Below, piece by piece: positions 1 through 64,000 of a DNA stretch of 64,000 nucleotides. A program made the translations under genes and the position numbers. The stretch is from Chitinophagaceae bacterium (GTDB lineage Bacteria; Bacteroidota; Bacteroidia; Chitinophagales; Chitinophagaceae), in the NCBI GenBank assembly GCA_024508725.1, contig JANINS010000003.1, positions 248,001-312,000 on the forward strand, read 5' to 3'. The stretch's first letter is position 1, and each line of letters begins with the position of its first letter. The notes under the pieces are model-generated. The model ran no database searches. It had not been told where the DNA came from and worked only from the letters and a program-made list of their open reading frames with translations.

Positions 1-742
1 TTATAAACCCGATAAAGATGGCTGCTTTTACAATGGTAGCCATGAATGAAGTGAATACTGACGGAGCTCCATCATATACATCGGGTGTCCAGAAATGAAA
101 AGGAGCTGCAGACACTTTGAAAGCCATTGCTACCAGGATAAATGCCAGTCCGATAACTTCCATAACATTTACAGGTAAAGGACCAAACATGGTTGCAGGA
201 CGATCCAATGCAAAACCACCGGTTGCACCAAATAAAAGTGCAATACCCATAAGCATGATCCCTGTTGAGAAAGATCCCATCAGGAAATATTTCAATGCAG
301 CTTCATTACTTTTCAAATTCTTTTTATCGCTTCCTGTAAGAATGTATAATGGAATGGAGATGATCTCGATGCCCAGGAACAACATCAGCAGGCTATTGAA
401 AGAAGACATGATGCCGATGCCGCACATCACGAAAAAGATCAGCACAAAAAGATCGCAGGTATTTTTTCCTACCGCTTCAACATCTCTTCCCGAAAGCAAA
501 ATATAGATCAAAGTAGCTGCAATAGCGATAGAATTAAAGAATAAACCGAACCTATCGAACCGCAGCATATCTCTTGTATTCACATGAAATAACTGGAAGC
601 CATAAGTCTCTGCAATATTCATGATCAGCAAGAGGATCAACCCGAAAGCAGCAATGTATTTATAAGCAGAAACTCTTTTAACAGAGATGCTGCTAAACAT
701 CATCAACACACCAAAAATTGCCGATATAATGATCGTATTCAT
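1..742 (-). CDS. nuoN: NADH-quinone oxidoreductase subunit N, partial (N-terminal part)
   Basis: This is the antiporter-like membrane subunit of complex I, which takes part in proton translocation in the inner membrane. The reading frame opens at an ATG (742-740) 9 nt after the nuoM stop and stays open to the window edge, giving about 247 residues. It starts MNTIIISAIFGVLMMF and is a run of hydrophobic helices. Visible features include the FLGIEIISIPLYIL and PFHFWTPDVYDGAPS stretches typical of NuoN/NuoM/NuoL. It is the last gene of the nuoA-N order. The C-terminal part lies outside the window. Identity follows from position and motifs. Confidence 0.93.
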   Translation of the reverse strand, partial: MNTIIISAIFGVLMMFSSISVKRVSAYKYIAAFGLILLLIMNIAETYGFQLFHVNTRDMLRFDRFGLFFNSIAIAATLIYILLSGRDVEAVGKNTCDLFVLIFFVMCGIGIMSSFNSLLMLFLGIEIISIPLYILTGSDKKNLKSNEAALKYFLMGSFSTGIMLMGIALLFGATGGFALDRPATMFGPLPVNVMEVIGLAFILVAMAFKVSAAPFHFWTPDVYDGAPSVFTSFMATIVKAAIFIGFI

Positions 743-751
743 TCTTCTAAC

Positions 752-2191
752 TTATTTAACTGCTGCCAATATTGTATTTACGGTATCCTCCGTTAACCTG
801 AGCATTGGTTGAGGATAAACTCCCAACACAATGATCACCACAGCCAATATTGCCAGCATCCATTGTACATTTGATCTTGCTTCTGTAGCCTGCTCGGTTA
901 AAGCATTTGTTTCTCCAAAAAATATTTTCTGGATCATGTTAAGAGAGTAAACAGCAGCAAGTATGATACTGATCCCTGCCACTGCACTCATCCAGATATT
1001 GTATCTGAACAATCCATTAAACATGAGGAACTCACCAACAAATGCATTGGTAAGTGGTAAGGCAACATTCGCCAATGCCATTACTACAAATAATATTGCA
1101 AGTACAGGAGCTTTTTGTGCAAGTCCTCCCAATTGAGAGAATTTTCTTGTACCAAGTTTACTTTCTATTGCATCTGCAACGATCCACAATCCAATTACGT
1201 TGATACCGTGATTGAACATCTGTATCATCACACCTTGTAATCCTGTTTTTTCCTGTGCGAAAATCGCAGCACTCATTAAACCGATGTGTGCAATAGATGA
1301 GTAAGCGATCAATCGTTTGATATCATCCTGCCTGATGGCAATAAGCGATGCATACAACATTCCGATGATCGAGAGAATGATGATCAGCTGGCTGAACTGC
1401 TCTGTAGCAGCAGGAAATACCGGAACCAGCCAACGCAATACTGCGAAAATTCCCATCTTCACCATCACACCACTCAATACCATTGTTGCAGCAGTTGGAG
1501 CCTGCTCATAGGTATCAGGTTGCCATGTATGGAAAGGAAATATCGGCATCTTGATCGCAAAAGCGATGAAGAATAACCAGAACATGAAGGATTGTTCATT
1601 TCCTGTAAGTACAACATTGTAGAAAGCCTTTAAAGCAAAAGACTCATCCGGTGTTTTGTAGTAGAGATACAGGATCCCAATGAGCATTAATAAAGAACCT
1701 ACAAATGTGTAGATGAAAAACTTGAAAGTAACAGCAATTCTTTTTTCACCACCCCACTGAGAGCAAAGAAAGTATGCAGGAATCAATGCAAGCTCCCAGA
1801 AGAAATAAAACAGCAAGCAATCGTAAGCAAGAAAAACACCCATCATACCGGCTTGTGTAAGCAGCATGAGTGCATAAAAAGCACCGGGGTTTTGATACAT
1901 ATTCCTGTAAGTAGAAACGAAGATAATAGGCATTGCAACTGCATTGAGCAGGCAAAGAATTTGTCCCATTCCATCTAAACCTATGGTGAACCTGCTTCCC
2001 AAAGCTGGCAACCAGGCAGCATCGTAATGAAGATTTGCAGGCTGATTGTAGATCCAGATACCGGCAACAGAAATAGCAAATGTTACAAGAGATGATAACA
2101 AAGCCCAGCCCTTGGCAGCTTTCACATCTTTGATGAAAAAACTGATCAAGCCACTAATAAGAGGAATTAATATGAGTAGAACCGGGATCAT
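752..2191 (-). CDS. nuoM: NADH-quinone oxidoreductase subunit M
   Basis: This is an antiporter-like proton-pumping subunit of complex I. The 479 residues form about 14 predicted transmembrane helices, with the family signatures YDCLLFYFFWELALIPAY (the Glu in FFWE belongs to the proton channel) and PFHTWQPDTYEQAPTAATM. Length is near the family norm of 480-510. The start lies 1 nt past the nuoL stop, so the two are almost certainly translationally coupled. It sits between nuoL and nuoN, as in the standard order. Confidence 0.97.
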   Translation of the reverse strand: MIPVLLILIPLISGLISFFIKDVKAAKGWALLSSLVTFAISVAGIWIYNQPANLHYDAAWLPALGSRFTIGLDGMGQILCLLNAVAMPIIFVSTYRNMYQNPGAFYALMLLTQAGMMGVFLAYDCLLFYFFWELALIPAYFLCSQWGGEKRIAVTFKFFIYTFVGSLLMLIGILYLYYKTPDESFALKAFYNVVLTGNEQSFMFWLFFIAFAIKMPIFPFHTWQPDTYEQAPTAATMVLSGVMVKMGIFAVLRWLVPVFPAATEQFSQLIIILSIIGMLYASLIAIRQDDIKRLIAYSSIAHIGLMSAAIFAQEKTGLQGVMIQMFNHGINVIGLWIVADAIESKLGTRKFSQLGGLAQKAPVLAILFVVMALANVALPLTNAFVGEFLMFNGLFRYNIWMSAVAGISIILAAVYSLNMIQKIFFGETNALTEQATEARSNVQWMLAILAVVIIVLGVYPQPMLRLTEDTVNTILAAVK

Positions 2192-2192
2192 A

Positions 2193-4115
2193 TCAGAATA
2201 TCTTTCTTAAAGCTGAAACAATAACTGTTTGCTCTCTGAACAACAGCACAATTACGATCAACGAAAGCACCATCACTAAAATGTAGCTTCCCACTTGACC
2301 ATTTTGCAATAGTCTAACCTGGCGGGATGAATATTGCACCAACCTTCCTACACCATTCACTGCACCATCCACGATATTTTTTTCGAATACATCTTTGAAG
2401 AAACCTGCCAGACCATTCAATGGCTTTACGATGATGTTATCATACAACTCATCTACATACCATTTATTTTCCAGCACTTTTCCGAAGCCTTTATTTTCTT
2501 CAAAACGTTCTTTGCGGCTGAATGATCTCCATGCAAATACGATGATAACAACGATCAACAAAGTGCTTACCCCCATCATCATCCATTCAGTTGAATGTTC
2601 AAGATGATGTGCGGTTGTGTATTCATGACTTCCTGCAAAAATCGGATCCAGCCATTTCTCCAATGAATGTGCATTCTCTGCAAACAAAGCCGGAATACCA
2701 AGTAAACCACCAAAAACAGAAAGTATAGCAAGAACGATCAATGGGAAAGTGATCGCTGAAGGACTTTCGTGCAAATGATGTTGTTGTTCGTGTGTACCTC
2801 TGAACTTACCCAGGAAAGTAAGTGCATACAAACGGAACATATAAAAAGCAGTCATCAAAGCACCTGCTAGCCCGATATAATAATAAAGCGGATTCTCATT
2901 GTATGCACCAACCAGGATCTCATCTTTCGAAAAGAAACCGGAGAAAGGCGGAACACCTGCAATGGCCAAACATCCCAATAAGAAAGTGATGTGGGTGATC
3001 GGCATATACTTTTTCAATCCACCCATATTCCTGATGTCCTGCTCATGATGCATGGCATGAATTACAGAACCTGCACCAAGAAATAATAATGCTTTAAAGA
3101 ATGCATGCGTCATCACATGAAACACTGCTCCGGTATAAGCTCCAACACCTAAACCAAGGAACATATATCCCAACTGGCTAACAGTTGAATAAGCCAGTAC
3201 TTTTTTGATATCATTTTGTTTGAGAGCAATGGTAGCAGCGAAAATCGCTGTAGCCAATCCAATGATCGCAACGAAATGTGAAGTGAATGGAGCAATCGTG
3301 TACATGATATTGCTTCTTGCGATCATGTAAATACCAGCTGTAACCATTGTTGCAGCATGGATCAATGCAGAAACAGGAGTAGGACCAGCCATAGCATCAG
3401 GCAACCATGTATACAAAGGAATTTGTGCACTCTTACCCATTGCTCCTACAAAAAGCAACATGGTGATGCCTGTAAGTTCAGCAGGGGTAAAAGATTTTAC
3501 GCTGGCAAAAACATCAGCGTAATTAGATGTACCAAGTTTTGCAATGATCCAGAAGATAGCAAGCAGGAAACCAAGATCACCGATCCTGTTCATCACAAAA
3601 GCCTTCTTGGCAGCATAGTTATAATTAGTATTCTTGAACCAGAACCCGATCAATAAATAGGAACACAATCCTACACCTTCCCAACCAATGAACATGATCA
3701 CGAAGTTGGCACCCATCACTAACAGCAACATCGAGAACACGAAAAGATTGAGATAAGCAAAATACCTGGCAAAATGCTCAGGTTTTTCTTCGTGCATGTA
3801 AGCAGTAGAATATAAATGGATCAGGAATCCAATACCTGTAATGATCAAAAGAAATAGCGATGACAGCTGATCAACCTGGAATGCAAACTGAACATTCAGT
3901 TTGTCGATATTGATGAAGTCAAAATAAACTGATGTAGGAATAGCACCACCACTTCTTACCTGTAAAAAGAGATATATGCTGATTGCAAAAGCGGCAAGTA
4001 TCACACCACTACCGATCACGCCTGTCATCGTTTTGCTCAACGACTTTCTAAATAAGCCATTGACCAAAAAACCAATGAAAGGCAATAACGGAACTAAAAG
4101 TATCAGGTTGTTCAT
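2193..4115 (-). CDS. nuoL: NADH-quinone oxidoreductase subunit L
   Basis: This is the largest antiporter-like subunit of complex I; its C-terminal lateral helix spans the membrane arm. Key motifs are MFIGWEGVGLCSYLLIGFW (with the conserved Glu), PLYTWLPDAMAGPTPVSALI and HAFFKALLFLGAGSVIHAMH. I chose the ATG at 4115 (MNNLILLVPLLP), which gives 640 residues. An in-frame TTG 18 nt upstream would add six residues but falls inside the A-rich spacer repeat. A His-rich loop (HEQQHHLHE) lies near residue 450. Confidence 0.97.
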   Translation of the reverse strand: MNNLILLVPLLPFIGFLVNGLFRKSLSKTMTGVIGSGVILAAFAISIYLFLQVRSGGAIPTSVYFDFINIDKLNVQFAFQVDQLSSLFLLIITGIGFLIHLYSTAYMHEEKPEHFARYFAYLNLFVFSMLLLVMGANFVIMFIGWEGVGLCSYLLIGFWFKNTNYNYAAKKAFVMNRIGDLGFLLAIFWIIAKLGTSNYADVFASVKSFTPAELTGITMLLFVGAMGKSAQIPLYTWLPDAMAGPTPVSALIHAATMVTAGIYMIARSNIMYTIAPFTSHFVAIIGLATAIFAATIALKQNDIKKVLAYSTVSQLGYMFLGLGVGAYTGAVFHVMTHAFFKALLFLGAGSVIHAMHHEQDIRNMGGLKKYMPITHITFLLGCLAIAGVPPFSGFFSKDEILVGAYNENPLYYYIGLAGALMTAFYMFRLYALTFLGKFRGTHEQQHHLHESPSAITFPLIVLAILSVFGGLLGIPALFAENAHSLEKWLDPIFAGSHEYTTAHHLEHSTEWMMMGVSTLLIVVIIVFAWRSFSRKERFEENKGFGKVLENKWYVDELYDNIIVKPLNGLAGFFKDVFEKNIVDGAVNGVGRLVQYSSRQVRLLQNGQVGSYILVMVLSLIVIVLLFREQTVIVSALRKIF

Positions 4116-4119
4116 ATCT

Positions 4120-4196
4120 AAGTCAAAAATCAAAAATCAAAAGTCAAAAGCCTGAACAGCATTTTTTGAATTTTGAATTTTTACTTTTTAATTTTT
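4120..4196. repeat. A-arm/T-arm inverted repeat between nuoL and nuoK
   Basis: The left arm is a run of CAAAAATCAAAAATCAAAAG-type units and the right arm a run of TTTTGAATTTTGAATTTTTAC-type units, separated by about 12 nt containing CCTGAACAGCA. The arms can pair imperfectly. The right arm carries the nuoK stop codon. It is one of six such spacers in the window. Confidence 0.7.
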
Positions 4197-4523
4197 AAGC
4201 CTGTTTAAGAAATTAATATCTACAGAATGTACGTTTCTGTACATCATCACAATGATCGCTAGTCCTACACTCACTTCAGCTGCCGCAACTACCATAATAA
4301 AGAACACGAACATTTGTCCATCGATCCCACTTGCTCCCATAGCTCCATTTTTCAAATAAGTGCCATAATGCAGTTTTGAAAAAGCCACGAGCATCAGGTT
4401 TACGGCATTCAGCATCAGCTCAACACACATAAAAACAATGATTGCATTGCGACGGGTGAGCACTCCGATCACGCCGATGCAAAACAACGTAGCAGCCAGG
4501 ATGATATAATAATGAATTGGCAT
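4188..4523 (-). CDS. nuoK: NADH-quinone oxidoreductase subunit K
   Basis: This is a small three-helix membrane subunit of complex I (MrpC-like) with conserved glutamates in helices 2 and 3 that belong to the proton path. Here they appear in [18 protein letters not shown] and in [18 protein letters not shown] chose the ATG at 4523 ([10 protein letters not shown]), which gives 111 residues, the family length, and leaves a 10-nt gap after nuoJ. A longer frame from 4550 would overlap the nuoJ end and is unlikely. Confidence 0.96.
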
Positions 4524-4533
4524 AATTACTTTC

Positions 4534-5064
4534 TTAGTCTTTCTTTCCAATTACCACAGCACCAACCATTGCACTCAAAAAAAGCACACTGCTTATTTCA
4601 AATGGTACAACATATTGGGTAAACAACACTCTTCCTAAATTTTCAATTAAACCTATCTCTCCATGTGTGGTTACTGCTGTTTTTGCATACGCTTTACCAC
4701 CAATATTCTGGATCAGGTTCTCAGAATCTCTTACTGCAGCCACAACAACGATCAATAAACAACCACCTGCAATGGCACCGGCAAGTTTTATCCATGTGCT
4801 TTTGCTGCGTGGTTCTGTTTCTGCGTTTTGATTCATTAACATGATCACGAAGAGAAACAGTACCATGATCGCTCCGGCGTAAACAATTAAATTAACGATT
4901 GCAAGAAATTGTGCATTCAGCAGAATATAGTGACCGGAAATAGCAAAGAAAACAGCTATCAGCCAAAGCACACTGTGTACAGGATTCTTACTCAGCAGCA
5001 CCATAATGGCACTGATCAAAGCAAGTCCGCTTAAAAACCAGAATATTATTTCAACTAAACTCAT
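4534..5064 (-). CDS. nuoJ: NADH-quinone oxidoreductase subunit J
   Basis: This is a membrane subunit of complex I with five helices (176 residues). It shows the typical N-terminal pattern [20 protein letters not shown] followed by [20 protein letters not shown], which corresponds to the pi-bulge helix region of NuoJ. The segment around residues 90-140 is more polar and variable, as is usual. It lies 24 nt after nuoI and 10 nt before nuoK, consistent with one polycistronic message. Confidence 0.96.
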
Positions 5065-5088
5065 CAGCAGTATAATTTCAGAGATCCG

Positions 5089-5622
5089 TTAATTCAATCC
5101 TTTCGCTTTTTTCAGTTCCTCTGTTTCAGTTTTAGGATCAGGTATCAACAGGTCTTCTTTCTTATATATAAAACTTTCTCTTGTAAAGTTAGATGGTGCA
5201 GGTGTTTCTGAAAGATACACCGCATCTTTCGGACAAGCTTCTTCGCACAAACCACAGAAAATGCAACGCAGCATGTTGATCTCGTATCTTGCTGCATACT
5301 TCTCTTCACGGTAAAGGTTTTCTTCACCAATTTTTCTTTCTGCAGCTTCCATGGTAATAGCTTCTGCCGGACAAGCCAAAGCACATAAGCCACACGCTGT
5401 ACATCTTTCTCTTCCTTCTTCGTCCCTGTTCAACACATGCAAACCACGAAACACCGGCGAGAATGGTCTTGTTTTCTCAGGATAATTTACCGTTGGTCTT
5501 TTCTTGAATATGTGTGAGAACGTGATGAACATTCCTTTCAGAATATTCCACAGGTAAAGCTTCTCGATGAAGGTCATCGGTTTACGCTCTACTTGTTTCG
5601 CTCTGTTTGTTAATGACTGCAT
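5089..5622 (-). CDS. nuoI: NADH-quinone oxidoreductase subunit I (2x[4Fe-4S])
   Basis: This is the ferredoxin-like peripheral-arm subunit that holds two [4Fe-4S] clusters (N6a/N6b) on the electron path to quinone. Both binding motifs are visible: CTACGLCALACP and CIFCGLCEEACP. Its 177 residues match the family length. The N-terminus is basic and amphipathic (KGMFITFSHIFKKRPTVNYPEK), as expected for membrane association. Unlike its neighbours it is separated from the preceding gene (nuoH) by about 307 nt of repeat-rich DNA. Confidence 0.97.
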   Translation of the reverse strand: MQSLTNRAKQVERKPMTFIEKLYLWNILKGMFITFSHIFKKRPTVNYPEKTRPFSPVFRGLHVLNRDEEGRERCTACGLCALACPAEAITMEAAERKIGEENLYREEKYAARYEINMLRCIFCGLCEEACPKDAVYLSETPAPSNFTRESFIYKKEDLLIPDPKTETEELKKAKGLN

Positions 5623-5709
5623 TTATGTTTTTCTCCCTATGCCTTACGGCTTTGAAAGTTTCGCAAAAGTATTTTTATATAGGTGTGTAGCCAACTTTAT
5701 CTCTTTGGT

Positions 5710-5741
5710 CATCGTCTGTTGTGTCACTCACTTCAACGTTC
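5710..5741 (-). repeat. Dispersed GTGCGACGCAAC-type repeat, copy upstream of nuoI
   Basis: Read on the minus strand this gives GAACGTTGAAGTGAGTGACA followed by CAACAGACGATG. The first 23 nt are identical to the copy upstream of trpS (from 42375). It lies about 90 nt upstream of nuoI in the same orientation. Confidence 0.6.
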
Positions 5742-5761
5742 AAAACCTTACTGATCTTTTT

Positions 5762-5849
5762 AGTATCGCAAAGAACGCAAAGTTTTTACGCAGAGACCGC
5801 AAAGCCCTTAGCGAACTTTGCGTCTATGCTTTGTGCTCTTTGCGATACT
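5762..5849. repeat. 88-bp palindromic CGCAAAG element between nuoI and nuoH
   Basis: Perfect 12-bp terminal inverted repeats are present: AGTATCGCAAAG at 5762-5773 and CTTTGCGATACT at 5838-5849. The interior has further CGCAAAG / CTTTGCG copies in inverted order around a short centre near CCCTTAGCG. The element has no coding capacity. The same 12-mer frames the GxxExxY gene at 8152-8560. It resembles a MITE-like or hairpin-forming element, but no target-site duplication is obvious. Confidence 0.75.
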
Positions 5850-5873
5850 TCCATGCTCAATAAAGAACAGGAA

Positions 5874-5900
5874 GTACAAGAGTGCGACGCAACGAAAGCT
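5874..5900 (+). repeat. Dispersed GTACAAGAGTGCGACGCAAC repeat, copy between nuoI and nuoH
   Basis: This matches the core GTACAAGAGTGCGACGCAAC and continues with GAAAGCT. It is oriented against the nuo operon. Together with the copy at 5710-5741 and the palindrome at 5762-5849 it fills most of the 307-nt gap between nuoI and nuoH; I see no gene in that gap. Confidence 0.65.
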
Positions 5901-5929
5901 TCATCTCTGTACCAACTCTTTGGCTCACC

Positions 5930-6991
5930 TTATTTACTTTCCAACCAAAGCACTACTGCTCCGGTGATCAGCATATTTGCCAATGCCAGCGGCACAAGCT
6001 TTTTCCATCCGAGATCCATCAGCTGATCATAACGGAATCTCGGGATCGTCCATCTTACCCACATAAACAGGAAGATGAAGAATAACACTTTCGCCATTAA
6101 TGCAACAGTGCCGATCAATGCCAACCAATTACCCCAGTCAGCATGAGCTGCTTCGTTAAAGAATGGCATATCGTAACCACCAAAGAATAGTGTTGCCATA
6201 ATCACACTACTGATGAACATGTTGATGTACTCGGCAAACAAATAAAAGCCAAGCTTCATCGATGAATATTCCTGGTGATAACCAAAGTTTAATTCGTTTT
6301 CTGCTTCGGGTAAATCGAACGGTGTTCTGTTACACTCGGCGAAAGCAGCAACAAGAAATATCAAAAATCCTAAAGGCTGATATAAAAAGTTCCAGCCTAA
6401 AAATCCACCCCAATCTCCGGCCATTTGATTTTCTACGATTTGCCTCATGCTAAGACTTCCGCTCATAAACAGCAATGCGATCAAAGAAAGACCCATTGCT
6501 AATTCGTAACTGATGGCCTGTGAAGCAGCACGAAGAGCAGCCATCAAAGAGAACTTGTTATTGGAAGCCCAGCCACCGATCATGATACCGTAAACACCTA
6601 AACTTACTACGGCAAAAATGTACAACACGCCAATGTTTACATCGGCAATTTGCAGGCTAACCTGCCTGTCGAACACAGTAATGGTTCCGCCCCATGGAAT
6701 CACAGCACTGGTCATCATGGCTGCCATCATTGCTAAAGATGGTCCGAGAACAAAAAGAAATTTATTAGAGCTGTTTGGAATGATCTCTTCTTTCATGAAG
6801 AGTTTTAATCCATCAGCCAAGGGCTGAAACAATCCAAAAGGGCCAGCCCTGTTTGGTCCACGACGATCCTGGAGGATCGCAGCAATTTTTCTTTCACCCC
6901 AGGTTTCATACATCGCTATACCGAGTGATGCAAAAACCACCACAGCGATCAATATGAATTTCTCCAGTACTAATATCCAGTCTATGTTCAT
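5930..6991 (-). CDS. nuoH: NADH-quinone oxidoreductase subunit H
   Basis: This membrane subunit contributes to the quinone-binding site at the junction of the two arms of complex I. It is 353 residues long with eight or nine predicted helices. Conserved family stretches are visible: WGERKIAAILQDRRGPNRAG near residue 31, and CNRTPFDLPEAENELNFGYH, which carries the acidic residues of the quinone/proton coupling region. Its ATG overlaps the nuoG TGA by 4 nt (ATGA), so translation is probably coupled. Confidence 0.97.
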   Translation of the reverse strand: MNIDWILVLEKFILIAVVVFASLGIAMYETWGERKIAAILQDRRGPNRAGPFGLFQPLADGLKLFMKEEIIPNSSNKFLFVLGPSLAMMAAMMTSAVIPWGGTITVFDRQVSLQIADVNIGVLYIFAVVSLGVYGIMIGGWASNNKFSLMAALRAASQAISYELAMGLSLIALLFMSGSLSMRQIVENQMAGDWGGFLGWNFLYQPLGFLIFLVAAFAECNRTPFDLPEAENELNFGYHQEYSSMKLGFYLFAEYINMFISSVIMATLFFGGYDMPFFNEAAHADWGNWLALIGTVALMAKVLFFIFLFMWVRWTIPRFRYDQLMDLGWKKLVPLALANMLITGAVVLWLESK

Positions 6992-8115
6992 TGCGGGTTG
7001 ATGTTTGAATTGTCTTCGAAAGTTTGGCTTGTTGAAGGTCCCTGGATCTCACTTAAGTGAATGTTTGGTTTGTTCACATCACTTACATCATGAATATCCA
7101 TCAGCAACTTTGGATTACGTCCACCCATTACTTCAGGCAACACATTTTGTGGCTCTTCAACTTTCAAATAATGATTGGCAGAGATCACAGATTTACGGCT
7201 GATCTCTCTTGGTCCTTCGATCACCCAATCACTTGTTTTCTTTTTCTCAAAACGGCATTCATTACATATCCATGCTGTTTTGCCGTTCTCATCATTTTCA
7301 ATCTCGCCCCATTCATTTTTTCTTGCGGTAACACGATACACTTCATCACCACGGTTCCAGAGTGTCACTTTCCCTGAACACTTCGGACAATCTCTATGTG
7401 CATTCATTGGCTTTAAGAACCAAACACGATTCTTGAAACGGAAAGTTCTGTCGGTTAAAGCACCTACCGGGCAAACATCAATTACGTTACCAATGAAATC
7501 ATTCTCTAAACTCTTCTCGATGTATGTAGCGATCTGTGCATGATCTCCTCTGTCTAACACACCATGCTCTCTTGATTGTGTTAGCTGATCAGCAGTGTAC
7601 ACACAACGATAGCAAAGAATGCAACGTGTCATGTGTAATTGAATGTATGGACCAAGATCATGACGCTCAAATGTTCTTCTTGGAAACTCATAGCGGGAAT
7701 CTGCAGAATTACCATGACCATAACTCAGATCTTGTAGATCACACTCACCAGCCTGGTCGCAAACAGGACAATCCAAAGGGTGATTGATCAGCAACATTTC
7801 TACCACACCATTTCTTGCATCTATCACTTTCTCTGAAGTGATGTTCTTCACTTCCATTCCATCCATCACCGTTGTACGGCAAGATGCAACGAGTTTTGGC
7901 ATTGGACGAGGATCTTTTTCAGAACCTTTACTCACTTCTACCAAACAGGTTCTGCATTTACCACCACTACCTTCCAGTTTGCTGTAATAACACATGGCCG
8001 GAGGTGTAACATCACCACCAACAATACGTGCAGCATTAAGGATAGTGGTTCCTGCAGGAACTTCTATCGTTATGTTATCTATTGTAACCTTTACTAAATG
8101 TGCTTGTTCACTCAT
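6988..8115 (-). CDS. nuoG: NADH-quinone oxidoreductase subunit G, short form (iron-sulfur domains only)
   Basis: This is the peripheral-arm iron-sulfur subunit. The N-terminal 2Fe-2S ferredoxin fold (Cys residues in PPAMCYYSKLEGSGGKCRTC), the His/Cys 4Fe-4S region (CPVCDQAGECDL) and a CILCYRC...CPVGAL cluster site are all visible. A last Cys set, CPKCSGKV...CNECR, starts the molybdopterin-type domain, but the protein ends at 375 residues, so the large molybdopterin-like domain of the roughly 900-residue enterobacterial NuoG is absent. From what I know of the family, short NuoG is common in Bacteroidota, so I treat it as intact. The C-terminal tail (about residues 330-375) is low in recognisable motifs. 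Confidence 0.93.
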   Translation of the reverse strand: MSEQAHLVKVTIDNITIEVPAGTTILNAARIVGGDVTPPAMCYYSKLEGSGGKCRTCLVEVSKGSEKDPRPMPKLVASCRTTVMDGMEVKNITSEKVIDARNGVVEMLLINHPLDCPVCDQAGECDLQDLSYGHGNSADSRYEFPRRTFERHDLGPYIQLHMTRCILCYRCVYTADQLTQSREHGVLDRGDHAQIATYIEKSLENDFIGNVIDVCPVGALTDRTFRFKNRVWFLKPMNAHRDCPKCSGKVTLWNRGDEVYRVTARKNEWGEIENDENGKTAWICNECRFEKKKTSDWVIEGPREISRKSVISANHYLKVEEPQNVLPEVMGGRNPKLLMDIHDVSDVNKPNIHLSEIQGPSTSQTFEDNSNINPQ

Positions 8116-8117
8116 AC

Positions 8118-8163
8118 GCTTCTTGCGAATCTTTGCGTAGAACTCAGCGTTCTTTGCGATACT
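8118..8163. repeat. Left flank of the GxxExxY cassette (CTTTGCG repeats)
   Basis: The sequence TTGCGAATCTTTGCG is followed by GCGTTCTTTGCGATACT. The terminal 12-mer CTTTGCGATACT (8152-8163) overlaps the stop codon of the GxxExxY gene. It is the reverse complement of the 12-mer at 8549-8560 on the other side of the gene. Confidence 0.75.
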
Positions 8164-8542
8164 ATAAATTATTTACTATACGTTTTATACCTTCTTTTAG
8201 ATATAAAACATTAAAGTTCATCAATAAGCCTAACTTAATATTTGTTAGGCGTAAATAAGTTAACACTTGAGCTTTATGAATATCATTCAAAGCTTCAACT
8301 GCTTTTACTTCAATAATCAGCTTGTTCTCTACTATAATGTCTGCCCTGTACCCACATTCTAGTTTCACTTCTTCAAAAACTATGGGAATTGATTGTTCTT
8401 GCTTAACGTTTAGACCTGCTTTTACTAAACGGTGAAAGAGACAACTCTCATAAACAGATTCAAGTAATCCAGGTCCAAGTGTTTTATGAACATGGATCGC
8501 TTCGCCGATTACAATATTTGAAAGATCGTTTTCTGTGTACAT
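8162..8542 (-). CDS. GxxExxY family protein (PD-(D/E)XK-like), inserted between nuoF and nuoG
   Basis: This is a 126-residue protein with the defining GxxExxY signature as GLLESVY near residue 25. It then has a RADIIV ... LIIEVKAV segment that fits the D...ExK core of the PD-(D/E)XK nuclease fold (family usually listed as PDDEXK_3). The reaction and role of the family are not established. It has no known link to complex I, yet lies in the same direction between nuoF and nuoG. It is framed on both sides by CGCAAAG repeats whose 12-bp ends (8152-8163 and 8549-8560) are exact inverted copies. This suggests a transferable cassette. The start is an ATG at 8542, just inside the right repeat. Confidence 0.88.
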   Translation of the reverse strand: MYTENDLSNIVIGEAIHVHKTLGPGLLESVYESCLFHRLVKAGLNVKQEQSIPIVFEEVKLECGYRADIIVENKLIIEVKAVEALNDIHKAQVLTYLRLTNIKLGLLMNFNVLYLKEGIKRIVNNL

Positions 8543-8548
8543 AAGTTA

Positions 8549-8592
8549 AGTATCGCAAAGGTCACAAAGTATTTCGCAAAGAACGCAAAGTT
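8549..8592. repeat. Right flank of the GxxExxY cassette (CGCAAAG repeats)
   Basis: AGTATCGCAAAG (8549-8560) is followed by GTCACAAAG, then TTTCGCAAAGAACGCAAAG. It is inverted relative to the left flank at 8118-8163 and lies only 9 nt before the nuoF stop codon. Confidence 0.75.
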
Positions 8593-8600
8593 GTAACTTA

Positions 8601-9947
8601 TCACACCGGTACATGAATCGGATCAGCATAACCTGCCAATCCATAATTTCTTCTCTGGCATTCTTCAGGATTCAACACATGCCACTCAAACTCATCCCTG
8701 AAATGCCTTATCGCTGCTGCCACCGGCCATGCTGCTGCATCACCTAATGGACAGATTGTATTTCCTTCGATTCTTCTTTGAATATCCCAAAGCAGATCAA
8801 TATCACTCAGCTTACCTTTTCCATGTTCAATGTTCTTCAATATCTTCTCCATCCATCCTGTTCCTTCCCTGCAAGGAGAACATTGTCCACAACTTTCGTG
8901 GCGATAAAATGTAGCCAATGTCAAAGTATGTTTTACTACACACTGGTCTTCATCCAATACAATAAATCCACCGCTACCCATCATACTTCCTGAAGCAAAA
9001 CCACCATCGGCTAAGCTTTCATAATTCATATAACGTGTTTCGCCTTTTGCTGTTTTCAATAAAAGATTTGCAGGTAAAATCGGAACAGATGATCCACCAG
9101 GAATGCAGGCTTTCAGTTTTTTTCCATTAGGAATACCACCACAATACTCATCGCTGTAAATGAATTCTTCTACAGAGATGGTCATGTCGATCTCATAAAC
9201 ACCAGGCTTGTTGATGTTTCCGCAAGCCGAGATCAGTTTTGTTCCAGTGCTTCTTCCCACACCGATCTTTGCATACTCCTCACCACCCATATTGATGATC
9301 GGAACAACTGCAGCAAGTGTTTCAACATTATTAACCACTGTCGGGCAATCCCACAAACCTTTAACGGCAGGAAACGGAGGTTTGATCCTTGGATTACCTC
9401 TCTTTCCTTCCAGTGATTCGATCAATGCCGTTTCTTCACCACAGATGTAAGCACCGGCTCCACGCTGCACATAAATTTCACAATCGAAACCGCTGCCTAA
9501 AATATTCTTACCTAGAAAACCATTTTGCTTCGCTTCTGCAATTGCTTGTTCAAGTATATCAACGATCCATGCATATTCTCCACGGATGTATATATACGAA
9601 CGATTAGAACCCAGTGCAAAAGATGAAACGATCATTCCTTCGATCAGTAAATGCGGAAGGAATTCCATTAAATATCTATCCTTGAAAGTGCCGGGTTCAG
9701 ATTCATCGGCATTGCAAACGAGGTAACGAGGTACACCTTCAGGCTTTGCAAGGAAACTCCATTTCATTCCTGTAGGGAAACCTGCACCACCTCTTCCTCT
9801 CAAGCCGCTTTTCTTCACTTCTTCTACCACCGCATCAGGGCTTAACTTCAAAGCAGTTTCAACACTTCTGTAACCACCGTTCTTACGGTAAGCATCAAAG
9901 TATCTTATACCTTCAATGTGATCGTTCTCTAATAGTAGTTTCTTCAT
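8601..9947 (-). CDS. nuoF: NADH-quinone oxidoreductase subunit F (NADH/FMN/[4Fe-4S])
   Basis: This subunit oxidises NADH via FMN and passes electrons to its N3 [4Fe-4S] cluster. The 448 residues contain the NADH-binding glycine-rich GLRGRGGAGFPTGMKW near residue 50, the FMN/NADH segment GAYICGEETALIESLEG, and the cluster ligands ESCGQCSPCREGT with a further Cys in GNTICPLGDA. It is full length. It is separated from nuoE by three non-nuo genes and from nuoG by the GxxExxY cassette. Confidence 0.97.
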   Translation of the reverse strand: MKKLLLENDHIEGIRYFDAYRKNGGYRSVETALKLSPDAVVEEVKKSGLRGRGGAGFPTGMKWSFLAKPEGVPRYLVCNADESEPGTFKDRYLMEFLPHLLIEGMIVSSFALGSNRSYIYIRGEYAWIVDILEQAIAEAKQNGFLGKNILGSGFDCEIYVQRGAGAYICGEETALIESLEGKRGNPRIKPPFPAVKGLWDCPTVVNNVETLAAVVPIINMGGEEYAKIGVGRSTGTKLISACGNINKPGVYEIDMTISVEEFIYSDEYCGGIPNGKKLKACIPGGSSVPILPANLLLKTAKGETRYMNYESLADGGFASGSMMGSGGFIVLDEDQCVVKHTLTLATFYRHESCGQCSPCREGTGWMEKILKNIEHGKGKLSDIDLLWDIQRRIEGNTICPLGDAAAWPVAAAIRHFRDEFEWHVLNPEECQRRNYGLAGYADPIHVPV

Positions 9948-9951
9948 TTCT

Positions 9952-10031
9952 CGAATTCAAAAGTCAAAATTCAAAATTCAAAATTTACTCTGAACAGTGT
10001 TTTGACTTTTACTTTTGAATTTTTAATTATT
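9952..10031. repeat. A-arm/T-arm inverted repeat upstream of nuoF
   Basis: The left arm is built from repeated CAAAATT units, then a short centre (TTTACTCTGAACAGTG), then a right arm TTTTGACTTTTACTTTTGAA. It has the same construction as the spacers at 4120, 11706, 13731, 19505 and 43484. Confidence 0.7.
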
Positions 10032-10050
10032 AGTCAGCTTTATATCCTTC

Positions 10051-10084
10051 TTCAACTTCTGTTGCGTCGCACTCTTGTACTGAA
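10051..10084 (-). repeat. Dispersed GTACAAGAGTGCGACGCAAC repeat, copy upstream of nuoF
   Basis: On the minus strand it reads TTCAGTACAAGAGTGCGACG then CAACAGAAGTTGAA. It abuts the stop codon of the small membrane protein gene and lies upstream of nuoF in the same orientation. Confidence 0.65.
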
Positions 10085-10315
10085 TCAATTCTTATCATCA
10101 ACTACGTCAACTTCTGTTTCGGCATTACCGGTTTTGTTGTTGAATCTTCTGTACACCCATTCTACCAGTTTCGCAAACAACATTATTCCGAGTACAATAA
10201 TTACCAACCAATCGAATGACTCTAATTGTCTTTTGCGATAAAATCCACCTACCAAAGCGATTATAACTCCTATTGGCAAGAGCACCCAAAACAAGTCAAG
10301 TTTTTTTCCTGCCAT
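10085..10315 (-). CDS. Small membrane protein of unknown function
   Basis: About 76 residues from the ATG at 10315 (MAGKKLDLFWVLL). A longer frame to 10360 would overlap the preceding gene. There are two predicted transmembrane helices (DLFWVLLPIGVIIALVGGFY and WLVIIVLGIMLFAKLVEWVY) and an acidic, polar C-terminus ending in VDVVDDKN. I do not recognise a family. It follows the two DUF4440-type genes at 10321-11164 with 5 nt spacing and probably shares their message within the nuo operon. Confidence 0.65.
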   Translation of the reverse strand: MAGKKLDLFWVLLPIGVIIALVGGFYRKRQLESFDWLVIIVLGIMLFAKLVEWVYRRFNNKTGNAETEVDVVDDKN

Positions 10316-10320
10316 AATCG

Positions 10321-10734
10321 TTAGTTGATTTTCGTACTCTGCCTGCTCAACAATTGCCATCCATTCTTATTCAACACCCAAACCTGCATAACAAGTAACT
10401 TCAATTCTCCTTCCTTTCCATCCAGCACATACTTGATGTTACTTTCTGCTCGTACAATCGTTACGCTATCAGCATTATTCCTGGTGAGCAATTTTGATTC
10501 GATCTTTTTATAGACCAGCTTACCATTGAACAAATGTTGCAGCAACTCAGCTTTTGTTTCTACCCAACCGTTGGAATGCCCGTAACTCAACTCGTCATGC
10601 AACAGATCTTTAAGAAATGTAGTATCTCTTTCCACCAGTGCCTGATCAAGATCACGAACACTTCCTTCAACATTTCGTTGAGCAAAACTTCCTATGCTTA
10701 CAAAGAACAATATGATCGTGAGCAAATGTCTCAT
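10321..10734 (-). CDS. Secreted DUF4440/NTF2-like protein (copy 2)
   Basis: A 137-residue protein with a signal peptide (MRHLLTIILFFVSIGSFAQ) and an NTF2-like cone fold typical of DUF4440. Features are the N-terminal LDQALVERDTTFLKDLLHD helix, the ELSYGHSNGWVETKAELL segment, and beta strands ending in VWVLNKNGWQLLSRQSTKIN. Function is unknown. It is paralogous to the neighbour at 10736-11164: both have YGHS[NG]G, the K[AS]E/RQEA pattern and a C-terminal W(Q/K)LL(S/A)RQ. The pair is an unusual insertion between nuoE and nuoF. Confidence 0.85.
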   Translation of the reverse strand: MRHLLTIILFFVSIGSFAQRNVEGSVRDLDQALVERDTTFLKDLLHDELSYGHSNGWVETKAELLQHLFNGKLVYKKIESKLLTRNNADSVTIVRAESNIKYVLDGKEGELKLLVMQVWVLNKNGWQLLSRQSTKIN

Positions 10735-10735
10735 A

Positions 10736-11164
10736 TCATAATTTATATGCCTGCCGGGCTAACAATTTCCACTTTCCTTTCTCTCTCACCCAGGTTAATA
10801 TCATTCCTAAATTCAATGCTGAGGTCTTACCATCAGCTTTTGTTTCTGTTGCTTTGAATACAAACCTTACGATCGCTACATCATCATACATCAACGTTGA
10901 GAAGGTATTTATAGATGTATCAGTATAAGCGGACTTATTATGAGCAATGTTTGCGATCGCTTCCTGCCTGCTCTCCAGCTTTCCACCCGAATGACCATAA
11001 GTAGCTTTCTTCGCAAACAGATCTTCCAGTACAAGACTGTCTTTCGTTCCAAACACTGTATGGCTCAGAAGATAGCTCCTTTCGATCACCTCTTTCTCTT
11101 TCTTGCCCTGGGCATTAACTGCCAGTGCAACAAAAAGCAATAATATCGTAGTTAGTTGTTTCAT
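10736..11164 (-). CDS. Secreted DUF4440/NTF2-like protein (copy 1)
   Basis: This 142-residue protein has a signal peptide (MKQLTTILLLFVALAVNAQ) followed by an NTF2-like domain: LEDLFAKKATYGHSGGKLES, a central FSTLMYDDVAIVRFVFKAT strand pair, and WKLLARQAYKL at the end. It lies 1 nt from its paralogue at 10321-10734, so a tandem duplication is likely. No catalytic set is obvious; NTF2-like domains often bind small ligands. Its relation to complex I is unknown. Confidence 0.85.
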   Translation of the reverse strand: MKQLTTILLLFVALAVNAQGKKEKEVIERSYLLSHTVFGTKDSLVLEDLFAKKATYGHSGGKLESRQEAIANIAHNKSAYTDTSINTFSTLMYDDVAIVRFVFKATETKADGKTSALNLGMILTWVREKGKWKLLARQAYKL

Positions 11165-11173
11165 TTCATGTTT

Positions 11174-11200
11174 ACAGTCTGACCGTCCCGGTCTGACTGT
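11174..11200. repeat. Hairpin built on GACCGTCCCGGTC
   Basis: The core GACCG-TCC-CGGTC is enclosed by direct GTCTGAC copies, and the outer arms ACAGTC and GACTGT are complementary. The same 21-nt core occurs at 26264-26284 with different but still complementary outer arms (ATCGTC/GACGAT). Confidence 0.6.
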
Positions 11201-11205
11201 ATGAC

Positions 11206-11706
11206 TTAATTATTTGCAGCAGCACTTTTCCTGCATTCTTCAATAATAGCATCTACTTTCTCTTTAGTAAGATGCTCTCTGTAATGTTTTCCCAACTGCA
11301 TCATTGGTGCATAACCACAAGCTCCCAGGCATTCAACGGTTTTCAAGGTGAACATTCCGTCTGCTGTAGTCTCACCAACTCCAATTCCCAATTTCTCTTT
11401 TATATAATTGATGATGTCGTCGCTGCCTCTTAACATACAAGGACCTGTTTGACAAACTTCAAACATGTATTTACCCACAGGTTTCAGGTTATACATGCTG
11501 TAGAATGTTGCCACTTCGTATACTTCGATTGGTTTTATCTGCAACAATTCAGCAACGTAATCCATTGTTTCAGGACTCAACCATCCACCAAAAGTTTCCT
11601 GAGCTAAATGCAATACAGGTATCAAAGCACTCTTTTGTTTCCCATCAGGATAACGTGCAATGATCTCTTGTACTTTAGCCAGTTTATCGTCTGAAAACCT
11701 TGTCAT
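11206..11706 (-). CDS. nuoE: NADH-quinone oxidoreductase subunit E (24 kDa, [2Fe-2S])
   Basis: This thioredoxin-like peripheral subunit carries the N1a [2Fe-2S] cluster next to FMN. The 166 residues have the four cysteine ligands in CQTGPCMLRG and CLGACGYAP, and the N-terminal helical region (KSALIPVLHLAQETFGGWL) typical of NuoE. It comes after nuoD with an A/T-arm spacer between them. It is separated from its partner nuoF by about 1.2 kb of other genes. Confidence 0.97.
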   Translation of the reverse strand: MTRFSDDKLAKVQEIIARYPDGKQKSALIPVLHLAQETFGGWLSPETMDYVAELLQIKPIEVYEVATFYSMYNLKPVGKYMFEVCQTGPCMLRGSDDIINYIKEKLGIGVGETTADGMFTLKTVECLGACGYAPMMQLGKHYREHLTKEKVDAIIEECRKSAAANN

Positions 11707-11780
11707 AAGTCAAAATTCAGAATTCAAAATTCAAAAGTGAATAGCCCTTTTTGACTTTTTACTTTTGACTTTTTAATTAT
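11706..11780. repeat. A-arm/T-arm inverted repeat between nuoD and nuoE
   Basis: The left arm has repeated AATTCAAAA units, the centre is about GTGAATAGCCC, and the right arm is TTTTTGACTTTTTACTTTTG. It runs from the nuoE start to the nuoD stop. Confidence 0.7.
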
Positions 11781-13007
11781 CTAAGCATCCATTTCACCTG
11801 CAATCAAATTCAGGCTACTCATTGTAATAATGGCATCACTCAACATCGAACCTTTCGTGATCTCTTCATAAGCCTGGTAATAGATAAAGCAAGGTCTTCT
11901 GAAGTGTAAACGGTAAGGTGTTCTTCCTCCGTCACTGATCAGGTAAAAACCCAACTCGCCATTAGCCGCTTCTATTGAATGATACACTTCACCTGCTGGC
12001 ATATCGATCTCACCCATGATGATCTTGAAATGCCAGATGAGTGATTCCATCTTTGTGTACACATCTTTCTTCTCCGGCAGGTAATACTCAGGTACATCGG
12101 CATGGAAAACTTCAGCTTCAGCACCTTTAAATTCCTGCACTTTTCTATATGCCTGTTCAATGATGGAAAGTGATTGCCACATCTCCTCATTTCTCACCAA
12201 AAACTTATCGTAATTATCACCCGTTTTTCCAACAGGAACAATGAAATCAAAATCCTGGTAACTGCAATATGGATTGTGCACCCTTACATCGTAATCAACA
12301 CCGGTTGCTCTTAAGTTAGGACCGGTAAATCCGTAGTTCAAAGCTCTTTCTGCACTGAATGTACCTGTGCCTTGTGTTCTATCCATGAAAATCCTGTTGC
12401 GGTTAAACAGGTTTTCGAATTCTTTCAGCACACCAGGATATTCATTCAGGAATTTCTCCAGTTTTTCGAAAGCGGTATTGGTAAAGTTTCTTTCAAATCC
12501 ACCGATACGACCAATATTGGTGGTTAAACGTGAGCCGCAAACTTCTTCATAAATCTCGTAGATCAACTCACGGTACTGCATTACATAAAGGAAGCCTGTA
12601 AATGCTCCTGTATCTACACCAACGATCGAATTACAGATAAGGTGATCTGCAATTCTCGCCAGTTCCATTATTATCACACGTAAATAATCAACTCTTTTAG
12701 GCGTTGATACTTTGAGCAACTTTTCGCAGGTCATATGCCAGCCCATGTTGTTCAAAGGTGCTGAACAATAATTCAACCTATCAGTAAGTGGTGTGATCTG
12801 GTAAAGCGGTCTTCTTTCAGCGATCTTTTCGAATGCCCGATGAATGTAACCAACAGTTTGTTCGGCTGAAACGATCTTCTCACCATCCAACTCAACGATG
12901 TTCTGGAACACGCCATGTGTTGCAGGGTGAGTTGGTCCCAGGTTTAATGTAGTCGTTTGTTTTTCTATCGAGCCTTCCGGCAGTTTGATATGATGCTTTT
13001 CAGCCAT
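11781..13007 (-). CDS. nuoD: NADH-quinone oxidoreductase subunit D (49 kDa)
   Basis: This subunit is related to the NiFe-hydrogenase large subunit and forms the quinone cavity with NuoB and NuoH. It has 408 residues. Conserved features are TLNLGPTHPATHGVFQNIVE at the N-terminus (with the quinone-binding HPATHG loop), VGYIHRAFEKIAE, and GGRTPYRLHFRRPCF near the C-terminus. It is not fused to NuoC, which is separate at 13222-13725. A small membrane gene lies between the two. Confidence 0.97.
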   Translation of the reverse strand: MAEKHHIKLPEGSIEKQTTTLNLGPTHPATHGVFQNIVELDGEKIVSAEQTVGYIHRAFEKIAERRPLYQITPLTDRLNYCSAPLNNMGWHMTCEKLLKVSTPKRVDYLRVIIMELARIADHLICNSIVGVDTGAFTGFLYVMQYRELIYEIYEEVCGSRLTTNIGRIGGFERNFTNTAFEKLEKFLNEYPGVLKEFENLFNRNRIFMDRTQGTGTFSAERALNYGFTGPNLRATGVDYDVRVHNPYCSYQDFDFIVPVGKTGDNYDKFLVRNEEMWQSLSIIEQAYRKVQEFKGAEAEVFHADVPEYYLPEKKDVYTKMESLIWHFKIIMGEIDMPAGEVYHSIEAANGELGFYLISDGGRTPYRLHFRRPCFIYYQAYEEITKGSMLSDAIITMSSLNLIAGEMDA

Positions 13008-13019
13008 TCTATGTTTTAG

Positions 13020-13190
13020 TTATTTCCTTTTCTTTTCCGTTATCATGTCGCCAAGTACCAGAACGGTAACACCAAGTGCTACACCGGTATCTACTGTTCT
13101 AACTGCACTGTCTGCAGCCCATGTTAAGCAGATGGCTGCAAATACCAGCAAACCGATCATTAACTGACGGTACTCTAATAAGTTTCTCAT
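13020..13190 (-). CDS. 56-aa small membrane protein between nuoC and nuoD
   Basis: The frame opens with ATG at 13190 and closes with TAA at 13020. The product begins MRNLLEYRQLMIGLLVFAAI and ends in the basic tail TEKKRK. It has one or two hydrophobic segments (LMIGLLVFAAICLTW; VALGVTVLVLG). It fills the 214-nt gap between nuoC and nuoD with short margins (31 nt and 12 nt), which supports a real gene. I do not recognise a family; it could be a small complex I-associated or assembly protein, but that is only positional inference. Confidence 0.6.
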   Translation of the reverse strand: MRNLLEYRQLMIGLLVFAAICLTWAADSAVRTVDTGVALGVTVLVLGDMITEKKRK

Positions 13191-13221
13191 TGTGGATGTA
13201 TATTAAGCTTTCAATTGTTCT

Positions 13222-13725
13222 CTACCGTCCAAACATCTCGTCGTCCTTATCGATCCTCACCTGGTCTTCCAACGGAAATTCTTTTCTCATTGGAAAATAA
13301 TCCATCTCATCAACGTTCAAAATGCGTTTTAAATTAGGGTGGCCAACGAAATTTACTCCGTAAAAATCGTAGGTCTCTCTCTCCTGCCAGTTGGCAGAAG
13401 AAAATAGTTGGGTTGCTGTAAAAACATCTGGTTGATCAATGCTGGTAAACACCCTGAAGCGGATACGAACATTTTCAACCAGGTTATGTAAATGATATAC
13501 TACAGCCAGTTCGTTTCCTTTATTATCAGGAAAATGAACGGCACAAAGATCAGTCAGGAAGCGAAAAGCCAGCTGATCATCATCATACAGGAACTGCATC
13601 ACTTTTAAGTTCATCTCTTTCGGAGCTTCGAAAGTGAGCATGCCATAAGGCTGAGAGAAATTGGTTACAGCATCTCCAAATTTCTCCTGCAGTTTCTGTT
13701 GAATTATGTCGTTCGTTAATGCCAT
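13222..13725 (-). CDS. nuoC: NADH-quinone oxidoreductase subunit C (30 kDa)
   Basis: This peripheral-arm structural subunit of complex I is 167 residues long. The family signature is clear: WQERETYDFYGVNFVGHPNL followed by KRIL and, near the end, MRKEFPLEDQVR. It is separate from NuoD, unlike the fused NuoCD of enterobacteria. It lies downstream of nuoB across an A/T-arm spacer. Confidence 0.96.
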   Translation of the reverse strand: MALTNDIIQQKLQEKFGDAVTNFSQPYGMLTFEAPKEMNLKVMQFLYDDDQLAFRFLTDLCAVHFPDNKGNELAVVYHLHNLVENVRIRFRVFTSIDQPDVFTATQLFSSANWQERETYDFYGVNFVGHPNLKRILNVDEMDYFPMRKEFPLEDQVRIDKDDEMFGR

Positions 13726-13730
13726 TGAAT

Positions 13731-13803
13731 AAATTCCAATTTTAAAATTCCAAATTCCAAATTCCTTACTGGGATTTGGAATTTCTGTTTTGGTATTTTC
13801 TTA
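13731..13803. repeat. A-arm/T-arm inverted repeat between nuoB and nuoC
   Basis: The left arm is made of repeated AATTCCA units and the right arm is GGGATTTGGAATTTCTG and following T-rich sequence. It fills the entire spacer from the nuoC start to the nuoB stop. Confidence 0.7.
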
Positions 13804-14391
13804 TTGAATACCGTAACTATCCAGCAGTGCTTTATACTGCTCCCCATTTCTTCTCCTGACGCTTTCATGACCTACCAGTTCCTGTATCCTCATAAAACCA
13901 TCAATGATCGCTTCGGGTCTTGGCGGACAGCCAGGTACATACACATCAACCGGTACGATCTGGTCAATTCCCTGCAAAACGCTGTAAGAATCGAATATTC
14001 CACCAGAACAGGCACAAGCACCAACAGCGATCACCCAACGAGGTTCAGCCATCTGCAAATACACCTGCTTTACCACAGGAGCCATTTTCTTAGCTATCGT
14101 ACCCATCACCATCAGCAAATCACACTGACGTGGTGAAAATCCTACTCTCTCTGCACCAAAACGAGCCAGGTCATAGTGAGAAGCCATCGTAGCCATGAAT
14201 TCGATACCGCAACATGAAGTGGCAAAAGGTAAAGGCCAGATGGAATTCTTTCTTGCCAACCCTACAACATCACTCAGCTTGGTGGTAAAAAATCCTTCAC
14301 CGGAAAATCCCGGAGGAGCATCACCATAACCGATGGCTGTTGCATAATCAGCTTCTTTTGGATGTATATTAAATCTTACCGGACGTGACAT
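13801..14391 (-). CDS. nuoB: NADH-quinone oxidoreductase subunit B (PSST, cluster N2)
   Basis: NuoB carries the terminal [4Fe-4S] cluster N2 that reduces quinone. The unusual tandem cysteines are visible in FATSCCGIEFM, and the remaining ligands in VGACACSGG and VPGCPPRPEAIIDG. At 196 residues it is near the family length. It is the second gene of the operon, about 100 nt after nuoA; that gap shows no further gene. Confidence 0.97.
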   Translation of the reverse strand: MSRPVRFNIHPKEADYATAIGYGDAPPGFSGEGFFTTKLSDVVGLARKNSIWPLPFATSCCGIEFMATMASHYDLARFGAERVGFSPRQCDLLMVMGTIAKKMAPVVKQVYLQMAEPRWVIAVGACACSGGIFDSYSVLQGIDQIVPVDVYVPGCPPRPEAIIDGFMRIQELVGHESVRRRNGEQYKALLDSYGIQ

Positions 14392-14492
14392 AAAATCAAT
14401 TTGTAATGAGATAATTCGAATTCTTTGATTGTAATACCAACTATAGACGTACCACCATCACTTTCATCGAACTACCAGGCTCTCAGATTTTG

Positions 14493-14897
14493 TTAATCTT
14501 CCCACTTAAGTGCTCCTTTTTTAATGATGTAGATGAATCCGCAAAGGAAAAAACCTACAAACATCAGCACCGCTAAAAATCCATCCCATCCTAACTGTTT
14601 GAAATTAACAGCGTAAGGATAGAAAAAGATCACTTCCACATCAAACAAAACAAAAAGGATCGCTACCAGGAAGTATTTTACCGACATGGGCTGACGAGCA
14701 TCGCCATGACTTGGAATACCACTGGTAAAAGTCGCCAGTTTATCGGCGGTTTTTCTTTTAGGTCCAAGCCAATGCGTAACAACCATGATCACTACTACTA
14801 TTGCAATTGCAAAAAACAATTGAATACCAATTGGTAAGTAATTAGCGGAGGTATTGGCTGCTGTTTGTGCCTGGAGTAAAAAAGGAAAAATGCCCAT
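14493..14897 (-). CDS. nuoA: NADH-quinone oxidoreductase subunit A
   Basis: This small three-helix membrane subunit is the first gene of the complex I operon. The 134 residues include the family motifs YFLVAILFVLFDVEVIFFYP (acidic residues in helix 2) and a C-terminal helix ending IIKKGALKWED. The N-terminus (MGIFPFLLQAQTAANTSANY) is a little longer than usual. A consensus -7 box lies 17 nt upstream, and a terminator hairpin separates it from the preceding transcription unit. Confidence 0.95.
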   Translation of the reverse strand: MGIFPFLLQAQTAANTSANYLPIGIQLFFAIAIVVVIMVVTHWLGPKRKTADKLATFTSGIPSHGDARQPMSVKYFLVAILFVLFDVEVIFFYPYAVNFKQLGWDGFLAVLMFVGFFLCGFIYIIKKGALKWED

Positions 14898-14914
14898 GCT
14901 GGAAAATTACGGTG

Positions 14915-14922
14915 CAAAAATA
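14915..14922 (-). promoter_or_regulatory. Promoter -7 box of the nuo operon
   Basis: On the minus strand this reads TATTTTTG, an exact match to the Bacteroidota -7 consensus TAnnTTTG. It is 17 nt upstream of the nuoA ATG, which predicts a very short leader. T-rich tracts containing TTTG (14938-14943 and 14930-14933) lie upstream as possible -33 elements, but spacing is shorter than usual, so the -33 is uncertain. Confidence 0.55.
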
Positions 14923-14939
14923 AGCCTACAAAGGTTACA

Positions 14940-14973
14940 AAAAGAAAACTCCCTCGCTAAGAGGGAGTTTTTA
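14940..14973. terminator. Bidirectional terminator between the TPR gene and nuoA
   Basis: The stem AACTCCCTC (14947-14955) pairs with GAGGGAGTT (14961-14969) around CGCTAA-type loop bases. It is followed by T-runs on both strands. It lies 20 nt after the stop of the TPR gene. Confidence 0.8.
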
Positions 14974-14991
14974 ACTGCTAATTCATTTTGT

Positions 14992-16728
14992 TTATTTACC
15001 AGAGGCTGAGCCGGAAGTAGCTTTCCCGCTTGTACTGCCAGTTCCATTGCCGGTTTTAGTGGGAGATCCTTTACCTGGCGTTCTTGGAGCCGGTCTGCTT
15101 TGCAGGGCTTTTTTAGTTGTCTCTGCAAAAGTATATTCTTCAGTACCTGGAGTGTACAAAGCCATCATTTTGTCTGTCATTTCGATTGCTTTCGGAATGT
15201 CTTTGGCTTTATCATTATAATACACCAACAAATAATAATAATTCAGGTATACGGCTTTTTTGTTCTTAGAGGTATCTTTCATCAGGTATTCGTTCTGTTG
15301 ATTGATCGGCTCTATAGCCAATCCCAGAGAAGCTGCTGTATCAATTGCTTTGGCAGCACGAACCCTGAAAGCGTATCCCTGAGGTTTATCGGGGAAAGCG
15401 GCAATGTATTTTGGTCCTAATGTATCTAATACTCGTTGGTAAGCACCGGCTTTAAAAGACACATCATTTAACTTATAATGATCGATCTCTCCCCAGCTAT
15501 CTTTTAAATTAGCCAGTTTAAACAACCAGTTATATTGTTGAGCAGGCTTATTAGCTTTTTCAAACATAGTAGCCGCTGCTGTCATATAATCGATCTGGTT
15601 GGCTTTGATCGTGTCAGCCTTAACCGCTTTCTCAAAATAAGCTGAAGCTTCTTCTTCACTTCCTTTGAATTTTCCTACGATAGAACCGGCAAGAACATAA
15701 TGATCAGGACTGATCTCACCAGCAGGTGCTGTACTCAGAAACTTAACAATATTGGCTTTTGCCAGAACCGAATCTTTTAAACGATCGTAGTTATAGGCAT
15801 ATAATACACTTAATTTAGGCAGTGTAGCCAAACCATATTTAGCTTCCAGTTCTTTACCCTTATTTAAAGACTCCTGGTATTTACCTGCACGAAACAGGTA
15901 ATCTGCCATGAAGTATTCGTTCTCCGGATTTTGCTCAGCATATTTAATATAATCGTTCAGACTATTCAAAGCTTTCGCTACATCCCTGTTCTTATAATAA
16001 TCGTATAGAGCGAGGTATGTAGGAACATAGTTAGGATCTGCTGCTACTGCTCTCTGGTAATAATCCTGGAAGAGATCAACGTTATTCTGACTCTCGTATA
16101 TTTTACCAATACGATACAATGCTCTCGCATATTTAGGATCTCTCTGAAGTGCGGCATTATATGATTGAACAGCATCGCCACCTTTATCACCACCCATTTT
16201 CTGGTAGTTAATACCCATGTTCACATAAACTTCAGGATCAGTTGGATTTAACTCAGCTGCTTTCTTAAGTTTTTCTATAGCATAAGGAGGATCTCCTACG
16301 TTTGAGCCACCATCAGCATTGGCTCTTCCAATCGCTGCAAGAATTGTGGGGTTAGGATTCTTCTTCTGCATAGAAAGGCTGATCGCTGTCTCAAACTTTT
16401 GACGGGCATCATTGCTTCTTCCTTCTAACAAGTCGATATGACCCATACCCACCAATAAAAGCGGATCACTGTTACCGATATCGTTCAGGGCTTTTTGATA
16501 CAATGACTTTGCTCCTGCAATATCTGGATTGGCACCTGCCAGGAAAGCCTGACCCAGCCAATAAATTGCATTGGGATCTTTAGGATTGCCATTTACTGCA
16601 TTTTGCAGCGTTTGCTTGGCAGTATTGTACTTTTGATAGTACAACTGCTTTATACCCTCATTTACGTTTTGAGCAATTGCAGCTGCAACCATCAAAACCG
16701 ACAACATTACTAAACTGATCTTCTTCAT
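14992..16728 (-). CDS. Secreted TPR-repeat protein
   Basis: A 578-residue protein with a signal peptide (MKKISLVMLSVLMVAAAIAQ) and repeated 34-residue TPR units across most of its length. Examples are GNPKDPNAIYWLGQAFLAGA, LNPTDPEVYVNMGINYQKMG and RDPKYARALYRIGKIYESQN. The last 30 residues are a Gly/Ser/Thr-rich low-complexity tail. TPR arrays mediate protein contacts; the partner is unknown. It is the last gene of a tonB / small membrane protein / PstS-like / TPR set that recurs in Bacteroidota, where it often accompanies exbB-exbD. A transport-energising or envelope role is plausible. Confidence 0.88.
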   Translation of the reverse strand: MKKISLVMLSVLMVAAAIAQNVNEGIKQLYYQKYNTAKQTLQNAVNGNPKDPNAIYWLGQAFLAGANPDIAGAKSLYQKALNDIGNSDPLLLVGMGHIDLLEGRSNDARQKFETAISLSMQKKNPNPTILAAIGRANADGGSNVGDPPYAIEKLKKAAELNPTDPEVYVNMGINYQKMGGDKGGDAVQSYNAALQRDPKYARALYRIGKIYESQNNVDLFQDYYQRAVAADPNYVPTYLALYDYYKNRDVAKALNSLNDYIKYAEQNPENEYFMADYLFRAGKYQESLNKGKELEAKYGLATLPKLSVLYAYNYDRLKDSVLAKANIVKFLSTAPAGEISPDHYVLAGSIVGKFKGSEEEASAYFEKAVKADTIKANQIDYMTAAATMFEKANKPAQQYNWLFKLANLKDSWGEIDHYKLNDVSFKAGAYQRVLDTLGPKYIAAFPDKPQGYAFRVRAAKAIDTAASLGLAIEPINQQNEYLMKDTSKNKKAVYLNYYYLLVYYNDKAKDIPKAIEMTDKMMALYTPGTEEYTFAETTKKALQSRPAPRTPGKGSPTKTGNGTGSTSGKATSGSASGK

Positions 16729-16759
16729 GTGCTCGCTTGCTTGTTGTTATAATACAAAA

Positions 16760-17674
16760 CTATTCTGATTCGCTTATCTGGGTTGTTCTTTTATCCAAAC
16801 CCATTTTACCCGGAACAAGTCCTGATCTTTTAAAGATCAGTTGTCCTCTTTCATATTTCATAAAACCCATAAAATCACTTCCCAAACCACCTGTATTCTC
16901 TTTCAAAATGTAATACAAACCACGATACAACGGATATCTTCCCTGTGATACAGTAACCTGGTTAGGTTTATAAAACGCTCCCTCTCCACAGGGCTTACAT
17001 TCAAGAAAAGCCAATTTTACTTTCTTTAAGTATTCCTGTTGTTTCGGATTGGTATCATCACCTATCCAGCTAATACCTACCATCCCGATCGCTTTGTCAT
17101 TGTTAGCGACAAAGTTGATCACACCTTCGCTGCTTTCTGCTGCAGTAACATTCTTACCGAATGATGATCCTCTCAATACACTATCAAGCAAATACCGTAC
17201 TGTACTTGTAGCATTCTTACCATCCAATACAATTTGCTTTTGCGTTCCACCCTTAAGGTACGAACTTAACTGTTCCATTGTAAAAACCGTGTCATTTGAT
17301 GATTTGTTAACAACAACGGCTATGGCATCATACGCTAAAGCATCATATCCCGGAATGTAAGTAAGCCTGTTTTGAAAGAACTTTGATTCCTGTTCATTTA
17401 ATCCTCTTGCTACCAGGATCATTCTGGTACTGTCATTCTGCAGATCACGAAAACAATCTGCTTCTGACTTATACTGCACATTTATCTTCGACTCAGGAAA
17501 CGATGATTCAAATACTTTGATTTGTTCTTGTATAACGGGTTTAAACGTTTCGTCTACACTTATGTTAATTCTTCTTTGCTCTTTTGATTCCTGGGTTTTA
17601 TCAGATGAATTATTGCAGGCTATCCACAACAAACAAGCTGTTAAAACGGTTACTGCTGCTACAATTCGCTTCAT
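16760..17674 (-). CDS. PstS-like phosphate/anion-binding lipoprotein
   Basis: A 304-residue periplasmic solute-binding-like protein. The lipobox LLWIAC precedes the mature N-terminus NNSSDKTQES. A PBP fold of the PstS type is suggested by INISVDETFKPVIQEQIKVF near the start and the later QGRYPLYRGLYYILKE, similar to the PstS C-terminal region. I chose the ATG at 17674, which overlaps the TGA of the preceding gene by one base; an in-frame TTG one codon upstream is also possible. It has no pst permease neighbours, so it is probably not a classical phosphate importer component. Confidence 0.82.
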   Translation of the reverse strand: MKRIVAAVTVLTACLLWIACNNSSDKTQESKEQRRINISVDETFKPVIQEQIKVFESSFPESKINVQYKSEADCFRDLQNDSTRMILVARGLNEQESKFFQNRLTYIPGYDALAYDAIAVVVNKSSNDTVFTMEQLSSYLKGGTQKQIVLDGKNATSTVRYLLDSVLRGSSFGKNVTAAESSEGVINFVANNDKAIGMVGISWIGDDTNPKQQEYLKKVKLAFLECKPCGEGAFYKPNQVTVSQGRYPLYRGLYYILKENTGGLGSDFMGFMKYERGQLIFKRSGLVPGKMGLDKRTTQISESE

Positions 17675-17904
17675 CAATAGTCTTTCTTTATTCCTCTGAA
17701 CAACCTGAACAATCCATATATCGCAAATAACGATGCAAGAGCGATCCTGAAACCTTTATCCAATTCTATATTCAAACCCAAAGCAGGAGAAAAAAATAAA
17801 ACCACAGCCATTCCTAGTATCAGAATGGCCATGGTAATGTCTTTCATCATCCGCATATTAGCGGCTGTTCTCCTATGTTTATCTCTGTAATCTCTCTCCA
17901 TCAT
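17674..17904 (-). CDS. Small two-helix membrane protein in the tonB cluster
   Basis: About 76 residues from the ATG at 17904 (MMERDYRDK); an upstream GTG at 17916 is possible. The N-terminal half is basic and polar (DKHRRTAANMRMMKD). It is followed by two hydrophobic segments (ITMAILILGMAVVLFFSPAL and FRIALASLFAIYGLFRLF) and a KKDY end. I do not recognise a named family. It is translationally coupled to the PstS-like gene (TGATG). Confidence 0.7.
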   Translation of the reverse strand: MMERDYRDKHRRTAANMRMMKDITMAILILGMAVVLFFSPALGLNIELDKGFRIALASLFAIYGLFRLFRGIKKDY

Positions 17905-17977
17905 TTTGTTTTGCACTTATCTATCTTCACAACTGCAACATCACTTACATGCAGGGCAGGCAATATACTTATTTTCT

Positions 17978-18793
17978 TTATTCTGCATTACTTACAAAAG
18001 TCACTGGTAAATAAAAATATACCGGTACATTTCTTCCGCCTTGTTTGCCTGCGTTCCAGCGAGGCATTTTTTTCACTACACGAAGTACTTCCTGGTCAAG
18101 GTCTGGTCTTCCGCTATTCACTATTTGCACATCGTCTATGGCACCATCAGCAGTAACAACAAAACGAACCCGCACCAATATTTTCTGTCCTTCTTCAAGG
18201 TCTTCTGGCTGGCGAAGATTCCGAAGCATAAATCGAACAATATCGCCGTTGAAGGAAGGCATAACATCAGCATAATCCCTAACGGTTATTACGTCAAACT
18301 CAGGCTCTTTTATTGTTTCGCCAACTCCGGTAGTTGAAGGTTGACTGAAAGGCTGATCTCCTCCACCCTCTTTACCATCACTCGGTTTATTACCAATTTG
18401 ATGATTGCTCACATCTTCGGTTGTATTCACAGTTGTTTCAACTACTCTGTCGTCTGGCTGTATTACAGGAGTAAAATTGGTAACCGTTTTAAAATTCTGC
18501 TTTGGCTGAGATTGCTTTGGCTTCGGCTTCTCTTCTTCTTTTGCTGCCGGATTCTGGATAATCACATCCGTGAGCCTTGTATCTGGAGGCAAGATGTGAT
18601 TTCCTTCAAGCTGATCTTGGGGTTTCATGCTTTGCAGCACGATAAATAAGCCTACCGCAAGAAAAGTTCCTCCTAATGCTTGTATCAGTCTTTTATTATA
18701 ATTTTTCCTCAGTGCATACGCACCATAGTCTTTGTTCTTATTCTCGAAGATGATGTCTAACACATCACTTTGTAAAATAACATCCGGTTTCAT
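17978..18793 (-). CDS. tonB: Energy transducer TonB
   Basis: This links inner-membrane proton-motive force to TonB-dependent receptors in the outer membrane. The 271 residues comprise a cytoplasmic N-terminus (DVLDIIFENKNKDYGAYALR, typical of Bacteroidota TonB), one transmembrane helix near residues 37-55 (GGTFLAVGLFIVLQSM), a Pro/Lys linker (EEEKPKPKQSQPKQ), and the C-terminal TonB domain. That domain includes RVRFVVTADGAIDDVQIVNS and VPVYFYLPVTFV. No exbB or exbD lies upstream in this window; the next gene upstream is divergent. Confidence 0.93.
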   Translation of the reverse strand: MKPDVILQSDVLDIIFENKNKDYGAYALRKNYNKRLIQALGGTFLAVGLFIVLQSMKPQDQLEGNHILPPDTRLTDVIIQNPAAKEEEKPKPKQSQPKQNFKTVTNFTPVIQPDDRVVETTVNTTEDVSNHQIGNKPSDGKEGGGDQPFSQPSTTGVGETIKEPEFDVITVRDYADVMPSFNGDIVRFMLRNLRQPEDLEEGQKILVRVRFVVTADGAIDDVQIVNSGRPDLDQEVLRVVKKMPRWNAGKQGGRNVPVYFYLPVTFVSNAE

Positions 18794-19038
18794 ATTGGTA
18801 AATTTTGTAGTGCAGCAGAAAGAGTTCGCACCATTGGAACAGCTCTCATGCGTAATAAGGTTTTCGATCTTAATTTGAACCGGTTCTACAATAAGATGCA
18901 GTTGTTAAAGAAAATCCATAAGCAGAGCTGAATTTTTTGGTTGATATTTTAGTTGATTAAAGCTCCGAACGATAAAGTGCTTGCGACGCAACAGACGATG
19001 CTATGAAATGCAGCAGCTGGTATCATACTTCACCTGTT
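18794..19038. other. Divergent intergenic region tonB / LMW phosphatase
   Basis: About 245 nt without an open frame worth calling. The right part contains a copy of the dispersed repeat (18975-19030) that runs into the phosphatase promoter. I see no RNA gene here. Confidence 0.5.
18975..19030 (+). repeat. Dispersed GCGACGCAAC repeat, copy upstream of the LMW phosphatase
   Basis: It reads AGTGCTTGCGACGCAACAGA then CGATGCTATGAAATGCAGCA and GCTGGTATCAT. It ends 8 nt before the -7 box of the next gene and is co-oriented with it. Confidence 0.65.
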
Positions 19039-19046
19039 TATATTTG
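19039..19046 (+). promoter_or_regulatory. -7 box TATATTTG of the LMW phosphatase, leaderless layout
   Basis: This is an exact TAnnTTTG match with only four bases (CCGC) before the ATG at 19051. The expected transcription start coincides with the start codon, so the mRNA should be leaderless. It also rules out the in-frame ATG at 19003 as the main start. Confidence 0.6.
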
Positions 19047-19050
19047 CCGC

Positions 19051-19542
19051 ATGAAGATCCTGATGGTTTGTCTGGGAAATATTTGCAGAAGTCCGTTGGC
19101 CCATGGTGTGTTGGAACATAAAATCAAGCAAGCCGGACTAGATTGGCAGGTGGATAGTGCCGGAACCGGTAACTGGCATGTGGGAGAAGCGCCACATCAT
19201 TTATCGCAGAAAGTGGCAAAGTTGAATGGTATTGATATTTGTGAGCAATGTGCCAGACAGTTCAAAAAAACAGACATGCTGGAGTTTGATAAGATCTATG
19301 TGATGGATAACAGCAATTACAAAGATGTGAAGCAAATGGCCGGCGAACGCTGGGATGAATCGAAGATTGATCTTTTTTTGAATGAATTATATCCCGGAAA
19401 AAACATGGATGTCCCTGATCCCTGGTATGGAGAAGAAGATGGCTACCATAAGGTGTATAAGATGATCGATGAAACATGTGAGAAGATAATTGAGAAATAC
19501 AGATCAACTCAAAATTCAAAATTCAAAATTCAAAACACATAA
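19051..19542 (+). CDS. Low-molecular-weight protein-tyrosine phosphatase
   Basis: This hydrolyses phosphotyrosine (possibly arginine phosphate) through a Cys nucleophile. The P-loop CLGNICRSP (CX5R) sits at residues 7-15, and the general acid Asp is in DPWYG near residue 123. About 163 residues, near the family length. The C-terminus STQNSKFKIQNT is translated from the A-rich arm of the intergenic repeat, so the tail is probably non-conserved. It lies upstream of hisS on the same strand. Confidence 0.94.
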   Translation: MKILMVCLGNICRSPLAHGVLEHKIKQAGLDWQVDSAGTGNWHVGEAPHHLSQKVAKLNGIDICEQCARQFKKTDMLEFDKIYVMDNSNYKDVKQMAGERWDESKIDLFLNELYPGKNMDVPDPWYGEEDGYHKVYKMIDETCEKIIEKYRSTQNSKFKIQNT

Positions 19543-19588
19543 CCTTTCTCCACCTTTTTACTTTTCACTTTTTACTTTTGACTTAATT
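19505..19588. repeat. A-arm/T-arm inverted repeat between the phosphatase and hisS
   Basis: The left arm is four AAAATTC units, which encode the last codons of the phosphatase. The right arm is CTTTTTACTTTTCACTTTTT and continues to the hisS start codon. It shows the same design as the nuo spacers. Confidence 0.7.
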
Positions 19589-21094
19589 ATGAAACCTTCT
19601 TTACCTCAGGGAACCCGGGATTTTTCTGCCGAAGTTGTTCGCAAACGCAACTATATTTTTAATACCATCAGAACAGTTTTTGAATTGTATGGATTTCAGC
19701 CTTTGGAAACGCCGGCAATGGAGAATATTGAAACCCTGATGGGTAAATATGGTGAGGAAGGTGATAAACTGATCTTTAGAGTATTAGATTCAGGCAACTC
19801 TTTTCAAAAAGATTTTTTTGTTGGTCTTTTTAAATATGTACTGGAATTTAGAAAGCAAACCGCTGATGCTAATCCAAATGTTTCTTATTTTGATGAGTTT
19901 GATTTTTTGAATAAACTTATTGATCACCCAACAGTAATCAAAGAGCTTGCGAAGCAACTTCAAGAAAATAAGGATTTAAATAAAAAGTATTTACCGTCAT
20001 TTAAGAATGATGTATCATCGAAAGCTTTACGATACGATCTCACTATTCCTTTTGCAAGATTCGTTGCCATGAATCATGGTCAATTGGCGATGCCTTTTAA
20101 AAGATACCAGATGCAACCGGTGTGGAGAGCCGATCGTCCGCAGAAAGGAAGATACCGTGAGTTCTATCAATGCGATGCTGACGTGGTAGGAAGTAATGCA
20201 TTACTGAACGAAGTGGAGTTGGCAAACATCTATACTACCGTTTTTGAAAAGCTGGGAATTGATGTGGAGATCAGGATCAACAGCCGTAAAATACTCACTG
20301 CGTTAGCAGAAGTTTGTGGCGGTGCCGATCAGATGATGAACATCACCATTGCCATTGATAAGCTGGATAAGATCGGCATCGAAAAAGTAAAACAAGAACT
20401 CTCCCAAAGAGGTTTGAACCAAAGCCAAGTCTCAATCATAGAAAAATACCTCTCTATCAACGGAAGCAATGAAGAAAAACTTTCATCACTCCAACAGCTT
20501 ATCGGTGATAATGAGAATGGCAACAAAGGACTAGAAGAATTAAAATACGTTCTACATTACTGTCAACTGTCAACTGCCAACCGTCAACTTTCTATAGACT
20601 TCACTCTTGCCCGTGGTCTTAACTACTACACTGGTATCATCTTTGAAGTGAAAGCCAACAATGTTCAAATGGGTAGCATTGGTGGTGGTGGAAGGTATGA
20701 TGATCTTACTGGTTTGTTTGGAGTACCGAATGTTCCGGGTGTAGGTATCAGCTTTGGTGTAGACAGGATCTACGATGTAATGGAAGAGCTGAATTTGTTC
20801 CCTGAAACCCTTCAAACCGGAACGAAAGTTTTGTTCTTTAACCTTGGCGTTGAAGAAAGCAGAAAAGCTTATGAATTGATGCAACAGCTCCGATCAAAAG
20901 GCATTTCGGCCGAACTCTTCCATGAGCAGTCGAAATTCGATAAGCAGTTCAAGTACGCTGATAAAAAATCTATTGCTTATGCGGTAATGGTGGGTAGTAA
21001 AGAACTTGCTGAAAAGAATTGTAATGTAAAGAATCTTCAATCAGGTGAACAGCAAACACTTAGCTGGAACGAACTATTGAACTTCAGCTTCTAA
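19589..21094 (+). CDS. hisS: Histidine--tRNA ligase
   Basis: A class II synthetase that charges tRNA-His. The ATG at 19589 (MKPSLPQGTRDFSAEVVRKR) is the family start; an upstream in-frame extension is repeat sequence. Motif 2 and its surroundings are seen as QMQPVWRADRPQKGRYREFY, and the histidine-specific loop as LARGLNYYTG; the C-terminal anticodon-binding domain follows (about residues 410-501). At 501 residues it is longer than the 430-460 I expect. Extra sequence lies between KLIFRVLDSG and ALRYDLTIPFAR (about residues 70-148, AT-rich), and a short repeat-coded insert QLSTANRQLS precedes the active-site loop. Confidence 0.95.
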   Translation: MKPSLPQGTRDFSAEVVRKRNYIFNTIRTVFELYGFQPLETPAMENIETLMGKYGEEGDKLIFRVLDSGNSFQKDFFVGLFKYVLEFRKQTADANPNVSYFDEFDFLNKLIDHPTVIKELAKQLQENKDLNKKYLPSFKNDVSSKALRYDLTIPFARFVAMNHGQLAMPFKRYQMQPVWRADRPQKGRYREFYQCDADVVGSNALLNEVELANIYTTVFEKLGIDVEIRINSRKILTALAEVCGGADQMMNITIAIDKLDKIGIEKVKQELSQRGLNQSQVSIIEKYLSINGSNEEKLSSLQQLIGDNENGNKGLEELKYVLHYCQLSTANRQLSIDFTLARGLNYYTGIIFEVKANNVQMGSIGGGGRYDDLTGLFGVPNVPGVGISFGVDRIYDVMEELNLFPETLQTGTKVLFFNLGVEESRKAYELMQQLRSKGISAELFHEQSKFDKQFKYADKKSIAYAVMVGSKELAEKNCNVKNLQSGEQQTLSWNELLNFSF

Positions 21095-21133
21095 GCTTGG
21101 CATAGAATTAGACCATTGCATCAAAAAAAGTTC

Positions 21134-21544
21134 ATGAGAATTTTATTGGCTGGTGTAGCATTGGTTTGTCTGGTAGCGTGTCACAGAAACTCGAATCCTT
21201 CTAAATCAACAACTACATCTACCACAGAAGAAAAGGTTGAGGTAAAACCAGCTGAAGAAACGGCAACTGTTGTTGTTTCGGGAGAGGGCAAGGTGGTAAA
21301 CTCATCGGTAAAAACAAAAACAGGAACCAAAGCCTATCCTGTTACGAGTGCTCGTTCATTTACACCAGCTCAGAAGCAAAATCTCATGTATCGTTATAAA
21401 ACAGTTCCTCCAAGAGTATTGAATGTTCCTGAGAAATTGTCTAAGAAGAATGCCAGAGGCACTTATTATGTGTACAAAAGCAAGTTCTGGTACTGGAAAC
21501 AAGCAGATGGCTTCTTCTACCTGGATGAGAACTATTATAATTAG
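21134..21544 (+). CDS. Lipoprotein with C-terminal YWKQxDGFFYLD motif (paralogue A)
   Basis: A 136-residue predicted lipoprotein (MRILLAGVALVCLVAC, lipobox LVAC) with a Ser/Thr/Glu-rich linker, a middle segment VVNSSVKTKTGTKAYPVTSA, and a C-terminal module ARGTYYVYKSKFWYWKQADG ending FFYLDENYYN. The module is shared with the next gene (YYVYRGYTYWKQNDGYYYLD). I do not recognise a named family. The ATG at 21134 is chosen over an upstream TTG. It is probably cotranscribed with hisS (39 nt spacing). Confidence 0.8.
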   Translation: MRILLAGVALVCLVACHRNSNPSKSTTTSTTEEKVEVKPAEETATVVVSGEGKVVNSSVKTKTGTKAYPVTSARSFTPAQKQNLMYRYKTVPPRVLNVPEKLSKKNARGTYYVYKSKFWYWKQADGFFYLDENYYN

Positions 21545-21628
21545 TTGGTTTAACAATTCACATTCATAAAGCGGCAGTAAAGCCATTAAGCTGGCATATT
21601 ATTATCAGGTTCTGGATCAAAATTTCCT

Positions 21629-22123
21629 ATGAACCGCTTTCTACTGTTTGCATTTGCAGCGATGTTTTTTACAGCATGCAGCAAAACATCTTATCCAACA
21701 ACGCCTTCACCTGTTCCGGGTGATCCAAGATATCCTGATCAAAGCAGGCGATATCCTGATCAAAATCCTTATCCAAACGATAGCAGAACTTATCCCAGAG
21801 AAGGTGAAAGAGATGGAGTCGTCACGATCATCAGAACGGGCAATAATAACTATGAAAAGCTTCCCCCCGGACAAGCAAAAAAGAGATACGGTGGTAAATC
21901 TGCAAAAGTATATGCACCAGGACAGCAAAAGAAAAATGGTGGTTATAATGCAGGAATGGCTACAGTAATTTCTCTTTCTGACGTGTATGCATCAAGAGCG
22001 AATTCCGGCCAATTGTATTATGTGTACAGAGGTTATACTTACTGGAAACAAAATGATGGCTACTACTATCTTGATAACAAAAACAGCAATAACTATAGTA
22101 GAAAAGGTAAAGGCAAACACTAG
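21629..22123 (+). CDS. Lipoprotein with C-terminal YWKQxDGYYYLD motif (paralogue B)
   Basis: A 164-residue predicted lipoprotein (lipobox FFTAC) with a Pro/Tyr/Asp/Arg repeat region (RYPDQSRRYPDQNPYPNDSR), then VVTIIRTGNNNYEKLPPGQA and KKRYGGKSAKVYAPGQQKK, and a C-terminal YYVYRGYTYWKQNDGYYYLD module with a basic tail. Its PPGQAKK and APGQQKK stretches recall the PPG-QA segments of small Bacteroidota envelope proteins. It is paralogous to the gene at 21134. The function is unknown; a surface or cell-wall-facing role is inference. Confidence 0.8.
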   Translation: MNRFLLFAFAAMFFTACSKTSYPTTPSPVPGDPRYPDQSRRYPDQNPYPNDSRTYPREGERDGVVTIIRTGNNNYEKLPPGQAKKRYGGKSAKVYAPGQQKKNGGYNAGMATVISLSDVYASRANSGQLYYVYRGYTYWKQNDGYYYLDNKNSNNYSRKGKGKH

Positions 22124-22150
22124 AACAAACAACAACGATGATACTAAACA

Positions 22151-22180
22151 AAAGGTCTGAGCAAACTCAGACCTTTCCAA
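22151..22180. terminator. Stem-loop between convergent lipoprotein and thiolase genes
   Basis: The stem AAAGGTCTGAG (22151-22161) pairs with CTCAGACCTTT (22166-22176) around a CAAA loop. The T-tracts are short, so it may act weakly, in either direction. Confidence 0.65.
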
Positions 22181-22228
22181 TTCGTGTAATTCGTGCAATT
22201 CGCCTTATTCGTGTTTCACAATTCGTGT
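22179..22228. repeat. ATTCGTG short-period repeat
   Basis: Five AATTCG or TATTCG units at near-regular 10-nt spacing (AATTCGTGTAATTCGTGCAA and on) abut the thiolase stop codon. This is another low-complexity spacer family, distinct from the A/T-arm type. Confidence 0.6.
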
Positions 22229-23421
22229 CATAAACTTTCATAGATCACAGCAGCACCCTGTCCAACTCCCACACACATTGTAGCCAATCCATACTTCGCT
22301 TTTCTTCTTCTCATTTCGTACAATAATGTTCCGGATATTCTTGCACCACTGCAACCCAAAGGATGTCCTAAAGCAATCGCACCACCATTTACATTTACTT
22401 TTTCCGGATCAAGCTCGAGGTCTTTCATGCAAGCCAGGGATTGAGCTGCAAAAGCTTCATTCAATTCAATAAGATCAAGATCATTTACTTTCAATCCAGC
22501 CCTCTTCAATGCTTTTTGTGTTGCAGGCACCGGACCAATTCCCATGATCGATGCATCTACACCTGCAGCAGCCATACTCACCACTCTTGCCATCGGTTGC
22601 AAATTCAATTGCTTCACTACATCTTCATTCGTCAATAATAATGCCGCAGCTCCATCATTAATACCAGATGAGTTTCCTGCTGTAACAGTCCCCTCTCTCG
22701 AGAATGCAGGTTTCAACGAAGCAAGTTTTTCCAATGTCGTTTGCCTTGGATGCTCATCTTCATTAACAACGAACGAGTTTTTTTTATCGCTCACTTCAAC
22801 AGGTAAAATCTCATCCCTCCATTTACCAGCTTCTAATGCAGCAAAATATTTTTCCTGAGATGCCAGTGCAAACTTATCCTGGTCTTCCCTTTGAATATTA
22901 CACTGTTTGGCAACATTCTCAGCCGTTTCTCCCATGCTGTACGGATGATACAATGCAGCAAGTGTTTTATTCGTAAATCTCCAACCGATCGTTGTATCGT
23001 ACACTTCAACATTCCGGCTCCATGCTTCACCTTGTTTCGCCATCACCAAAGGAGCTCTTGTCATGCTTTCAACTCCACCTGCAATATAAACTCCACCATC
23101 ACCACAGGCAATGGCACGACTTGCATCCATTATTGCCGTCAACCCACTTGCACAAAGCCTGTTCACTGTACTTCCGGCAACAGAAACCGGCAACCCGGCA
23201 AGCAGTAAACTCATTCTTGCTACGTTACGATTATCTTCTCCGGCTTGGTTCGCACATCCTGCGATCACTTCTTCAATCGCATTTACATCAATGTTGGGGT
23301 TACGATCAACCAAAGCCCTGATCACCAAAGCCAGCAGATCATCTGGCCTCACCAGCGATAACTTGCCACCGTATTTCCCAATCGGAGTTCTTATCGCATC
23401 TATAACATAAGTTGTTTTCAT
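22228..23421 (-). CDS. Acetyl-CoA C-acyltransferase (thiolase)
   Basis: A thiolase that cleaves 3-ketoacyl-CoA (beta-oxidation) or condenses acetyl-CoA. The nucleophilic Cys lies in [10 protein letters not shown] near residue 89, the catalytic His in [15 protein letters not shown] and the second Cys in [11 protein letters not shown]. The 397 residues match the family. No beta-oxidation partners lie next to it, so whether it is FadA-like or PcaF-like is not settled; the sequence style ([10 protein letters not shown] region, [15 protein letters not shown]) fits the broad acetyl-CoA acyltransferase class. Confidence 0.93.
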
Positions 23422-23440
23422 GCACTTAGCTTTTGTAATA

Positions 23441-23462
23441 CTATTAAGCTTTCGTTGCGCCT
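23441..23462 (-). repeat. Truncated dispersed repeat upstream of the thiolase
   Basis: On the minus strand it reads GCGCAACGAAAGCTTAATAG, matching the right half of the GTACAAGAGTGCGACGCAAC element. The left half is replaced by a different motif (GTCCGACGTAGC...GGCGGA at 23463-23491). It lies 20 nt upstream of the thiolase ATG. Confidence 0.5.
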
Positions 23463-23629
23463 GTCCGACGTAGCTTCAGCAAAGGCGGATCGCCACACTT
23501 GTGCTTCTTATTCACCATTCACTACTCACGATTCACAACAAAAGCCGCCGCAAGTTATATTTTTCTTATCCACTCTTTCACCTCCTCTAAAATTGCTTAC
23601 TTTGTTATTAAAACCAAACTACACGCTAT

Positions 23630-24283
23630 ATGAAAAAGATTATCCTCAGCCTGATGGCGCTATCATTATTTGCAGTGAGTTGTAAAAATGATGAATCAAA
23701 ATCAGAATCAAAAGATTCAACTACCACTACTGCAAAAACCGAAACTCCTGCAAAAAAATTGTCCCCCGAAGAAGAGCAGAAAGCATGGATGGAATATGCA
23801 ACACCATCTTCTGTACACCAAATGCTGGCAAAGTCTGATGGAACATGGATTGGCGAAGCCCAAATGTGGATGGCTCCCGATTCACCAGCTACAAAAATGA
23901 CCGGCATGGCAGTGAACAAGATGATATTAGGTGGCCGTTACCAGGAATCGGTTCATACGGGTAAAATGGATATGGGTGGAGGTATGACAATGCCATTTGA
24001 AGGAAGAAGCACACTTGGCTATGATAATGCTAAAAAAGTGTTTCAAAGTACATGGATAGATAATATGGGAACCGGTACAATGGTAATGGAAGGAACCTGG
24101 GATGAAGCAACAAAAACCATTACTTCAAAAGGAAAAATGTATGATCCTGCTCAAGGCAAAGACATAGATGTTAAAGAAACTTACCAGATCATTGACGACA
24201 ACACCCATAAAATGCAAATGTTCTGCACCAAAGACGGGAAAGAGTTCAAGAACATGGAAATGATGATAAGAAGGAAAAAGTAA
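23630..24283 (+). CDS. DUF1579-family lipoprotein
   Basis: A 217-residue predicted lipoprotein (MKKIILSLMALSLFAVSC) with a Ser/Lys-rich linker followed by a DUF1579-type domain: DGTWIGEAQMWMAPDSP, GGRYQESVHTGKMDMG, STLGYDNAKKVFQSTWIDNM and FKNMEMMIRRKK at the end. The fold is probably a lipocalin-like barrel; substrate and role are unknown. A TTACTTTG box at 23597-23604 (one mismatch to TAnnTTTG) lies 25 nt upstream. Confidence 0.87.
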   Translation: MKKIILSLMALSLFAVSCKNDESKSESKDSTTTTAKTETPAKKLSPEEEQKAWMEYATPSSVHQMLAKSDGTWIGEAQMWMAPDSPATKMTGMAVNKMILGGRYQESVHTGKMDMGGGMTMPFEGRSTLGYDNAKKVFQSTWIDNMGTGTMVMEGTWDEATKTITSKGKMYDPAQGKDIDVKETYQIIDDNTHKMQMFCTKDGKEFKNMEMMIRRKK

Positions 24284-24304
24284 ACATAGCATAACTAGCT
24301 TTTA

Positions 24305-24332
24305 AGCCGGAGCAATCGTTCCGGCTTTCTTA
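24305..24332 (+). terminator. Terminator after the DUF1579 gene
   Basis: AAGCCGGA (24305-24312) pairs with TCCGGCTT (24321-24328), followed by TCTTATT. Confidence 0.75.
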
Positions 24333-24381
24333 TTTCAGCTACTCTTAATATGTACTAACATTTCTTTCAGAAGGTCATTTG

Positions 24382-24389
24382 TACATTTG
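24382..24389 (+). promoter_or_regulatory. -7 box TACATTTG of rlmN
   Basis: An exact TAnnTTTG match, 7 nt before the ATG at 24397. It predicts a leaderless or nearly leaderless transcript and sets the start codon downstream of the longer frame start at 24379. Confidence 0.55.
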
Positions 24390-24396
24390 CAGGCTT

Positions 24397-25443
24397 ATGG
24401 TTACAGCACAGCAGCAGAATATCAGGCATTTATCACTCCAGGAACTGGAAGCTTACTTCCTTGAAAAAGGTGAAAAGAAGTTCAGGGCCAAGCAGGTGTA
24501 TGAGTGGATCTGGAAAAAACATGCCCACAGCTTCGAAGCAATGAGCAATCTTTCCAAAGAAATGAGAGCTGATCTTGCTGCTAACTTTTCTTTACCGGCT
24601 TTATCTGTTGAAACAACTCAATTTAGTGCCGACGGCACCATCAAAAGCCGCTTTAAAACAACAGAAGGTCATTTGATCGAAGGAGTCCTTATCCCAACTG
24701 ATGACAGGAAAACCGCTTGTGTTTCTTCACAGATCGGCTGTAGCCTTAGTTGTAAATTCTGTGCTACCGGTTATATGGAACGTAAAAGAAACCTCAGCTA
24801 CGATGAGATCTATGATGAAGTAGTACTCATCAATCAACAAAGCGAAAAAGCTTACAATAAAAAACTCAGCAACATTGTGTTTATGGGTATGGGCGAACCA
24901 TTGCTCAATTACAGTAACATGATGAAAGCTGTAGAAATGATCACTTCAGAAGACGGGCTGGGCATGAGTCCAAGAAGAATTACCGTTTCAACTGCAGGTG
25001 TTGCCAAACAAATAAAAAAATTAGGTGATGACAAGGTAAAATTCAAACTGGCTTTATCACTGCATGCTGCCAACGATAAGAAGCGTAACGAGATCATGCC
25101 GATCAATGAAAGCAACAACATTGCTAATCTTATCGAAGCTTTGAATTACTTCTATAAACAAACAGGTAACGAGATCACTTTTGAGTATATCCTCTTCCAG
25201 AATTTCAACGATTCGATTGAAGATGCAAATGAGTTGATCAAAATTTATCGCCAGGTTCCTGCCGATCTCATCAACATCATCGAATACAATCCCATCGAAG
25301 CCGCTAAGTTTTTAAAGCCTGATGAAGATACCACTATGAAATTCATGCAGCATCTTGAAAAGAACAGGGTGAATGTAAGGCTTCGTCGCAGTCGTGGTAA
25401 AGATATTGATGCCGCTTGTGGTCAATTAGCAAACAAGAACTGA
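24397..25443 (+). CDS. rlmN: 23S rRNA (adenine-2503-C2)-methyltransferase
   Basis: A radical SAM enzyme that methylates C2 of A2503 in 23S rRNA (and A37 of some tRNAs). The radical SAM cluster motif CSLSCKFCATG (CX3CX2C) is at about residue 115, with preceding SSQIG. The SAM site GMGEPLLNY and the mechanistic Cys in the C-terminal RGKDIDAACGQL are present. Starting from MVTAQQQNIR gives 348 residues, the family length. It is flanked by a terminator upstream and stands as a single-gene unit. Confidence 0.96.
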   Translation: MVTAQQQNIRHLSLQELEAYFLEKGEKKFRAKQVYEWIWKKHAHSFEAMSNLSKEMRADLAANFSLPALSVETTQFSADGTIKSRFKTTEGHLIEGVLIPTDDRKTACVSSQIGCSLSCKFCATGYMERKRNLSYDEIYDEVVLINQQSEKAYNKKLSNIVFMGMGEPLLNYSNMMKAVEMITSEDGLGMSPRRITVSTAGVAKQIKKLGDDKVKFKLALSLHAANDKKRNEIMPINESNNIANLIEALNYFYKQTGNEITFEYILFQNFNDSIEDANELIKIYRQVPADLINIIEYNPIEAAKFLKPDEDTTMKFMQHLEKNRVNVRLRRSRGKDIDAACGQLANKN

Positions 25444-25545
25444 TCTGCTGCATTAACATTTCTGTAAATAACTTCTTTAAACCCACGTCATAGTGTGTGG
25501 TCTATTATTCTGTAAACAAGCAAAAACAGAAAATAAATCACAAGT

Positions 25546-26181
25546 ATGAAAAGAATATTCACCCTCTCATTTGCCGCTCTTTTATTAGCAGGTTCGGCAA
25601 TGGCGCAAGATGCTGCTAAAAAAGAAAGTAAGAAAGACAAAACCGGTAAAGAATGGAAAGCCGGTGATAAGAAAGGTAAACATGGCAAGCATGGTAAATA
25701 TAAAGGTGCTGCGTTTGCCAAAGACCTGAACCTCACCGATGCTCAGAAAGAGCAGATCAAAGCCATTAACCAGGAATATAAAGGCAAAGAGAAAGCTTCA
25801 AGAGAAGAGCGTAAAGCAAAGTTTGAATCGGTACTTACAGCCGAGCAAAAAGCAAAGCTGGCACAAATGCAGGAACAAAGAAAAACTGCAGCGAAGCAAC
25901 AGGGTGAAAAGCGTTACGAGTCGATGAAGAAAGACCTGAATCTTACCGATGCTCAGGGACAAAAGATCAAAGCGTTAAATGAAGATTTCCGGAACAAAGC
26001 AAAAGCGATCAGAGAAAATACATCTCTAACGCAGGATCAGAAAAAAGAACAATATAAAGCCTTGCATGAACAACGCCAGGCTCAAATGAAATCGATACTT
26101 ACTGCCGAACAGCAACAAAAGATCGACGCCAAAAAGAAAGAACTCAAAAACAAAAAGAATAAAAAAGCTACTACTAAGTAA
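25546..26181 (+). CDS. Periplasmic LTxxQ-repeat protein (Spy/CpxP-like)
   Basis: A 211-residue protein with a signal peptide (MKRIFTLSFAALLLAGSAMA) and two long helical repeats, each beginning DLNLTDAQ (about residues 62 and 127) and each containing a second SVLTAEQ or SILTAEQ. LTxxQ motifs define the Spy/CpxP family of periplasmic chaperone or stress proteins. The two halves are also alike at DNA level (GACCTGAAYCTYACCGATGC), so an internal duplication is likely. It is very rich in Lys and Gln, with a basic tail (NKKNKKATTK) that could bind anions or nucleic acid. Confidence 0.83.
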   Translation: MKRIFTLSFAALLLAGSAMAQDAAKKESKKDKTGKEWKAGDKKGKHGKHGKYKGAAFAKDLNLTDAQKEQIKAINQEYKGKEKASREERKAKFESVLTAEQKAKLAQMQEQRKTAAKQQGEKRYESMKKDLNLTDAQGQKIKALNEDFRNKAKAIRENTSLTQDQKKEQYKALHEQRQAQMKSILTAEQQQKIDAKKKELKNKKNKKATTK

Positions 26182-26229
26182 GTGTTATAGTGAGTGAGAG
26201 TGTTTAGTTTTAATGCGTATTCAATGAGA

Positions 26230-26262
26230 AAGCACCTGTCGTCTGGCAGGTGCTTTTTTTAT
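26230..26262 (+). terminator. Terminator after the LTxxQ gene
   Basis: AAGCACCTG (26230-26238) pairs with CAGGTGCTT (26247-26255), followed by a run of T. Confidence 0.88.
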
Positions 26263-26288
26263 CGTCTGACCGTCCCGGTCTGACGATA
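26261..26288. repeat. Hairpin built on GACCGTCCCGGTC, second copy
   Basis: It has the same 21-nt core as at 11177-11197 (here 26264-26284) and complementary outer arms ATCGTC/GACGAT. It lies directly after the terminator of the LTxxQ gene. Confidence 0.6.
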
Positions 26289-26324
26289 CCTACTATGCTG
26301 GAAAAGATGCTATACGTACTTCAG

Positions 26325-26382
26325 TTGAAGAGTGCGACGCAACAATTGATGCCATGAAAAGCTAAAGCTGGTCTCATAAAAC
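26325..26382 (+). repeat. Dispersed GAGTGCGACGCAAC repeat, copy upstream of the RsuA-type synthase
   Basis: It reads GTTGAAGAGTGCGACGCAAC then AATTGATGCCATGAAAAGCT and AAAGCTGGTCTCATAA. It is followed at 26404-26411 by a -7 box and is co-oriented with the gene at 26447. Confidence 0.65.
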
Positions 26383-26403
26383 CAAAACTCGAAACTAAAA
26401 ACT

Positions 26404-26411
26404 TACCTTTG
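26404..26411 (+). promoter_or_regulatory. -7 box TACCTTTG upstream of the RsuA-type synthase
   Basis: An exact TAnnTTTG match 35 nt upstream of the ATG at 26447. It begins 22 nt after the end of the dispersed repeat. Confidence 0.5.
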
Positions 26412-26446
26412 CCATTCCTGTTGAAAGAACAGCAAAATCTACTACA

Positions 26447-27811
26447 ATGAGTAAAAAGCCATTCGAGAAGTTCATTAAACCCGAACTTAAAGGTGCTAAG
26501 AAAAAAGAAGCCATTCGCCAGCAAAAAAGAAAACTGAAAGAAGAAGCGAGGCAAAGAGGCGAAGAATTCCGCAGAAAAGAAGCAGAAAAATACCAGGCTG
26601 TAGGTACGAAATATGGCAACACTCCAGAACAAAGAAATCCAAAACCGGAAATAAGAGGTAAGAAGTCGGATGTAAGAAGTACAAAGTCAGAAGTACGAAA
26701 TACGAATGACGAAAGATCAACAGCACCTGGCATCCAGCATCCGGCATCCAGTGAAATGCCTTTGAATAAATTCATTGCGCATGCCGGTGTTAGCGGAAGA
26801 AGAGAAGCTGCTGAGCTGGTGAAAGAAGGTAAAGTAACCGTGAATGGCGACATCATTTACGAACCGGGTTATAAGGTTAGAGGAAATGAGGACATCAAAG
26901 TGAATGGCAAAAAGGTTTTCTCGCAAAAGAACCTTGTTTATATACTGCTGAATAAGCCTAAAGATTATCTCACTACATTGAAAGATCCGGAAGGCAGAAG
27001 AACGGTGATGGATCTTATTAAAGCTGCAACAAAAGAAAGAGTATACCCGGTAGGCAGATTGGATAGAAATACAACCGGTGTTTTATTGTTGACGAACGAT
27101 GGAGAGTTAGCCCAGAAGCTTACACATCCAAGCTTTGAGATCAAGAAGATATACGAAGTAAAGCTTGACAAGGTTGTGCAGAAGAAAGATATGGATGCTA
27201 TTGTAAATGGGATCACTTTAGAAGATGGTTTTATCAAAGCTGATGCAGTAAGTTATGCCGATACAAAAGATAAGACTGTTGTAGGTATCGAAATTCATAG
27301 CGGAAGAAACAGGATCGTTAGAAGAATATTTGAACACCTTGGTTACGATGTTCGTAATCTTGATCGTGTGATGTTTGCTAACCTTACCAAGAAAAATGTT
27401 GATCGTGGTAAATGGAGATTCCTGAACGAGAAAGAAGTTCGCCTGCTCAAGTTCATGAACCAAAGTTTTGTAAGAGCAAGGAAAGAAGCATCGGAGAAAC
27501 AGCAGCAGGAAGTAGATCAACTACTACAACAAGATACACCTGTAAAGAAATCTCTTAAAGAAAAAAGCACACCAGCTTCCCAACCAAGGAAGAGAATGTA
27601 TAAAGAAGCTGTTGAAGATAAAAGAGCAGCTCGTCCTAAGAAGAACTTCTCCCGTACTGATGATAAGAAGCCATCCAGGGCTTCATCATTCGATAAAAGA
27701 AGTACAGATAAAAGACCTGCCTCTAAGCCTCGTACTGAACGTGGCTCAGAAGGTAAACGTTCTTACAAATCATCTGTACCGGCAAAAAGATCAAACGACA
27801 GGAGAAGATAA
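26447..27811 (+). CDS. RsuA/RluB-family pseudouridine synthase with long basic tails
   Basis: This isomerises a uridine in rRNA. The central part has an S4 RNA-binding domain (MPLNKFIAHAGVSGRREAAE at about residue 104) and the catalytic domain with VGRLDRNTTGVLLLTNDG (active-site Asp in RLD). The 454 residues exceed the 240-300 of the core. A Lys/Arg-rich N-terminal region of about 60 residues is followed by a repeat-coded insert (roughly residues 60-104, KKSDVRSTKSEVRNT). The last about 100 residues form a basic disordered tail. Such tails are common in Bacteroidota rRNA enzymes. The stop overlaps the next start by one base (TAATG). Confidence 0.93.
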   Translation: MSKKPFEKFIKPELKGAKKKEAIRQQKRKLKEEARQRGEEFRRKEAEKYQAVGTKYGNTPEQRNPKPEIRGKKSDVRSTKSEVRNTNDERSTAPGIQHPASSEMPLNKFIAHAGVSGRREAAELVKEGKVTVNGDIIYEPGYKVRGNEDIKVNGKKVFSQKNLVYILLNKPKDYLTTLKDPEGRRTVMDLIKAATKERVYPVGRLDRNTTGVLLLTNDGELAQKLTHPSFEIKKIYEVKLDKVVQKKDMDAIVNGITLEDGFIKADAVSYADTKDKTVVGIEIHSGRNRIVRRIFEHLGYDVRNLDRVMFANLTKKNVDRGKWRFLNEKEVRLLKFMNQSFVRARKEASEKQQQEVDQLLQQDTPVKKSLKEKSTPASQPRKRMYKEAVEDKRAARPKKNFSRTDDKKPSRASSFDKRSTDKRPASKPRTERGSEGKRSYKSSVPAKRSNDRRR

Positions 27812-28524
27812 TGCGTTACGAGATCATACACGAGAATGATGCTTTTGTAGCGGTGAATAAACCTGCAGGTTTACTTTCAGTTCCTGATCGTGCCGGGCAG
27901 GAACTTTCGCTGAAACAGTTATTGAAAGAACGTTACGGAAACATATTCACTGTTCATCGTTTAGATAAAGACACCAGTGGTATCATCATATTTGCAAAGG
28001 ATGAAATTGCACATAAAGCACTCTCTGTAAAATTTGAAGGCAGAGACATTGAGAAATTTTACCTTGGATTGGTACAGGGCAAACCGATGAACGATAAAGG
28101 AACGGTGGATGCTGCTATTACTGAACATCCCGGCAAACAGTTGAAGATGATGACACATGCCAGCGGCAAACCATCGCTTACCGATTATGAATTGCTCGAA
28201 ACATTTGGCACTTATTCATGGATGCAATTCCAGATTCATACAGGGCGAACACACCAGATCCGTGTGCACATGCAGTACATCGGTAATCCAATTGTATGTG
28301 ATGAGTTATACGGAAATGGCGAACCGATTCGTATCTCTGCATTAAAAGGAAAGAAGTTCAAACTATCGAATGATGTGCTGGAAGAAAAACCCATTCTCTC
28401 AAGACTGGCTTTGCACTCGTGGAAACTGAACTTTGAGTTGAATGGAGAACAGTTCAATTTAGAAGCCGAAATTCCAAAAGATCTGCGAGCCACATTGCAG
28501 CAGTTGCGGAAGTGGAAAGGATGA
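27811..28524 (+). CDS. RluA-family pseudouridine synthase
   Basis: This forms pseudouridine in rRNA or tRNA; the exact target is not visible. The 237 residues contain the RluA active-site motif VHRLDKDTSGIIIFAKD near residue 49, and TGRTHQIRVHMQYIGNPIVC near residue 145. No S4 domain precedes it. The start overlaps the stop of the RsuA-type gene by one base, so the two are translationally coupled and probably made together. Confidence 0.93.
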   Translation: MRYEIIHENDAFVAVNKPAGLLSVPDRAGQELSLKQLLKERYGNIFTVHRLDKDTSGIIIFAKDEIAHKALSVKFEGRDIEKFYLGLVQGKPMNDKGTVDAAITEHPGKQLKMMTHASGKPSLTDYELLETFGTYSWMQFQIHTGRTHQIRVHMQYIGNPIVCDELYGNGEPIRISALKGKKFKLSNDVLEEKPILSRLALHSWKLNFELNGEQFNLEAEIPKDLRATLQQLRKWKG

Positions 28525-28532
28525 GATGGTTA

Positions 28533-28847
28533 TCACATTCCCCTGTCTCTATCATGTAATTTTTTCAATATTTCTGCAGACATATTATCCGAATACATAC
28601 CGTATCCCATTACCAGGTAGCCCTTAAGTCCTGTTTTCGATTCTATGGCATATACCACTGCTTCATCTGCAGGATCTGAGTTTCCTTCATAACGATAGAC
28701 ATCTACAATATCAAATTCATCAGCATTGAATTTATCAGAGTGGCAGGCAATGCAATTGTTCTCCAGGTTAAAATCAATGGTAAAACCTTGCTCTTTTAAT
28801 TGATTAATGGCTTCTGTTACAGTGCCGTAATGAAAGTTATCCTTCAT
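28533..28847 (-). CDS. Short conserved Bacteroidota protein (unknown function)
   Basis: About 104 residues from the ATG at 28847 (MKDNFHYGTVTEAINQLKEQ). A longer frame to 28940 would overlap the upstream gene. The alpha/beta pattern includes NNCIACHSDKFNADEFDI and SKTGLKGYLVMGYGMYSD. Proteins of this type are often labelled phosphoribosylpyrophosphate synthetase in databases, but it lacks the PRPP-binding loop and is far too short, so I do not use that name. It is coupled to the cupin gene (10-nt gap). Confidence 0.7.
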   Translation of the reverse strand: MKDNFHYGTVTEAINQLKEQGFTIDFNLENNCIACHSDKFNADEFDIVDVYRYEGNSDPADEAVVYAIESKTGLKGYLVMGYGMYSDNMSAEILKKLHDRDRGM

Positions 28848-28857
28848 AGTAATGCAT

Positions 28858-29190
28858 TTATCCTTGTGTGAGTAAACATAAACTGTCTTCCAGTGCTTTG
28901 ACTGCATGTTCCGCTTCCACCGGAATATCAATTTCATCATATTGATGCAGCGTTACCTCCTTGCCTCCTTCTGTATAAACCACATTTCCATTTATCACTA
29001 CTAATTTGGTTGGCTGATGTGCAGTATGATCTTTTAATGCCATTCCTTTTTTAAATGCCAATACCAGAACCTTACAATGATCACATTTATGGAGTGCTTT
29101 CGCAACAGGATGTTGAGCGTGTTGCAATTGATCCAAAACATCTTTTATTACCATAAAGTAATCTTTAGCTACTAAAGGTACTTCCTTCAT
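28858..29190 (-). CDS. Cupin-domain protein
   Basis: A 110-residue single-domain cupin: the conserved small barrel includes MALKDHTAHQPTKLVVINGN and VTLHQYDEIDIPVEAEHAVK, giving His residues at the two motif positions. Metal binding is plausible. Small cupins have many roles and the substrate cannot be told. It forms a two-gene unit with the short conserved protein downstream, and its start is divergent from the DNA ligase gene. Confidence 0.8.
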   Translation of the reverse strand: MKEVPLVAKDYFMVIKDVLDQLQHAQHPVAKALHKCDHCKVLVLAFKKGMALKDHTAHQPTKLVVINGNVVYTEGGKEVTLHQYDEIDIPVEAEHAVKALEDSLCLLTQG

Positions 29191-29257
29191 TGATAAGGCA
29201 GTGTTTGTTAGAATAGTAATTACCTATTTCGCAAACAAGCATGAAATTTGAAGTCAA

Positions 29258-29265
29258 CATATTTG
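29258..29265 (+). promoter_or_regulatory. Probable -7 box of the DNA ligase gene (CATATTTG)
   Basis: One mismatch to TAnnTTTG, 12 nt before the ATG at 29278. It supports that ATG over the in-frame start at 29248. Confidence 0.35.
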
Positions 29266-29277
29266 CACATCAGCACA

Positions 29278-31047
29278 ATGAAAAACTTCGCTCAACTCGT
29301 TAACATCCTCGGCACCTCAACTAAAACCAATGAACGGTTAGAAGCACTTTCTAATTATTTCGCTACTGCCGATGATAAAGACAAGGTTTGGGTGATCGCT
29401 CTTTTTACAGGCCGTCGTCCAAAGAGAGCAGTGAATTCTACAAAGCTTTGGGAATGGTGTGGTGAGTTAACCAATCTTCCTACCTGGTTGTTTGCTGAGT
29501 GTTATCACAGTGTTGGAGATCTGGCTGAAACGATATCGTTGGTACTCCCTGAAAATATTTCTCTTTCGGTCGACGGTCAGCAATCGTCAGTAGACCGAAG
29601 CTTATCATTCAACACCCAACATCCAACCTCCAACAGCACTTCTCCTGTCATCCGTAAACTGTCAACTGACAACTCCCTCTCCTACTATCTCGAAACACTT
29701 ATCTCAATAAGCAAAGAAGATGAATCCATCCGCAAACAGTTCATCTTAGAATCATGGAGTGAGATGAACCAGCTCGAACGTTTTGTATTCACCAAACTCA
29801 TCACCGGTAATTTCCGTATCGGAGTTTCACAAGGTTTAATGGTGAATGCATTAGCGAAAACCACAGGTATGGAATCATCGATCATTGCTCATCGCATTAG
29901 TGGTAACTGGGATCCATCCAACATTACATTTGATGAATTGCTCACAGAACATGCATCTACAACAGATCATTCCAAACCATATCCATTTTATTTAGCGTAT
30001 GCATTACAAGATGAACCAGGAACATTAGGTGAGCCGGAAGAATGGCAGGCAGAATGGAAGTGGGATGGCATTCGTGGACAGATCATCAAACGCAACAATG
30101 AATTATTTGTATGGAGCCGTGGCGAAGAACTGATCACTGATAAATTTCCCGAGTACACACATCTCAAAGAATTGCTGCCTGATGGAATTGTATTGGATGG
30201 TGAGATACTTCCTTTCAATGGTGAAATGCCTTTGCCTTTTGCTGCACTGCAAACCCGCATCGGCAGGAAGAACGTAACCAAAAAACAACTATCCGAAGCA
30301 CCGGTTGCATTTTTCGCTTATGACCTGTTGGAATATAATTATGAAGATTACCGCAACAAGCCATTGCATGAACGTAGATCCAGGCTGGAAGAGATCATTC
30401 AATCAATCACTCTCTCATCATCTAATAATCAAACTTCAACTTTCAACAGTCAACGAGAAACAACAAACGAGAAACCAGTAACGAAGAACGAATTAATAAT
30501 CAAACTCTCTCCTGTTATTGATTTTTCCTCTTGGGAAAATCTCGCCGAAACCCGTTCTCATGCAAGAGAAATGGGCAGTGAAGGTCTCATGCTAAAACGA
30601 AAGTCATCGATCTATCAAACAGGACGAAAAGTCGGTGATTGGTGGAAGTGGAAGATCGATCCTTTAGTAATTGATGCGGTAATGGTGTATGCTCAAAAAG
30701 GTAGCGGACGAAGAAGCAATCTCTACACCGATTATACTTTTGCTGTTCGTGACGGTGATAAGCTCGTCACTTTTACCAAAGCTTACAGTGGATTAACCGA
30801 TAAAGAATTTGCACAGGTAGATGCTTTCGTTAAACGCAATAGCCTGGAAAAATTCGGACCTGTTCGTACCGTTAAACCTGAACTGGTTTTCGAGATTGCT
30901 TTCGAAGGTATTGCAGCAAGCAATCGTCATAAGAGTGGTGTGGCACTTCGATTTCCCCGTATCAATCGATGGAGAAGAGATAAAAAAGCGGATGAGATCA
31001 ATACGCTTGATGATCTGAAAGAGATGCTGAGCATGTATGGGAAATGA
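29278..31047 (+). CDS. ATP-dependent DNA ligase
   Basis: This seals nicks with ATP via a lysyl-AMP intermediate. Motif I is EWKWDGIRGQ near residue 261 (Lys nucleophile), followed by motif III/IIIa (LDGEILPF, FFAYDLLEY), motif IV (EGLMLKRKSS) and motif V (WWKWKIDP). An OB-fold domain with VFEIAFEGIAAS closes the protein. The N-terminal DNA-binding domain is present, giving 589 residues. This class is often grouped with a helicase and a phosphoesterase; neither is next to it here. Two low-complexity inserts, about residues 100-138 and 381-405, are coded by short-period repeat DNA and interrupt otherwise conserved regions. Confidence 0.93.
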   Translation: MKNFAQLVNILGTSTKTNERLEALSNYFATADDKDKVWVIALFTGRRPKRAVNSTKLWEWCGELTNLPTWLFAECYHSVGDLAETISLVLPENISLSVDGQQSSVDRSLSFNTQHPTSNSTSPVIRKLSTDNSLSYYLETLISISKEDESIRKQFILESWSEMNQLERFVFTKLITGNFRIGVSQGLMVNALAKTTGMESSIIAHRISGNWDPSNITFDELLTEHASTTDHSKPYPFYLAYALQDEPGTLGEPEEWQAEWKWDGIRGQIIKRNNELFVWSRGEELITDKFPEYTHLKELLPDGIVLDGEILPFNGEMPLPFAALQTRIGRKNVTKKQLSEAPVAFFAYDLLEYNYEDYRNKPLHERRSRLEEIIQSITLSSSNNQTSTFNSQRETTNEKPVTKNELIIKLSPVIDFSSWENLAETRSHAREMGSEGLMLKRKSSIYQTGRKVGDWWKWKIDPLVIDAVMVYAQKGSGRRSNLYTDYTFAVRDGDKLVTFTKAYSGLTDKEFAQVDAFVKRNSLEKFGPVRTVKPELVFEIAFEGIAASNRHKSGVALRFPRINRWRRDKKADEINTLDDLKEMLSMYGK

Positions 31048-31050
31048 AGT

Positions 31051-31133
31051 CCTGGCTTCAACATTTTACTTTCCTTGTTCTTTTTCCTTGAGAAAATAAG
31101 CTACCTGGCTTCAACATTCTACATTCCTTGTTC
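31051..31133. repeat. Imperfect direct repeat of about 30 bp
   Basis: Copies at 31051-31080 and 31104-31133 both begin CCTGGCTTCAACATT and end CCTTGTTC, with three mismatches between them. They lie in the 250-nt gap between the ligase and the broken gene at 31300; that gap holds no convincing ORF. Confidence 0.7.
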
Positions 31134-31147
31134 CTTGTTCGGTATTC

Positions 31148-31207
31148 TTATGAGCCATAAGCCGGCACTACTATTCAGCTTTCGTTGCGTCGCACTCTTG
31201 TACTGAA
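31148..31207 (-). repeat. Dispersed GTACAAGAGTGCGACGCAAC repeat, reverse copy
   Basis: On the minus strand it reads TTCAGTACAAGAGTGCGACG then CAACGAAAGCTGAATAGTAG and TGCCGGCTTATGGCTCATAA. It is one of the longest copies. It is not followed by a minus-strand gene start nearby. Confidence 0.65.
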
Positions 31208-31299
31208 ATTTTTTATTCAGCTATTTGACATTATAATTTCTAAGTCTGATAGCATGCAACTCAATTTACAATTTCCGTTTATGACTAACTTAGCTCATC

Positions 31300-31806
31300 A
31301 TGAAAGTCTATTTCACCGAAACACAACGGTTCAGGCAATGGTGGCTTATCGTATTGCTTATTGTAGTTAACCTTATTGCCATATCTGCTCTTTACTTCAG
31401 TTTACAAGACCCAATTGCAAATGATCAACTCACAACAGCAGAGATCATCCTGGTCATTGGCGCAGGACCTATATTATCTATTATCCTTATCCTCATCCCA
31501 AAACTTGAAACACGGATACAACAAGATGGCATTTACATTAAGTTCTTTCCGTTTCATTGGTCGTATAAGATTTATAAATGGTCAGATATTTCTAAAGCGT
31601 AGGTAAGACAATATAATCCTTTAGGAGAATATGGAGGATGGGGTATCAGGCTTGGCTTTGGTAATGGTAAGGCTTATAATGTAAGTGGCAATACAGGACT
31701 GCAACTCGAATTACATAATGGAAAGAAAGTGCTTATCGGCACCAATCGTTCTAATGAGTTACAACACATTGTGACAGACCTACAATCTCAACAAATCGTT
31801 GATTGA
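31300..31806 (+). pseudogene. Membrane-associated PH-like protein gene broken by a single amber codon
   Basis: The frame from the ATG at 31300 runs through two hydrophobic helices (WWLIVLLIVVNLIAISALYF and IILVIGAGPILSIILILIP), then hits TAG at 31600-31602 after YKWSDISKA. The same frame continues without another stop to TGA at 31804, coding VRQYNPLGEYGGWGIRLGFG and further plausible residues ending QQIVD. The full product would be 168 residues. The codon at the break fits a Tyr (KAYVRQYNP). It may be a true pseudogene, a sequencing error, or a recent allele. Confidence 0.82.
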
Positions 31807-31899
31807 GTAAATCTTTCTTTATCCTTACAACAAGATGTTAATTCAATTTTCAAATTAATAACTCCTTTTTACTTTGTTCTCTAACCAAATAAAAAACAC

Positions 31900-32445
31900 A
31901 TGAGAACATCACTTTTACTCTTCACTTTACTCATCATCTCGTTTGCATCGAAAGCTCAAATAAACAAAGGCAATATGCTTGTTGGCGGTAGCGGTTATTA
32001 CATCGGCAATAAATCAGGCCCACAGGCAGGAGATAAACAACGCCAGTTTGGTCTTTCTGCCAACTTCGGTTACTTTGTTGTCAATCGGCTGGCGGTTGGT
32101 ATCAGGCCAGGAATTACTGCCGAGAAGTTAGAAACAAGTATCTATAAACAGAAAAATCGTAGTTACAGTCTCGGACCTTTTGCTCGGTATTATATTTTAC
32201 CGGTGAAAAATAAAATGAGTATTCTGGCAGAGGCACAGTACAACTATAGCCATTATAAGTACATGAATACTTTCCCCGCAGTAAGTACTACAACAAACAA
32301 AGTTGAAACATACACCGTTGGTGCAGGACCTGCTTTTTTTCTGAATAAGAATATCTCGCTGGAGCTTACCGGTAATTACCAAAGAACATTAAAGACTAAA
32401 CAGGAACGTTTTATAGCAATGCTGGGTTTTCAATTACACATCTAA
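31900..32445 (+). CDS. Outer membrane beta-barrel protein
   Basis: A 181-residue protein with a signal peptide (MRTSLLLFTLLIISFASKAQ) and alternating strands of an eight-stranded barrel: FGLSANFGYFVVNRLAVGIR, YSLGPFARYYILPVKNKMSI, and the terminal strand ERFIAMLGFQLHI. It resembles the OmpW/PorT-type small barrels. Ligand and role are unknown. It has a terminator 15 nt downstream and stands alone. Confidence 0.85.
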   Translation: MRTSLLLFTLLIISFASKAQINKGNMLVGGSGYYIGNKSGPQAGDKQRQFGLSANFGYFVVNRLAVGIRPGITAEKLETSIYKQKNRSYSLGPFARYYILPVKNKMSILAEAQYNYSHYKYMNTFPAVSTTTNKVETYTVGAGPAFFLNKNISLELTGNYQRTLKTKQERFIAMLGFQLHI

Positions 32446-32460
32446 TAGATACAAATAAAG

Positions 32461-32493
32461 AAGCCTCGCAATGATGCGAGGCTTAATTCTTTA
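32461..32493 (+). terminator. Terminator after the beta-barrel gene
   Basis: AAGCCTCGCA (32461-32470) pairs perfectly with TGCGAGGCTT (32475-32484) around ATGA, followed by a T-rich stretch. Confidence 0.82.
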
Positions 32494-32504
32494 AAGCCAA
32501 AAAC

Positions 32505-32789
32505 TTACTTGTTTTGACCACCCTGTAAACCAGAAGTACCTGAGTTCGATTGAGAACCCTGGTTCTGCTCCTGACCTTGCTGCTGCTTTTGCTGATCACC
32601 AGGTTGTTGTTGCGTTCTGGAAGTATCTCCAGTGCTTGCCTGGCTACGATCAGTTGTTTCTTCTGATCTGTTACGATCAGTTTGATTTTGCTGATCAGGA
32701 TTTTGACCTTGACGGTTCTGATCCTGGCTTCCCTGGTTTTGTGTTCCTGTACCCTGATTTGGGTTACGGTCGTTTGTTTGATTACTCAT
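32505..32789 (-). CDS. Q/N-rich low-complexity protein
   Basis: About 94 residues from the ATG at 32789 (MSNQTNDRNPNQGTGTQNQG), almost entirely Gln, Asn, Ser, Gly, Asp and Arg, with no hydrophobic core and no signal peptide. I know no family for it. The composition suggests an intrinsically disordered, hydrophilin-like protein. A longer frame to 32831 is less likely. Convergent with the barrel gene. Confidence 0.6.
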   Translation of the reverse strand: MSNQTNDRNPNQGTGTQNQGSQDQNRQGQNPDQQNQTDRNRSEETTDRSQASTGDTSRTQQQPGDQQKQQQGQEQNQGSQSNSGTSGLQGGQNK

Positions 32790-32987
32790 ATGGCTATTAT
32801 TATGGTAATGGTTCAACGAATTGCATGCCATCTACAAAACGCCTGATCAATAATAGGTTAAGATGCCGATGCGTAAACGAATTAAAAGTTTGAGTATTTA
32901 ATACATCGTATTCCACGGAAAAAACGCCCAGATACAAGAGGTATGAAGCATTAGCATATTGCTTAACTTGCTGTTACAACGAATTAC

Positions 32988-33596
32988 ATGAATGCAGCAA
33001 CCGTATCGCTACCAAAAACTCATTCTTCTTTACATCAACTCAAACATCCGCAACTGATCGATCTGTTACAGAAAGCCTATTCTGCAGAGAAGGCTGCAGC
33101 ATATGCGTACCAGGGTCATGCTGCTTCTCTTAGAAGAAAAGCAGAAAAAATTGCCATTAAACAGATCGAAGATGATGAATGGAATCATCGCCACGAGGTA
33201 TTGCAGATCATGAATTATTATGGCATACCTGTAAACAAACGATATGAAAAGAAGTATGCAGTGATTGGCAAAACCATTTCTGCCAGTTGCTTCGTGATCG
33301 GTTGGTTCATGCCTTTCTTTTTTGCGGGTAAACTGGAGAGTGGTAACGTTTGTGAATACTTCCGGATGAAACAATATTTCAACTCAATAGGTATTCATCA
33401 ATGGGATGTGATATTGTATGAGATGGGCATCAAAGAAAAAGAACACGAGATCTACTTTTTAAATAAGATCAAAGAAAGCAGGGTACTTCCCTATTTTGAA
33501 AAATTATTTAATTGGGGAAGAGGTAAGAGTGCCAACAATGTTGATCTCAATAAAAAATATCCTGTTGAAGAATCAGATGTTTACTGCAGAAAATAA
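32988..33596 (+). CDS. Ferritin-like di-iron protein (Coq7/demethoxyubiquinone hydroxylase-like)
   Basis: A 202-residue, mainly helical protein. Possible iron ligands follow a ferritin-like pattern: Glu in YSAEKAAAYAYQGH, EDDEWNHRHEVL (ExxH), Glu in GNVCEYFRMKQYF, and EKEHEIYF (ExxH). A hydrophobic segment SASCFVIGWFMPFFFAGKLE fits a membrane-contacting helix. The closest family I can think of is Coq7-like hydroxylases, though Bacteroidota use menaquinone, so the substrate is open. Confidence 0.72.
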   Translation: MNAATVSLPKTHSSLHQLKHPQLIDLLQKAYSAEKAAAYAYQGHAASLRRKAEKIAIKQIEDDEWNHRHEVLQIMNYYGIPVNKRYEKKYAVIGKTISASCFVIGWFMPFFFAGKLESGNVCEYFRMKQYFNSIGIHQWDVILYEMGIKEKEHEIYFLNKIKESRVLPYFEKLFNWGRGKSANNVDLNKKYPVEESDVYCRK

Positions 33597-33603
33597 CATT
33601 GCT

Positions 33604-34443
33604 CTATAGTTCCAGTTTTGCAAACACAGGAAAATGATCAGATGAAAATCTTCCCTGCCAGCTTTCACTTAACGTGGCATGTTGCAGTACACGAAACTTT
33701 CCCTTAATAAATATGTGATCAATAGGGTGATCATGTATCTCCTTTTGCTGAAAAGCATTGAAACTTCCTTCCGGACCGTAATGTGGCTGTAGTGAGATCT
33801 CTTTAGTGTCAATTAGATGATCAGGATGGTTTTTGTCGACTAAAATTTTAATAGGTTCTTCCTGAGGCTGTGCATTAAAATCACCGGTAATAATACAAGG
33901 AACTTTTCCTGCAATCTCATTTACTTTTTGCAGTATCAACTTTGCACTTTCTTTTCTGGCAACTTCTCCCATATGATCGAAGTGCGTATTAAACACAAAG
34001 AACTGTTTACCCGTTTTACGATCTGTGAATGTTGCCCAGGTAACAATTCGTGGCAAAGCGGCATCCCATCCTTTTACACCAACAGAATCTGGATGTTGTG
34101 AAAGCCAGAAAGTAGATGAATTGAGTAACTTCAAACGAACGGTATCAAAAAAGATCGCTGAATATTCACCTTTTGTTCCACCTTCTCGTCCTACGCCAAC
34201 ATACTTATACTGTTTTAATGATTGCTGCATATCACTTAACTGGCCATTCAATGCTTCCTGTACACCTATAATGTGAGCCTGGTGAAACAATATCTGCGAA
34301 GCAACTTTGTCTTTCCTGTATGGCCATGCATTGAGGCTATCTCCGGGATTGTTGAAACGAATGTTGAAGGTGATCACATTTAACTCTGTTTGTGCACATA
34401 CAAACAACGGACAAATTGCAAGCAATAGCAGTATTCGTTTCAT
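33604..34443 (-). CDS. Secreted endonuclease/exonuclease/phosphatase-family protein
   Basis: A 279-residue protein with a signal peptide (MKRILLLLAICPLFVCAQ) followed by an EEP domain. Metal and catalytic motifs are visible: VITFNIRFNNPGDS, VQEALNGQL (Glu), FNTHFDHMG, ITGDFNAQPQEEP (Asp/Asn), and SSDHFPVFAKLEL (Asp/His). The substrate (nucleic acid, phosphoinositide or another phosphoester) cannot be inferred. It is convergent with the ferritin-like gene. Confidence 0.9.
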   Translation of the reverse strand: MKRILLLLAICPLFVCAQTELNVITFNIRFNNPGDSLNAWPYRKDKVASQILFHQAHIIGVQEALNGQLSDMQQSLKQYKYVGVGREGGTKGEYSAIFFDTVRLKLLNSSTFWLSQHPDSVGVKGWDAALPRIVTWATFTDRKTGKQFFVFNTHFDHMGEVARKESAKLILQKVNEIAGKVPCIITGDFNAQPQEEPIKILVDKNHPDHLIDTKEISLQPHYGPEGSFNAFQQKEIHDHPIDHIFIKGKFRVLQHATLSESWQGRFSSDHFPVFAKLEL

Positions 34444-34544
34444 ATACTAAATGTAAACTGTTCTCCTGTTTGTTGCTGAATTAACTGCTATAACGAGCTC
34501 GCATTTGTTAAAAAATTCTAAAACAAGGTTCACCTGTAACTTTC

Positions 34545-34583
34545 TACGAATTCAATCGTATATTTGATACGAAATAATTCGTA
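34545..34583 (+). promoter_or_regulatory. Twin TACGA-N6-TCGTA operators with -7 box, upstream of the coiled-coil gene
   Basis: Two perfect 16-bp palindromes lie at 34545-34560 and 34568-34583, 23 bp centre to centre. Between and overlapping them is TATATTTG (34559-34566), an exact -7 box. The proximal palindrome ends 31 nt before the ATG at 34615. The same layout occurs at 58640-58678. The layout predicts repression by a dimeric repressor; a BlaI/MecI-type factor is my guess. Confidence 0.75.
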
Positions 34584-34614
34584 AATATTATAATTAACGC
34601 ATAACACTAAAACC

Positions 34615-35376
34615 ATGAAAAATGTACTCACCTACCGCAAGCCGATTTTTATTGTCGTTCTTTTTGCCGTTCTTATTGGCACTGCATCCTGGCAAGCTAG
34701 ATCTAAAAGTAAACTTGCACCCAGGCAAAACATTACAGACACCGTTAAGCCCGGCAACAACTCCGCTGATCAAGATGAATTTAGATTAGAGGAACTTGAT
34801 AAAGCCATGAAAGAACTGAACGAACAAATGAAAAAACTAAATGAAGAGTTCAGCAATGGAAAATTAGATAAGGCCATTAAAGAGGCTATGGAGAAAGTTG
34901 ACTGGAAAAAAATGCAGGCAGAGCTGAAAGCCTCTATGGAAAAAATTGACTGGAAGAAAATGCAGTTAGAGATGGTGAAAGCAATGAAAGATGCAGAGTT
35001 GGCGATGAAGAATATTGATATGAGTAAACTGGAAAAAGAAATGGAGCAACTGCAGGAGCGGATGAAGAATCATGAAGTGGAGATGAAGATCAATAGTGAG
35101 AAGATTAAACAGAAAGTAGAAGAGAGTATGAAGAAAGCAAAGGTTGAAATGGAGAAAGCAAAAGAAGAAATGAAGTTGATGAAAGCATTTACAGACGAAC
35201 TGGAAAAAGATGGTTTGATCAACAAGAAGAAAGGCTACAAGGTTGAGGTGAAGAATAACGAACTATATATTAATGGCACAAAGCAAAGCAAAGAAACATC
35301 TGAGAAATATCGCAAGTATTACAGGAAAGACAATTTCACGATCAATACAAATGGAGATACCATCATCGAGATATAG
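34615..35376 (+). CDS. Membrane-anchored or secreted coiled-coil protein with internal repeats
   Basis: 253 residues: an N-terminal hydrophobic segment (KPIFIVVLFAVLIGTASW), then about 150 residues of highly charged coiled coil. The coil holds two 16-residue repeats containing DWKKMQ, near residues 100 and 116, and long Glu/Lys/Met heptads (LEKEMEQLQERMKNHEVEMK). The C-terminus (VEVKNNELYINGTKQSKETS) is a segment I associate with the end of Bacteroidota M56/BlaR1-like peptidases. No protease motif is present. Its expression is probably controlled by the twin operators upstream. Confidence 0.72.
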   Translation: MKNVLTYRKPIFIVVLFAVLIGTASWQARSKSKLAPRQNITDTVKPGNNSADQDEFRLEELDKAMKELNEQMKKLNEEFSNGKLDKAIKEAMEKVDWKKMQAELKASMEKIDWKKMQLEMVKAMKDAELAMKNIDMSKLEKEMEQLQERMKNHEVEMKINSEKIKQKVEESMKKAKVEMEKAKEEMKLMKAFTDELEKDGLINKKKGYKVEVKNNELYINGTKQSKETSEKYRKYYRKDNFTINTNGDTIIEI

Positions 35377-35399
35377 AAAGGAACCATCAACCCAAGAAA

Positions 35400-35432
35400 A
35401 AGTCCCGATGCGTACCGGGACTTTTTTATTTA
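35400..35432. terminator. Terminator between the coiled-coil gene and the PorP/SprF gene
   Basis: AAGTCCCG pairs with CGGGACTT around ATGCGTAC, followed by TTTTTATTT on the plus strand. It lies between convergent genes. Confidence 0.82.
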
Positions 35433-36446
35433 TCAAAAACTTGGAACATTACATTTGACGGCTTTGCCTTCTGAGAACACTCCTGTTTTTACTAGTGAGA
35501 CTTCCATTGCACCTCTGGTAGCATTGTAACTACTTAAACCACTCATTGTTGCATCGTAGTTGAAAGTAAGTTTATAGCTGTTCAACTGAAAGCCAATGGT
35601 CGGTGCAACAGCATCTCCGACTCTATAGTACAATCCGCCTAACAATTGTGTAGTACCATCACCGCTCAAATTATAATTAGCCATACCTCCAGCCACATAT
35701 TCCATCGCATTTCCCATTTTGCTGATGTATGCATTTGGACTTAATATCCAGCGATCGTTTAACTTGAAAACACCATTAAGAAACATAGTAAATCTGGGAG
35801 CTACTATTGCAGCACTTGCATCGGTATTACTAAAAAATCGCTCTCTTGGACGGTTTACATGCAAGGCACTAAGACCTAAGTTAATATAGCTGTTATCAGA
35901 AGGAAACGTGGCGAAGTTCATTCCTACCTGGAGATCGAAATAGCTTTGCCTGTTATTCATAAAACTTAATTCTCCGGCAGGCACCACAGCATCGAAAAAC
36001 TTTCCATTCCATTGACTCAGAAAAGTAAGTTTTGAAAAGTCAATACTTTTTTGAACAAAACCAGCATTAAAGCCAAGGCTTACCAGGCTATTCCATCCTA
36101 CCATCTGGTGATAAGCTACAGAGGCATATCCTTTTGTTGCAGCCAGGCTTCCTGTTCCGGCTACATCCTTCATCAAAGCACCACCAACACCTACCCACGC
36201 ATTTTCAAATCGGTTATTAAACAATTGCACATCGCCCCATACACTCATTGTTTTGTAAGGATTGTTTTGAAGTGCAGCCCATTGATTTCTATAGTTACCA
36301 CCCACCCGGTAATCTGCTTCGGGATTGAAGCCTGTATTAGCAGGATTTACCAGCAATGGTGCATTAAAGTATTGTGTAAAGTGCAGATCCTGGGCAATAC
36401 TGCCAAGAGAGCACATCATTAAAACAGCCAATAAAATTCGTCTCAT
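35433..36446 (-). CDS. PorP/SprF-family type IX secretion system membrane protein
   Basis: An outer-membrane protein of the type IX secretion/gliding machinery that anchors or partners CTD-bearing cargo. The 337 residues have a signal peptide (MRRILLAVLMMCSLGSIAQ) and the family opening DLHFTQYFNAPLLVNPANTG. The rest is a beta-barrel pattern ending GAMEVSLVKTGVFSEGKAVK. It lies 18 nt downstream of the large PKD/CHU_C protein gene, the usual arrangement of a SprF-like partner with its substrate. Confidence 0.92.
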   Translation of the reverse strand: MRRILLAVLMMCSLGSIAQDLHFTQYFNAPLLVNPANTGFNPEADYRVGGNYRNQWAALQNNPYKTMSVWGDVQLFNNRFENAWVGVGGALMKDVAGTGSLAATKGYASVAYHQMVGWNSLVSLGFNAGFVQKSIDFSKLTFLSQWNGKFFDAVVPAGELSFMNNRQSYFDLQVGMNFATFPSDNSYINLGLSALHVNRPRERFFSNTDASAAIVAPRFTMFLNGVFKLNDRWILSPNAYISKMGNAMEYVAGGMANYNLSGDGTTQLLGGLYYRVGDAVAPTIGFQLNSYKLTFNYDATMSGLSSYNATRGAMEVSLVKTGVFSEGKAVKCNVPSF

Positions 36447-36464
36447 ACTAGCTCCTCCTGCCCT

Positions 36465-39400
36465 TTATTTTAATAGTGTTATGTCGCCCGTTTTTGTCAC
36501 TTTCGTCCCATCACTGAATTCAACGTCTAAAGCATAAGTATATACTTCCTGCGGTTGTAATACGCCTTTGTATCTACCATCCCAACCTTCGTTTCGGTTG
36601 GTGGTGCTGAATATCAGTTGCCCCCACCGATTATATATTCTCCAATTCATTCTTGCTATACCAAAACCGAGGACCTGCACTTTGTCGTTCACGCCGTCAC
36701 CGTTTGGTGTAAAGGCATTAGGCACATCAAGAGCAGGAACAACTCTTGCCACAATCGGTACACAGAATGTATCGGTACATCCATATTGATTATATGCTAC
36801 CAGGCAACTGTTAAAGGTAGCGGTAGCATTAAAGAAATGTTGTACCGTGGTATCTCGTCTTATCGTAAACAAAGTATCACCATCGCCAAACTTCCATAAA
36901 TAAGATGTGGCTCCTGTTGACTGGTTGGCATAATCAACTGCAGTATTAACCTGTGGTGGTTTTGGTGAATAATCAAATAATGCTGTTGGAGATCCACTTA
37001 CTGTGATAGTAAAAAATACACTATCCACCTTATTACAGGTATTCGAATCAACCGCTTTCAACTTTACAGTATAAGTATTGGGTACAGTGTAAGTATGTGT
37101 TGGATTGATGGCAGTAGATGTATTTCCATCACCAAAATCCCAGAAGTAATCTGCTCCACCAACAGAAGTATTGTTGAATACAGCATTATAAGGTGCACAA
37201 CCTGATGGTGGTGTAGTGAACTGTGCCTTTACATCATCCGATATCCGCAATGTAAAATTGAAAGTATCAGGATAATTACAATAGTTGGTATCGATCAGTA
37301 TCAGTTTCACATTATATGTACCCTTTGCAGGATAAGTATGATCAACCGGGTTTACACCTGCTATCTGTGAATTACCATCACCAAAATCCCATTTAAACGA
37401 AGTAATGGTAAACGGCCTTCCCGGTGCTGCCGGAGGAACAGATAAATTGAACAACCTGTAACTTAATCCTTCGCAAGGCGGAAGTTTTTCTATTCTTCCA
37501 TTTAGTGTAGCAATATCTTGCCTGACGGTAATAGTTGTGTATGAGGTATCGGCAATATTACAGGTCGATGAATCGATCGACACGAGCCTGATAGTATATG
37601 AACCCAGGTTTTGAAATGTATGCGAATTGGTGGCTGTATTGGTTGTTTCTTCTGGTGTGCCGTCTCCAAAATTCCATATATAACGAACACCCATTGAGAG
37701 TGTATCCCTGAAATCTACAGTAAGTGGAAAACAACCTGACTTTCTTGGGCTGCCATCTACAAACGATTTAACGCCTGTAGCAACACCTGCAAGGTTCATT
37801 GCAATTTTGACAGCAGCAAGATTACATCCAGTTGGAAGAGCAGCATTTTGAGTAGACCATGCTCCCGGGGTTGTTGGAAACGGAGCAGTTCCCCCACCAC
37901 CACAATAACCACATTGAGCCTGGTAGATCACTCCGTTTTTGTCAAAACGACTGGTACCACCATCAACATGATCACCTAATTGCGTACCGGTTGCACCAAA
38001 GAAACTTCCAAACAATTGTGACCTGGCATCTCTTTCTAAAACGAAATAATAGAAATCGCTGTTATCAGCCGTTTTAGGAAGCGGATTTTTTAAAGGCAAT
38101 GCCGAAGTAGATTGAGTAGATACATAACCAGTACTAGTATTCACTTCTCCTCCCCATCCCGTTACATAAACATTCTCGCATCTATCAACAAGAAATGCAA
38201 CAGGCGATATGTCGGGATTTGCAAGTACCTGGTCTGTTCTGCCAAAAACAGTTGAGTAAACGAATGCAGACAGGTCAGGTTGAAGTTTGCATATAAACTG
38301 TTTTCCCCCAGCAATACTAAACACAACATTTGATGTAACAGGCCAGGCCGCCGATCCTGCTGTCGTTCCCATCACATATGGAAATCCGGCCTGATCCAAA
38401 GCAATACCGTATATTATATCTGTATTACTTGTACCAACATAAGTACTTTTTACATGCGTGCTACCATCATTGGTTATGATAGAAATATATCCATCAGCTA
38501 TACCTCCCTGGAAGGAAGAATTAAGTGTAGTTCCAATATTTGTTTTTGGAAAATCTGTGCTGGTTGTTCCACCGGCTACATATATATTATTATTTATTAG
38601 ACTTAAAGCAAGCACAAAACCTGCATCATCCTTGCTTCCGCCAAGAAAAGATGAAAATAACACAGTAGAAATATCAGGTGAAGTTTTAATAAGCACGCCG
38701 TCCTGAAATCCGCCACCTGGCAAAGGTTGAAATGCACCAGGTGTGGTAGGGAAAAGTGTTGCTCCATTTAATGTATTAACCGATTGTGTACATGATGCAA
38801 GGTAGATATTACCTGCAGCATCAAGAATCACTTCACTCCTGGCATCATCGCCATAGTTTCTTCGTAAAGAATTTGCAGCTGCAGTTATTGGATTGTCCCT
38901 GGGATATTTTGATTTTATGTTTATTCCATCAGTACCCGATCCGCCAAATTTCCTTGAAACAACGACAGATCCTGTAGGATTCAGTTTAGCAATAAAAATG
39001 TCGTTACCTCCTCCTGTTCCAAATGTTCCTAAAGTGGAGGGGAAACCACTTGTACCTGTAGAATTAGTTCTCCCTGCAATAACAAGGCTACCGTCGGTAT
39101 CACAGATCATGCTATGTGGCTGCTCATTTCCGCTGCCGCCCAGATATGTAGCATAAATTCGATTTTTACCATCAGGACTGAGCTTGATTATTCCAATATC
39201 ATAAGCACCTATGCCTTCATCATTCGATCCGCCTGCAAACGTTGTTTGATATGCTCCTGTACTTACCGGGAATCCTGTTCCAAACACAATTCCGCCACCA
39301 TAAAAAGAACCATCATTATCATAAGTGGCGGTATAACCCCAGTTATCTGCTGTGCTTCCAGAGAAAGATGCAAATATTAGTGTAGGGTCAATAACTAATG

Positions 39401-40163
39401 TTTTGGTTTTGTCATAAGATCCAAGCTTAAACCGAACTATCTTTCCATCTATCTCATACCGATTGCTCACTTCTCGTCTGCCTGTTGCGAGCGGTTGATA
39501 GGTGTATGGTTTTAGTTCCTGTACTTCATCAACAGATGTTTTGATCACCAGTCTTTCATTCCTCACCTCCAATCCATTCACACCATCAAAATACATTGCA
39601 ATTTTGTCTACCGAAGCTCCCGGATTAACGATAAGATCATACTTCAACTGCCCTTCACTCGTGTAATAACGTACATCAACTCCGGGATACACATTCTTGT
39701 AAGTTACAGCCTGGAAAATACGGCACATACTTGCCCATTGCTTGGGATCGTTTCCAATAAAATAGTTGTTGTAAGTATTGAGTGCTTTATCAGGAATGAT
39801 CTCAGTATTAGTATTTGCATGCAGAAACTTCATATCGTATGCATGAGACCTTAAATTGATCCTGTCATTGATCGTCGTATTTCCTTTTGCATAAACGAAA
39901 TCACCTTTCTTACTGCTATCACCGTGTCCATGGAAATATTCAGCCATTGTCTTCAGGTCTTCCCGATTGTGCAACACCATTCGATAGCCATCAGGTTGTA
40001 AAAAGAAAGCTCCTGTAGTTGTGCTGGCTTTAAATTTTACCTGTGCAGGCCACTGGCCTTTATTTTCTACAAGCTCAAGGTTTGAGTAATTCTGTGCCTT
40101 TGCAGTAACAGCAAACAACATCAGCAGCATACAGCAGATCCGTTCCAAACGTCTCAAGTTCAA
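36465..40163 (-). CDS. Giant secreted PKD-repeat protein with gliding-motility C-terminal domain (T9SS cargo)
   Basis: A 1232-residue cell-surface protein. Order: signal peptide (ICCMLLMLFAVTAKAQ), an N-terminal domain with ELVENKGQWPAQVKFKA and YRMVLHNREDL (DUF7948 type), SBBP-like beta-propeller repeats (YATYLGGSGNEQPHSM, FSSFLGGSKDDAGFVL), and at least four PKD domains recognised by WNFGDGTPEETTN, WDFGDGNSQIAG, WDFGDGNTSTAI and WKFGDGDTLF. A CHU_C/gliding-type C-terminal domain follows (PNAFTPNGDGVNDKV, YNRWGQLIFST, EGWDGRYKG). That domain is the type IX sorting signal. The start is a TTG; an internal ATG would cut the signal peptide. Confidence 0.92.
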   Translation of the reverse strand: MNLRRLERICCMLLMLFAVTAKAQNYSNLELVENKGQWPAQVKFKASTTTGAFFLQPDGYRMVLHNREDLKTMAEYFHGHGDSSKKGDFVYAKGNTTINDRINLRSHAYDMKFLHANTNTEIIPDKALNTYNNYFIGNDPKQWASMCRIFQAVTYKNVYPGVDVRYYTSEGQLKYDLIVNPGASVDKIAMYFDGVNGLEVRNERLVIKTSVDEVQELKPYTYQPLATGRREVSNRYEIDGKIVRFKLGSYDKTKTLVIDPTLIFASFSGSTADNWGYTATYDNDGSFYGGGIVFGTGFPVSTGAYQTTFAGGSNDEGIGAYDIGIIKLSPDGKNRIYATYLGGSGNEQPHSMICDTDGSLVIAGRTNSTGTSGFPSTLGTFGTGGGNDIFIAKLNPTGSVVVSRKFGGSGTDGINIKSKYPRDNPITAAANSLRRNYGDDARSEVILDAAGNIYLASCTQSVNTLNGATLFPTTPGAFQPLPGGGFQDGVLIKTSPDISTVLFSSFLGGSKDDAGFVLALSLINNNIYVAGGTTSTDFPKTNIGTTLNSSFQGGIADGYISIITNDGSTHVKSTYVGTSNTDIIYGIALDQAGFPYVMGTTAGSAAWPVTSNVVFSIAGGKQFICKLQPDLSAFVYSTVFGRTDQVLANPDISPVAFLVDRCENVYVTGWGGEVNTSTGYVSTQSTSALPLKNPLPKTADNSDFYYFVLERDARSQLFGSFFGATGTQLGDHVDGGTSRFDKNGVIYQAQCGYCGGGGTAPFPTTPGAWSTQNAALPTGCNLAAVKIAMNLAGVATGVKSFVDGSPRKSGCFPLTVDFRDTLSMGVRYIWNFGDGTPEETTNTATNSHTFQNLGSYTIRLVSIDSSTCNIADTSYTTITVRQDIATLNGRIEKLPPCEGLSYRLFNLSVPPAAPGRPFTITSFKWDFGDGNSQIAGVNPVDHTYPAKGTYNVKLILIDTNYCNYPDTFNFTLRISDDVKAQFTTPPSGCAPYNAVFNNTSVGGADYFWDFGDGNTSTAINPTHTYTVPNTYTVKLKAVDSNTCNKVDSVFFTITVSGSPTALFDYSPKPPQVNTAVDYANQSTGATSYLWKFGDGDTLFTIRRDTTVQHFFNATATFNSCLVAYNQYGCTDTFCVPIVARVVPALDVPNAFTPNGDGVNDKVQVLGFGIARMNWRIYNRWGQLIFSTTNRNEGWDGRYKGVLQPQEVYTYALDVEFSDGTKVTKTGDITLLK

Positions 40164-40212
40164 ATTTTTTAAAAGGTACTATATAAAAACGAACCGGTCA
40201 ATGATTTAATGC

Positions 40213-42324
40213 CTAGGATATCTTACTCCACACCGTTTTACCTTTCTGTGACAACAAGTATTGTTTCAGGGGCAAATTCTCTGCCGAATTGAGCTCATTA
40301 TCAGCTTCAACGATCTCTTCTGCTTTCGCTTTTGCAGTCTCCAGTATATTCCTGTCATTAACGATCGAAGCCAGCTTAAAGTTCAACATTCCACTTTGCC
40401 TTGTTCCTTCTATGTCACCGGGGCCACGTAATTCAAGATCTTTTTCCGCAACTTTAAATCCATCATTGGTTGCACACATTATCTTGATACGTTCTCTGGC
40501 ATCTTCGCTGACCCGACTGCCGGTTAAAAGAATGCAAAAGCTTTTTTCACTTCCTCTTCCAACTCGTCCACGTAACTGGTGCAATTGACTCAAGCCAAAT
40601 TTCTCGGCACTTTCAATTACCATTACACTGGCATTCGGAACATTCACACCCACTTCGATAACCGTTGTGCTCACCATTATCTGAGTCTCGCCTTTTACAA
40701 AGCGTTGCATATTGGCTTCTTTCATGTCGGCAGGTTGTTTTCCATGCACCATACTGATCCAGAATTTAGGTTCAGGAAAAAAACTCTTTACCTGTTCATA
40801 GCCCTGCATCAGGTCTTCGTAACTCAGCTTTTCACTTTCTTCGATCAATGGATAGATGAAATATGCTTGTCGTCCTTTATCTATCTCTGTTCTTACAAAA
40901 TCCATTACGCTGGCTCTTGCAGTTTCGTAGCGATGCACTGTTGTTACAGGTAATCTGCCTGGTGGCAATTCATCCATCACGCTATAATCAAGATCTCCGT
41001 AAGCCGTCATCGCCAATGTTCGTGGAATAGGCGTAGCTGTCATCACTAAAACATGCGGCGGAATTGTTGCCTTTGCCCACAGCTTAGCTCTTTGTGCCAC
41101 TCCAAAACGATGTTGCTCATCAATAATGGCAAAACCAAGGTTGTTGAATTGAACCGCATCTTCAATAACTGCATGTGTCCCCACAATAAAGTTGATCTCG
41201 CCGGTTTTCAGTTCGTGTAGAATTTGCTTTCGATAGGATGATTTAGTTGAGCCTGTAAGTAAAGCAATTTTTACGGGCATAGCCGCTAATAAGCTGTTAA
41301 GACTGTTGTAGTGTTGTTGTGCAAGGATTTCTGTTGGTGCCATCATCACACTTTGAAATCCATTATCTGCAGCCAGCAACATGCAAAGCAATGCAACGAT
41401 GGTTTTTCCACTACCTACATCTCCCTGCAACAAACGATTCATCTGGTGACCTTTGGCAGTATCGGTCCTGATCTCTTTCAACACTCTTTTCTGAGCACCC
41501 GTAAGTTCAAAGGGAAGATGTTTGTTGTAGAACAGATTGAAGAGATCTCCAACTTTTTCAAACACTACACCTTTACTGCTTTTGTGGCGTTGAATTTTGG
41601 TGAGATTGAGTCGCACCTGGGCGATAAAAAACTCTTCGAATTTGAGTCTTCTCAGTGCCTGGTCATAATCTGACTGAGCTTGCGGAAAGTGTATATTTTG
41701 GTAAGCCTCAAATCTGCTGATAAGTTTTAGTTCTTTTAAAAGATAATCAGGCAAACTTTCAGGTACATCTCTTTCACTCAATTGCGACAGAAGCTGAAAG
41801 GTGAGTTTACCAATTTGTCTTCCGCTGAGTGATTTTGCTTTCAGCTTTTCTGTAGTTGGATAAATCGGTTCCAGAAAAACCTTTCCGCCTGCTTTTTCAG
41901 GTGCAAAAACTTCGATCTCGGGATGCACCATTTGCGGTTTACCGTTAAAAAAACCTGTTTTACCATAGATAAGGTAATCTCTTCCTTCAACAAGATTTTT
42001 TTCTACCCAATGAATACCCTGGAACCAGGCTAACTCTATCACACCGGTTTCATCTTCTAAATGGGCAACCAGTCTTTTTCCTCTTCCTGAACCAACGGTG
42101 ATGAAATCTGTGAGCCGTCCTTTGATCTGGATATAATCGGTTTGAGGTGTGATCTCCCTGATCTTATTGATCTTTGTTTTATCTACATGGCGATAAGGAA
42201 AATGTTCCAAAAGATCGCCAAAGCTGAATATCTCCAGCTCCTTCTTTAGCATATCGCCACGAAGCGGACCAACACCTTTCAGGTATTCGATAGGAGATTC
42301 TAATATGGAAGATGTGTTGCTGAT
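40213..42324 (-). CDS. recG: ATP-dependent DNA helicase RecG, start codon non-standard
   Basis: RecG reverses stalled forks and branch-migrates Holliday junctions. Helicase motifs are visible: LLQGDVGSGKTIVALLCM (Walker A), IDEQHRFGV (motif II, DEQH), MTATPIPRTLAMT (motif III), EVGVNVPNASVMVIESAEKF and QLHQLRGRVGRG (motif VI). The first ATG is at 42252 (MLKKELEIFSF), but the same frame upstream codes SPIEYLKGVGPLRGD, the conserved RecG N-terminus, and contains no ATG, GTG or TTG. A -7 box TATATTTG ends 4 nt before an ATC (42324-42322) that is in frame; I use that as the probable 5' limit. With it the protein is about 703 residues. Confidence 0.9.
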   Translation of the reverse strand: MSNTSSILESPIEYLKGVGPLRGDMLKKELEIFSFGDLLEHFPYRHVDKTKINKIREITPQTDYIQIKGRLTDFITVGSGRGKRLVAHLEDETGVIELAWFQGIHWVEKNLVEGRDYLIYGKTGFFNGKPQMVHPEIEVFAPEKAGGKVFLEPIYPTTEKLKAKSLSGRQIGKLTFQLLSQLSERDVPESLPDYLLKELKLISRFEAYQNIHFPQAQSDYDQALRRLKFEEFFIAQVRLNLTKIQRHKSSKGVVFEKVGDLFNLFYNKHLPFELTGAQKRVLKEIRTDTAKGHQMNRLLQGDVGSGKTIVALLCMLLAADNGFQSVMMAPTEILAQQHYNSLNSLLAAMPVKIALLTGSTKSSYRKQILHELKTGEINFIVGTHAVIEDAVQFNNLGFAIIDEQHRFGVAQRAKLWAKATIPPHVLVMTATPIPRTLAMTAYGDLDYSVMDELPPGRLPVTTVHRYETARASVMDFVRTEIDKGRQAYFIYPLIEESEKLSYEDLMQGYEQVKSFFPEPKFWISMVHGKQPADMKEANMQRFVKGETQIMVSTTVIEVGVNVPNASVMVIESAEKFGLSQLHQLRGRVGRGSEKSFCILLTGSRVSEDARERIKIMCATNDGFKVAEKDLELRGPGDIEGTRQSGMLNFKLASIVNDRNILETAKAKAEEIVEADNELNSAENLPLKQYLLSQKGKTVWSKIS

Positions 42325-42328
42325 CGAA

Positions 42329-42336
42329 CAAATATA
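42329..42336 (-). promoter_or_regulatory. -7 box TATATTTG upstream of recG
   Basis: An exact TAnnTTTG match on the minus strand. Four bases separate it from the in-frame ATC proposed as the start, the same spacing as at the LMW phosphatase gene (19039-19051). Confidence 0.5.
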
Positions 42337-42371
42337 GTTCAGATGATAGTTGACAGACGACAGTTCATAGT

Positions 42372-42430
42372 TCGGAACGTTGAAGTGAGTGACACAAGAG
42401 TTGATGCCATGAAAAACTGTTGCCGGCTAA
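42372..42430 (+). repeat. Dispersed repeat, copy upstream of trpS
   Basis: It reads TCGGAACGTTGAAGTGAGTG then ACACAAGAGTTGATGCCATG and AAAAACTGTTGCCGGCTAA. It is co-oriented with trpS and ends about 40 nt upstream of its -7 box. Confidence 0.6.
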
Positions 42431-42469
42431 AAAAGCCTTCTTTCACTTCATTCACCATTGACTATTCAT

Positions 42470-42477
42470 TAATTTCG
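42470..42477 (+). promoter_or_regulatory. Probable -7 box of trpS (TAATTTCG)
   Basis: One mismatch to TAnnTTTG. It is 6 nt before the ATG at 42484, and supports that ATG over upstream in-frame starts. Confidence 0.4.
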
Positions 42478-42483
42478 CCGCCT

Positions 42484-43479
42484 ATGGCAAAAGAGATCGT
42501 AGTTAGTGGCATTCGTCCGACGGGTTTTTTGCACCTCGGCAATTATTTTGGAGCGATGCGAAATTATGTTCGCATGCAGGATGAATATGATTGTTATTTC
42601 TTCGTTGCCAACTGGCATGCATTGACTACACATCCTGACACGAAAGAATTACGCAACAGTGTTTACCGTGTAATTGCAGAGAATGTTGCCTGTGGACTGG
42701 ATCCTGAGAAAGTGGCTTTGTATGTTCAGAGTGATATTCCTGAAATTGCTGAGTTGTATCTCTACCTGAACACAATGGCATACAAAGGTGAGCTGGAAAA
42801 AACCACCACTTTTAAAGAGAAAGTTCGTTTGTCGCCCGATAATGTGAATGCAGGTTTACTTACTTATCCAGTGTTGATGGCTGCTGATATTTTGATCCAT
42901 CGTGCCGTGAAGGTTCCGGTGGGTAAAGACCAGGAACAGCATTTGGAAATGGCGAGAAATTTTGCTGAACGTTTCAATCATCGGTATGGTGATGTATTGC
43001 CTTCGCCATATCCATTCAACTTTGGGAGTGAGCTGGTGAAGATCATGAGTCTTGATGGCAATGGAAAAATGAGCAAGAGTGAGAACCAGATGGCTACCAT
43101 TTACCTGGCTGATGATGATGAAGCGGTGAGAAAAAAGATCATGAAGGCAAAAACAGATTCGGGTCCAACGGAAAATAATGCTGAGAAGCCGGATTACATC
43201 CAGAATCTTTTTACTTTAATGAGCATTGTTAGTGATGCATCGGTTCGTGAGAAGTTTGATGCTGATTTCAACAATTGTGTTATCCGTTACGGCGATATGA
43301 AAAAGCAATTGGCTGAAGATATGGTGAATTTTATTCGCCCGATTCGTGAAAAAGCAGCCGACATCCAGAACAATAAAGAATTGCTGGAAAAGATCATCAA
43401 AACCGGGGCTGAAAAAGCAAGAGCGAGTGCTGCTAAAACACTTGCTGAGGTGAGAAAAGCCATGGTGATGAACTACTAA
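42484..43479 (+). CDS. trpS: Tryptophan--tRNA ligase
   Basis: A class I synthetase that charges tRNA-Trp. The HIGH-type motif is GIRPTGFLHLGNY near residue 9 and the KMSKS motif is GNGKMSKSENQ near residue 195. The 331 residues match the bacterial TrpRS length of about 330. A longer frame starting at 42343 is rejected because it would translate the dispersed repeat and the promoter. The deoxynucleoside kinase gene follows on the same strand. Confidence 0.96.
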   Translation: MAKEIVVSGIRPTGFLHLGNYFGAMRNYVRMQDEYDCYFFVANWHALTTHPDTKELRNSVYRVIAENVACGLDPEKVALYVQSDIPEIAELYLYLNTMAYKGELEKTTTFKEKVRLSPDNVNAGLLTYPVLMAADILIHRAVKVPVGKDQEQHLEMARNFAERFNHRYGDVLPSPYPFNFGSELVKIMSLDGNGKMSKSENQMATIYLADDDEAVRKKIMKAKTDSGPTENNAEKPDYIQNLFTLMSIVSDASVREKFDADFNNCVIRYGDMKKQLAEDMVNFIRPIREKAADIQNNKELLEKIIKTGAEKARASAAKTLAEVRKAMVMNY

Positions 43480-43483
43480 GAGG

Positions 43484-43580
43484 AAATATCCAAATACTGA
43501 AATTCCAAATTCCAGTATGGGAAAACTTTTATTACTTTACCGCCCCATGGTATTTGGGATTTTATAACTGGAATTTATTA
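43484..43580. repeat. A-arm/T-arm inverted repeat between trpS and the kinase gene
   Basis: The left arm CCAAATACTGAAATTCCAAA TTCCAG (43490-43515) pairs imperfectly with TGGTATTTGGGATTTTATAA and CTGGAATTT (43548-43575). It fills the gap between the two genes. Confidence 0.65.
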
Positions 43581-43584
43581 TTTG

Positions 43585-44220
43585 ATGGCAAAAGCAAAGA
43601 AACCAAAACATATTGCCGTAGCAGGTAATATCGGAGCAGGTAAGACCACTTTAACTGAAATGCTGAGCAAGCATTATCGCTGGATTCCCCAGTTTGAAGA
43701 TGTGGATCACAATCCTTACCTGATGGATTTTTATGAGGATATGCCCCGCTGGAGTTTTAACCTGCAGATTTACTTTCTTAATTCTCGTTTGAACCAATTA
43801 CTGGAAATTCAGCGTGGTACAGAGACCATCATCCAGGATAGAACGATCTATGAAGATGCCAACATCTTCGCTCCTAACCTGCACGATATGGGTTTGATGA
43901 GCAAGAGAGATTTTGAGAACTACTATGGATTTTTCCAGACGTTAAAGTCGATGGTGCAACCTCCAGACCTGATGATCTTCTTAAAAGCCTCGGTTCCTAC
44001 TTTGGTAGGACAGATACAGAAAAGAGGAAGGGAATACGAAGAGAACATTCGTTTGGATTATCTGAAAAAGCTGAATGAGCTTTATAATAAATGGATCGAT
44101 AATTACAAAGAAGGTCAGCTACTGATCATTGATGTAGACAAGAATAAATTCGCAGAGAAAGAAGAAGACTTTGGAGAGATCGTAAACAAAGTTGATGCAA
44201 TGTTGTTCGGTCTGTTCTAG
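43585..44220 (+). CDS. Deoxynucleoside kinase
   Basis: This phosphorylates deoxynucleosides in nucleotide salvage. The 211 residues contain the P-loop GNIGAGKTTL near residue 13, the substrate segment PRWSFNLQIYFLNSRLNQLL, and IIQDRTIYEDANIF (the DRS-like motif). A LID region RGREYEENIRLDYL follows. The closest family is deoxyadenosine/deoxyguanosine kinase. The ATG at 43585 is preferred over an adjacent TTG. Confidence 0.93.
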   Translation: MAKAKKPKHIAVAGNIGAGKTTLTEMLSKHYRWIPQFEDVDHNPYLMDFYEDMPRWSFNLQIYFLNSRLNQLLEIQRGTETIIQDRTIYEDANIFAPNLHDMGLMSKRDFENYYGFFQTLKSMVQPPDLMIFLKASVPTLVGQIQKRGREYEENIRLDYLKKLNELYNKWIDNYKEGQLLIIDVDKNKFAEKEEDFGEIVNKVDAMLFGLF

Positions 44221-44242
44221 TTGCTTACTTAAATCGTTTTAG

Positions 44243-44270
44243 AAGCTTCGTATTACGGAGCTTTTTTATA
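44243..44270 (+). terminator. Terminator after the deoxynucleoside kinase gene
   Basis: AAGCT (44243-44247) with inner CG pairs opposite AGCTT (44259-44263), followed by TTTTTATA. The stem is short. Confidence 0.6.
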
Positions 44271-44300
44271 CCTCAACTTTGCTTTACATTGACGGTGGAA

Positions 44301-44843
44301 CTAATGCAAAAAAGACAAAGGCAATCGTTTCCGGATCTCTGCTTTTACAGTATCATATTTATTCTTAAGCACACCTGATTCTAAGAACACATCAGCATCG
44401 TACATTTTTGCTCCCATTTGCAAAACAGGTCGAATGGCAATATTGTATCTCTTTCTATAAGCTTCAGGATCTTTCAACTTCACTGCCAAAACTGTTTCAA
44501 AAACCGGTGCGTCATTTCTTACAACCTTGATGTTTGTTTCATTTACATCGTCGATCTCATTCCAACGAATCAAACCTGTTGACACTCCCGCAGGATTGTA
44601 CAAGATCCCTTCATCATCCATTCTAAAAATTACAGGAGTTTTTATAAATCTCCATGTAAAATTTAACACCAGGAATGTTCCAATAGCGATCACTCCATAA
44701 GCTGCATAGATGAATATCTTGTCCTCGATAGGTTGTTGCGGATCAATCAAAACGAATTTGTAAAAAAGCCACATGAGCAGCAGCACAAAAGGAATGGGAA
44801 TGAGGTAAGCAAATCGGTTATATCTGATTTCAATTGGTTGCAT
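44301..44843 (-). CDS. Membrane protein with PH-like domain (STM3941-type)
   Basis: A 180-residue protein: two transmembrane helices (YLIPIPFVLLLMWLFYKFV and IFIYAAYGVIAIGTFLVLNF) in the N-terminal half, then a small beta domain of PH-like type: FRMDDEGILYNPAGVSTGLI, RWNEIDDVNETNIKVVRND. It resembles widely distributed STM3941-like proteins of unknown function. The broken gene at 31300 has the same architecture (two helices, then ...WSDI...). Confidence 0.75.
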   Translation of the reverse strand: MQPIEIRYNRFAYLIPIPFVLLLMWLFYKFVLIDPQQPIEDKIFIYAAYGVIAIGTFLVLNFTWRFIKTPVIFRMDDEGILYNPAGVSTGLIRWNEIDDVNETNIKVVRNDAPVFETVLAVKLKDPEAYRKRYNIAIRPVLQMGAKMYDADVFLESGVLKNKYDTVKAEIRKRLPLSFLH

Positions 44844-44889
44844 AGCAAAGTTGTTATTGTAAATTAATGCAAAGCCTCGCAGAATTACA

Positions 44890-44922
44890 TAAAAAAATCC
44901 CGCTTAAAAAAGCGGGACTTCT
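44890..44922 (-). terminator. Terminator of pckA
   Basis: On the minus strand GTCCCGCTTTTTTAAGCGGGA forms a stem of TCCCGCTT against AAGCGGGA, followed by TTTTTTT. It is 47 nt downstream of the pckA stop. Confidence 0.88.
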
Positions 44923-44968
44923 CATGGTCATAGCAATCAAAAGAGACCTTTCCTAAACAAAATATATG

Positions 44969-46567
44969 TTATGCTTTTGGTGCAGCAGCGAGAATTTCTT
45001 CACTAACTCCACTTGCATATTTTTCAAAATTTTTCACGAACTGCTGCGCAAGATCTTTTGCTTTCGCATCGTATGCAGCCTTGTCATCCCATGTGTTTCT
45101 TGGATTCAGAATTTCATCAGGAACATTCGGACAAGATTTCGGCATCATCATTCCAAATACCGGGTGTTGTTCAAATTCAACATTATCCAGATCCCCATTC
45201 AATGCAGCAGTGATCATTGCTCTTGTATAGCCCAGTTTCATCCTGTGACCAACACCGTATGGACCACCACTCCATCCAGTGTTCACCATCCACACATTTA
45301 CATTCTGCTCGTTCATTTTTTTACCCAACATCTCAGCATATTGTCCCGGATGCAAAGGAAGAAACGGAGCACCAAAACATGCACTGAAAGTAAGTTTTGG
45401 TTCAGTTACACCAGCTTCTGTACCTGCAACTTTTGCAGTGTATCCACTGATGAACTGGTACATTGCCTGTCCTGGAGTGAGTTTGCTGATCGGAGGAAAA
45501 ACACCTGACGCATCACATGTTAAGAAGAAAATATTCTTCGGTAATCCACCAATAGATGGTTCCTGTGCATTTGAAATATAATTCAAAGGATAACTTACTC
45601 TCGTATTCTCAGTGATCTTTGAACTCTTAAAATCGATCTGGTTCGTTCCCTCAACAAAAGTTACGTTCTCAACCAAAGCTCCCGGCTTAATTGCTCTGAA
45701 TATTTCAGGCTCTTTGTCTTCACTCAGGTCGATCACTTTTGCATAGCAACCACCTTCGAAGTTGAACACTGAATCATTTGTCCAGCCATGTTCATCATCA
45801 CCGATCAATTTACGATTAGGATCAGCACTCAAAGTTGTTTTACCAGTTCCGCTTAATCCGAAGAAGATCGCAACATCACCATCTTTACCCATGTTGGCAG
45901 AGCAGTGCATGCTGAGCACATTCTTATCGTGTGGTAAAACATAATTTAGAATAGTGAAGATGCCTTTCTTCATCTCACCGGTATAACCTGTACCACCGAT
46001 CAGAATTGTTTTATGCGTAAATGAAACCATTGCAAAATTGTGTTGCCTTGTTCCATCTACTTTTGGATCTGCTTTAAAACCCGGAGCCTGGATGATGTGC
46101 CAGTCAGCTTTAAAATTATCCAGTTCATCTTCAGCAGGACGTAAGAACATGTTATAAGCAAACAGGTTGCTCCATGGATTTTCATTGATCACACGAATGT
46201 TGAGCCTGTGATTAGGATCGGCACATGCATAAGCATCTCTCACCCAAACTTCTTCTTTCTCGTTCAGGTAGTTCATCATTTTCTCTTTCAGCTGAAAGAA
46301 ATATTTTTCTTCAACAGGGATGTTGAAATTGTTCCAATGAACTGAATTTTCCGTTAACGCATCTTTTACTGTGAATTTGTCTAGCGGGCTTCTACCAGTG
46401 AATTCTCCCGTATTGATACAAAGGGCACCGGTATCATTTAATACGCCTTGTCCACGATTTACCGCCTGTTCTACAAGCACTTCAGGAGCAAGCTGGTAAT
46501 GAAATTCCGGTTGTTTAAGTCCAAGCTGGTGTAGTTCTTTAGTAGGAATCATAATTGTTGTGATCAT
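44969..46567 (-). CDS. pckA: Phosphoenolpyruvate carboxykinase (ATP)
   Basis: This converts oxaloacetate + ATP to PEP + CO2 in gluconeogenesis. The ATP-type motif GLSGTGKTTLSADPN is clear, preceded by FTGRSPLDKF and followed by DDEHGW and RVSYPLNYISNA. About 532 residues from the ATG at 46567; an ATG at 46552 (MIPTKELHQLG) is an equally possible start, while the frame start at 46576 is a TTG. A TACTTTTG -7 box lies 24 nt upstream. Note that a GTP-type PEPCK lies 4 kb away on the other strand. Confidence 0.96.
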   Translation of the reverse strand: MITTIMIPTKELHQLGLKQPEFHYQLAPEVLVEQAVNRGQGVLNDTGALCINTGEFTGRSPLDKFTVKDALTENSVHWNNFNIPVEEKYFFQLKEKMMNYLNEKEEVWVRDAYACADPNHRLNIRVINENPWSNLFAYNMFLRPAEDELDNFKADWHIIQAPGFKADPKVDGTRQHNFAMVSFTHKTILIGGTGYTGEMKKGIFTILNYVLPHDKNVLSMHCSANMGKDGDVAIFFGLSGTGKTTLSADPNRKLIGDDEHGWTNDSVFNFEGGCYAKVIDLSEDKEPEIFRAIKPGALVENVTFVEGTNQIDFKSSKITENTRVSYPLNYISNAQEPSIGGLPKNIFFLTCDASGVFPPISKLTPGQAMYQFISGYTAKVAGTEAGVTEPKLTFSACFGAPFLPLHPGQYAEMLGKKMNEQNVNVWMVNTGWSGGPYGVGHRMKLGYTRAMITAALNGDLDNVEFEQHPVFGMMMPKSCPNVPDEILNPRNTWDDKAAYDAKAKDLAQQFVKNFEKYASGVSEEILAAAPKA

Positions 46568-46591
46568 AGCGAACAATCGTTAGTTAGTTTA

Positions 46592-46599
46592 CAAAAGTA
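46592..46599 (-). promoter_or_regulatory. -7 box TACTTTTG of pckA
   Basis: An exact TAnnTTTG match on the minus strand. The expected transcription start is about 46586. Confidence 0.5.
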
Positions 46600-46663
46600 A
46601 GGAGATTGATTAAATACGGAAACGTTTGCGTAATAGTTACACAGACTTTGGGGCATCAACTTT

Positions 46664-46706
46664 CCTGCCGCTTTTCAGCTTTCGTTGCGTCGCACACTTG
46701 TACTTT
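46664..46706 (-). repeat. Dispersed repeat, copy between the CYTH gene and pckA
   Basis: On the minus strand it reads AAGTACAAGTGTGCGACGCA then ACGAAAGCTGAAAAGCGGCA GG. It begins at the CYTH stop codon and is co-oriented with the downstream pckA. Confidence 0.65.
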
Positions 46707-47226
46707 AGGAGATTTGTGCAGCAAGAAGCATATCACTATAAGAATTTGCGATATAATTATCAGGTTGAAGGTCAAACAGGTTAGCGTACATGGAGCATTG
46801 TTCTTTCAATACTTCCACATCCATTTTAGCTGTTCGATCGATGGCTTCGACCTCTATAAATCTTCCCAACCCCTGAACTGTATCAAAATGGAATTTCACA
46901 TTTTCGATGAAGTAAATTCTGCGGGTTTTGTCTACAACTACCTTTATTCCGAGGGTTTTTGTAAGAATATCTTTCAACGCTTTTGAAGGATTATGTTCGT
47001 ATAAAATGATATCCGATTGCTTCGCTCCTGCTTCATTTTTTCTTTCGTAGTGGATCAAAGCATTCTCGATGTTGCCTTCTCTCAACTTCAATCTGCCTGA
47101 CTGCACATTGAAATACGTGTCTACCTGGTGATCTTCTCCTTTAAAAATGGGATTGAGTTTTTTTAATCTTTCTTCCAATACATCAGGGTCATTCACTTTT
47201 GCTTTGAATTCAAAATTAACTGCCAT
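46705..47226 (-). CDS. CYTH-domain protein (class IV adenylate cyclase-like)
   Basis: A 173-residue CYTH/triphosphate tunnel metalloenzyme. It has the N-terminal acidic start VNFEFKAKVNDPDVLEERL in place of the usual ExExK (here FEFKAK), the strand LKLREG, YERKNEAGAKQSD, and later VVDKTRRIYFIENVKFHFD and FIEVEAIDR. Family activities include adenylate cyclase, thiamine triphosphatase and polyphosphate hydrolysis; the substrate is not clear. It lies 2 nt from the TonB-dependent receptor gene. Confidence 0.85.
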   Translation of the reverse strand: MAVNFEFKAKVNDPDVLEERLKKLNPIFKGEDHQVDTYFNVQSGRLKLREGNIENALIHYERKNEAGAKQSDIILYEHNPSKALKDILTKTLGIKVVVDKTRRIYFIENVKFHFDTVQGLGRFIEVEAIDRTAKMDVEVLKEQCSMYANLFDLQPDNYIANSYSDMLLAAQIS

Positions 47227-47228
47227 GC

Positions 47229-49133
47229 TTAAAGATTTATTTTAAAGCCACTCATGAACCATCTGCCCGGCATTTGCGAACCAAGCACATCCTGGTAATT
47301 TTTATCAAACACGTTATCAATCTCAACAAATAAACTCAATCTATCTTTCAGCATCAAACCTTCGATCTTAGAATTCAATACAAAATATTGTGCTGAAACA
47401 TTTGCATTGATCGCTGAAGCTGTTTGTGGATCTCGTTTTTTATACAACCCGTTGAAAGCAATTCTTAACCAATCAACCCTGTACTGCAAATTGAAATTGA
47501 AAATATACTTAGCATGAGAAGATATATACAATGATGGCGTTCCGGCTGAAGAATGATCATCCAGCCAAACAAAACCGCTATTCATCCATAAAGATTGTTT
47601 GTTACTAAAGTTTCTTACAAACTGAATATCCATCTCAATTCCTGTAGTTGTTACCTTAGAAATGTTCTTTGCCAAAGCGTAATTACCAGTTGGAGATAGA
47701 TTGTCTTTTCGTGGCATCTGAACATATGGAGTGGTAACATAATCGATCAATTTTGTTTGATACCGCTGGAATGCACTTGCAGATATCTTTAGTGTATTAG
47801 AAAGCAAATAATCAGCACCTAGTTCATAGCTGAATGATCTTTCAGGATCAAGATCAGGATTACCGATTCTTCCGCTGGCAACAAAAGCTTTGTTGTAGTT
47901 ATTGAATCGCTCTGTAAAATCAGCATCTCTTATTGTCTTACCTCCACTGGCTCTTAGTTGCCATTTATGAAGCCTGTAAGAAAGATTGATCTGTGGTACA
48001 AGTTCAGTTCCGATGCCTTCGATCCAGTCTAATCGTAAAGCAGGATTAATGGTGAATTTTTTTGTTGGATTATAATTCAACGAAATGAAACCTGCTGTCT
48101 GGCTAAGATTATGTTTACCCCTATCGTTAGAGTTAATGGCTTTGTTCTGGTATTGAACACCTACAATATAATTTACCTGTTCACTTTGAGTATAGTCATA
48201 AATAACAGAACCCTGTGCCAGCTTTGACTTGCTTTTATTGGGTAACCCAACTGAGTTGAATTGATACGTATCATCAGCAGTTTTATAACTGCCAAGAATT
48301 GATAGCCGTGACTTGTTCTTTTTATAACCGATCCTCAACTGATTCCAGAAAGTTTTTACCTGCTCATTAGCTGTATCAGATATGAATGTTGTATAAAAAT
48401 TCTGGGCTGCAAAATCCCTGCTATCATAAGCAGAACGAACAGAAACATTCCAGTATTGATTGATGTATTGATTCAGCGAAGCAGAGATCGTATTATTATG
48501 AAAGTATCCTTTGATGCCTCGTTGTTGTTGCCCCTCTGCATTGGCACTTAACATACCTACACTTAAAACAGTGTTCCCCTTCTGATAAAATCCTCCGGCA
48601 TTTACATTCATCAAGCCGAATTCCCCTGCTGAAGTTTGTAACTGTAGATGCTTTTGTGTTTCACCTTGTTTAGAAACAAATGTTTTGGTGATGATGTGTA
48701 TCACTCCACCAACAGCTTCACTTCCATACAAAGCAGATGATGCACCTTTCAATACTTCTATCCTATCGATCTCAGCAGTAGCAATTGGAATATAACTATT
48801 AAAGTGTCCTGTGTTGGGATCATTTAAACGAACACCATCCAATATCACCAACACCTGCTGAAATGTACTTCCACGAACAGAGAAATCACTTTGAGATCCT
48901 GCAGGGCCTCTCATCTGAACTTCTAAACCCGGAATATATCGAAGCAGTTCATCGATCGAAGTAACGGGTAGCTGTGTTATCTTATCTCCCTTTAGTGTTA
49001 CTACATTTCTTCCTGTTTTTGATGCTCGTTCAGGAACCATAGTTGATGTTACTGTAACAGGATCGAGTGTTACATCTTGTGCAGTAGCAATAATGGATAC
49101 AAGAAGATACACCGCCAATAATCTCAATTTCAT
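47229..49133 (-). CDS. TonB-dependent outer membrane receptor (BtuB-like)
   Basis: About 634 residues from the ATG at 49133 (MKLRLLAVYLLVSIIATAQ signal peptide); the frame begins at an upstream TTG. The plug domain has VVTLKGDKITQLPVTSIDEL, IPGLEVQMRGPAGSQSDFSV, RGSTFQQVLVILDGVRLND and ALYGSEAVGGVIHIITKTF. A 22-stranded barrel follows, ending GRWFMSGFKINL, with the C-terminal aromatic typical of the beta-signal. It resembles BtuB/vitamin-type receptors and lacks the CarboxypepD_reg extension of SusC. I see no cobalamin riboswitch upstream. The ligand is unknown. Confidence 0.9.
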   Translation of the reverse strand: MKLRLLAVYLLVSIIATAQDVTLDPVTVTSTMVPERASKTGRNVVTLKGDKITQLPVTSIDELLRYIPGLEVQMRGPAGSQSDFSVRGSTFQQVLVILDGVRLNDPNTGHFNSYIPIATAEIDRIEVLKGASSALYGSEAVGGVIHIITKTFVSKQGETQKHLQLQTSAGEFGLMNVNAGGFYQKGNTVLSVGMLSANAEGQQQRGIKGYFHNNTISASLNQYINQYWNVSVRSAYDSRDFAAQNFYTTFISDTANEQVKTFWNQLRIGYKKNKSRLSILGSYKTADDTYQFNSVGLPNKSKSKLAQGSVIYDYTQSEQVNYIVGVQYQNKAINSNDRGKHNLSQTAGFISLNYNPTKKFTINPALRLDWIEGIGTELVPQINLSYRLHKWQLRASGGKTIRDADFTERFNNYNKAFVASGRIGNPDLDPERSFSYELGADYLLSNTLKISASAFQRYQTKLIDYVTTPYVQMPRKDNLSPTGNYALAKNISKVTTTGIEMDIQFVRNFSNKQSLWMNSGFVWLDDHSSAGTPSLYISSHAKYIFNFNLQYRVDWLRIAFNGLYKKRDPQTASAINANVSAQYFVLNSKIEGLMLKDRLSLFVEIDNVFDKNYQDVLGSQMPGRWFMSGFKINL

Positions 49134-49420
49134 TTTGCGCAGTTTCAGCGGCAAAGAAACTTACTCAGATCAAATCTTCAAATTGTTTTCATGATTCGTG
49201 TATTGCAATAGATAATGTTGAACAAATCATGAATGCTGATCCTGCATGTTGCAACATTGTTTACCTGATAAAATACGCATAATAGCGTGACAAAAATCAT
49301 TGATGCTGCAACTGCTACTGTTCACCTTTACATCGCCTTCTTAGTTAAGCCTCTAACGACGGCTTGCCATATGAAACTTCAACAGCATCTGCTGATATAT
49401 ACTTATCAAATCAATTTGTT

Positions 49421-51289
49421 ATGAAAACTCAAAGCAACCTTACTGATTTTGAGCCCTATCACGTGAAAGATGAACTTAAAACATGGGTAGAGCAAATGGC
49501 TTCTCATTGTGAAGCAGAAAACATTTACTGGTGCGACGGATCTCAACAGGAATATGATAGCCTGTGTAATCTTCTTGTACAAAAAGGAACTTTTATCAAA
49601 CTAAATCCTGAAAAACGACCTAATAGTTTTGCATGTTTCAGTGATCCAAGTGATGTGGCTCGTGTAGAAGACAAAACTTTTATCTGCAGCCGGAGAAAAG
49701 AAGATGCAGGACCAACCAACAATTGGATGGCTCCTGATAAAATGAAGAAGAAACTGAATGACCTGTTGCTTGGTTCAATGAAAGGAAGAACATTGTATGC
49801 CATTCCTTTCTGTATGGGCCCGATCGGATCGCCGTTGTCTCGTTACGGAGTTCAGATTACCGATTCAGAGTATGTGGTAGTAAACATGAAGATCATGACA
49901 CGCATCGGCTCTGAAGTTGTTCCTTATCTCAGCAAGAACAATTATGTAAAATGTGTGCATACTGTTGGTGCTCCGTTAGAAAGATTCCAGGAAGATGTGA
50001 AATGGCCGTGCAACCCTGATGTGAAATACATCTCTCATTTCCCTGAAGAAAGACTGATCATTTCTTATGGTAGTGGTTACGGCGGAAATGCATTGCTGGG
50101 TAAAAAATGTTTCGCTCTTCGTATTGCATCAGTTTTAGGAAGAGAAGAGAACTGGCTGGCAGAGCACATGCTGATACTGGGTGTAGAATCTCCTCAAAAA
50201 GAAAAGACCTATGTGGCTGCAGCTTTCCCAAGTGCATGTGGTAAAACCAATTTTGCAATGATGATCCCGCCAAAAGAATTTGATGGCTGGAAAGTAACTA
50301 CCGTTGGTGATGATATTGCATGGATACATAGAGGTGAAGGCGGTGCATTGTATGCTATCAATCCTGAAGCAGGATATTTTGGTGTGGCTCCCGGAACAAA
50401 TTATAAGACGAATCCAAACGCCATGGAATCGATCAAAGCAAACACCATCTTTACAAACGTTGCCGTTACTGAAGACAAAGATGTATGGTGGGAAGGATTA
50501 ACTCCTGAAGTACCTGCAAATCTTACCGACTGGAGAGGTCAACCTTATGATCCTGCAAGTGGCAAACCTGCAGCACATCCTAACGCAAGATTCACAGCTC
50601 CTGCATATCAAAATCCGGCGATCGATTCTGATTGGGATAATCCTGATGGCGTTCACATTGAGGCGTTCATTTTTGGTGGAAGAAGAAGCACTGTTGTACC
50701 ATTAGTATATCAATCATTCAACTGGAACTTTGGTACTTATTTGGCTGCTACTATGGGTAGTGAAATGACAGCTGCAGCCTTTGGTGAAATAGGAAAAGTG
50801 AGAAGAGATCCGTTTGCGATGTTACCATTCATGGGTTATCACATGGCCGAATACATCAATCACTGGTTACAGTTTGGTCGTGAATTACCAAATGCACCAA
50901 GAATATTCGGTGTAAACTGGTTCAGAAAAGATGAGAATGGAAAATTCTTATGGCCAGGTTATGGAGACAATATTCGTGTATTGAAATGGATCGTTGAACG
51001 TAGCAAGGGAAGAGCTTCTGCAGTAGAAAGTCCTATCGGATGGATGCCACGTTACCAGGACATGAGCTTACAGGGACTGGATGGTTTTACAGAAGAAAAA
51101 TTCAATGAGCTGATGACTGTTGACAGGGAACCATGGAAACAGGAGCTACTTTCTCATGAAGAGCTTTTCGAAAAAATGTATGATAAACTTCCAAAAGAAT
51201 TCTTCTTTATAAGAGAACTATTGCTCTCTGCTCTGTGGAGATCTCCTGAACACTGGGGACTTCAACCAGAACAACTGGAACACCAATAA
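49421..51289 (+). CDS. Phosphoenolpyruvate carboxykinase (GTP)
   Basis: This performs the same gluconeogenic reaction as pckA but with GTP and a different fold branch. The 622 residues from the ATG at 49421 ([10 protein letters not shown]) have the family signatures: [13 protein letters not shown] (kinase-1 loop with the reactive Cys), [27 protein letters not shown] and [15 protein letters not shown] longer frame from a TTG at 49364 adds 19 residues of upstream sequence and is rejected. It is divergent from the TonB receptor and followed by a strong terminator. Confidence 0.96.
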
Positions 51290-51296
51290 TTTTAAT

Positions 51297-51328
51297 AAGA
51301 AGCGTATTCAAATGAATACGCTTCTTTA
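51297..51328 (+). terminator. Terminator after the GTP-PEPCK gene
   Basis: AGAAGCGTATTC (51298-51309) pairs perfectly with GAATACGCTTCT (51314-51325) around AAAT. Confidence 0.9.
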
Positions 51329-51339
51329 ACTTTCGCTTT

Positions 51340-53007
51340 ATGGACTGGTTAAAAACATTGTTCACTGAGCCGACTATTGCCCAGGCTGTAGTTATTTATG
51401 GGTTAGTGATCGCTATGGGTATCTGGTTTGGAAGAATAAAGATCTTTGGTGTTTCTCTTGGAATAACCTGGGTTTTATTCATTGGTATTTTCCTTTCCTA
51501 CATTGGAATAACTATAGATAAAGAGATCGATCACTTCCTCCGTGAATTTGGTTTGATACTATTTGTTTACTCTATCGGATTACAGGTTGGTCCGGGTTTT
51601 TTTGCTTCACTAAAGAAAAGTGCTTTCAGTAATAATTTACTCGCAGCATCTGTAGTGCTTTTAGGCGTATTAACTACACTATTGCTTTTCTATATTTCAG
51701 GATTCAGGATCTCTATTATGTCTGGTGTGATGAGTGGTGCAGTAACGAATACACCAGGACTTGCAGCAGCACAATCGGCAATGAAAGATCTACATGTTAA
51801 TGATGCAGACAGCTCGTTTATGACCTTAGCCTATGCTGTTGCTTATCCCTTTGGTGTGTTCGGAATTATACTTTCATTACTGATATTAAAACGTCTTTTC
51901 AGAACCAACATAGAATCTGAACAAGAGCTGCATAGAAAGCTGAATGTGATCAGGAGCAGCAGACCTGTTTCAATGCACTTTAAGTTAGAGAACACTATGA
52001 TGTTCGGCCAGCCATTACGGAAACTATTTTCTTTGGTAAAACAACCAGTTGTTGTTTCGAGGATGAATCATCATGGAGACATCATTACACCAACACCCGA
52101 TACCATACTTGCCGAAGGTGATATACTGCTAGTGGTATCTCCAAAAGAGGAGATCGAACAGGTAAAGATGCTGATCGGTCCTACGAGTGAAATGAATTTG
52201 AAAGATCAGCCAGAAAGCAATCTTATCTCAAGAACGATCATAGTAACAAGAAAAGAGATCACACACAAACGTTTGGGAGATATTCCTGAATTACATCAAA
52301 ACAATTTTACACTCACCAGACTCAATCGTGCCGGTATTGAAATGATACCGCATGGCGACATTGTATTGCAATTAGCCGATACGATAAAAGTGGTAGGAAC
52401 CGAAGAAGGTGTAAAACTGGCAACTACGGCAATCGGTAATTCATTAAAAAGATTAGAAGTGCCTGATCTTGCTCCAATTTTTATAGGCATTGTTTTAGGT
52501 GTGATACTTGGCAGCATTCCTTTTTATTTTCCTACCATGCCTGTTCCTGTGAAAATAGGAATGGCAGGAGGTCCATTGATCGTTGCATTACTACTTAGCC
52601 GATATGGAAATAAATTCTATCTCAATAATTACACAACCAATAGTGCGAACCTGATGATAAGAGAATTGGGCATTGCATTATTTCTTGCCAGTGTTGGATT
52701 GGGTAGCGGAAGTAATTTATCAGCAGCATTTACGAATGGTGGAGGTTGGACATGGATGTTAATGGGTGCTATTATCACTATGCTACCGCTGTTGATCATT
52801 GGTATTATCGCACACAGGTTTTTCAGGAAAACATATTTCGAGATCGCCGGTTTGTTAGCAGGAGCATCAACTGATCCTCCGGCACTTGCTTTTGCATTAA
52901 AGATGGCAGGCTCAGATATTCCTTCTGCCACTTATGCAACGGTTTATCCTTTAACAATGATCCTTAGAATACTTGCAGCACAACTGCTGATCTTATTCTT
53001 TCTCTAA
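51340..53007 (+). CDS. AspT/YidE-family transporter with two TrkA-C (RCK_C) domains
   Basis: 555 residues. Two blocks of about five helices each (LFTEPTIAQAVVIYGLVIAM... and LIVALLLSRYGNKFYLNN...) flank a central cytoplasmic part with two RCK_C domains, about residues 205-290 (EGDILLVVSPKEEIEQVK) and 300-370 (LADTIKVVGTEEGVKLA). The family includes aspartate:alanine exchangers and predicted carboxylate antiporters; the substrate is not known. It is the gene after the GTP-PEPCK terminator and 11 nt before the DUF2490 gene. Confidence 0.88.
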   Translation: MDWLKTLFTEPTIAQAVVIYGLVIAMGIWFGRIKIFGVSLGITWVLFIGIFLSYIGITIDKEIDHFLREFGLILFVYSIGLQVGPGFFASLKKSAFSNNLLAASVVLLGVLTTLLLFYISGFRISIMSGVMSGAVTNTPGLAAAQSAMKDLHVNDADSSFMTLAYAVAYPFGVFGIILSLLILKRLFRTNIESEQELHRKLNVIRSSRPVSMHFKLENTMMFGQPLRKLFSLVKQPVVVSRMNHHGDIITPTPDTILAEGDILLVVSPKEEIEQVKMLIGPTSEMNLKDQPESNLISRTIIVTRKEITHKRLGDIPELHQNNFTLTRLNRAGIEMIPHGDIVLQLADTIKVVGTEEGVKLATTAIGNSLKRLEVPDLAPIFIGIVLGVILGSIPFYFPTMPVPVKIGMAGGPLIVALLLSRYGNKFYLNNYTTNSANLMIRELGIALFLASVGLGSGSNLSAAFTNGGGWTWMLMGAIITMLPLLIIGIIAHRFFRKTYFEIAGLLAGASTDPPALAFALKMAGSDIPSATYATVYPLTMILRILAAQLLILFFL

Positions 53008-53018
53008 AGCTTATCCTC

Positions 53019-53765
53019 ATGAAAAATATATGCAGGCTGCTTGCAGCTGTAATTTGCATCATTCAATTTGCTGATGATGTTACAGCGCAACAAACCAAAA
53101 CGATCAATCATCAATCGCAAAGTTGGTTCAGCATCAATAGTACGATTAAAGTAAAAGGAAGGCTCGGCTTTCTTGCTGATGTACATATAAGAAGAAACAA
53201 CTTTCTTGCAGATCCGAGTTTTTACTTCGTTAGAGGTGCTATTAACTATTGGCATACTCCCAATCTTACATTTGCTGTTGGCTATGGACATATGTGGGTG
53301 GCACCATCAACACAAGGCTATAAAAGATTTTCCAATGAGAACAGGATTTACCAACAGGTGCAATACACTTCGAAAATTGGCAGCGTAAATGTTTCTCAAA
53401 GACTAAGAAATGAACAACGCTGGCAAGAGATCATTGTGCAGGACAAAAGCACTCATACAAATAAGTTCACTGACAGAGTAAGATACCAGCTCAGCTTTTC
53501 TATTCCCCTCGGAAAAGATATTCATGTTCCAGCTTTCACAATAGCAGATGAAATAGATCTTCAATTTGGAAAAGAAGTAGTGTATAATACTTTCGATCAA
53601 AACCGTGTGTTTGTTGGTCTAAAACAAACCATCACACCAACACTCAGCTTTGATATAGGTTATATGTATGTGATGCAACAAAAGCCTTCAGGATATCAAT
53701 ACGACGAGAACGATACATTCAGGTGGTTCTTTTACTATACGCCAGACTGGAGAAAAAAGAAATAA
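53019..53765 (+). CDS. DUF2490-domain outer membrane protein
   Basis: 248 residues with a signal peptide (RLLAAVICIIQFADDVTAQ), followed by a barrel-like pattern: WFSINSTIKVKGRLGFLADV, RVRYQLSFSIPLGKD, RVFVGLKQTITPTLSFDIGY and a terminal DTFRWFFYYTPDWR. DUF2490 proteins are beta-barrel-like outer membrane proteins of unknown function. It follows the transporter at 11 nt, so cotranscription is likely. Confidence 0.85.
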   Translation: MKNICRLLAAVICIIQFADDVTAQQTKTINHQSQSWFSINSTIKVKGRLGFLADVHIRRNNFLADPSFYFVRGAINYWHTPNLTFAVGYGHMWVAPSTQGYKRFSNENRIYQQVQYTSKIGSVNVSQRLRNEQRWQEIIVQDKSTHTNKFTDRVRYQLSFSIPLGKDIHVPAFTIADEIDLQFGKEVVYNTFDQNRVFVGLKQTITPTLSFDIGYMYVMQQKPSGYQYDENDTFRWFFYYTPDWRKKK

Positions 53766-55568
53766 TCATTTGATTGATCTGAGTAAAGTTCCAATCAGAT
53801 CTGCCTCGGCAAAAGGCTTTGCTACAAACCCATTCATTCTTGCAGCCGTAAGTTTCTGCTTGTCCTCGGGCATAACATTCGCTGTTAAAGCAATGATGGG
53901 AAGCGTTTCAGATATCTCATTTCGAATAATCGCTGTTGCTTCAATTCCATCCATCACAGGCATTTCAACATCCATCAATATTGCATGAACCTGTAAGCCA
54001 TTTTTTAACGTATTCACCGCTTCCTTTCCATTTTCTGCTACATGAACAGTGGCACCATAATTCTGTAATACCGTAGAAGCAACCAATACATTCAAACTAT
54101 TGTCTTCAGCGATCAATATACGTTTGCCTTGCAATGCATTATCAGCAAAGCGAATATTGGCACTTACAGGAATATCTTTGATCGTTCCCTTACTGAGTTG
54201 CAGTTTAACTTTTATACAGCTTCCTTTATCCTTTTCACTATCCACTTCTATTTTTCCATGCATTAATTCTACAAGCTGAGAAGTGATCTTTAATCCAAGA
54301 CCTGTTCCACCATATTTCCTGGTTACGCCTTCTTCCTGGCTGTACATAGAAAACATATCCATCATAAAACTTTCCGTCATCCCAACACCTGTATCTCTAA
54401 CGCAAATACATAAATGCTGAGTGTCTTCTTCATTTTTCTCCAGCTTAACGTGGGTACTCACTTTTCCTTTATGTGTAAACTTGATAGCATTATTTAACAG
54501 GTTCACCAACACCTGGTTTATCCGATACACATCTCCGATAAAAATGTTTGATAGCTTCTCATCGATATCAAATGTTAACTCCAATCCTTTCTCTGCAGCC
54601 TGGTGAGCAGTTACAGCTTTGGCATATTCAATCACTTCAGTAAAAGAAAAGCCGGTGTACTCTAATCGTAATTTGCCTGCTTCGATTTTTGAGAAATCAA
54701 GTATATCATTAACGATCACTATCAGGTTACCTGATGCAGTTAAAATCGCATCGAGGTACTCGGATTGTTTTGTATCTAGTGAAGTTTTCGCCAGTAACCT
54801 GCTCATACCAATGATCGCATTCATCGGTGTCCTTATTTCATGGCTCATTACAGCAACAAATTCTTCTTTTGCTTTAGCAGATTTCTCAATGGTTTCCAAA
54901 GCCCGCTGCTGTGTTAACTCAGCTTTCTTACGGTCTTTAATATTTATCCCGTAAGCCAGGATAAATTTTATTTCTCCCTTATCATCAAATACAGGACGAA
55001 GCTTTCGCAATTGCCAGTCAGTTTCCTGTCCCGGTAAATTGATCTGCTCTTCAAATCCCTGGTCTTGTTTTGTATCACGGATGGCTGCAAAAAGCTGCTT
55101 CCTGTATTCTGCCATTGCAGTATCTCTATTACGATATTTACAATAGTCAAAATCATCTTTGCCAATGATCCAGTTACGGAGTGCTTCATCTTTAATGCCA
55201 GCAGGATTCACATACAGGTACCTGCCATTGGTATCAAATACACCAAGATCAGCCGGAAGATTATCTAACGCTTCTTTATAGAAATTTCTTTCTTTCACAA
55301 CTTGTGTGATATCTGTTCCTATTGCAAGAAAGCCCAATTCTGTTTGTATAAAATTGAAGTTGAAGACATGGTCTTTGATCCTGATCTCAGTTGTAGTGAT
55401 ATCATTGGACAATCCCGTAAACTCTACAACAACATCATCTCCAAAATGTAAAGAGGCTGTCTCATTTTGATAAACGATCACATTTTCATCTGAAATAACC
55501 AGAACGGGATATACTGCATTCTTAAACAGCGTTTCTATATGGGATATGTTGATCAGGGGAATAGGCAT
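53766..55568 (-). CDS. Hybrid sensor histidine kinase (PAS-HisKA-HATPase-REC)
   Basis: 600 residues without transmembrane segments, so probably cytoplasmic. A PAS region (about residues 90-210, LPADLGVFDTNGRYLYVNPA with the PAC part at LAYGINIKDRKKAELTQ) precedes HisKA with the H box VMSHEIRTPMNAIIGM near residue 245. HATPase follows with the N box LVNLLNNAIKFTHKG and DTGVGMTESF and GGTGLGLKITSQ. The receiver domain (RILIAEDNSLNVLVA, phosphorylated Asp in AILMDVEMPVMDGIEAT) ends the protein. No output regulator lies next to it; the signal is unknown. Confidence 0.93.
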   Translation of the reverse strand: MPIPLINISHIETLFKNAVYPVLVISDENVIVYQNETASLHFGDDVVVEFTGLSNDITTTEIRIKDHVFNFNFIQTELGFLAIGTDITQVVKERNFYKEALDNLPADLGVFDTNGRYLYVNPAGIKDEALRNWIIGKDDFDYCKYRNRDTAMAEYRKQLFAAIRDTKQDQGFEEQINLPGQETDWQLRKLRPVFDDKGEIKFILAYGINIKDRKKAELTQQRALETIEKSAKAKEEFVAVMSHEIRTPMNAIIGMSRLLAKTSLDTKQSEYLDAILTASGNLIVIVNDILDFSKIEAGKLRLEYTGFSFTEVIEYAKAVTAHQAAEKGLELTFDIDEKLSNIFIGDVYRINQVLVNLLNNAIKFTHKGKVSTHVKLEKNEEDTQHLCICVRDTGVGMTESFMMDMFSMYSQEEGVTRKYGGTGLGLKITSQLVELMHGKIEVDSEKDKGSCIKVKLQLSKGTIKDIPVSANIRFADNALQGKRILIAEDNSLNVLVASTVLQNYGATVHVAENGKEAVNTLKNGLQVHAILMDVEMPVMDGIEATAIIRNEISETLPIIALTANVMPEDKQKLTAARMNGFVAKPFAEADLIGTLLRSIK

Positions 55569-55726
55569 ATTATCGAAATCTCAAATCTATGATGTTTTTC
55601 TTCAAAGTGTAAACAGGCAGATTGAATTGATGTTTTCCCAATATAAACAACACTAACTGAAAATCCAGAAGATACATTCGTGACAACTAATTAACGTCAT
55701 ATTTCATTTCGCATGGTCTCAATAAT

Positions 55727-56761
55727 TTGCAACAAATCGTACACTTGAACGGCCTGTTGAAATATCTGCTTTGCCTGTTGACATCATTAGCCATCAGTGG
55801 AGTAATATGTGAGTGGTATGGAGATGAATGGGAACAACAGGTTCGCAGTGATCTTTACCGGCTTAAACAGGAAAGTACTCCTTCGTTGTCACAGGAGTTT
55901 GTTGATTCCTCCGGAATTCCATATGTAATTTATTCACCACTAAATGGAGTAAATGCAGGTAAACAATACAATCCTACCATCGTTTGTAATTATGCCATTA
56001 CTTATCATCAAAAACTAAACGAAGGCAGTACTCAGTACGAAACACCATTGCTCAATTGCCTTAACTGGCTGAAGCAGAATATCAGCTATCGCAATGATGC
56101 TGCTTTTTATGTTTTTAAGTGGAAGCAACCCTGGTACGATTCAGTTGGTGTGCCTTTCACATCAGGAATGACGAGTGGTTTAGCGATACAGGTATTCATA
56201 GATGGATACCACCTCACCCATGACAGTTCTTACCTGCAAAGTGCAAAATCTTTGCTACGTGGATTTTATGTTCCGATCAATAATGGAGGATTTACTTATG
56301 TAACTAATAAAGGATGGTGGTTCGAAGAACTTGCTGATACAACCATGCATACACCTTTCATCCTGGATGGACACATTTTTGCTCTCACCGGTGTTCATCA
56401 CTATTACGCTATTATAAAGGATGATTCTGCCAGCCTGGTATTTCAAAAAGGAATATCATATCTAAAGCATGTGCTTCCTTTATACGATAAAGGTGAAGGC
56501 TATGCTTATTACGATAAGTATAGAAAACCAGCCGACAAACATTATCAACATGTATTAGCCAATCAAATGAAACTACTATGGCAGATCACAAAGGATCCCA
56601 CTTTCCTTGATTATCATAAGAAATGGAGAACGCCTTTCAGCCAACCTTACATATACAGGGTTATGAAAGAAAGAAATATCTCAGGACTTACTTTGACTGT
56701 TGTGATGGCACTACCATTTTTGATTCTTGGCTTTGCATTAATCAGGAAAAAATTTTTATGA
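55727..56761 (+). CDS. D-glucuronyl C5-epimerase-like membrane protein
   Basis: 344 residues, with a membrane segment at each end (GLLKYLLCLLTSLAISGVI and LTLTVVMALPFLILGFALI). The centre matches the C5-epimerase C-terminal domain: IVCNYAITYHQKLNEGSTQY, WKQPWYDSVGVPFTSGMTSG, GWWFEELADTTMHTPFILDG and EGYAYYDKYRKPADKHYQHV. Eukaryotic relatives epimerise glucuronate to iduronate in heparan sulfate. Bacterial members are little studied. The only usable start in frame is a TTG at 55727. It ends one base before the convergent hydrolase gene. Confidence 0.8.
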   Translation: MQQIVHLNGLLKYLLCLLTSLAISGVICEWYGDEWEQQVRSDLYRLKQESTPSLSQEFVDSSGIPYVIYSPLNGVNAGKQYNPTIVCNYAITYHQKLNEGSTQYETPLLNCLNWLKQNISYRNDAAFYVFKWKQPWYDSVGVPFTSGMTSGLAIQVFIDGYHLTHDSSYLQSAKSLLRGFYVPINNGGFTYVTNKGWWFEELADTTMHTPFILDGHIFALTGVHHYYAIIKDDSASLVFQKGISYLKHVLPLYDKGEGYAYYDKYRKPADKHYQHVLANQMKLLWQITKDPTFLDYHKKWRTPFSQPYIYRVMKERNISGLTLTVVMALPFLILGFALIRKKFL

Positions 56762-57670
56762 TCATTTTAGCTGCAACTGATTGTACATTTCCAAAATCTT
56801 ATTCTTGATGGCAGCCTTCTCTGCGAAAGGAACGAAATGAGGTCTTCCCTTAAAGAATGTAATATCTAAAGACTTTGCATTTACAAGATGTTCCTTTGCA
56901 AATGCTGCATTGGTTGTGTACACCAGTTCATCCTTCTCTCCTTGCATGTACATAACAGGAACATGAATGTTTTTCCAGTAAGGCAACATCTTTTCCAACT
57001 CTGATTTATGCGCCAGCTTTTCTGTATTAGCACTCTTAAACATGCGTGGCAACATCCAATACAGCACAGGAGATTGGATGTAAGGTGTAAACCAGTACAT
57101 TTTTTCTTCGCCAGGTGCAAGAGATGGAGCGATCAACACCAGGCCATCTGCAAGATGAGGATGATCCATCACCAACCTGCTGGCTATGGAAGAACCATAC
57201 GAACTTCCCACGAGTATCACCGGCCTTTTAAGCTGATAAATACTATCCAGCAAAGGACGTATCATTTCACTTTGTTTTTGGATAGATGGTTCCGGATCGC
57301 CAAAGCCAGAATATCCATATCCCGGACGATCAACAGCGATCACTTGAAACATTTTTTTGAAAGTGCTATCCAGGAAATGGTGCTTGTAAATGGAGAGTGA
57401 ACTGGGTGATCCATGTAAGAATATCAATGCTGGTAGTGAATCATCATTCACTGCTACAAACCTGATCTTTCTTCCATGACTTTCATAATAACCGATCTTA
57501 CCTTTTACATTATTCTCTTTAAATACTTTTTTCAATTCTTCATCACTCATTCGAAATTGAACGAACTGGTCAAAAGCAAAACATGCAATTACAAGAAGTA
57601 ATAAAAATCCAATGAATATGCGAGACGTAATCCTGAGCCAGCGCCCTTTTTTATATATTTTCTTCCCCAT
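56762..57670 (-). CDS. Alpha/beta-hydrolase with N-terminal membrane anchor
   Basis: 302 residues with an N-terminal helix (ITSRIFIGFLLLLVIACFAF). The fold is seen in LIFLHGSPSS (oxyanion loop), QVIAVDRPGYGYSGFGDPE, nucleophile VGSSYGSSIASRL (Ser in GSSYGS), acid in MQGEKDELV and His in KGRPHFVPFAEK. The substrate is unknown. Confidence 0.88.
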   Translation of the reverse strand: MGKKIYKKGRWLRITSRIFIGFLLLLVIACFAFDQFVQFRMSDEELKKVFKENNVKGKIGYYESHGRKIRFVAVNDDSLPALIFLHGSPSSLSIYKHHFLDSTFKKMFQVIAVDRPGYGYSGFGDPEPSIQKQSEMIRPLLDSIYQLKRPVILVGSSYGSSIASRLVMDHPHLADGLVLIAPSLAPGEEKMYWFTPYIQSPVLYWMLPRMFKSANTEKLAHKSELEKMLPYWKNIHVPVMYMQGEKDELVYTTNAAFAKEHLVNAKSLDITFFKGRPHFVPFAEKAAIKNKILEMYNQLQLK

Positions 57671-57755
57671 GATCTTTAAACAATATTTCTTCTTTTGCTA
57701 TTGACATAAACTTATATATAAATTCTTCATCCCACTGCATAATAAATGTTTACCC

Positions 57756-58049
57756 ATGCCCATGCTTTTGCTTCAATCTTTTTACAAACAGCAGTTTGGC
57801 ACAACTTTTTTTATGCTTCTCTATATGAATGTTTTCGAGTTCAAAGAATTTGTAGAGGTGAGTACAGCTAAAGGCGATGGCTACATCTGGTACATGATAG
57901 ACTATGGACCACATTCAGATACTTTGTACACCATCATTGTTAAGGAAACCGGTGAATGTTGGCAGATGACCCATAAAGATTTCAGAGTTAAACCAAATCT
58001 TACCATGGGAATTGGAGGAAAATATGGCAGGCCACCTTCAGAAAAATAA
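57756..58049 (+). CDS. Small hypothetical protein
   Basis: Up to 97 residues. The conserved-looking part is VFEFKEFVEVSTAKGDGYIW, YMIDYGPHSDTLYTIIVKET and GECWQMTHKDFRVKPNLTMG, so an ATG at 57828 (MNVFEFKEF), giving 73 residues, may be the true start. I do not recognise a family. A bidirectional terminator follows. Confidence 0.6.
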   Translation: MPMLLLQSFYKQQFGTTFFMLLYMNVFEFKEFVEVSTAKGDGYIWYMIDYGPHSDTLYTIIVKETGECWQMTHKDFRVKPNLTMGIGGKYGRPPSEK

Positions 58050-58063
58050 TCACTCAATATAAA

Positions 58064-58098
58064 AAGATCCCTTTCTGTAAAAAGAAAGGGATCATGTT
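58064..58098. terminator. Bidirectional terminator between convergent genes
   Basis: GATCCCTTTCT (58066-58076) pairs perfectly with AGAAAGGGATC (58083-58093), with A- and T-runs on both flanks. Confidence 0.85.
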
Positions 58099-58131
58099 TT
58101 CAAGGTTTAGCGATCTCTTAGATATACAACT

Positions 58132-58608
58132 TTAAGCCTTAATACCTGTTTGTAGAATCTCTTCAGCGGTTTTACGGGTTTTATCGTCATCATTCTTTAA
58201 AGTAGGATCCATCTGGCTCATGTTTTCCTGTACACGATCCATTTCCTTATTCATCTTCTGAACATCCATTGTCTGCTTCTTAGTAACCTTAGGTTCGTCT
58301 GTTGTTACTACCACAACGTTATTTCCTGTTCTGATCACTTTTACCGGCACTGTTGCAATTGCTTCAGCAACTTCAGCTTTGATCTCGGCAATATTGATGG
58401 CAGCTAACTCAGCTTTTAACTCACTGATGGCAGCCTGGATCTCTTTCATTGCCTGCTCTGTTTCTTTGTTTGATTTTTGTTTTTTGCAGCATGTCTTCTT
58501 GCATTTGCTGCTGTCGTCTGCATTAACTGTTGCAGCAGAAGCCCCTGCAAACACTAATATTAGTATGGCAAGGGTGAGTGCTTTAGTTAAGGTGGTTACG
58601 CTTTTCAT
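58132..58608 (-). CDS. Secreted coiled-coil protein under twin operators
   Basis: 158 residues: a signal peptide (TLTKALTLAILILVFAGASA), a Cys-rich segment just after it (SSKCKKTCCKKQKSNKE, four cysteines) that could bind metal, a coiled coil (EQAMKEIQAAISELKAELAA), then VPVKVIRTGNNVVVVTTDEP and a charged C-terminus. I do not recognise a family. Its promoter is a near-exact match in layout to that of the coiled-coil gene at 34615 (operators at 58640-58678). Confidence 0.72.
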   Translation of the reverse strand: MKSVTTLTKALTLAILILVFAGASAATVNADDSSKCKKTCCKKQKSNKETEQAMKEIQAAISELKAELAAINIAEIKAEVAEAIATVPVKVIRTGNNVVVVTTDEPKVTKKQTMDVQKMNKEMDRVQENMSQMDPTLKNDDDKTRKTAEEILQTGIKA

Positions 58609-58639
58609 GACTAAGTGTTTTATAGTGTTTTGAGTGTTT

Positions 58640-58678
58640 TACGAATCATTTCGTAACAAATCTACGGTTCAATTCGTA
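58640..58678 (-). promoter_or_regulatory. Twin TACGA-N6-TCGTA operators with -7 box (second locus)
   Basis: Proximal palindrome 58640-58655 is perfect; distal 58663-58678 has one mismatch (TACGG). Centre distance is 23 bp. TAGATTTG (58664-58657, minus strand) is an exact -7 box lying between them. The proximal site ends 31 nt before the ATG at 58608. Every distance equals that at 34545-34583. Confidence 0.75.
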
Positions 58679-59012
58679 TTATGTTACTTCCATTCATCAT
58701 ATTCAGGATTGTTTAACATTCATCATATCAATATCCTGTTTGTGAATGTGATACGCAAAACTTGAAAAAAGGTTACGGGTAGAGAATGTAAAGTTGACAA
58801 GCGGCATAACGGCAGGATAAAGCATGCTAAAAGACGTTAACACATTTGATAATGATAACAGACCCGGTACTTACATATAGCGCATGCCCATACAAAATAA
58901 ATAGCTGAATAATGTTCTGAACGTACAAGGGAGTGACACAACAGGATTTAAATAGTAGCACTTCAGCCGGTGACATAATCATCTCTCCTTATTTTTACCG
59001 GAAATTGATTAC
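58679..59012. other. Gap between the coiled-coil gene and the oxidase gene
   Basis: This stretch of about 330 nt shows no gene or RNA that I recognise. Its right part holds a copy of the dispersed repeat (58919-58980) and a TATTTTTA element near the oxidase start. Confidence 0.5.
58919..58980 (+). repeat. Dispersed repeat, copy upstream of the GlcD-type oxidase
   Basis: It reads GAACGTACAAGGGAGTGACA then CAACAGGATTTAAATAGTAG and CACTTCAGCCGGTGACATAA. It is co-oriented with the oxidase at 59013. Confidence 0.6.
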
Positions 59013-60431
59013 ATGGAAGTTGCTGCTCAAGGAAATATCTCTGCTACACACCTGCAACAGTTCAAGAATATTGTTGGAGAACCTTATGTCTTATATGATG
59101 AAGAGTCATTGAAACATTATGGTCATGATGAAACAGAGCTGTTGTTGTTCTTGCCGGAAGTTGTATTAAAGCCATCAACTACTGAAGAGATATCAGCTAT
59201 CATGAAAATTTGTAACGAAGACAGAATTCCGGTTACACCTCGTGGTGCCGGAACAGGCTTGAGTGGTGGTGCTTTACCTCATTTAGGTGGTGTGCTGCTA
59301 AGCACCGAACGTTTAAATAAGATCATCAGTATAGACGAAAGAAACCTGCAGGTCACCACTGAACCAGGAGTGATCACTGAAGTATTGCAGAATGCGGTAA
59401 AAGAAAAAGGATTGTTCTATCCTCCTGATCCAAGCAGTCGTGGCTCCTGTTTTATTGGTGGAAACATTGCTGAGAATAGTGGTGGACCCAAAGCAGTGAA
59501 ATATGGTGTTGTAAAAGATTATGTTTTGAACCTGGAAGTGGTATTACCCAATGGCGAAGTGATCTGGACAGGTGCGAATGTATTGAAGAACTCAACAGGT
59601 TATAATCTTACCCAACTTGTAGTAGGCAGCGAAGGCACATTGGGAATTGTAACCAAAATTGTTTTGAAGCTGATACCACTACCGAGTTATGATTTGTTGA
59701 TGCTTGTTCCATTTGCTTCATTGGACAAAGCCAGTGAGGCTGTGAGTGCCATTTTCAGAGCCGGATTTACGCCTAGTGGGCTGGAGTTAGTAGAGATTGA
59801 TGCATTAAAGATTGTTGCTGCTATGGTGGATAGTCATGCAGTACCGGTAAGTGATGATATTGCAGCTCACCTGTTAATAGAAGTGGATGGTAACAACCTG
59901 GATGTATTGATGAGTGAGATGGAAGCGATCAGTGATCTATTAATGCAGTTCGAAGCAGGAGAAATTTTCTTTGCTGATAATGCACAGCAAAAAGCTGAGT
60001 TATGGAAGTTGAGACGTCGTGTTGCTGAAGCAGTGAAGATGGATGGCTATACGATCGAAGAAGATACGGTTGTTCCAAGAGCAGAATTGCCAACATTGAT
60101 CCGTGGTGTAAAACAATTGGGAAAGCAATACAATTTTGAAGCAGTTTGTTATGGCCATGCAGGTGATGGTAACTTACACATCAGGATAAAAAAACAAGGA
60201 ACAGCCAACAGCCAGGAAGATCCTGAAATGGTGAAAGGGCTCAGGGCTTTGTTTGAACTGGTGTATGATCTTGGCGGAACCATAAGTGGTGAACATGGAA
60301 TAGGCCTGATACAAAAAGGGTTCATGGATATCGTATTCAAAGAAGCCAATCTCAGGTTGATGAGAGAGATCAAAAAAGCTTTTGATCCGAACAATATTTT
60401 AAATGCAGGTAAGATCTTTGATCTTAATTAA
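59013..60431 (+). CDS. FAD-linked oxidase (GlcD/D-lactate dehydrogenase family)
   Basis: A 472-residue flavoprotein that oxidises 2-hydroxy acids (glycolate or D-lactate type). The FAD-binding (PCMH) domain has VTPRGAGTGLSGGALPHLGG, ERNLQVTTEPGVITEVLQ, YPPDPSSRGSCFIGGNIAEN and GSEGTLGIVTKIVLKLIPL. The C-terminal cap has CYGHAGDGNLHIRIKK and SGEHGIGLIQKGF, with FDPNNILNAGKIF at the end. No iron-sulfur partner (GlcF-like) is adjacent, so the substrate is uncertain. Confidence 0.92.
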   Translation: MEVAAQGNISATHLQQFKNIVGEPYVLYDEESLKHYGHDETELLLFLPEVVLKPSTTEEISAIMKICNEDRIPVTPRGAGTGLSGGALPHLGGVLLSTERLNKIISIDERNLQVTTEPGVITEVLQNAVKEKGLFYPPDPSSRGSCFIGGNIAENSGGPKAVKYGVVKDYVLNLEVVLPNGEVIWTGANVLKNSTGYNLTQLVVGSEGTLGIVTKIVLKLIPLPSYDLLMLVPFASLDKASEAVSAIFRAGFTPSGLELVEIDALKIVAAMVDSHAVPVSDDIAAHLLIEVDGNNLDVLMSEMEAISDLLMQFEAGEIFFADNAQQKAELWKLRRRVAEAVKMDGYTIEEDTVVPRAELPTLIRGVKQLGKQYNFEAVCYGHAGDGNLHIRIKKQGTANSQEDPEMVKGLRALFELVYDLGGTISGEHGIGLIQKGFMDIVFKEANLRLMREIKKAFDPNNILNAGKIFDLN

Positions 60432-60440
60432 AAATAGTTT

Positions 60441-61046
60441 ATGAAGCACTTGCTATTGATGGTTTGTTTTTTTTGCGTTTTGTCGGTGGCATTTTGCCAG
60501 GCTGATAAAGCAGAAGAGTCGAGAGGAAAGTTCAGCTGGAATAATACGTTTGTTGGTGGAAGCATTAATGTTGGTGCAAGTAATGGAGGTTTTGCGATTG
60601 GTGCTGTGCCCGAGATCGGGTACAGTATTACTAAGTGGCTGGATGCTGGTATCTTGTTCAATGTAAACTATCAAACACAAAAAGTGTACACACCAAACGG
60701 AATTTATATTGGAAAACTAAGAGCATTTAATTATGGCAGCGGAGCATTTATACGTATATGGCCTATTGAACAGGTATTTATTTCTATACAACCTGAACAC
60801 AACTGGATAAAGCAAACATTCAGGGATATTAATAACAGCAATCAATATACTGAAACGCTAAAGGCAGGTAGCCTTCTTTTGGGAGTTGGCTATGGAGGTC
60901 GTTCAATAGGCAAACAAATCTCTTACATCAGCGTTATGATTGATGTTATGACCAACATCAATTCACCTTACAGAGATATGGAAAACCATGCACAACCTGT
61001 TATCAGAGGTGGCTTTGGAATTTATCTTGGAAGAAAGCACCGTTAA
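60441..61046 (+). CDS. Outer membrane beta-barrel protein
   Basis: 201 residues with a signal peptide (HLLLMVCFFCVLSVAFCQ) and alternating strands: KFSWNNTFVGGSINVGASNG, AIGAVPEIGYSITKWLDAGI, RIWPIEQVFISIQPEHN and a last strand VIRGGFGIYLGRKHR. The barrel type is OmpA-like or PorT-like; function is unknown. It lies 9 nt after the oxidase stop and so may be cotranscribed. Confidence 0.82.
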   Translation: MKHLLLMVCFFCVLSVAFCQADKAEESRGKFSWNNTFVGGSINVGASNGGFAIGAVPEIGYSITKWLDAGILFNVNYQTQKVYTPNGIYIGKLRAFNYGSGAFIRIWPIEQVFISIQPEHNWIKQTFRDINNSNQYTETLKAGSLLLGVGYGGRSIGKQISYISVMIDVMTNINSPYRDMENHAQPVIRGGFGIYLGRKHR

Positions 61047-61049
61047 CCG

Positions 61050-61424
61050 CTAATATTCCTCTGACACCCATTTCTTAAAAAGCGGAGCGGTTTTCTGGCT
61101 GATGATGATCTGGTGATCGGCATGCGGTATTCTTAAGAACACTTCGAGTTTTACCTTTTCGAATACTTTAAAGCCTCTTACAAAATTTATATTTATAAGA
61201 TACTGCCTGTTGGCACGAAAGAACATGGTTTCATCAAGCTCTGATTCCAACATACTCAAATTCCTGTCGCAGATAAATTTTTTACCAGAAGCATCTACAA
61301 CAAATATTACCGTATCAAACCGATAGAAATATGCAATATCCTGAACGGCGAGAGAAACGTACTCATCTCCTTTCTTTACAAGTAACCTGGCTTTTCGTTT
61401 AGTTATAGTGGATGAATATATCAT
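61050..61424 (-). CDS. Stand-alone LytTR DNA-binding protein
   Basis: 124 residues made almost wholly of one LytTR domain: RLLVKKGDEYVSLAVQDIAY, DTVIFVVDASGKKFICDRNL, MLESELDETMFFRANRQYLI, NINFVRGFKVFEKVKLEVFL and ISQKTAPLFKKWV. There is no receiver domain, so it is not phosphorylation-controlled by itself. Its target is unknown. It sits convergent with the barrel gene. Confidence 0.9.
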   Translation of the reverse strand: MIYSSTITKRKARLLVKKGDEYVSLAVQDIAYFYRFDTVIFVVDASGKKFICDRNLSMLESELDETMFFRANRQYLININFVRGFKVFEKVKLEVFLRIPHADHQIIISQKTAPLFKKWVSEEY

Positions 61425-61605
61425 AGTAGAGCAATATGATTGAAAGACATCAAATGCAAAAGCTTTTACAGACTAATTGGATAAGTGGTCGTTAAACTGT
61501 ATGTACGTATATTTTCGTTTGACAGACAAAGCATTTTTTACAAAAAAGAAAAGCTGTTCCAAAGAACAGCTTTCCGATTTTTACATCATTATTAATTTCT
61601 GCTGA
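61425..61605. other. Gap between the LytTR gene and the SusD-associated lipoprotein gene
   Basis: This 180-nt gap contains the 61550-61573 hairpin and, just upstream of the LytTR start, AT-rich sequence. I see no gene. Confidence 0.45.
61543..61578 (-). terminator. Terminator of the SusD operon
   Basis: AAAGCTGTTC (61550-61559) pairs with GAACAGCTTT (61564-61573); T-run on the minus-strand side. It lies downstream of the lipoprotein gene at 61606. Confidence 0.82.
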
Positions 61606-62541
61606 CTATTGCCTTACCATATTCATAATATAAGTTGCGGTTCCTGTGCCTTCAGTGATATATCCGGCAAAAGTTGTAGTTCCTGCCAGGTAAGCTCCTA
61701 ATCTAAATTTCAGGTTAATAGTATTAGCACAAAAGGTGAAATCGCCATTTGCTGGTAAGTTTTGCGTTAAAGAAGGTGGCTCAACATAAATATCATAAGC
61801 AGCAAGACCCAATGGTGCTCCCGAACCAAGTTTCTGGCTGGTAGTATTTACCTTACGATCGTTGATATTACTCCAGTCAAGCGTAAAGTTGGCGGCCCAT
61901 GCAGCTACTCCATAAATATTTGTGACCTTGATCGTAGCTGTTGTTGCAGTTGACGAAAGCAAAGTTGAAGTTGTAGTGTATGGTCCTGAATTAGCATAAG
62001 CAACGGATCCATTTGCATTTCTTGCTGTTTCAAGTGTTCTGAAACTTCCGTTCAGGAATACTGCAGCGTCAGTGTTGATCTCTACTTCAGAACAAGGCCC
62101 ACGCATAAACAGTTTGTATACATTATTATAATCCGAACCCGTGATACCACCTTTATCAGTTGATTGAATGGTAAAGATCAATGTATCTTTTCTACCTGTT
62201 GTATATTTAGTAAAATCGCCTGTAACAACAAGTGTATCTATTGCTTTACCTGCAGGAATAACAATACTGCTCTTGTTTAAAGTATAATGCGTTCCCTGAA
62301 CAGCTCCTGTAGGAGAAGTAACTGAAATATTTACAACCCTGTCTACACTAGAAACATTGGTCACACCGATAGGTATCTTATATACAACTCCGGGAGAAGT
62401 AATTAAATAAGAACCTCCGGTTTGATTTAAGAAGTGTGCCTGCTCTGAGGGAATCGAAAGATTGTCGCTCTTTTTACAACCAGTGATTATCGCAACAGCC
62501 ATCATCACAAAAGTTGCAATCAGAAGAAATTTATTTTTCAT
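61606..62541 (-). CDS. SusD-associated lipoprotein with DUF4843/Calx-beta-like N-terminal part
   Basis: 311 residues with a lipobox (IITGC) and a beta-rich body. The middle holds SVTSPTGAVQGTHYTLNKSS and VIPAGKAIDTLVVTGDFTKY, a pattern of the Calx-beta-like repeats found in DUF4843 lipoproteins. GPCSEVEINTDAAVFLNGSF starts a second domain. It follows SusD by 24 nt and ends in a terminator, so it is the last gene of the polysaccharide/peptide uptake operon. The ligand is unknown. Confidence 0.78.
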   Translation of the reverse strand: MKNKFLLIATFVMMAVAIITGCKKSDNLSIPSEQAHFLNQTGGSYLITSPGVVYKIPIGVTNVSSVDRVVNISVTSPTGAVQGTHYTLNKSSIVIPAGKAIDTLVVTGDFTKYTTGRKDTLIFTIQSTDKGGITGSDYNNVYKLFMRGPCSEVEINTDAAVFLNGSFRTLETARNANGSVAYANSGPYTTTSTLLSSTATTATIKVTNIYGVAAWAANFTLDWSNINDRKVNTTSQKLGSGAPLGLAAYDIYVEPPSLTQNLPANGDFTFCANTINLKFRLGAYLAGTTTFAGYITEGTGTATYIMNMVRQ

Positions 62542-62565
62542 TCAGTAAATTTTAAAATTGAAAAT

Positions 62566-63969
62566 TTAATACCCTTCATTTTGTCTTACGTTAGGATTAG
62601 CCAGCAATTCATCTGCAGGAATCGGGTAAACAAAACGTTTGTCTGATGCAGCAAGTGTTTGCCACAATGGGCTATCTACATCACTTGCATTTCTTTGTAA
62701 TCCCAATCCTTTCCTTTTCAGATCGAAAAAGCGGAAACCTTCGAAAGCAAGTTCTCTGAATCGCTCCAACATAATATCTGCAACAGCAGTAGCTTTATCA
62801 GCATATGTAATTGGTGTATATCCTGCGATCCTTGCTGCTCTCAATGTATTGATATCAGCAACTGCACCGGCAAGATCATTCAGTTCTGCCCTTGCTTCTG
62901 CTCGTATAAGATACATTTCTGAAATGCGGATATTTTTCAGATCAACGATACTTCCACCTCTTGATGAAGTGGAGAACTTTTTCACATACCGCTCTCCTGC
63001 TGTTGTGCCGATATATGCATTTAACCTTATATCAGAAGCTGAATAACTTGCAGTGAGTTTATCTGAAGGAGAGAAGATCACACTACCATTCGTATTAGTC
63101 CAGTTTGCACCAAGCTGAGAGCTATTCTCGAATCTAGAGCGGAAAAGCAGTTCATTGGTATTAGCATCAGTCCATATACCGGTGAAGCCACTTCCGGTTG
63201 CAAGAGTTTTAACACCACTGGTGATAACGGTAGTTGCATAATCAGCAGCTTTTTGCCATTCTCCTTTATACAATGCAACTCTTGCCTGGATCGCTGTTAC
63301 ACTCACGGGGTTTAATGCAAGGTCATTGTATCCCGATGCAGTAACAGCAGGCATCACAGCCTTAGCATCAGCCAGGTCTTGTTCTACCCTGCTAACAACT
63401 TCTGCCACACTACTACGAGCCGGGAAACATGTAAGGCAGCTTCTTGTCATGATCATTACTCCTAAAGGATCTGCAGCATCATACTTTTTACTGTAGGCTT
63501 CCAGGAGTTCAAAATGAGCCATTCCTCTTAATGCAAGCAACTGGCCATTGATCGAATTTTTCTGTGCTACTTCAGCTGTTCCATTAGCAGGAATTTCGGG
63601 TAAACGATCTAATACACGGTTTACCCTGTCGATAACTGCATAGTAAGCAGCCCATCCTGTGGTAACATCACCACCTGTTGTTGCATCTGCACTATACTGA
63701 AGCCTGTATCCAAACTGTCCTGTTCCCCCGTTATCAGGACCGAACTTCGTTTCATCAGAAGTTATCGATGTGGCAAATGAACGATCAGCTCTCGCAACAG
63801 CATACGTTGCATAGGCTGTATTCAACCCTTTCTGCAATGCGGCAACACTGTTAAAAGCCACCTCTTCTGTTACTGAATCTGTTGGTTTAAGATCTACATC
63901 TTTCTTACATCCTGTACTAAACAGGCAAAGAAGAAATGCAGCCGATATTATTCTTGATCTCATTTTCAT
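62566..63969 (-). CDS. RagB/SusD-family nutrient-uptake outer membrane lipoprotein
   Basis: 467 residues with a lipobox (LFSTGC) followed by KKDVDLKPTD. Typical SusD features are the helical TPR-like core (LRGMAHFELLEAYSKKYDAA), ISEMYLIRAEARAELNDLAG, and the C-terminal LERFRELAFEGFRFFDLKRK and VYPIPADELLANPNVRQNEGY-type end. SusD forms the substrate-binding lid of the SusC channel. The SusC partner is the partial gene at the window edge, 7 nt upstream. Confidence 0.95.
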   Translation of the reverse strand: MKMRSRIISAAFLLCLFSTGCKKDVDLKPTDSVTEEVAFNSVAALQKGLNTAYATYAVARADRSFATSITSDETKFGPDNGGTGQFGYRLQYSADATTGGDVTTGWAAYYAVIDRVNRVLDRLPEIPANGTAEVAQKNSINGQLLALRGMAHFELLEAYSKKYDAADPLGVMIMTRSCLTCFPARSSVAEVVSRVEQDLADAKAVMPAVTASGYNDLALNPVSVTAIQARVALYKGEWQKAADYATTVITSGVKTLATGSGFTGIWTDANTNELLFRSRFENSSQLGANWTNTNGSVIFSPSDKLTASYSASDIRLNAYIGTTAGERYVKKFSTSSRGGSIVDLKNIRISEMYLIRAEARAELNDLAGAVADINTLRAARIAGYTPITYADKATAVADIMLERFRELAFEGFRFFDLKRKGLGLQRNASDVDSPLWQTLAASDKRFVYPIPADELLANPNVRQNEGY

Positions 63970-63973
63970 TTTT

Positions 63974-64000
63974 TTAGAAGTTTAACTCCAATCCAAGTGT
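63974..64000 (-). CDS. SusC/RagA TonB-dependent receptor, C-terminal end only
   Basis: On the minus strand the window edge carries TLGLELNF followed by TAA. This is the beta-signal end (aromatic last residue) of a SusC-type receptor. Position directly upstream of SusD supports this; only eight residues are visible. Confidence 0.7.
   Translation of the reverse strand, partial: TLGLELNF

Follow-up and report, generated by a model that had tools for sequence, protein, structure and literature searches.

Two genes in the window (the whole 64-kb stretch of DNA analyzed here) are each preceded by twin 16-bp palindromes of the form TACGA-N6-TCGTA. The best reading of these sites is a self-regulating BlaI-M56 circuit that lacks a beta-lactam sensor domain and in which the tail of the M56 protease is now a separate, co-regulated membrane protein. 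It is highly probable, in our judgment, that the twin palindromes are BlaI dimer sites, that blaI-M56 controls itself and that the protein encoded at 34615 is a detached M56 tail. What is established here is that the operators exist and are conserved, that they are linked to BlaI and M56, that the tail is homologous to M56 C-termini and that fused and separate tails are split between genomes; binding, proteolysis, the signal and feedback are inferred.

Twin palindromes and promoter elements at the two loci

At the first locus the distal operator (34545..34560, forward strand) matches TACGA-N6-TCGTA in all 10 fixed positions. The proximal operator (34568..34583, forward strand) is also perfect and lies 23 bp from the distal one, and a further 31 nt lead from it to the ATG of the gene at 34615. 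Two perfect 16-bp palindromes, 23 bp apart and with the ATG 31 nt beyond, are thus confirmed at 34545-34583, as the first-pass annotation had described them. At the second locus, which reads on the reverse strand, the proximal operator (58640..58655) is perfect and the distal operator (58663..58678) has one mismatch, one arm being TACGG rather than TACGA as read on the forward strand. The 23-bp spacing and the 31-nt distance to the ATG, here at 58608, are both the same as at the first locus. The spacing at the two loci had been described as the same in every respect; this holds for the palindromes and the ATG distance, and the loci differ in the mismatched arm and in the -7 box, which reads TAGATTTG at the second locus (58657..58664, reverse strand, read from the sequence).

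The -7 box consensus is TAnnTTTG. At the first locus the box is TATATTTG (34559..34566, forward strand), and it overlaps the distal operator by 2 bp. It is present as claimed, but because its first two bases are shared with the distal palindrome it does not lie strictly between the sites. The proximal operator probably covers the transcription start, the position of which is inferred from the -7 box. TAnnTT is found at the -7 box position in 56 of 67 related promoters. Among the exact pairs listed from the genome_contigs collection (see below), those before BlaI, 34615-type and outer-membrane protein (OMP) genes make up 85 pairs; TAnnTT is at the end of the distal palindrome on the strand of the gene in 73 of these, on the opposite strand in 3 and on neither in 9. 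Further upstream, 10 nt before the distal operator, TGTAAC (34535..34540, forward strand) is a probable -33 element. Of the 67 related promoters, 31 have TGYAAC in this very position, with exactly 10 nt between it and the first perfect palindrome, and 37 of 3350 shuffled controls have it within 25 nt; we regard it as a probable variant of the -33 element. These positions bear on whether the sites act in RNA, as leader hairpins or terminators, and not as operators. Inverted repeats near start codons would fit such a role, but in the 56 promoters just mentioned the distal site shares bases with the -7 box and so would not be transcribed, and the spacing between the sites is kept at 22-25 bp. We consider an RNA function very improbable.

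The window contains five matches with at most one mismatch, against 0.63 expected, and none of 100 shuffles reaches five. A scan of the 3.88-Mb genome (8 contigs) for 23-bp pairs, proposed in the first-pass annotation as a check, finds the pair with at most 3 mismatches in 20 positions at 34545-34583 and 58640-58678 alone, and finds the reversed pattern as a pair nowhere. The claim that the shared geometry is unlikely by chance is borne out by these counts. The genome has 6 single perfect sites, compared with 9 for the reversed pattern. Singles therefore show no excess over chance, and it is the pairs, their position and their conservation that carry the argument. Single sites scattered through the genome had been named as an observation that would refute the idea. 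This is partly what we see, as the singles are no commoner than the reversed pattern and the site at C3:1338588 looks like chance; the Zn_peptidase_2 gene at that site was rejected as a regulon member, with the site present in this genome only and in 0 of 29 relatives. Lack of conservation in related species, also named, did not occur, since a perfect site precedes 66 of the 69 related genes. That the palindromes arose by chance is suggested by nothing but the single-site count, and is virtually ruled out by the restriction of pairs to two loci with an empty reversed control and by the 66 of 69 related genes, compared with 1 of 2070 shuffles.

BlaI-M56 genes and the distribution of the operator

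The first-pass annotation had suggested a BlaI/MecI-type regulator with an M56 sensor. Two BlaI/MecI genes were found in the genome search. The candidate repressor gene (C4:692327-692701, reverse strand) has the palindrome at its own ATG: the perfect palindrome C4:692702-692717, one of the six singles, ends at the base directly before the start codon, and 24 bp upstream of it lies a second, degenerate site (2 mismatches). The protein has a Penicillinase_R domain (PF03965, E 2.1e-27, over the cut-off) and matches the Staphylococcus aureus BlaI structure with E 6.6e-11; the nearest solved structures are those of BlaI (1sd4/1xsd) and MecI. Directly after it is the gene of a 736-aa M56 protease (PF05569, E 3.7e-30), with the HExxH motif present as HELAH. 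A penicillin-binding sensor domain was not found in this protease (Pfam, E 0.01), and the generic NCBIfam BlaR1 model covers its residues 115-327 only, with 77.7 bits against a cut-off of 400. The protease also has no tail domain, the tail profile described below matching just the 34615 gene in this genome. The operator of this blaI gene does not have the TACA/TGTA core of studied BlaI/MecI members and has TACGA-N6-TCGTA instead. The residues that align with the cleavage site of S. aureus BlaI, at the position where we take that site to be, are not conserved. No beta-lactamase gene is present among the genes examined near the two window loci and blaI-M56. The second BlaI gene (contig C2) has ACTAAA-type repeats upstream instead, plus an M56 neighbor; the M56 protein that follows it (L013:3795-5741) ends in a part that we presume to be amidase-like. 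With the operator at the blaI-M56 start codon, the suggested regulator is strongly supported. As neither binding nor expression has been shown, its assignment remains a strong inference.

BlaI genes were collected from 79 family genomes by protein similarity. Each of the 30 closest orthologs, one per genome, is preceded by a perfect site no more than 200 nt from its start. A second site is found 22-25 bp away in 13 of them and is absent in the other 17, so the 23-bp twin stands as a design for both window loci but is not fixed among orthologous blaI genes. Sets of 20 middle-class and 20 distant BlaI genes were hand-picked from the similarity listing. A perfect site is present in 4 of the 20 middle-class genes, and many of the others have an altered form ending in TTTCCTA; in this class (L320-L339) the related, altered operator is often TACGAAAAATTTCCTA, placed directly before the start region. 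None of the 20 distant genes has a perfect site. The contrast between 30/30 close orthologs and 0/20 distant BlaI genes lends support to the earlier idea of a dedicated repressor with a small regulon. The motif YT[TGS]xLKx[ML]Q, which was chosen after the sequences had been inspected, is present in 51 of 52 pair-linked BlaI proteins, 30 of 30 close, 20 of 20 middle-class and 0 of 20 distant ones. From the fold we take this stretch to be the recognition helix of BlaI, and the motif is a candidate helix signature. As far as sequence comparison can tell, the operator type follows the helix motif.

The pair at exactly 23 bp with at most 2 mismatches is found in 61 of 244 family genomes, and the reversed pattern in 4. 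The 65 sites fetched outside the own genome lie before BlaI (26), before 34615-type genes (35) and before an OMP gene (1), with 3 unmatched. One of the unmatched sites, from the genus of the window (L200:560-1704), has a gene for a 95-aa secreted-looking protein between the pair and an overlapping 34615-type gene. An exact-pair scan across bacteria, in the genome_contigs collection, gave at least 119 stretches, some of them identical to contigs of the family scan. The 124 exact pairs listed are located before BlaI (52), 34615-type (17), OMP (16) and ArsR-type genes (12, in Streptomyces) or near a beta-lactamase-fold gene (2), and 25 are unassigned, some of which are several sites within one stretch. 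Among the matches listed, and judged by record titles, pair-linked BlaI is found in Verrucomicrobia, Gammaproteobacteria, Planctomycetes, Acidobacteria and Armatimonadota, some of these placements being our assumption. In the Streptomyces loci (L086, L096, L099, L128, L129, L131 and six more) several of the ArsR-type genes have a neighbor that we take to be transporter-like. We rejected these loci as part of the same system and treat them as convergent, since the pairs lie before ArsR-type genes; the motif alone therefore does not identify BlaI.

The Streptomyces pairs (12 of the 124 listed) also leave room for a different repressor, for example of ArsR or PadR type, that binds the palindromes and has BlaI as just another target, which would equally account for the sites before blaI. 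Such a repressor is improbable, as the site accompanies blaI in all 30 close orthologs and in loci assigned to several other phyla, and the operator type tracks the BlaI helix motif, although no systematic search was made for other regulators beside the sites.

Outer-membrane protein genes form a further, probable class of targets. In Hymenobacter (L095, L107, L109, L114, L115 and eleven more loci) the pair lies before genes of OMP_b-brl_3 type, an identity checked by Pfam for one of the sixteen. In the genome of the window, an OMP_b-brl_3 gene follows 11 nt after the single site C3:1580523. Among the 30 best homologs of this gene, itself included, a perfect site is found for 5 and a site with at most one mismatch for 11; in 3000 simple shuffles these numbers are 2 and 28. 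The closest homolog (L365, 62% identical) has no site. We conclude that this outer-membrane protein is probably in the regulon.

The 34615 protein and the M56 tail domain

The gene at 34615..35376 (forward strand) encodes a coiled-coil protein of 253 aa with a membrane anchor. Its C-terminal domain, the tail, is of M56 type and is located by sequence comparison at 35170..35361. Proteins of this family begin with a hydrophobic helix, continue as a long, charged and helical stretch and end in a conserved domain of some 65 residues. A near-invariant Asp-Thr pair is found at residues 42-43, shortly past the membrane helix. The structure model has a helix at residues 9-27 followed by long helices and is weak overall (mean pLDDT 59.8), with block means of 76-89 for residues 181-240 in the tail. 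No Pfam family is over its cut-off in this protein and no NCBIfam family matches at E 0.01, the M56 catalytic domain PF05569 is not found at E 0.1, and no paralog is found in the genome at E 0.01. A likeness to signal peptidase I was set aside as not convincing (best fold-search E 0.4), and weak Pfam and PDB sequence likenesses to signal peptidase were too weak to use. The first-pass annotation had remarked that the C-terminus of the protein recalls M56 proteins. This is supported by hhalign: a set of 24 separate tails aligns with the C-terminus of 6 whole M56 proteins, which had been selected for the resemblance of their ends, with a probability of 97.6% and E 2.8e-12 over 60 columns. The tail domain also terminates M56 proteins of Chitinophaga, Flavobacteriaceae and others.

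A profile of the tail domain has matches in 162 of 244 family genomes. From these, 69 separate-tail genes were fetched by protein (L204, a 96-aa frame, is excluded), and these are the 66 of 69 genes with a perfect palindrome upstream, the shuffles being of dinucleotide type. The exact 23-bp pair with at most 2 mismatches is present in 18 of the 69, and a perfect single site in 48 of the remaining 51. When each site is allowed at most one mismatch, the spacing is 22 bp in 34 cases, 23 bp in 18, 24 bp in 5 and 25 bp in one. In 17 further separate-tail genomes, outside the 69, the locus was already known from the pair scan, and all have the pair with at most 2 mismatches. Because most of the proteins behind the profile had themselves been picked up through the motif, the test on the 69 genes is not wholly independent.

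Among the matches listed, which cover 131 of the 162 genomes with a match, a separate tail (a frame of 240-360 aa) is found in 86 genomes and a tail on M56 in 23, and no genome has both. By frame size the M56 class had 25 members, of which G010 and G122, when fetched, proved to be pyrophosphatase frames. Fisher's exact test gives p = 3.7e-5 for this exclusivity with kinship ignored. Kinship explains the exclusivity as one event, so the p-value does not stand for many independent losses. A tree built from 128 columns of BlaI has 60 rows, of which 24 are labelled separate, 32 fused and 4 not at all, some of the labels having been assigned by genome. In it the separate class forms one group inside the fused class with an SH-aLRT support of 96. 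This tree omits six orthologs without a clear label (L301-L304, L315 and L319) as well as genome_contigs BlaI with tail-less or cut M56, except for the four unlabelled outgroups; G038 and G072, with tail frames of 96 and 106 aa, are labelled as separate. The tree fits a single split of the tail from M56, as a reading of sequence relationships only. BlaI is present in 22 of the 23 stretches with the tail on M56, the exception being L283, which has no BlaI in the fetched sequence. A perfect site is upstream of all 22 of these BlaI genes, and 21 of the 22 have a pair at 23-25 bp.

Frames of membrane-pyrophosphatase size also bear the tail at their C-terminus, in 29 genomes among the matches listed (by size). 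The 20 tail frames that were checked (17 of that size and 3 shorter) are all pyrophosphatases. In L053:1-999, for instance, a membrane pyrophosphatase has the M56-type tail as a C-terminal extension. In 13 genomes (by size, among the matches listed) a frame of this size is present alongside a separate tail, and in G207 a 579-aa tail frame is a pyrophosphatase in a genome that also has a separate tail.

These distributions bear on whether the 34615 protein has a part in signalling. It could belong to the same BlaI-M56 regulon as a plain envelope effector, structural or stress-related, in the inner membrane or periplasm. Targets of repressors are usually effectors, and the same tail terminates the membrane pyrophosphatase in every frame checked, a protein for which we know of no signalling role. 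Against such an effector, separate and M56-borne tails exclude each other among the genomes listed while pyrophosphatase-size tails do co-occur with separate ones, and the tree fits a single split from M56. We consider the plain effector possible though somewhat doubtful.

The gene behind the second pair (58132..58608, reverse strand) encodes a 158-aa secreted or anchored charged protein, compared here by weak similarity and synteny. The similarity to the 34615 protein of the window is weak (E 6e-5, in the coiled coil), and E is 2.1e-7 with the 34615-type protein of a genus relative; the protein may perhaps be a tail-less paralog of the 34615 type. A PorP/SprF-family gene (35433..36446, reverse strand) and a gene that we take to be a glcD-like oxidase (59013..60431, forward strand) both adjoin the 34615-type gene in relatives; regulon membership has not been shown for either. 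Four genomes of relatives (nine loci, several of them copies of one contig) have both genes beside the 34615-type gene. Counting contigs with a 34615-type gene, our own included, 13 have the PorP/SprF neighbor and 10 the glcD-like one. In the window the PorP neighbor is at the first locus and the glcD-like neighbor at the second, 24 kb apart. The synteny together with the weak similarity suggests, by inference, that the two loci derive from a duplicated or split ancestral locus, with the tail lost from the copy on the glcD side. Close to the second locus, 61050-61424 encodes a protein of 124 aa, most of which is a LytTR DNA-binding domain.

Proposed circuit and related systems

In the circuit that we propose, two BlaI dimers would occupy the twin sites, with the repressor encoded elsewhere in the genome (C4). 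The dimer on the distal site would overlap the -7 box and the proximal one would cover the start region, and RNA polymerase would be excluded; this binding is inferred by analogy. BlaI would repress itself together with the downstream M56 protease. A periplasmic signal would then activate M56, BlaI would be cut or inactivated, and the regulon would be released. As the protease has no penicillin-binding domain (Pfam), the signal is probably a different one, perhaps of the envelope. The regulon would consist of blaI-M56, the proteins encoded at 34615 and 58608 and probably the outer-membrane OMP_b-brl_3 protein. The 34615 protein would be the detached M56 tail with a membrane anchor of its own. 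It most likely encounters M56 in the periplasm because the domain would once have been part of M56, and it would work there as a sensor partner or a feedback brake, so that its rise on induction could strengthen or shut off the signal. We propose only tentatively, as a plausible history that we do not yet favor outright, that the tail was cut once in this family from a BlaR1-like protease, gained its own anchor and came under the repressor of the protease, giving a two-part sensor with built-in feedback. Since the same domain terminates the membrane pyrophosphatase, the tail may serve in the periplasm as a module through which several membrane proteins are linked to a single envelope signal.

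In S. aureus, beta-lactams modify the BlaR1 sensor domain and the M56 part then degrades BlaI (PMC7593790). The S. aureus BlaI-BlaR1 and MecI-MecR1 systems share with ours a PF03965 repressor, an adjacent M56 protease and an operator at the gene of the repressor. They differ in the penicillin-binding sensor and in the TACA/TGTA operator, which is the operator core of studied BlaI/MecI family members (PMC7253601); here neither is found, and the operator is TACGA-N6-TCGTA. The proposed regulon also includes a detached M56 tail, with no beta-lactamase gene seen at the examined loci. In Clostridium thermocellum two inverted repeats, with room for four protomers, seem to be required at BlaI targets (PMC8457756). 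BlaI_0696 and BlaI_1845 of this species resemble our system in having two inverted repeats per promoter, four-protomer sites and small regulons that include the operon of the repressor, and differ in their repeats, GTCTAT and GACTAT, and in their target genes (PMC8457756). The copper repressors CopY/CopR belong to the same family and have a 16-base palindromic operator, with a distal and a proximal copy in Streptococcus pneumoniae, but the operator is RNYKACANNYGTMRNY and metal is sensed by C-terminal CXC motifs (PMC7253601). A protease gene is linked to the repressor here, unlike in CopY/CopR.

What is new is a form of BlaI-M56 control that has its own operator, occurs both inside and outside Bacteroidota and counts a detached protease tail among its regulon members. 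We found no description of the TACGA-N6-TCGTA operator or of the separate tail in a limited search of the open-access full-text literature; the passages of PMC12578637, a match for BlaI and M56, deal with other subjects. BlaI-M56 pairs are familiar from antibiotic resistance, and to our knowledge no role has been established for them in bacteria without the penicillin sensor. One such pair now has an operator, a small regulon, a candidate helix signature and a partner protein. If the proposed circuit is true, a sensor protease divided between two genes that its own repressor controls would represent an unusual evolutionary step for a signalling system.
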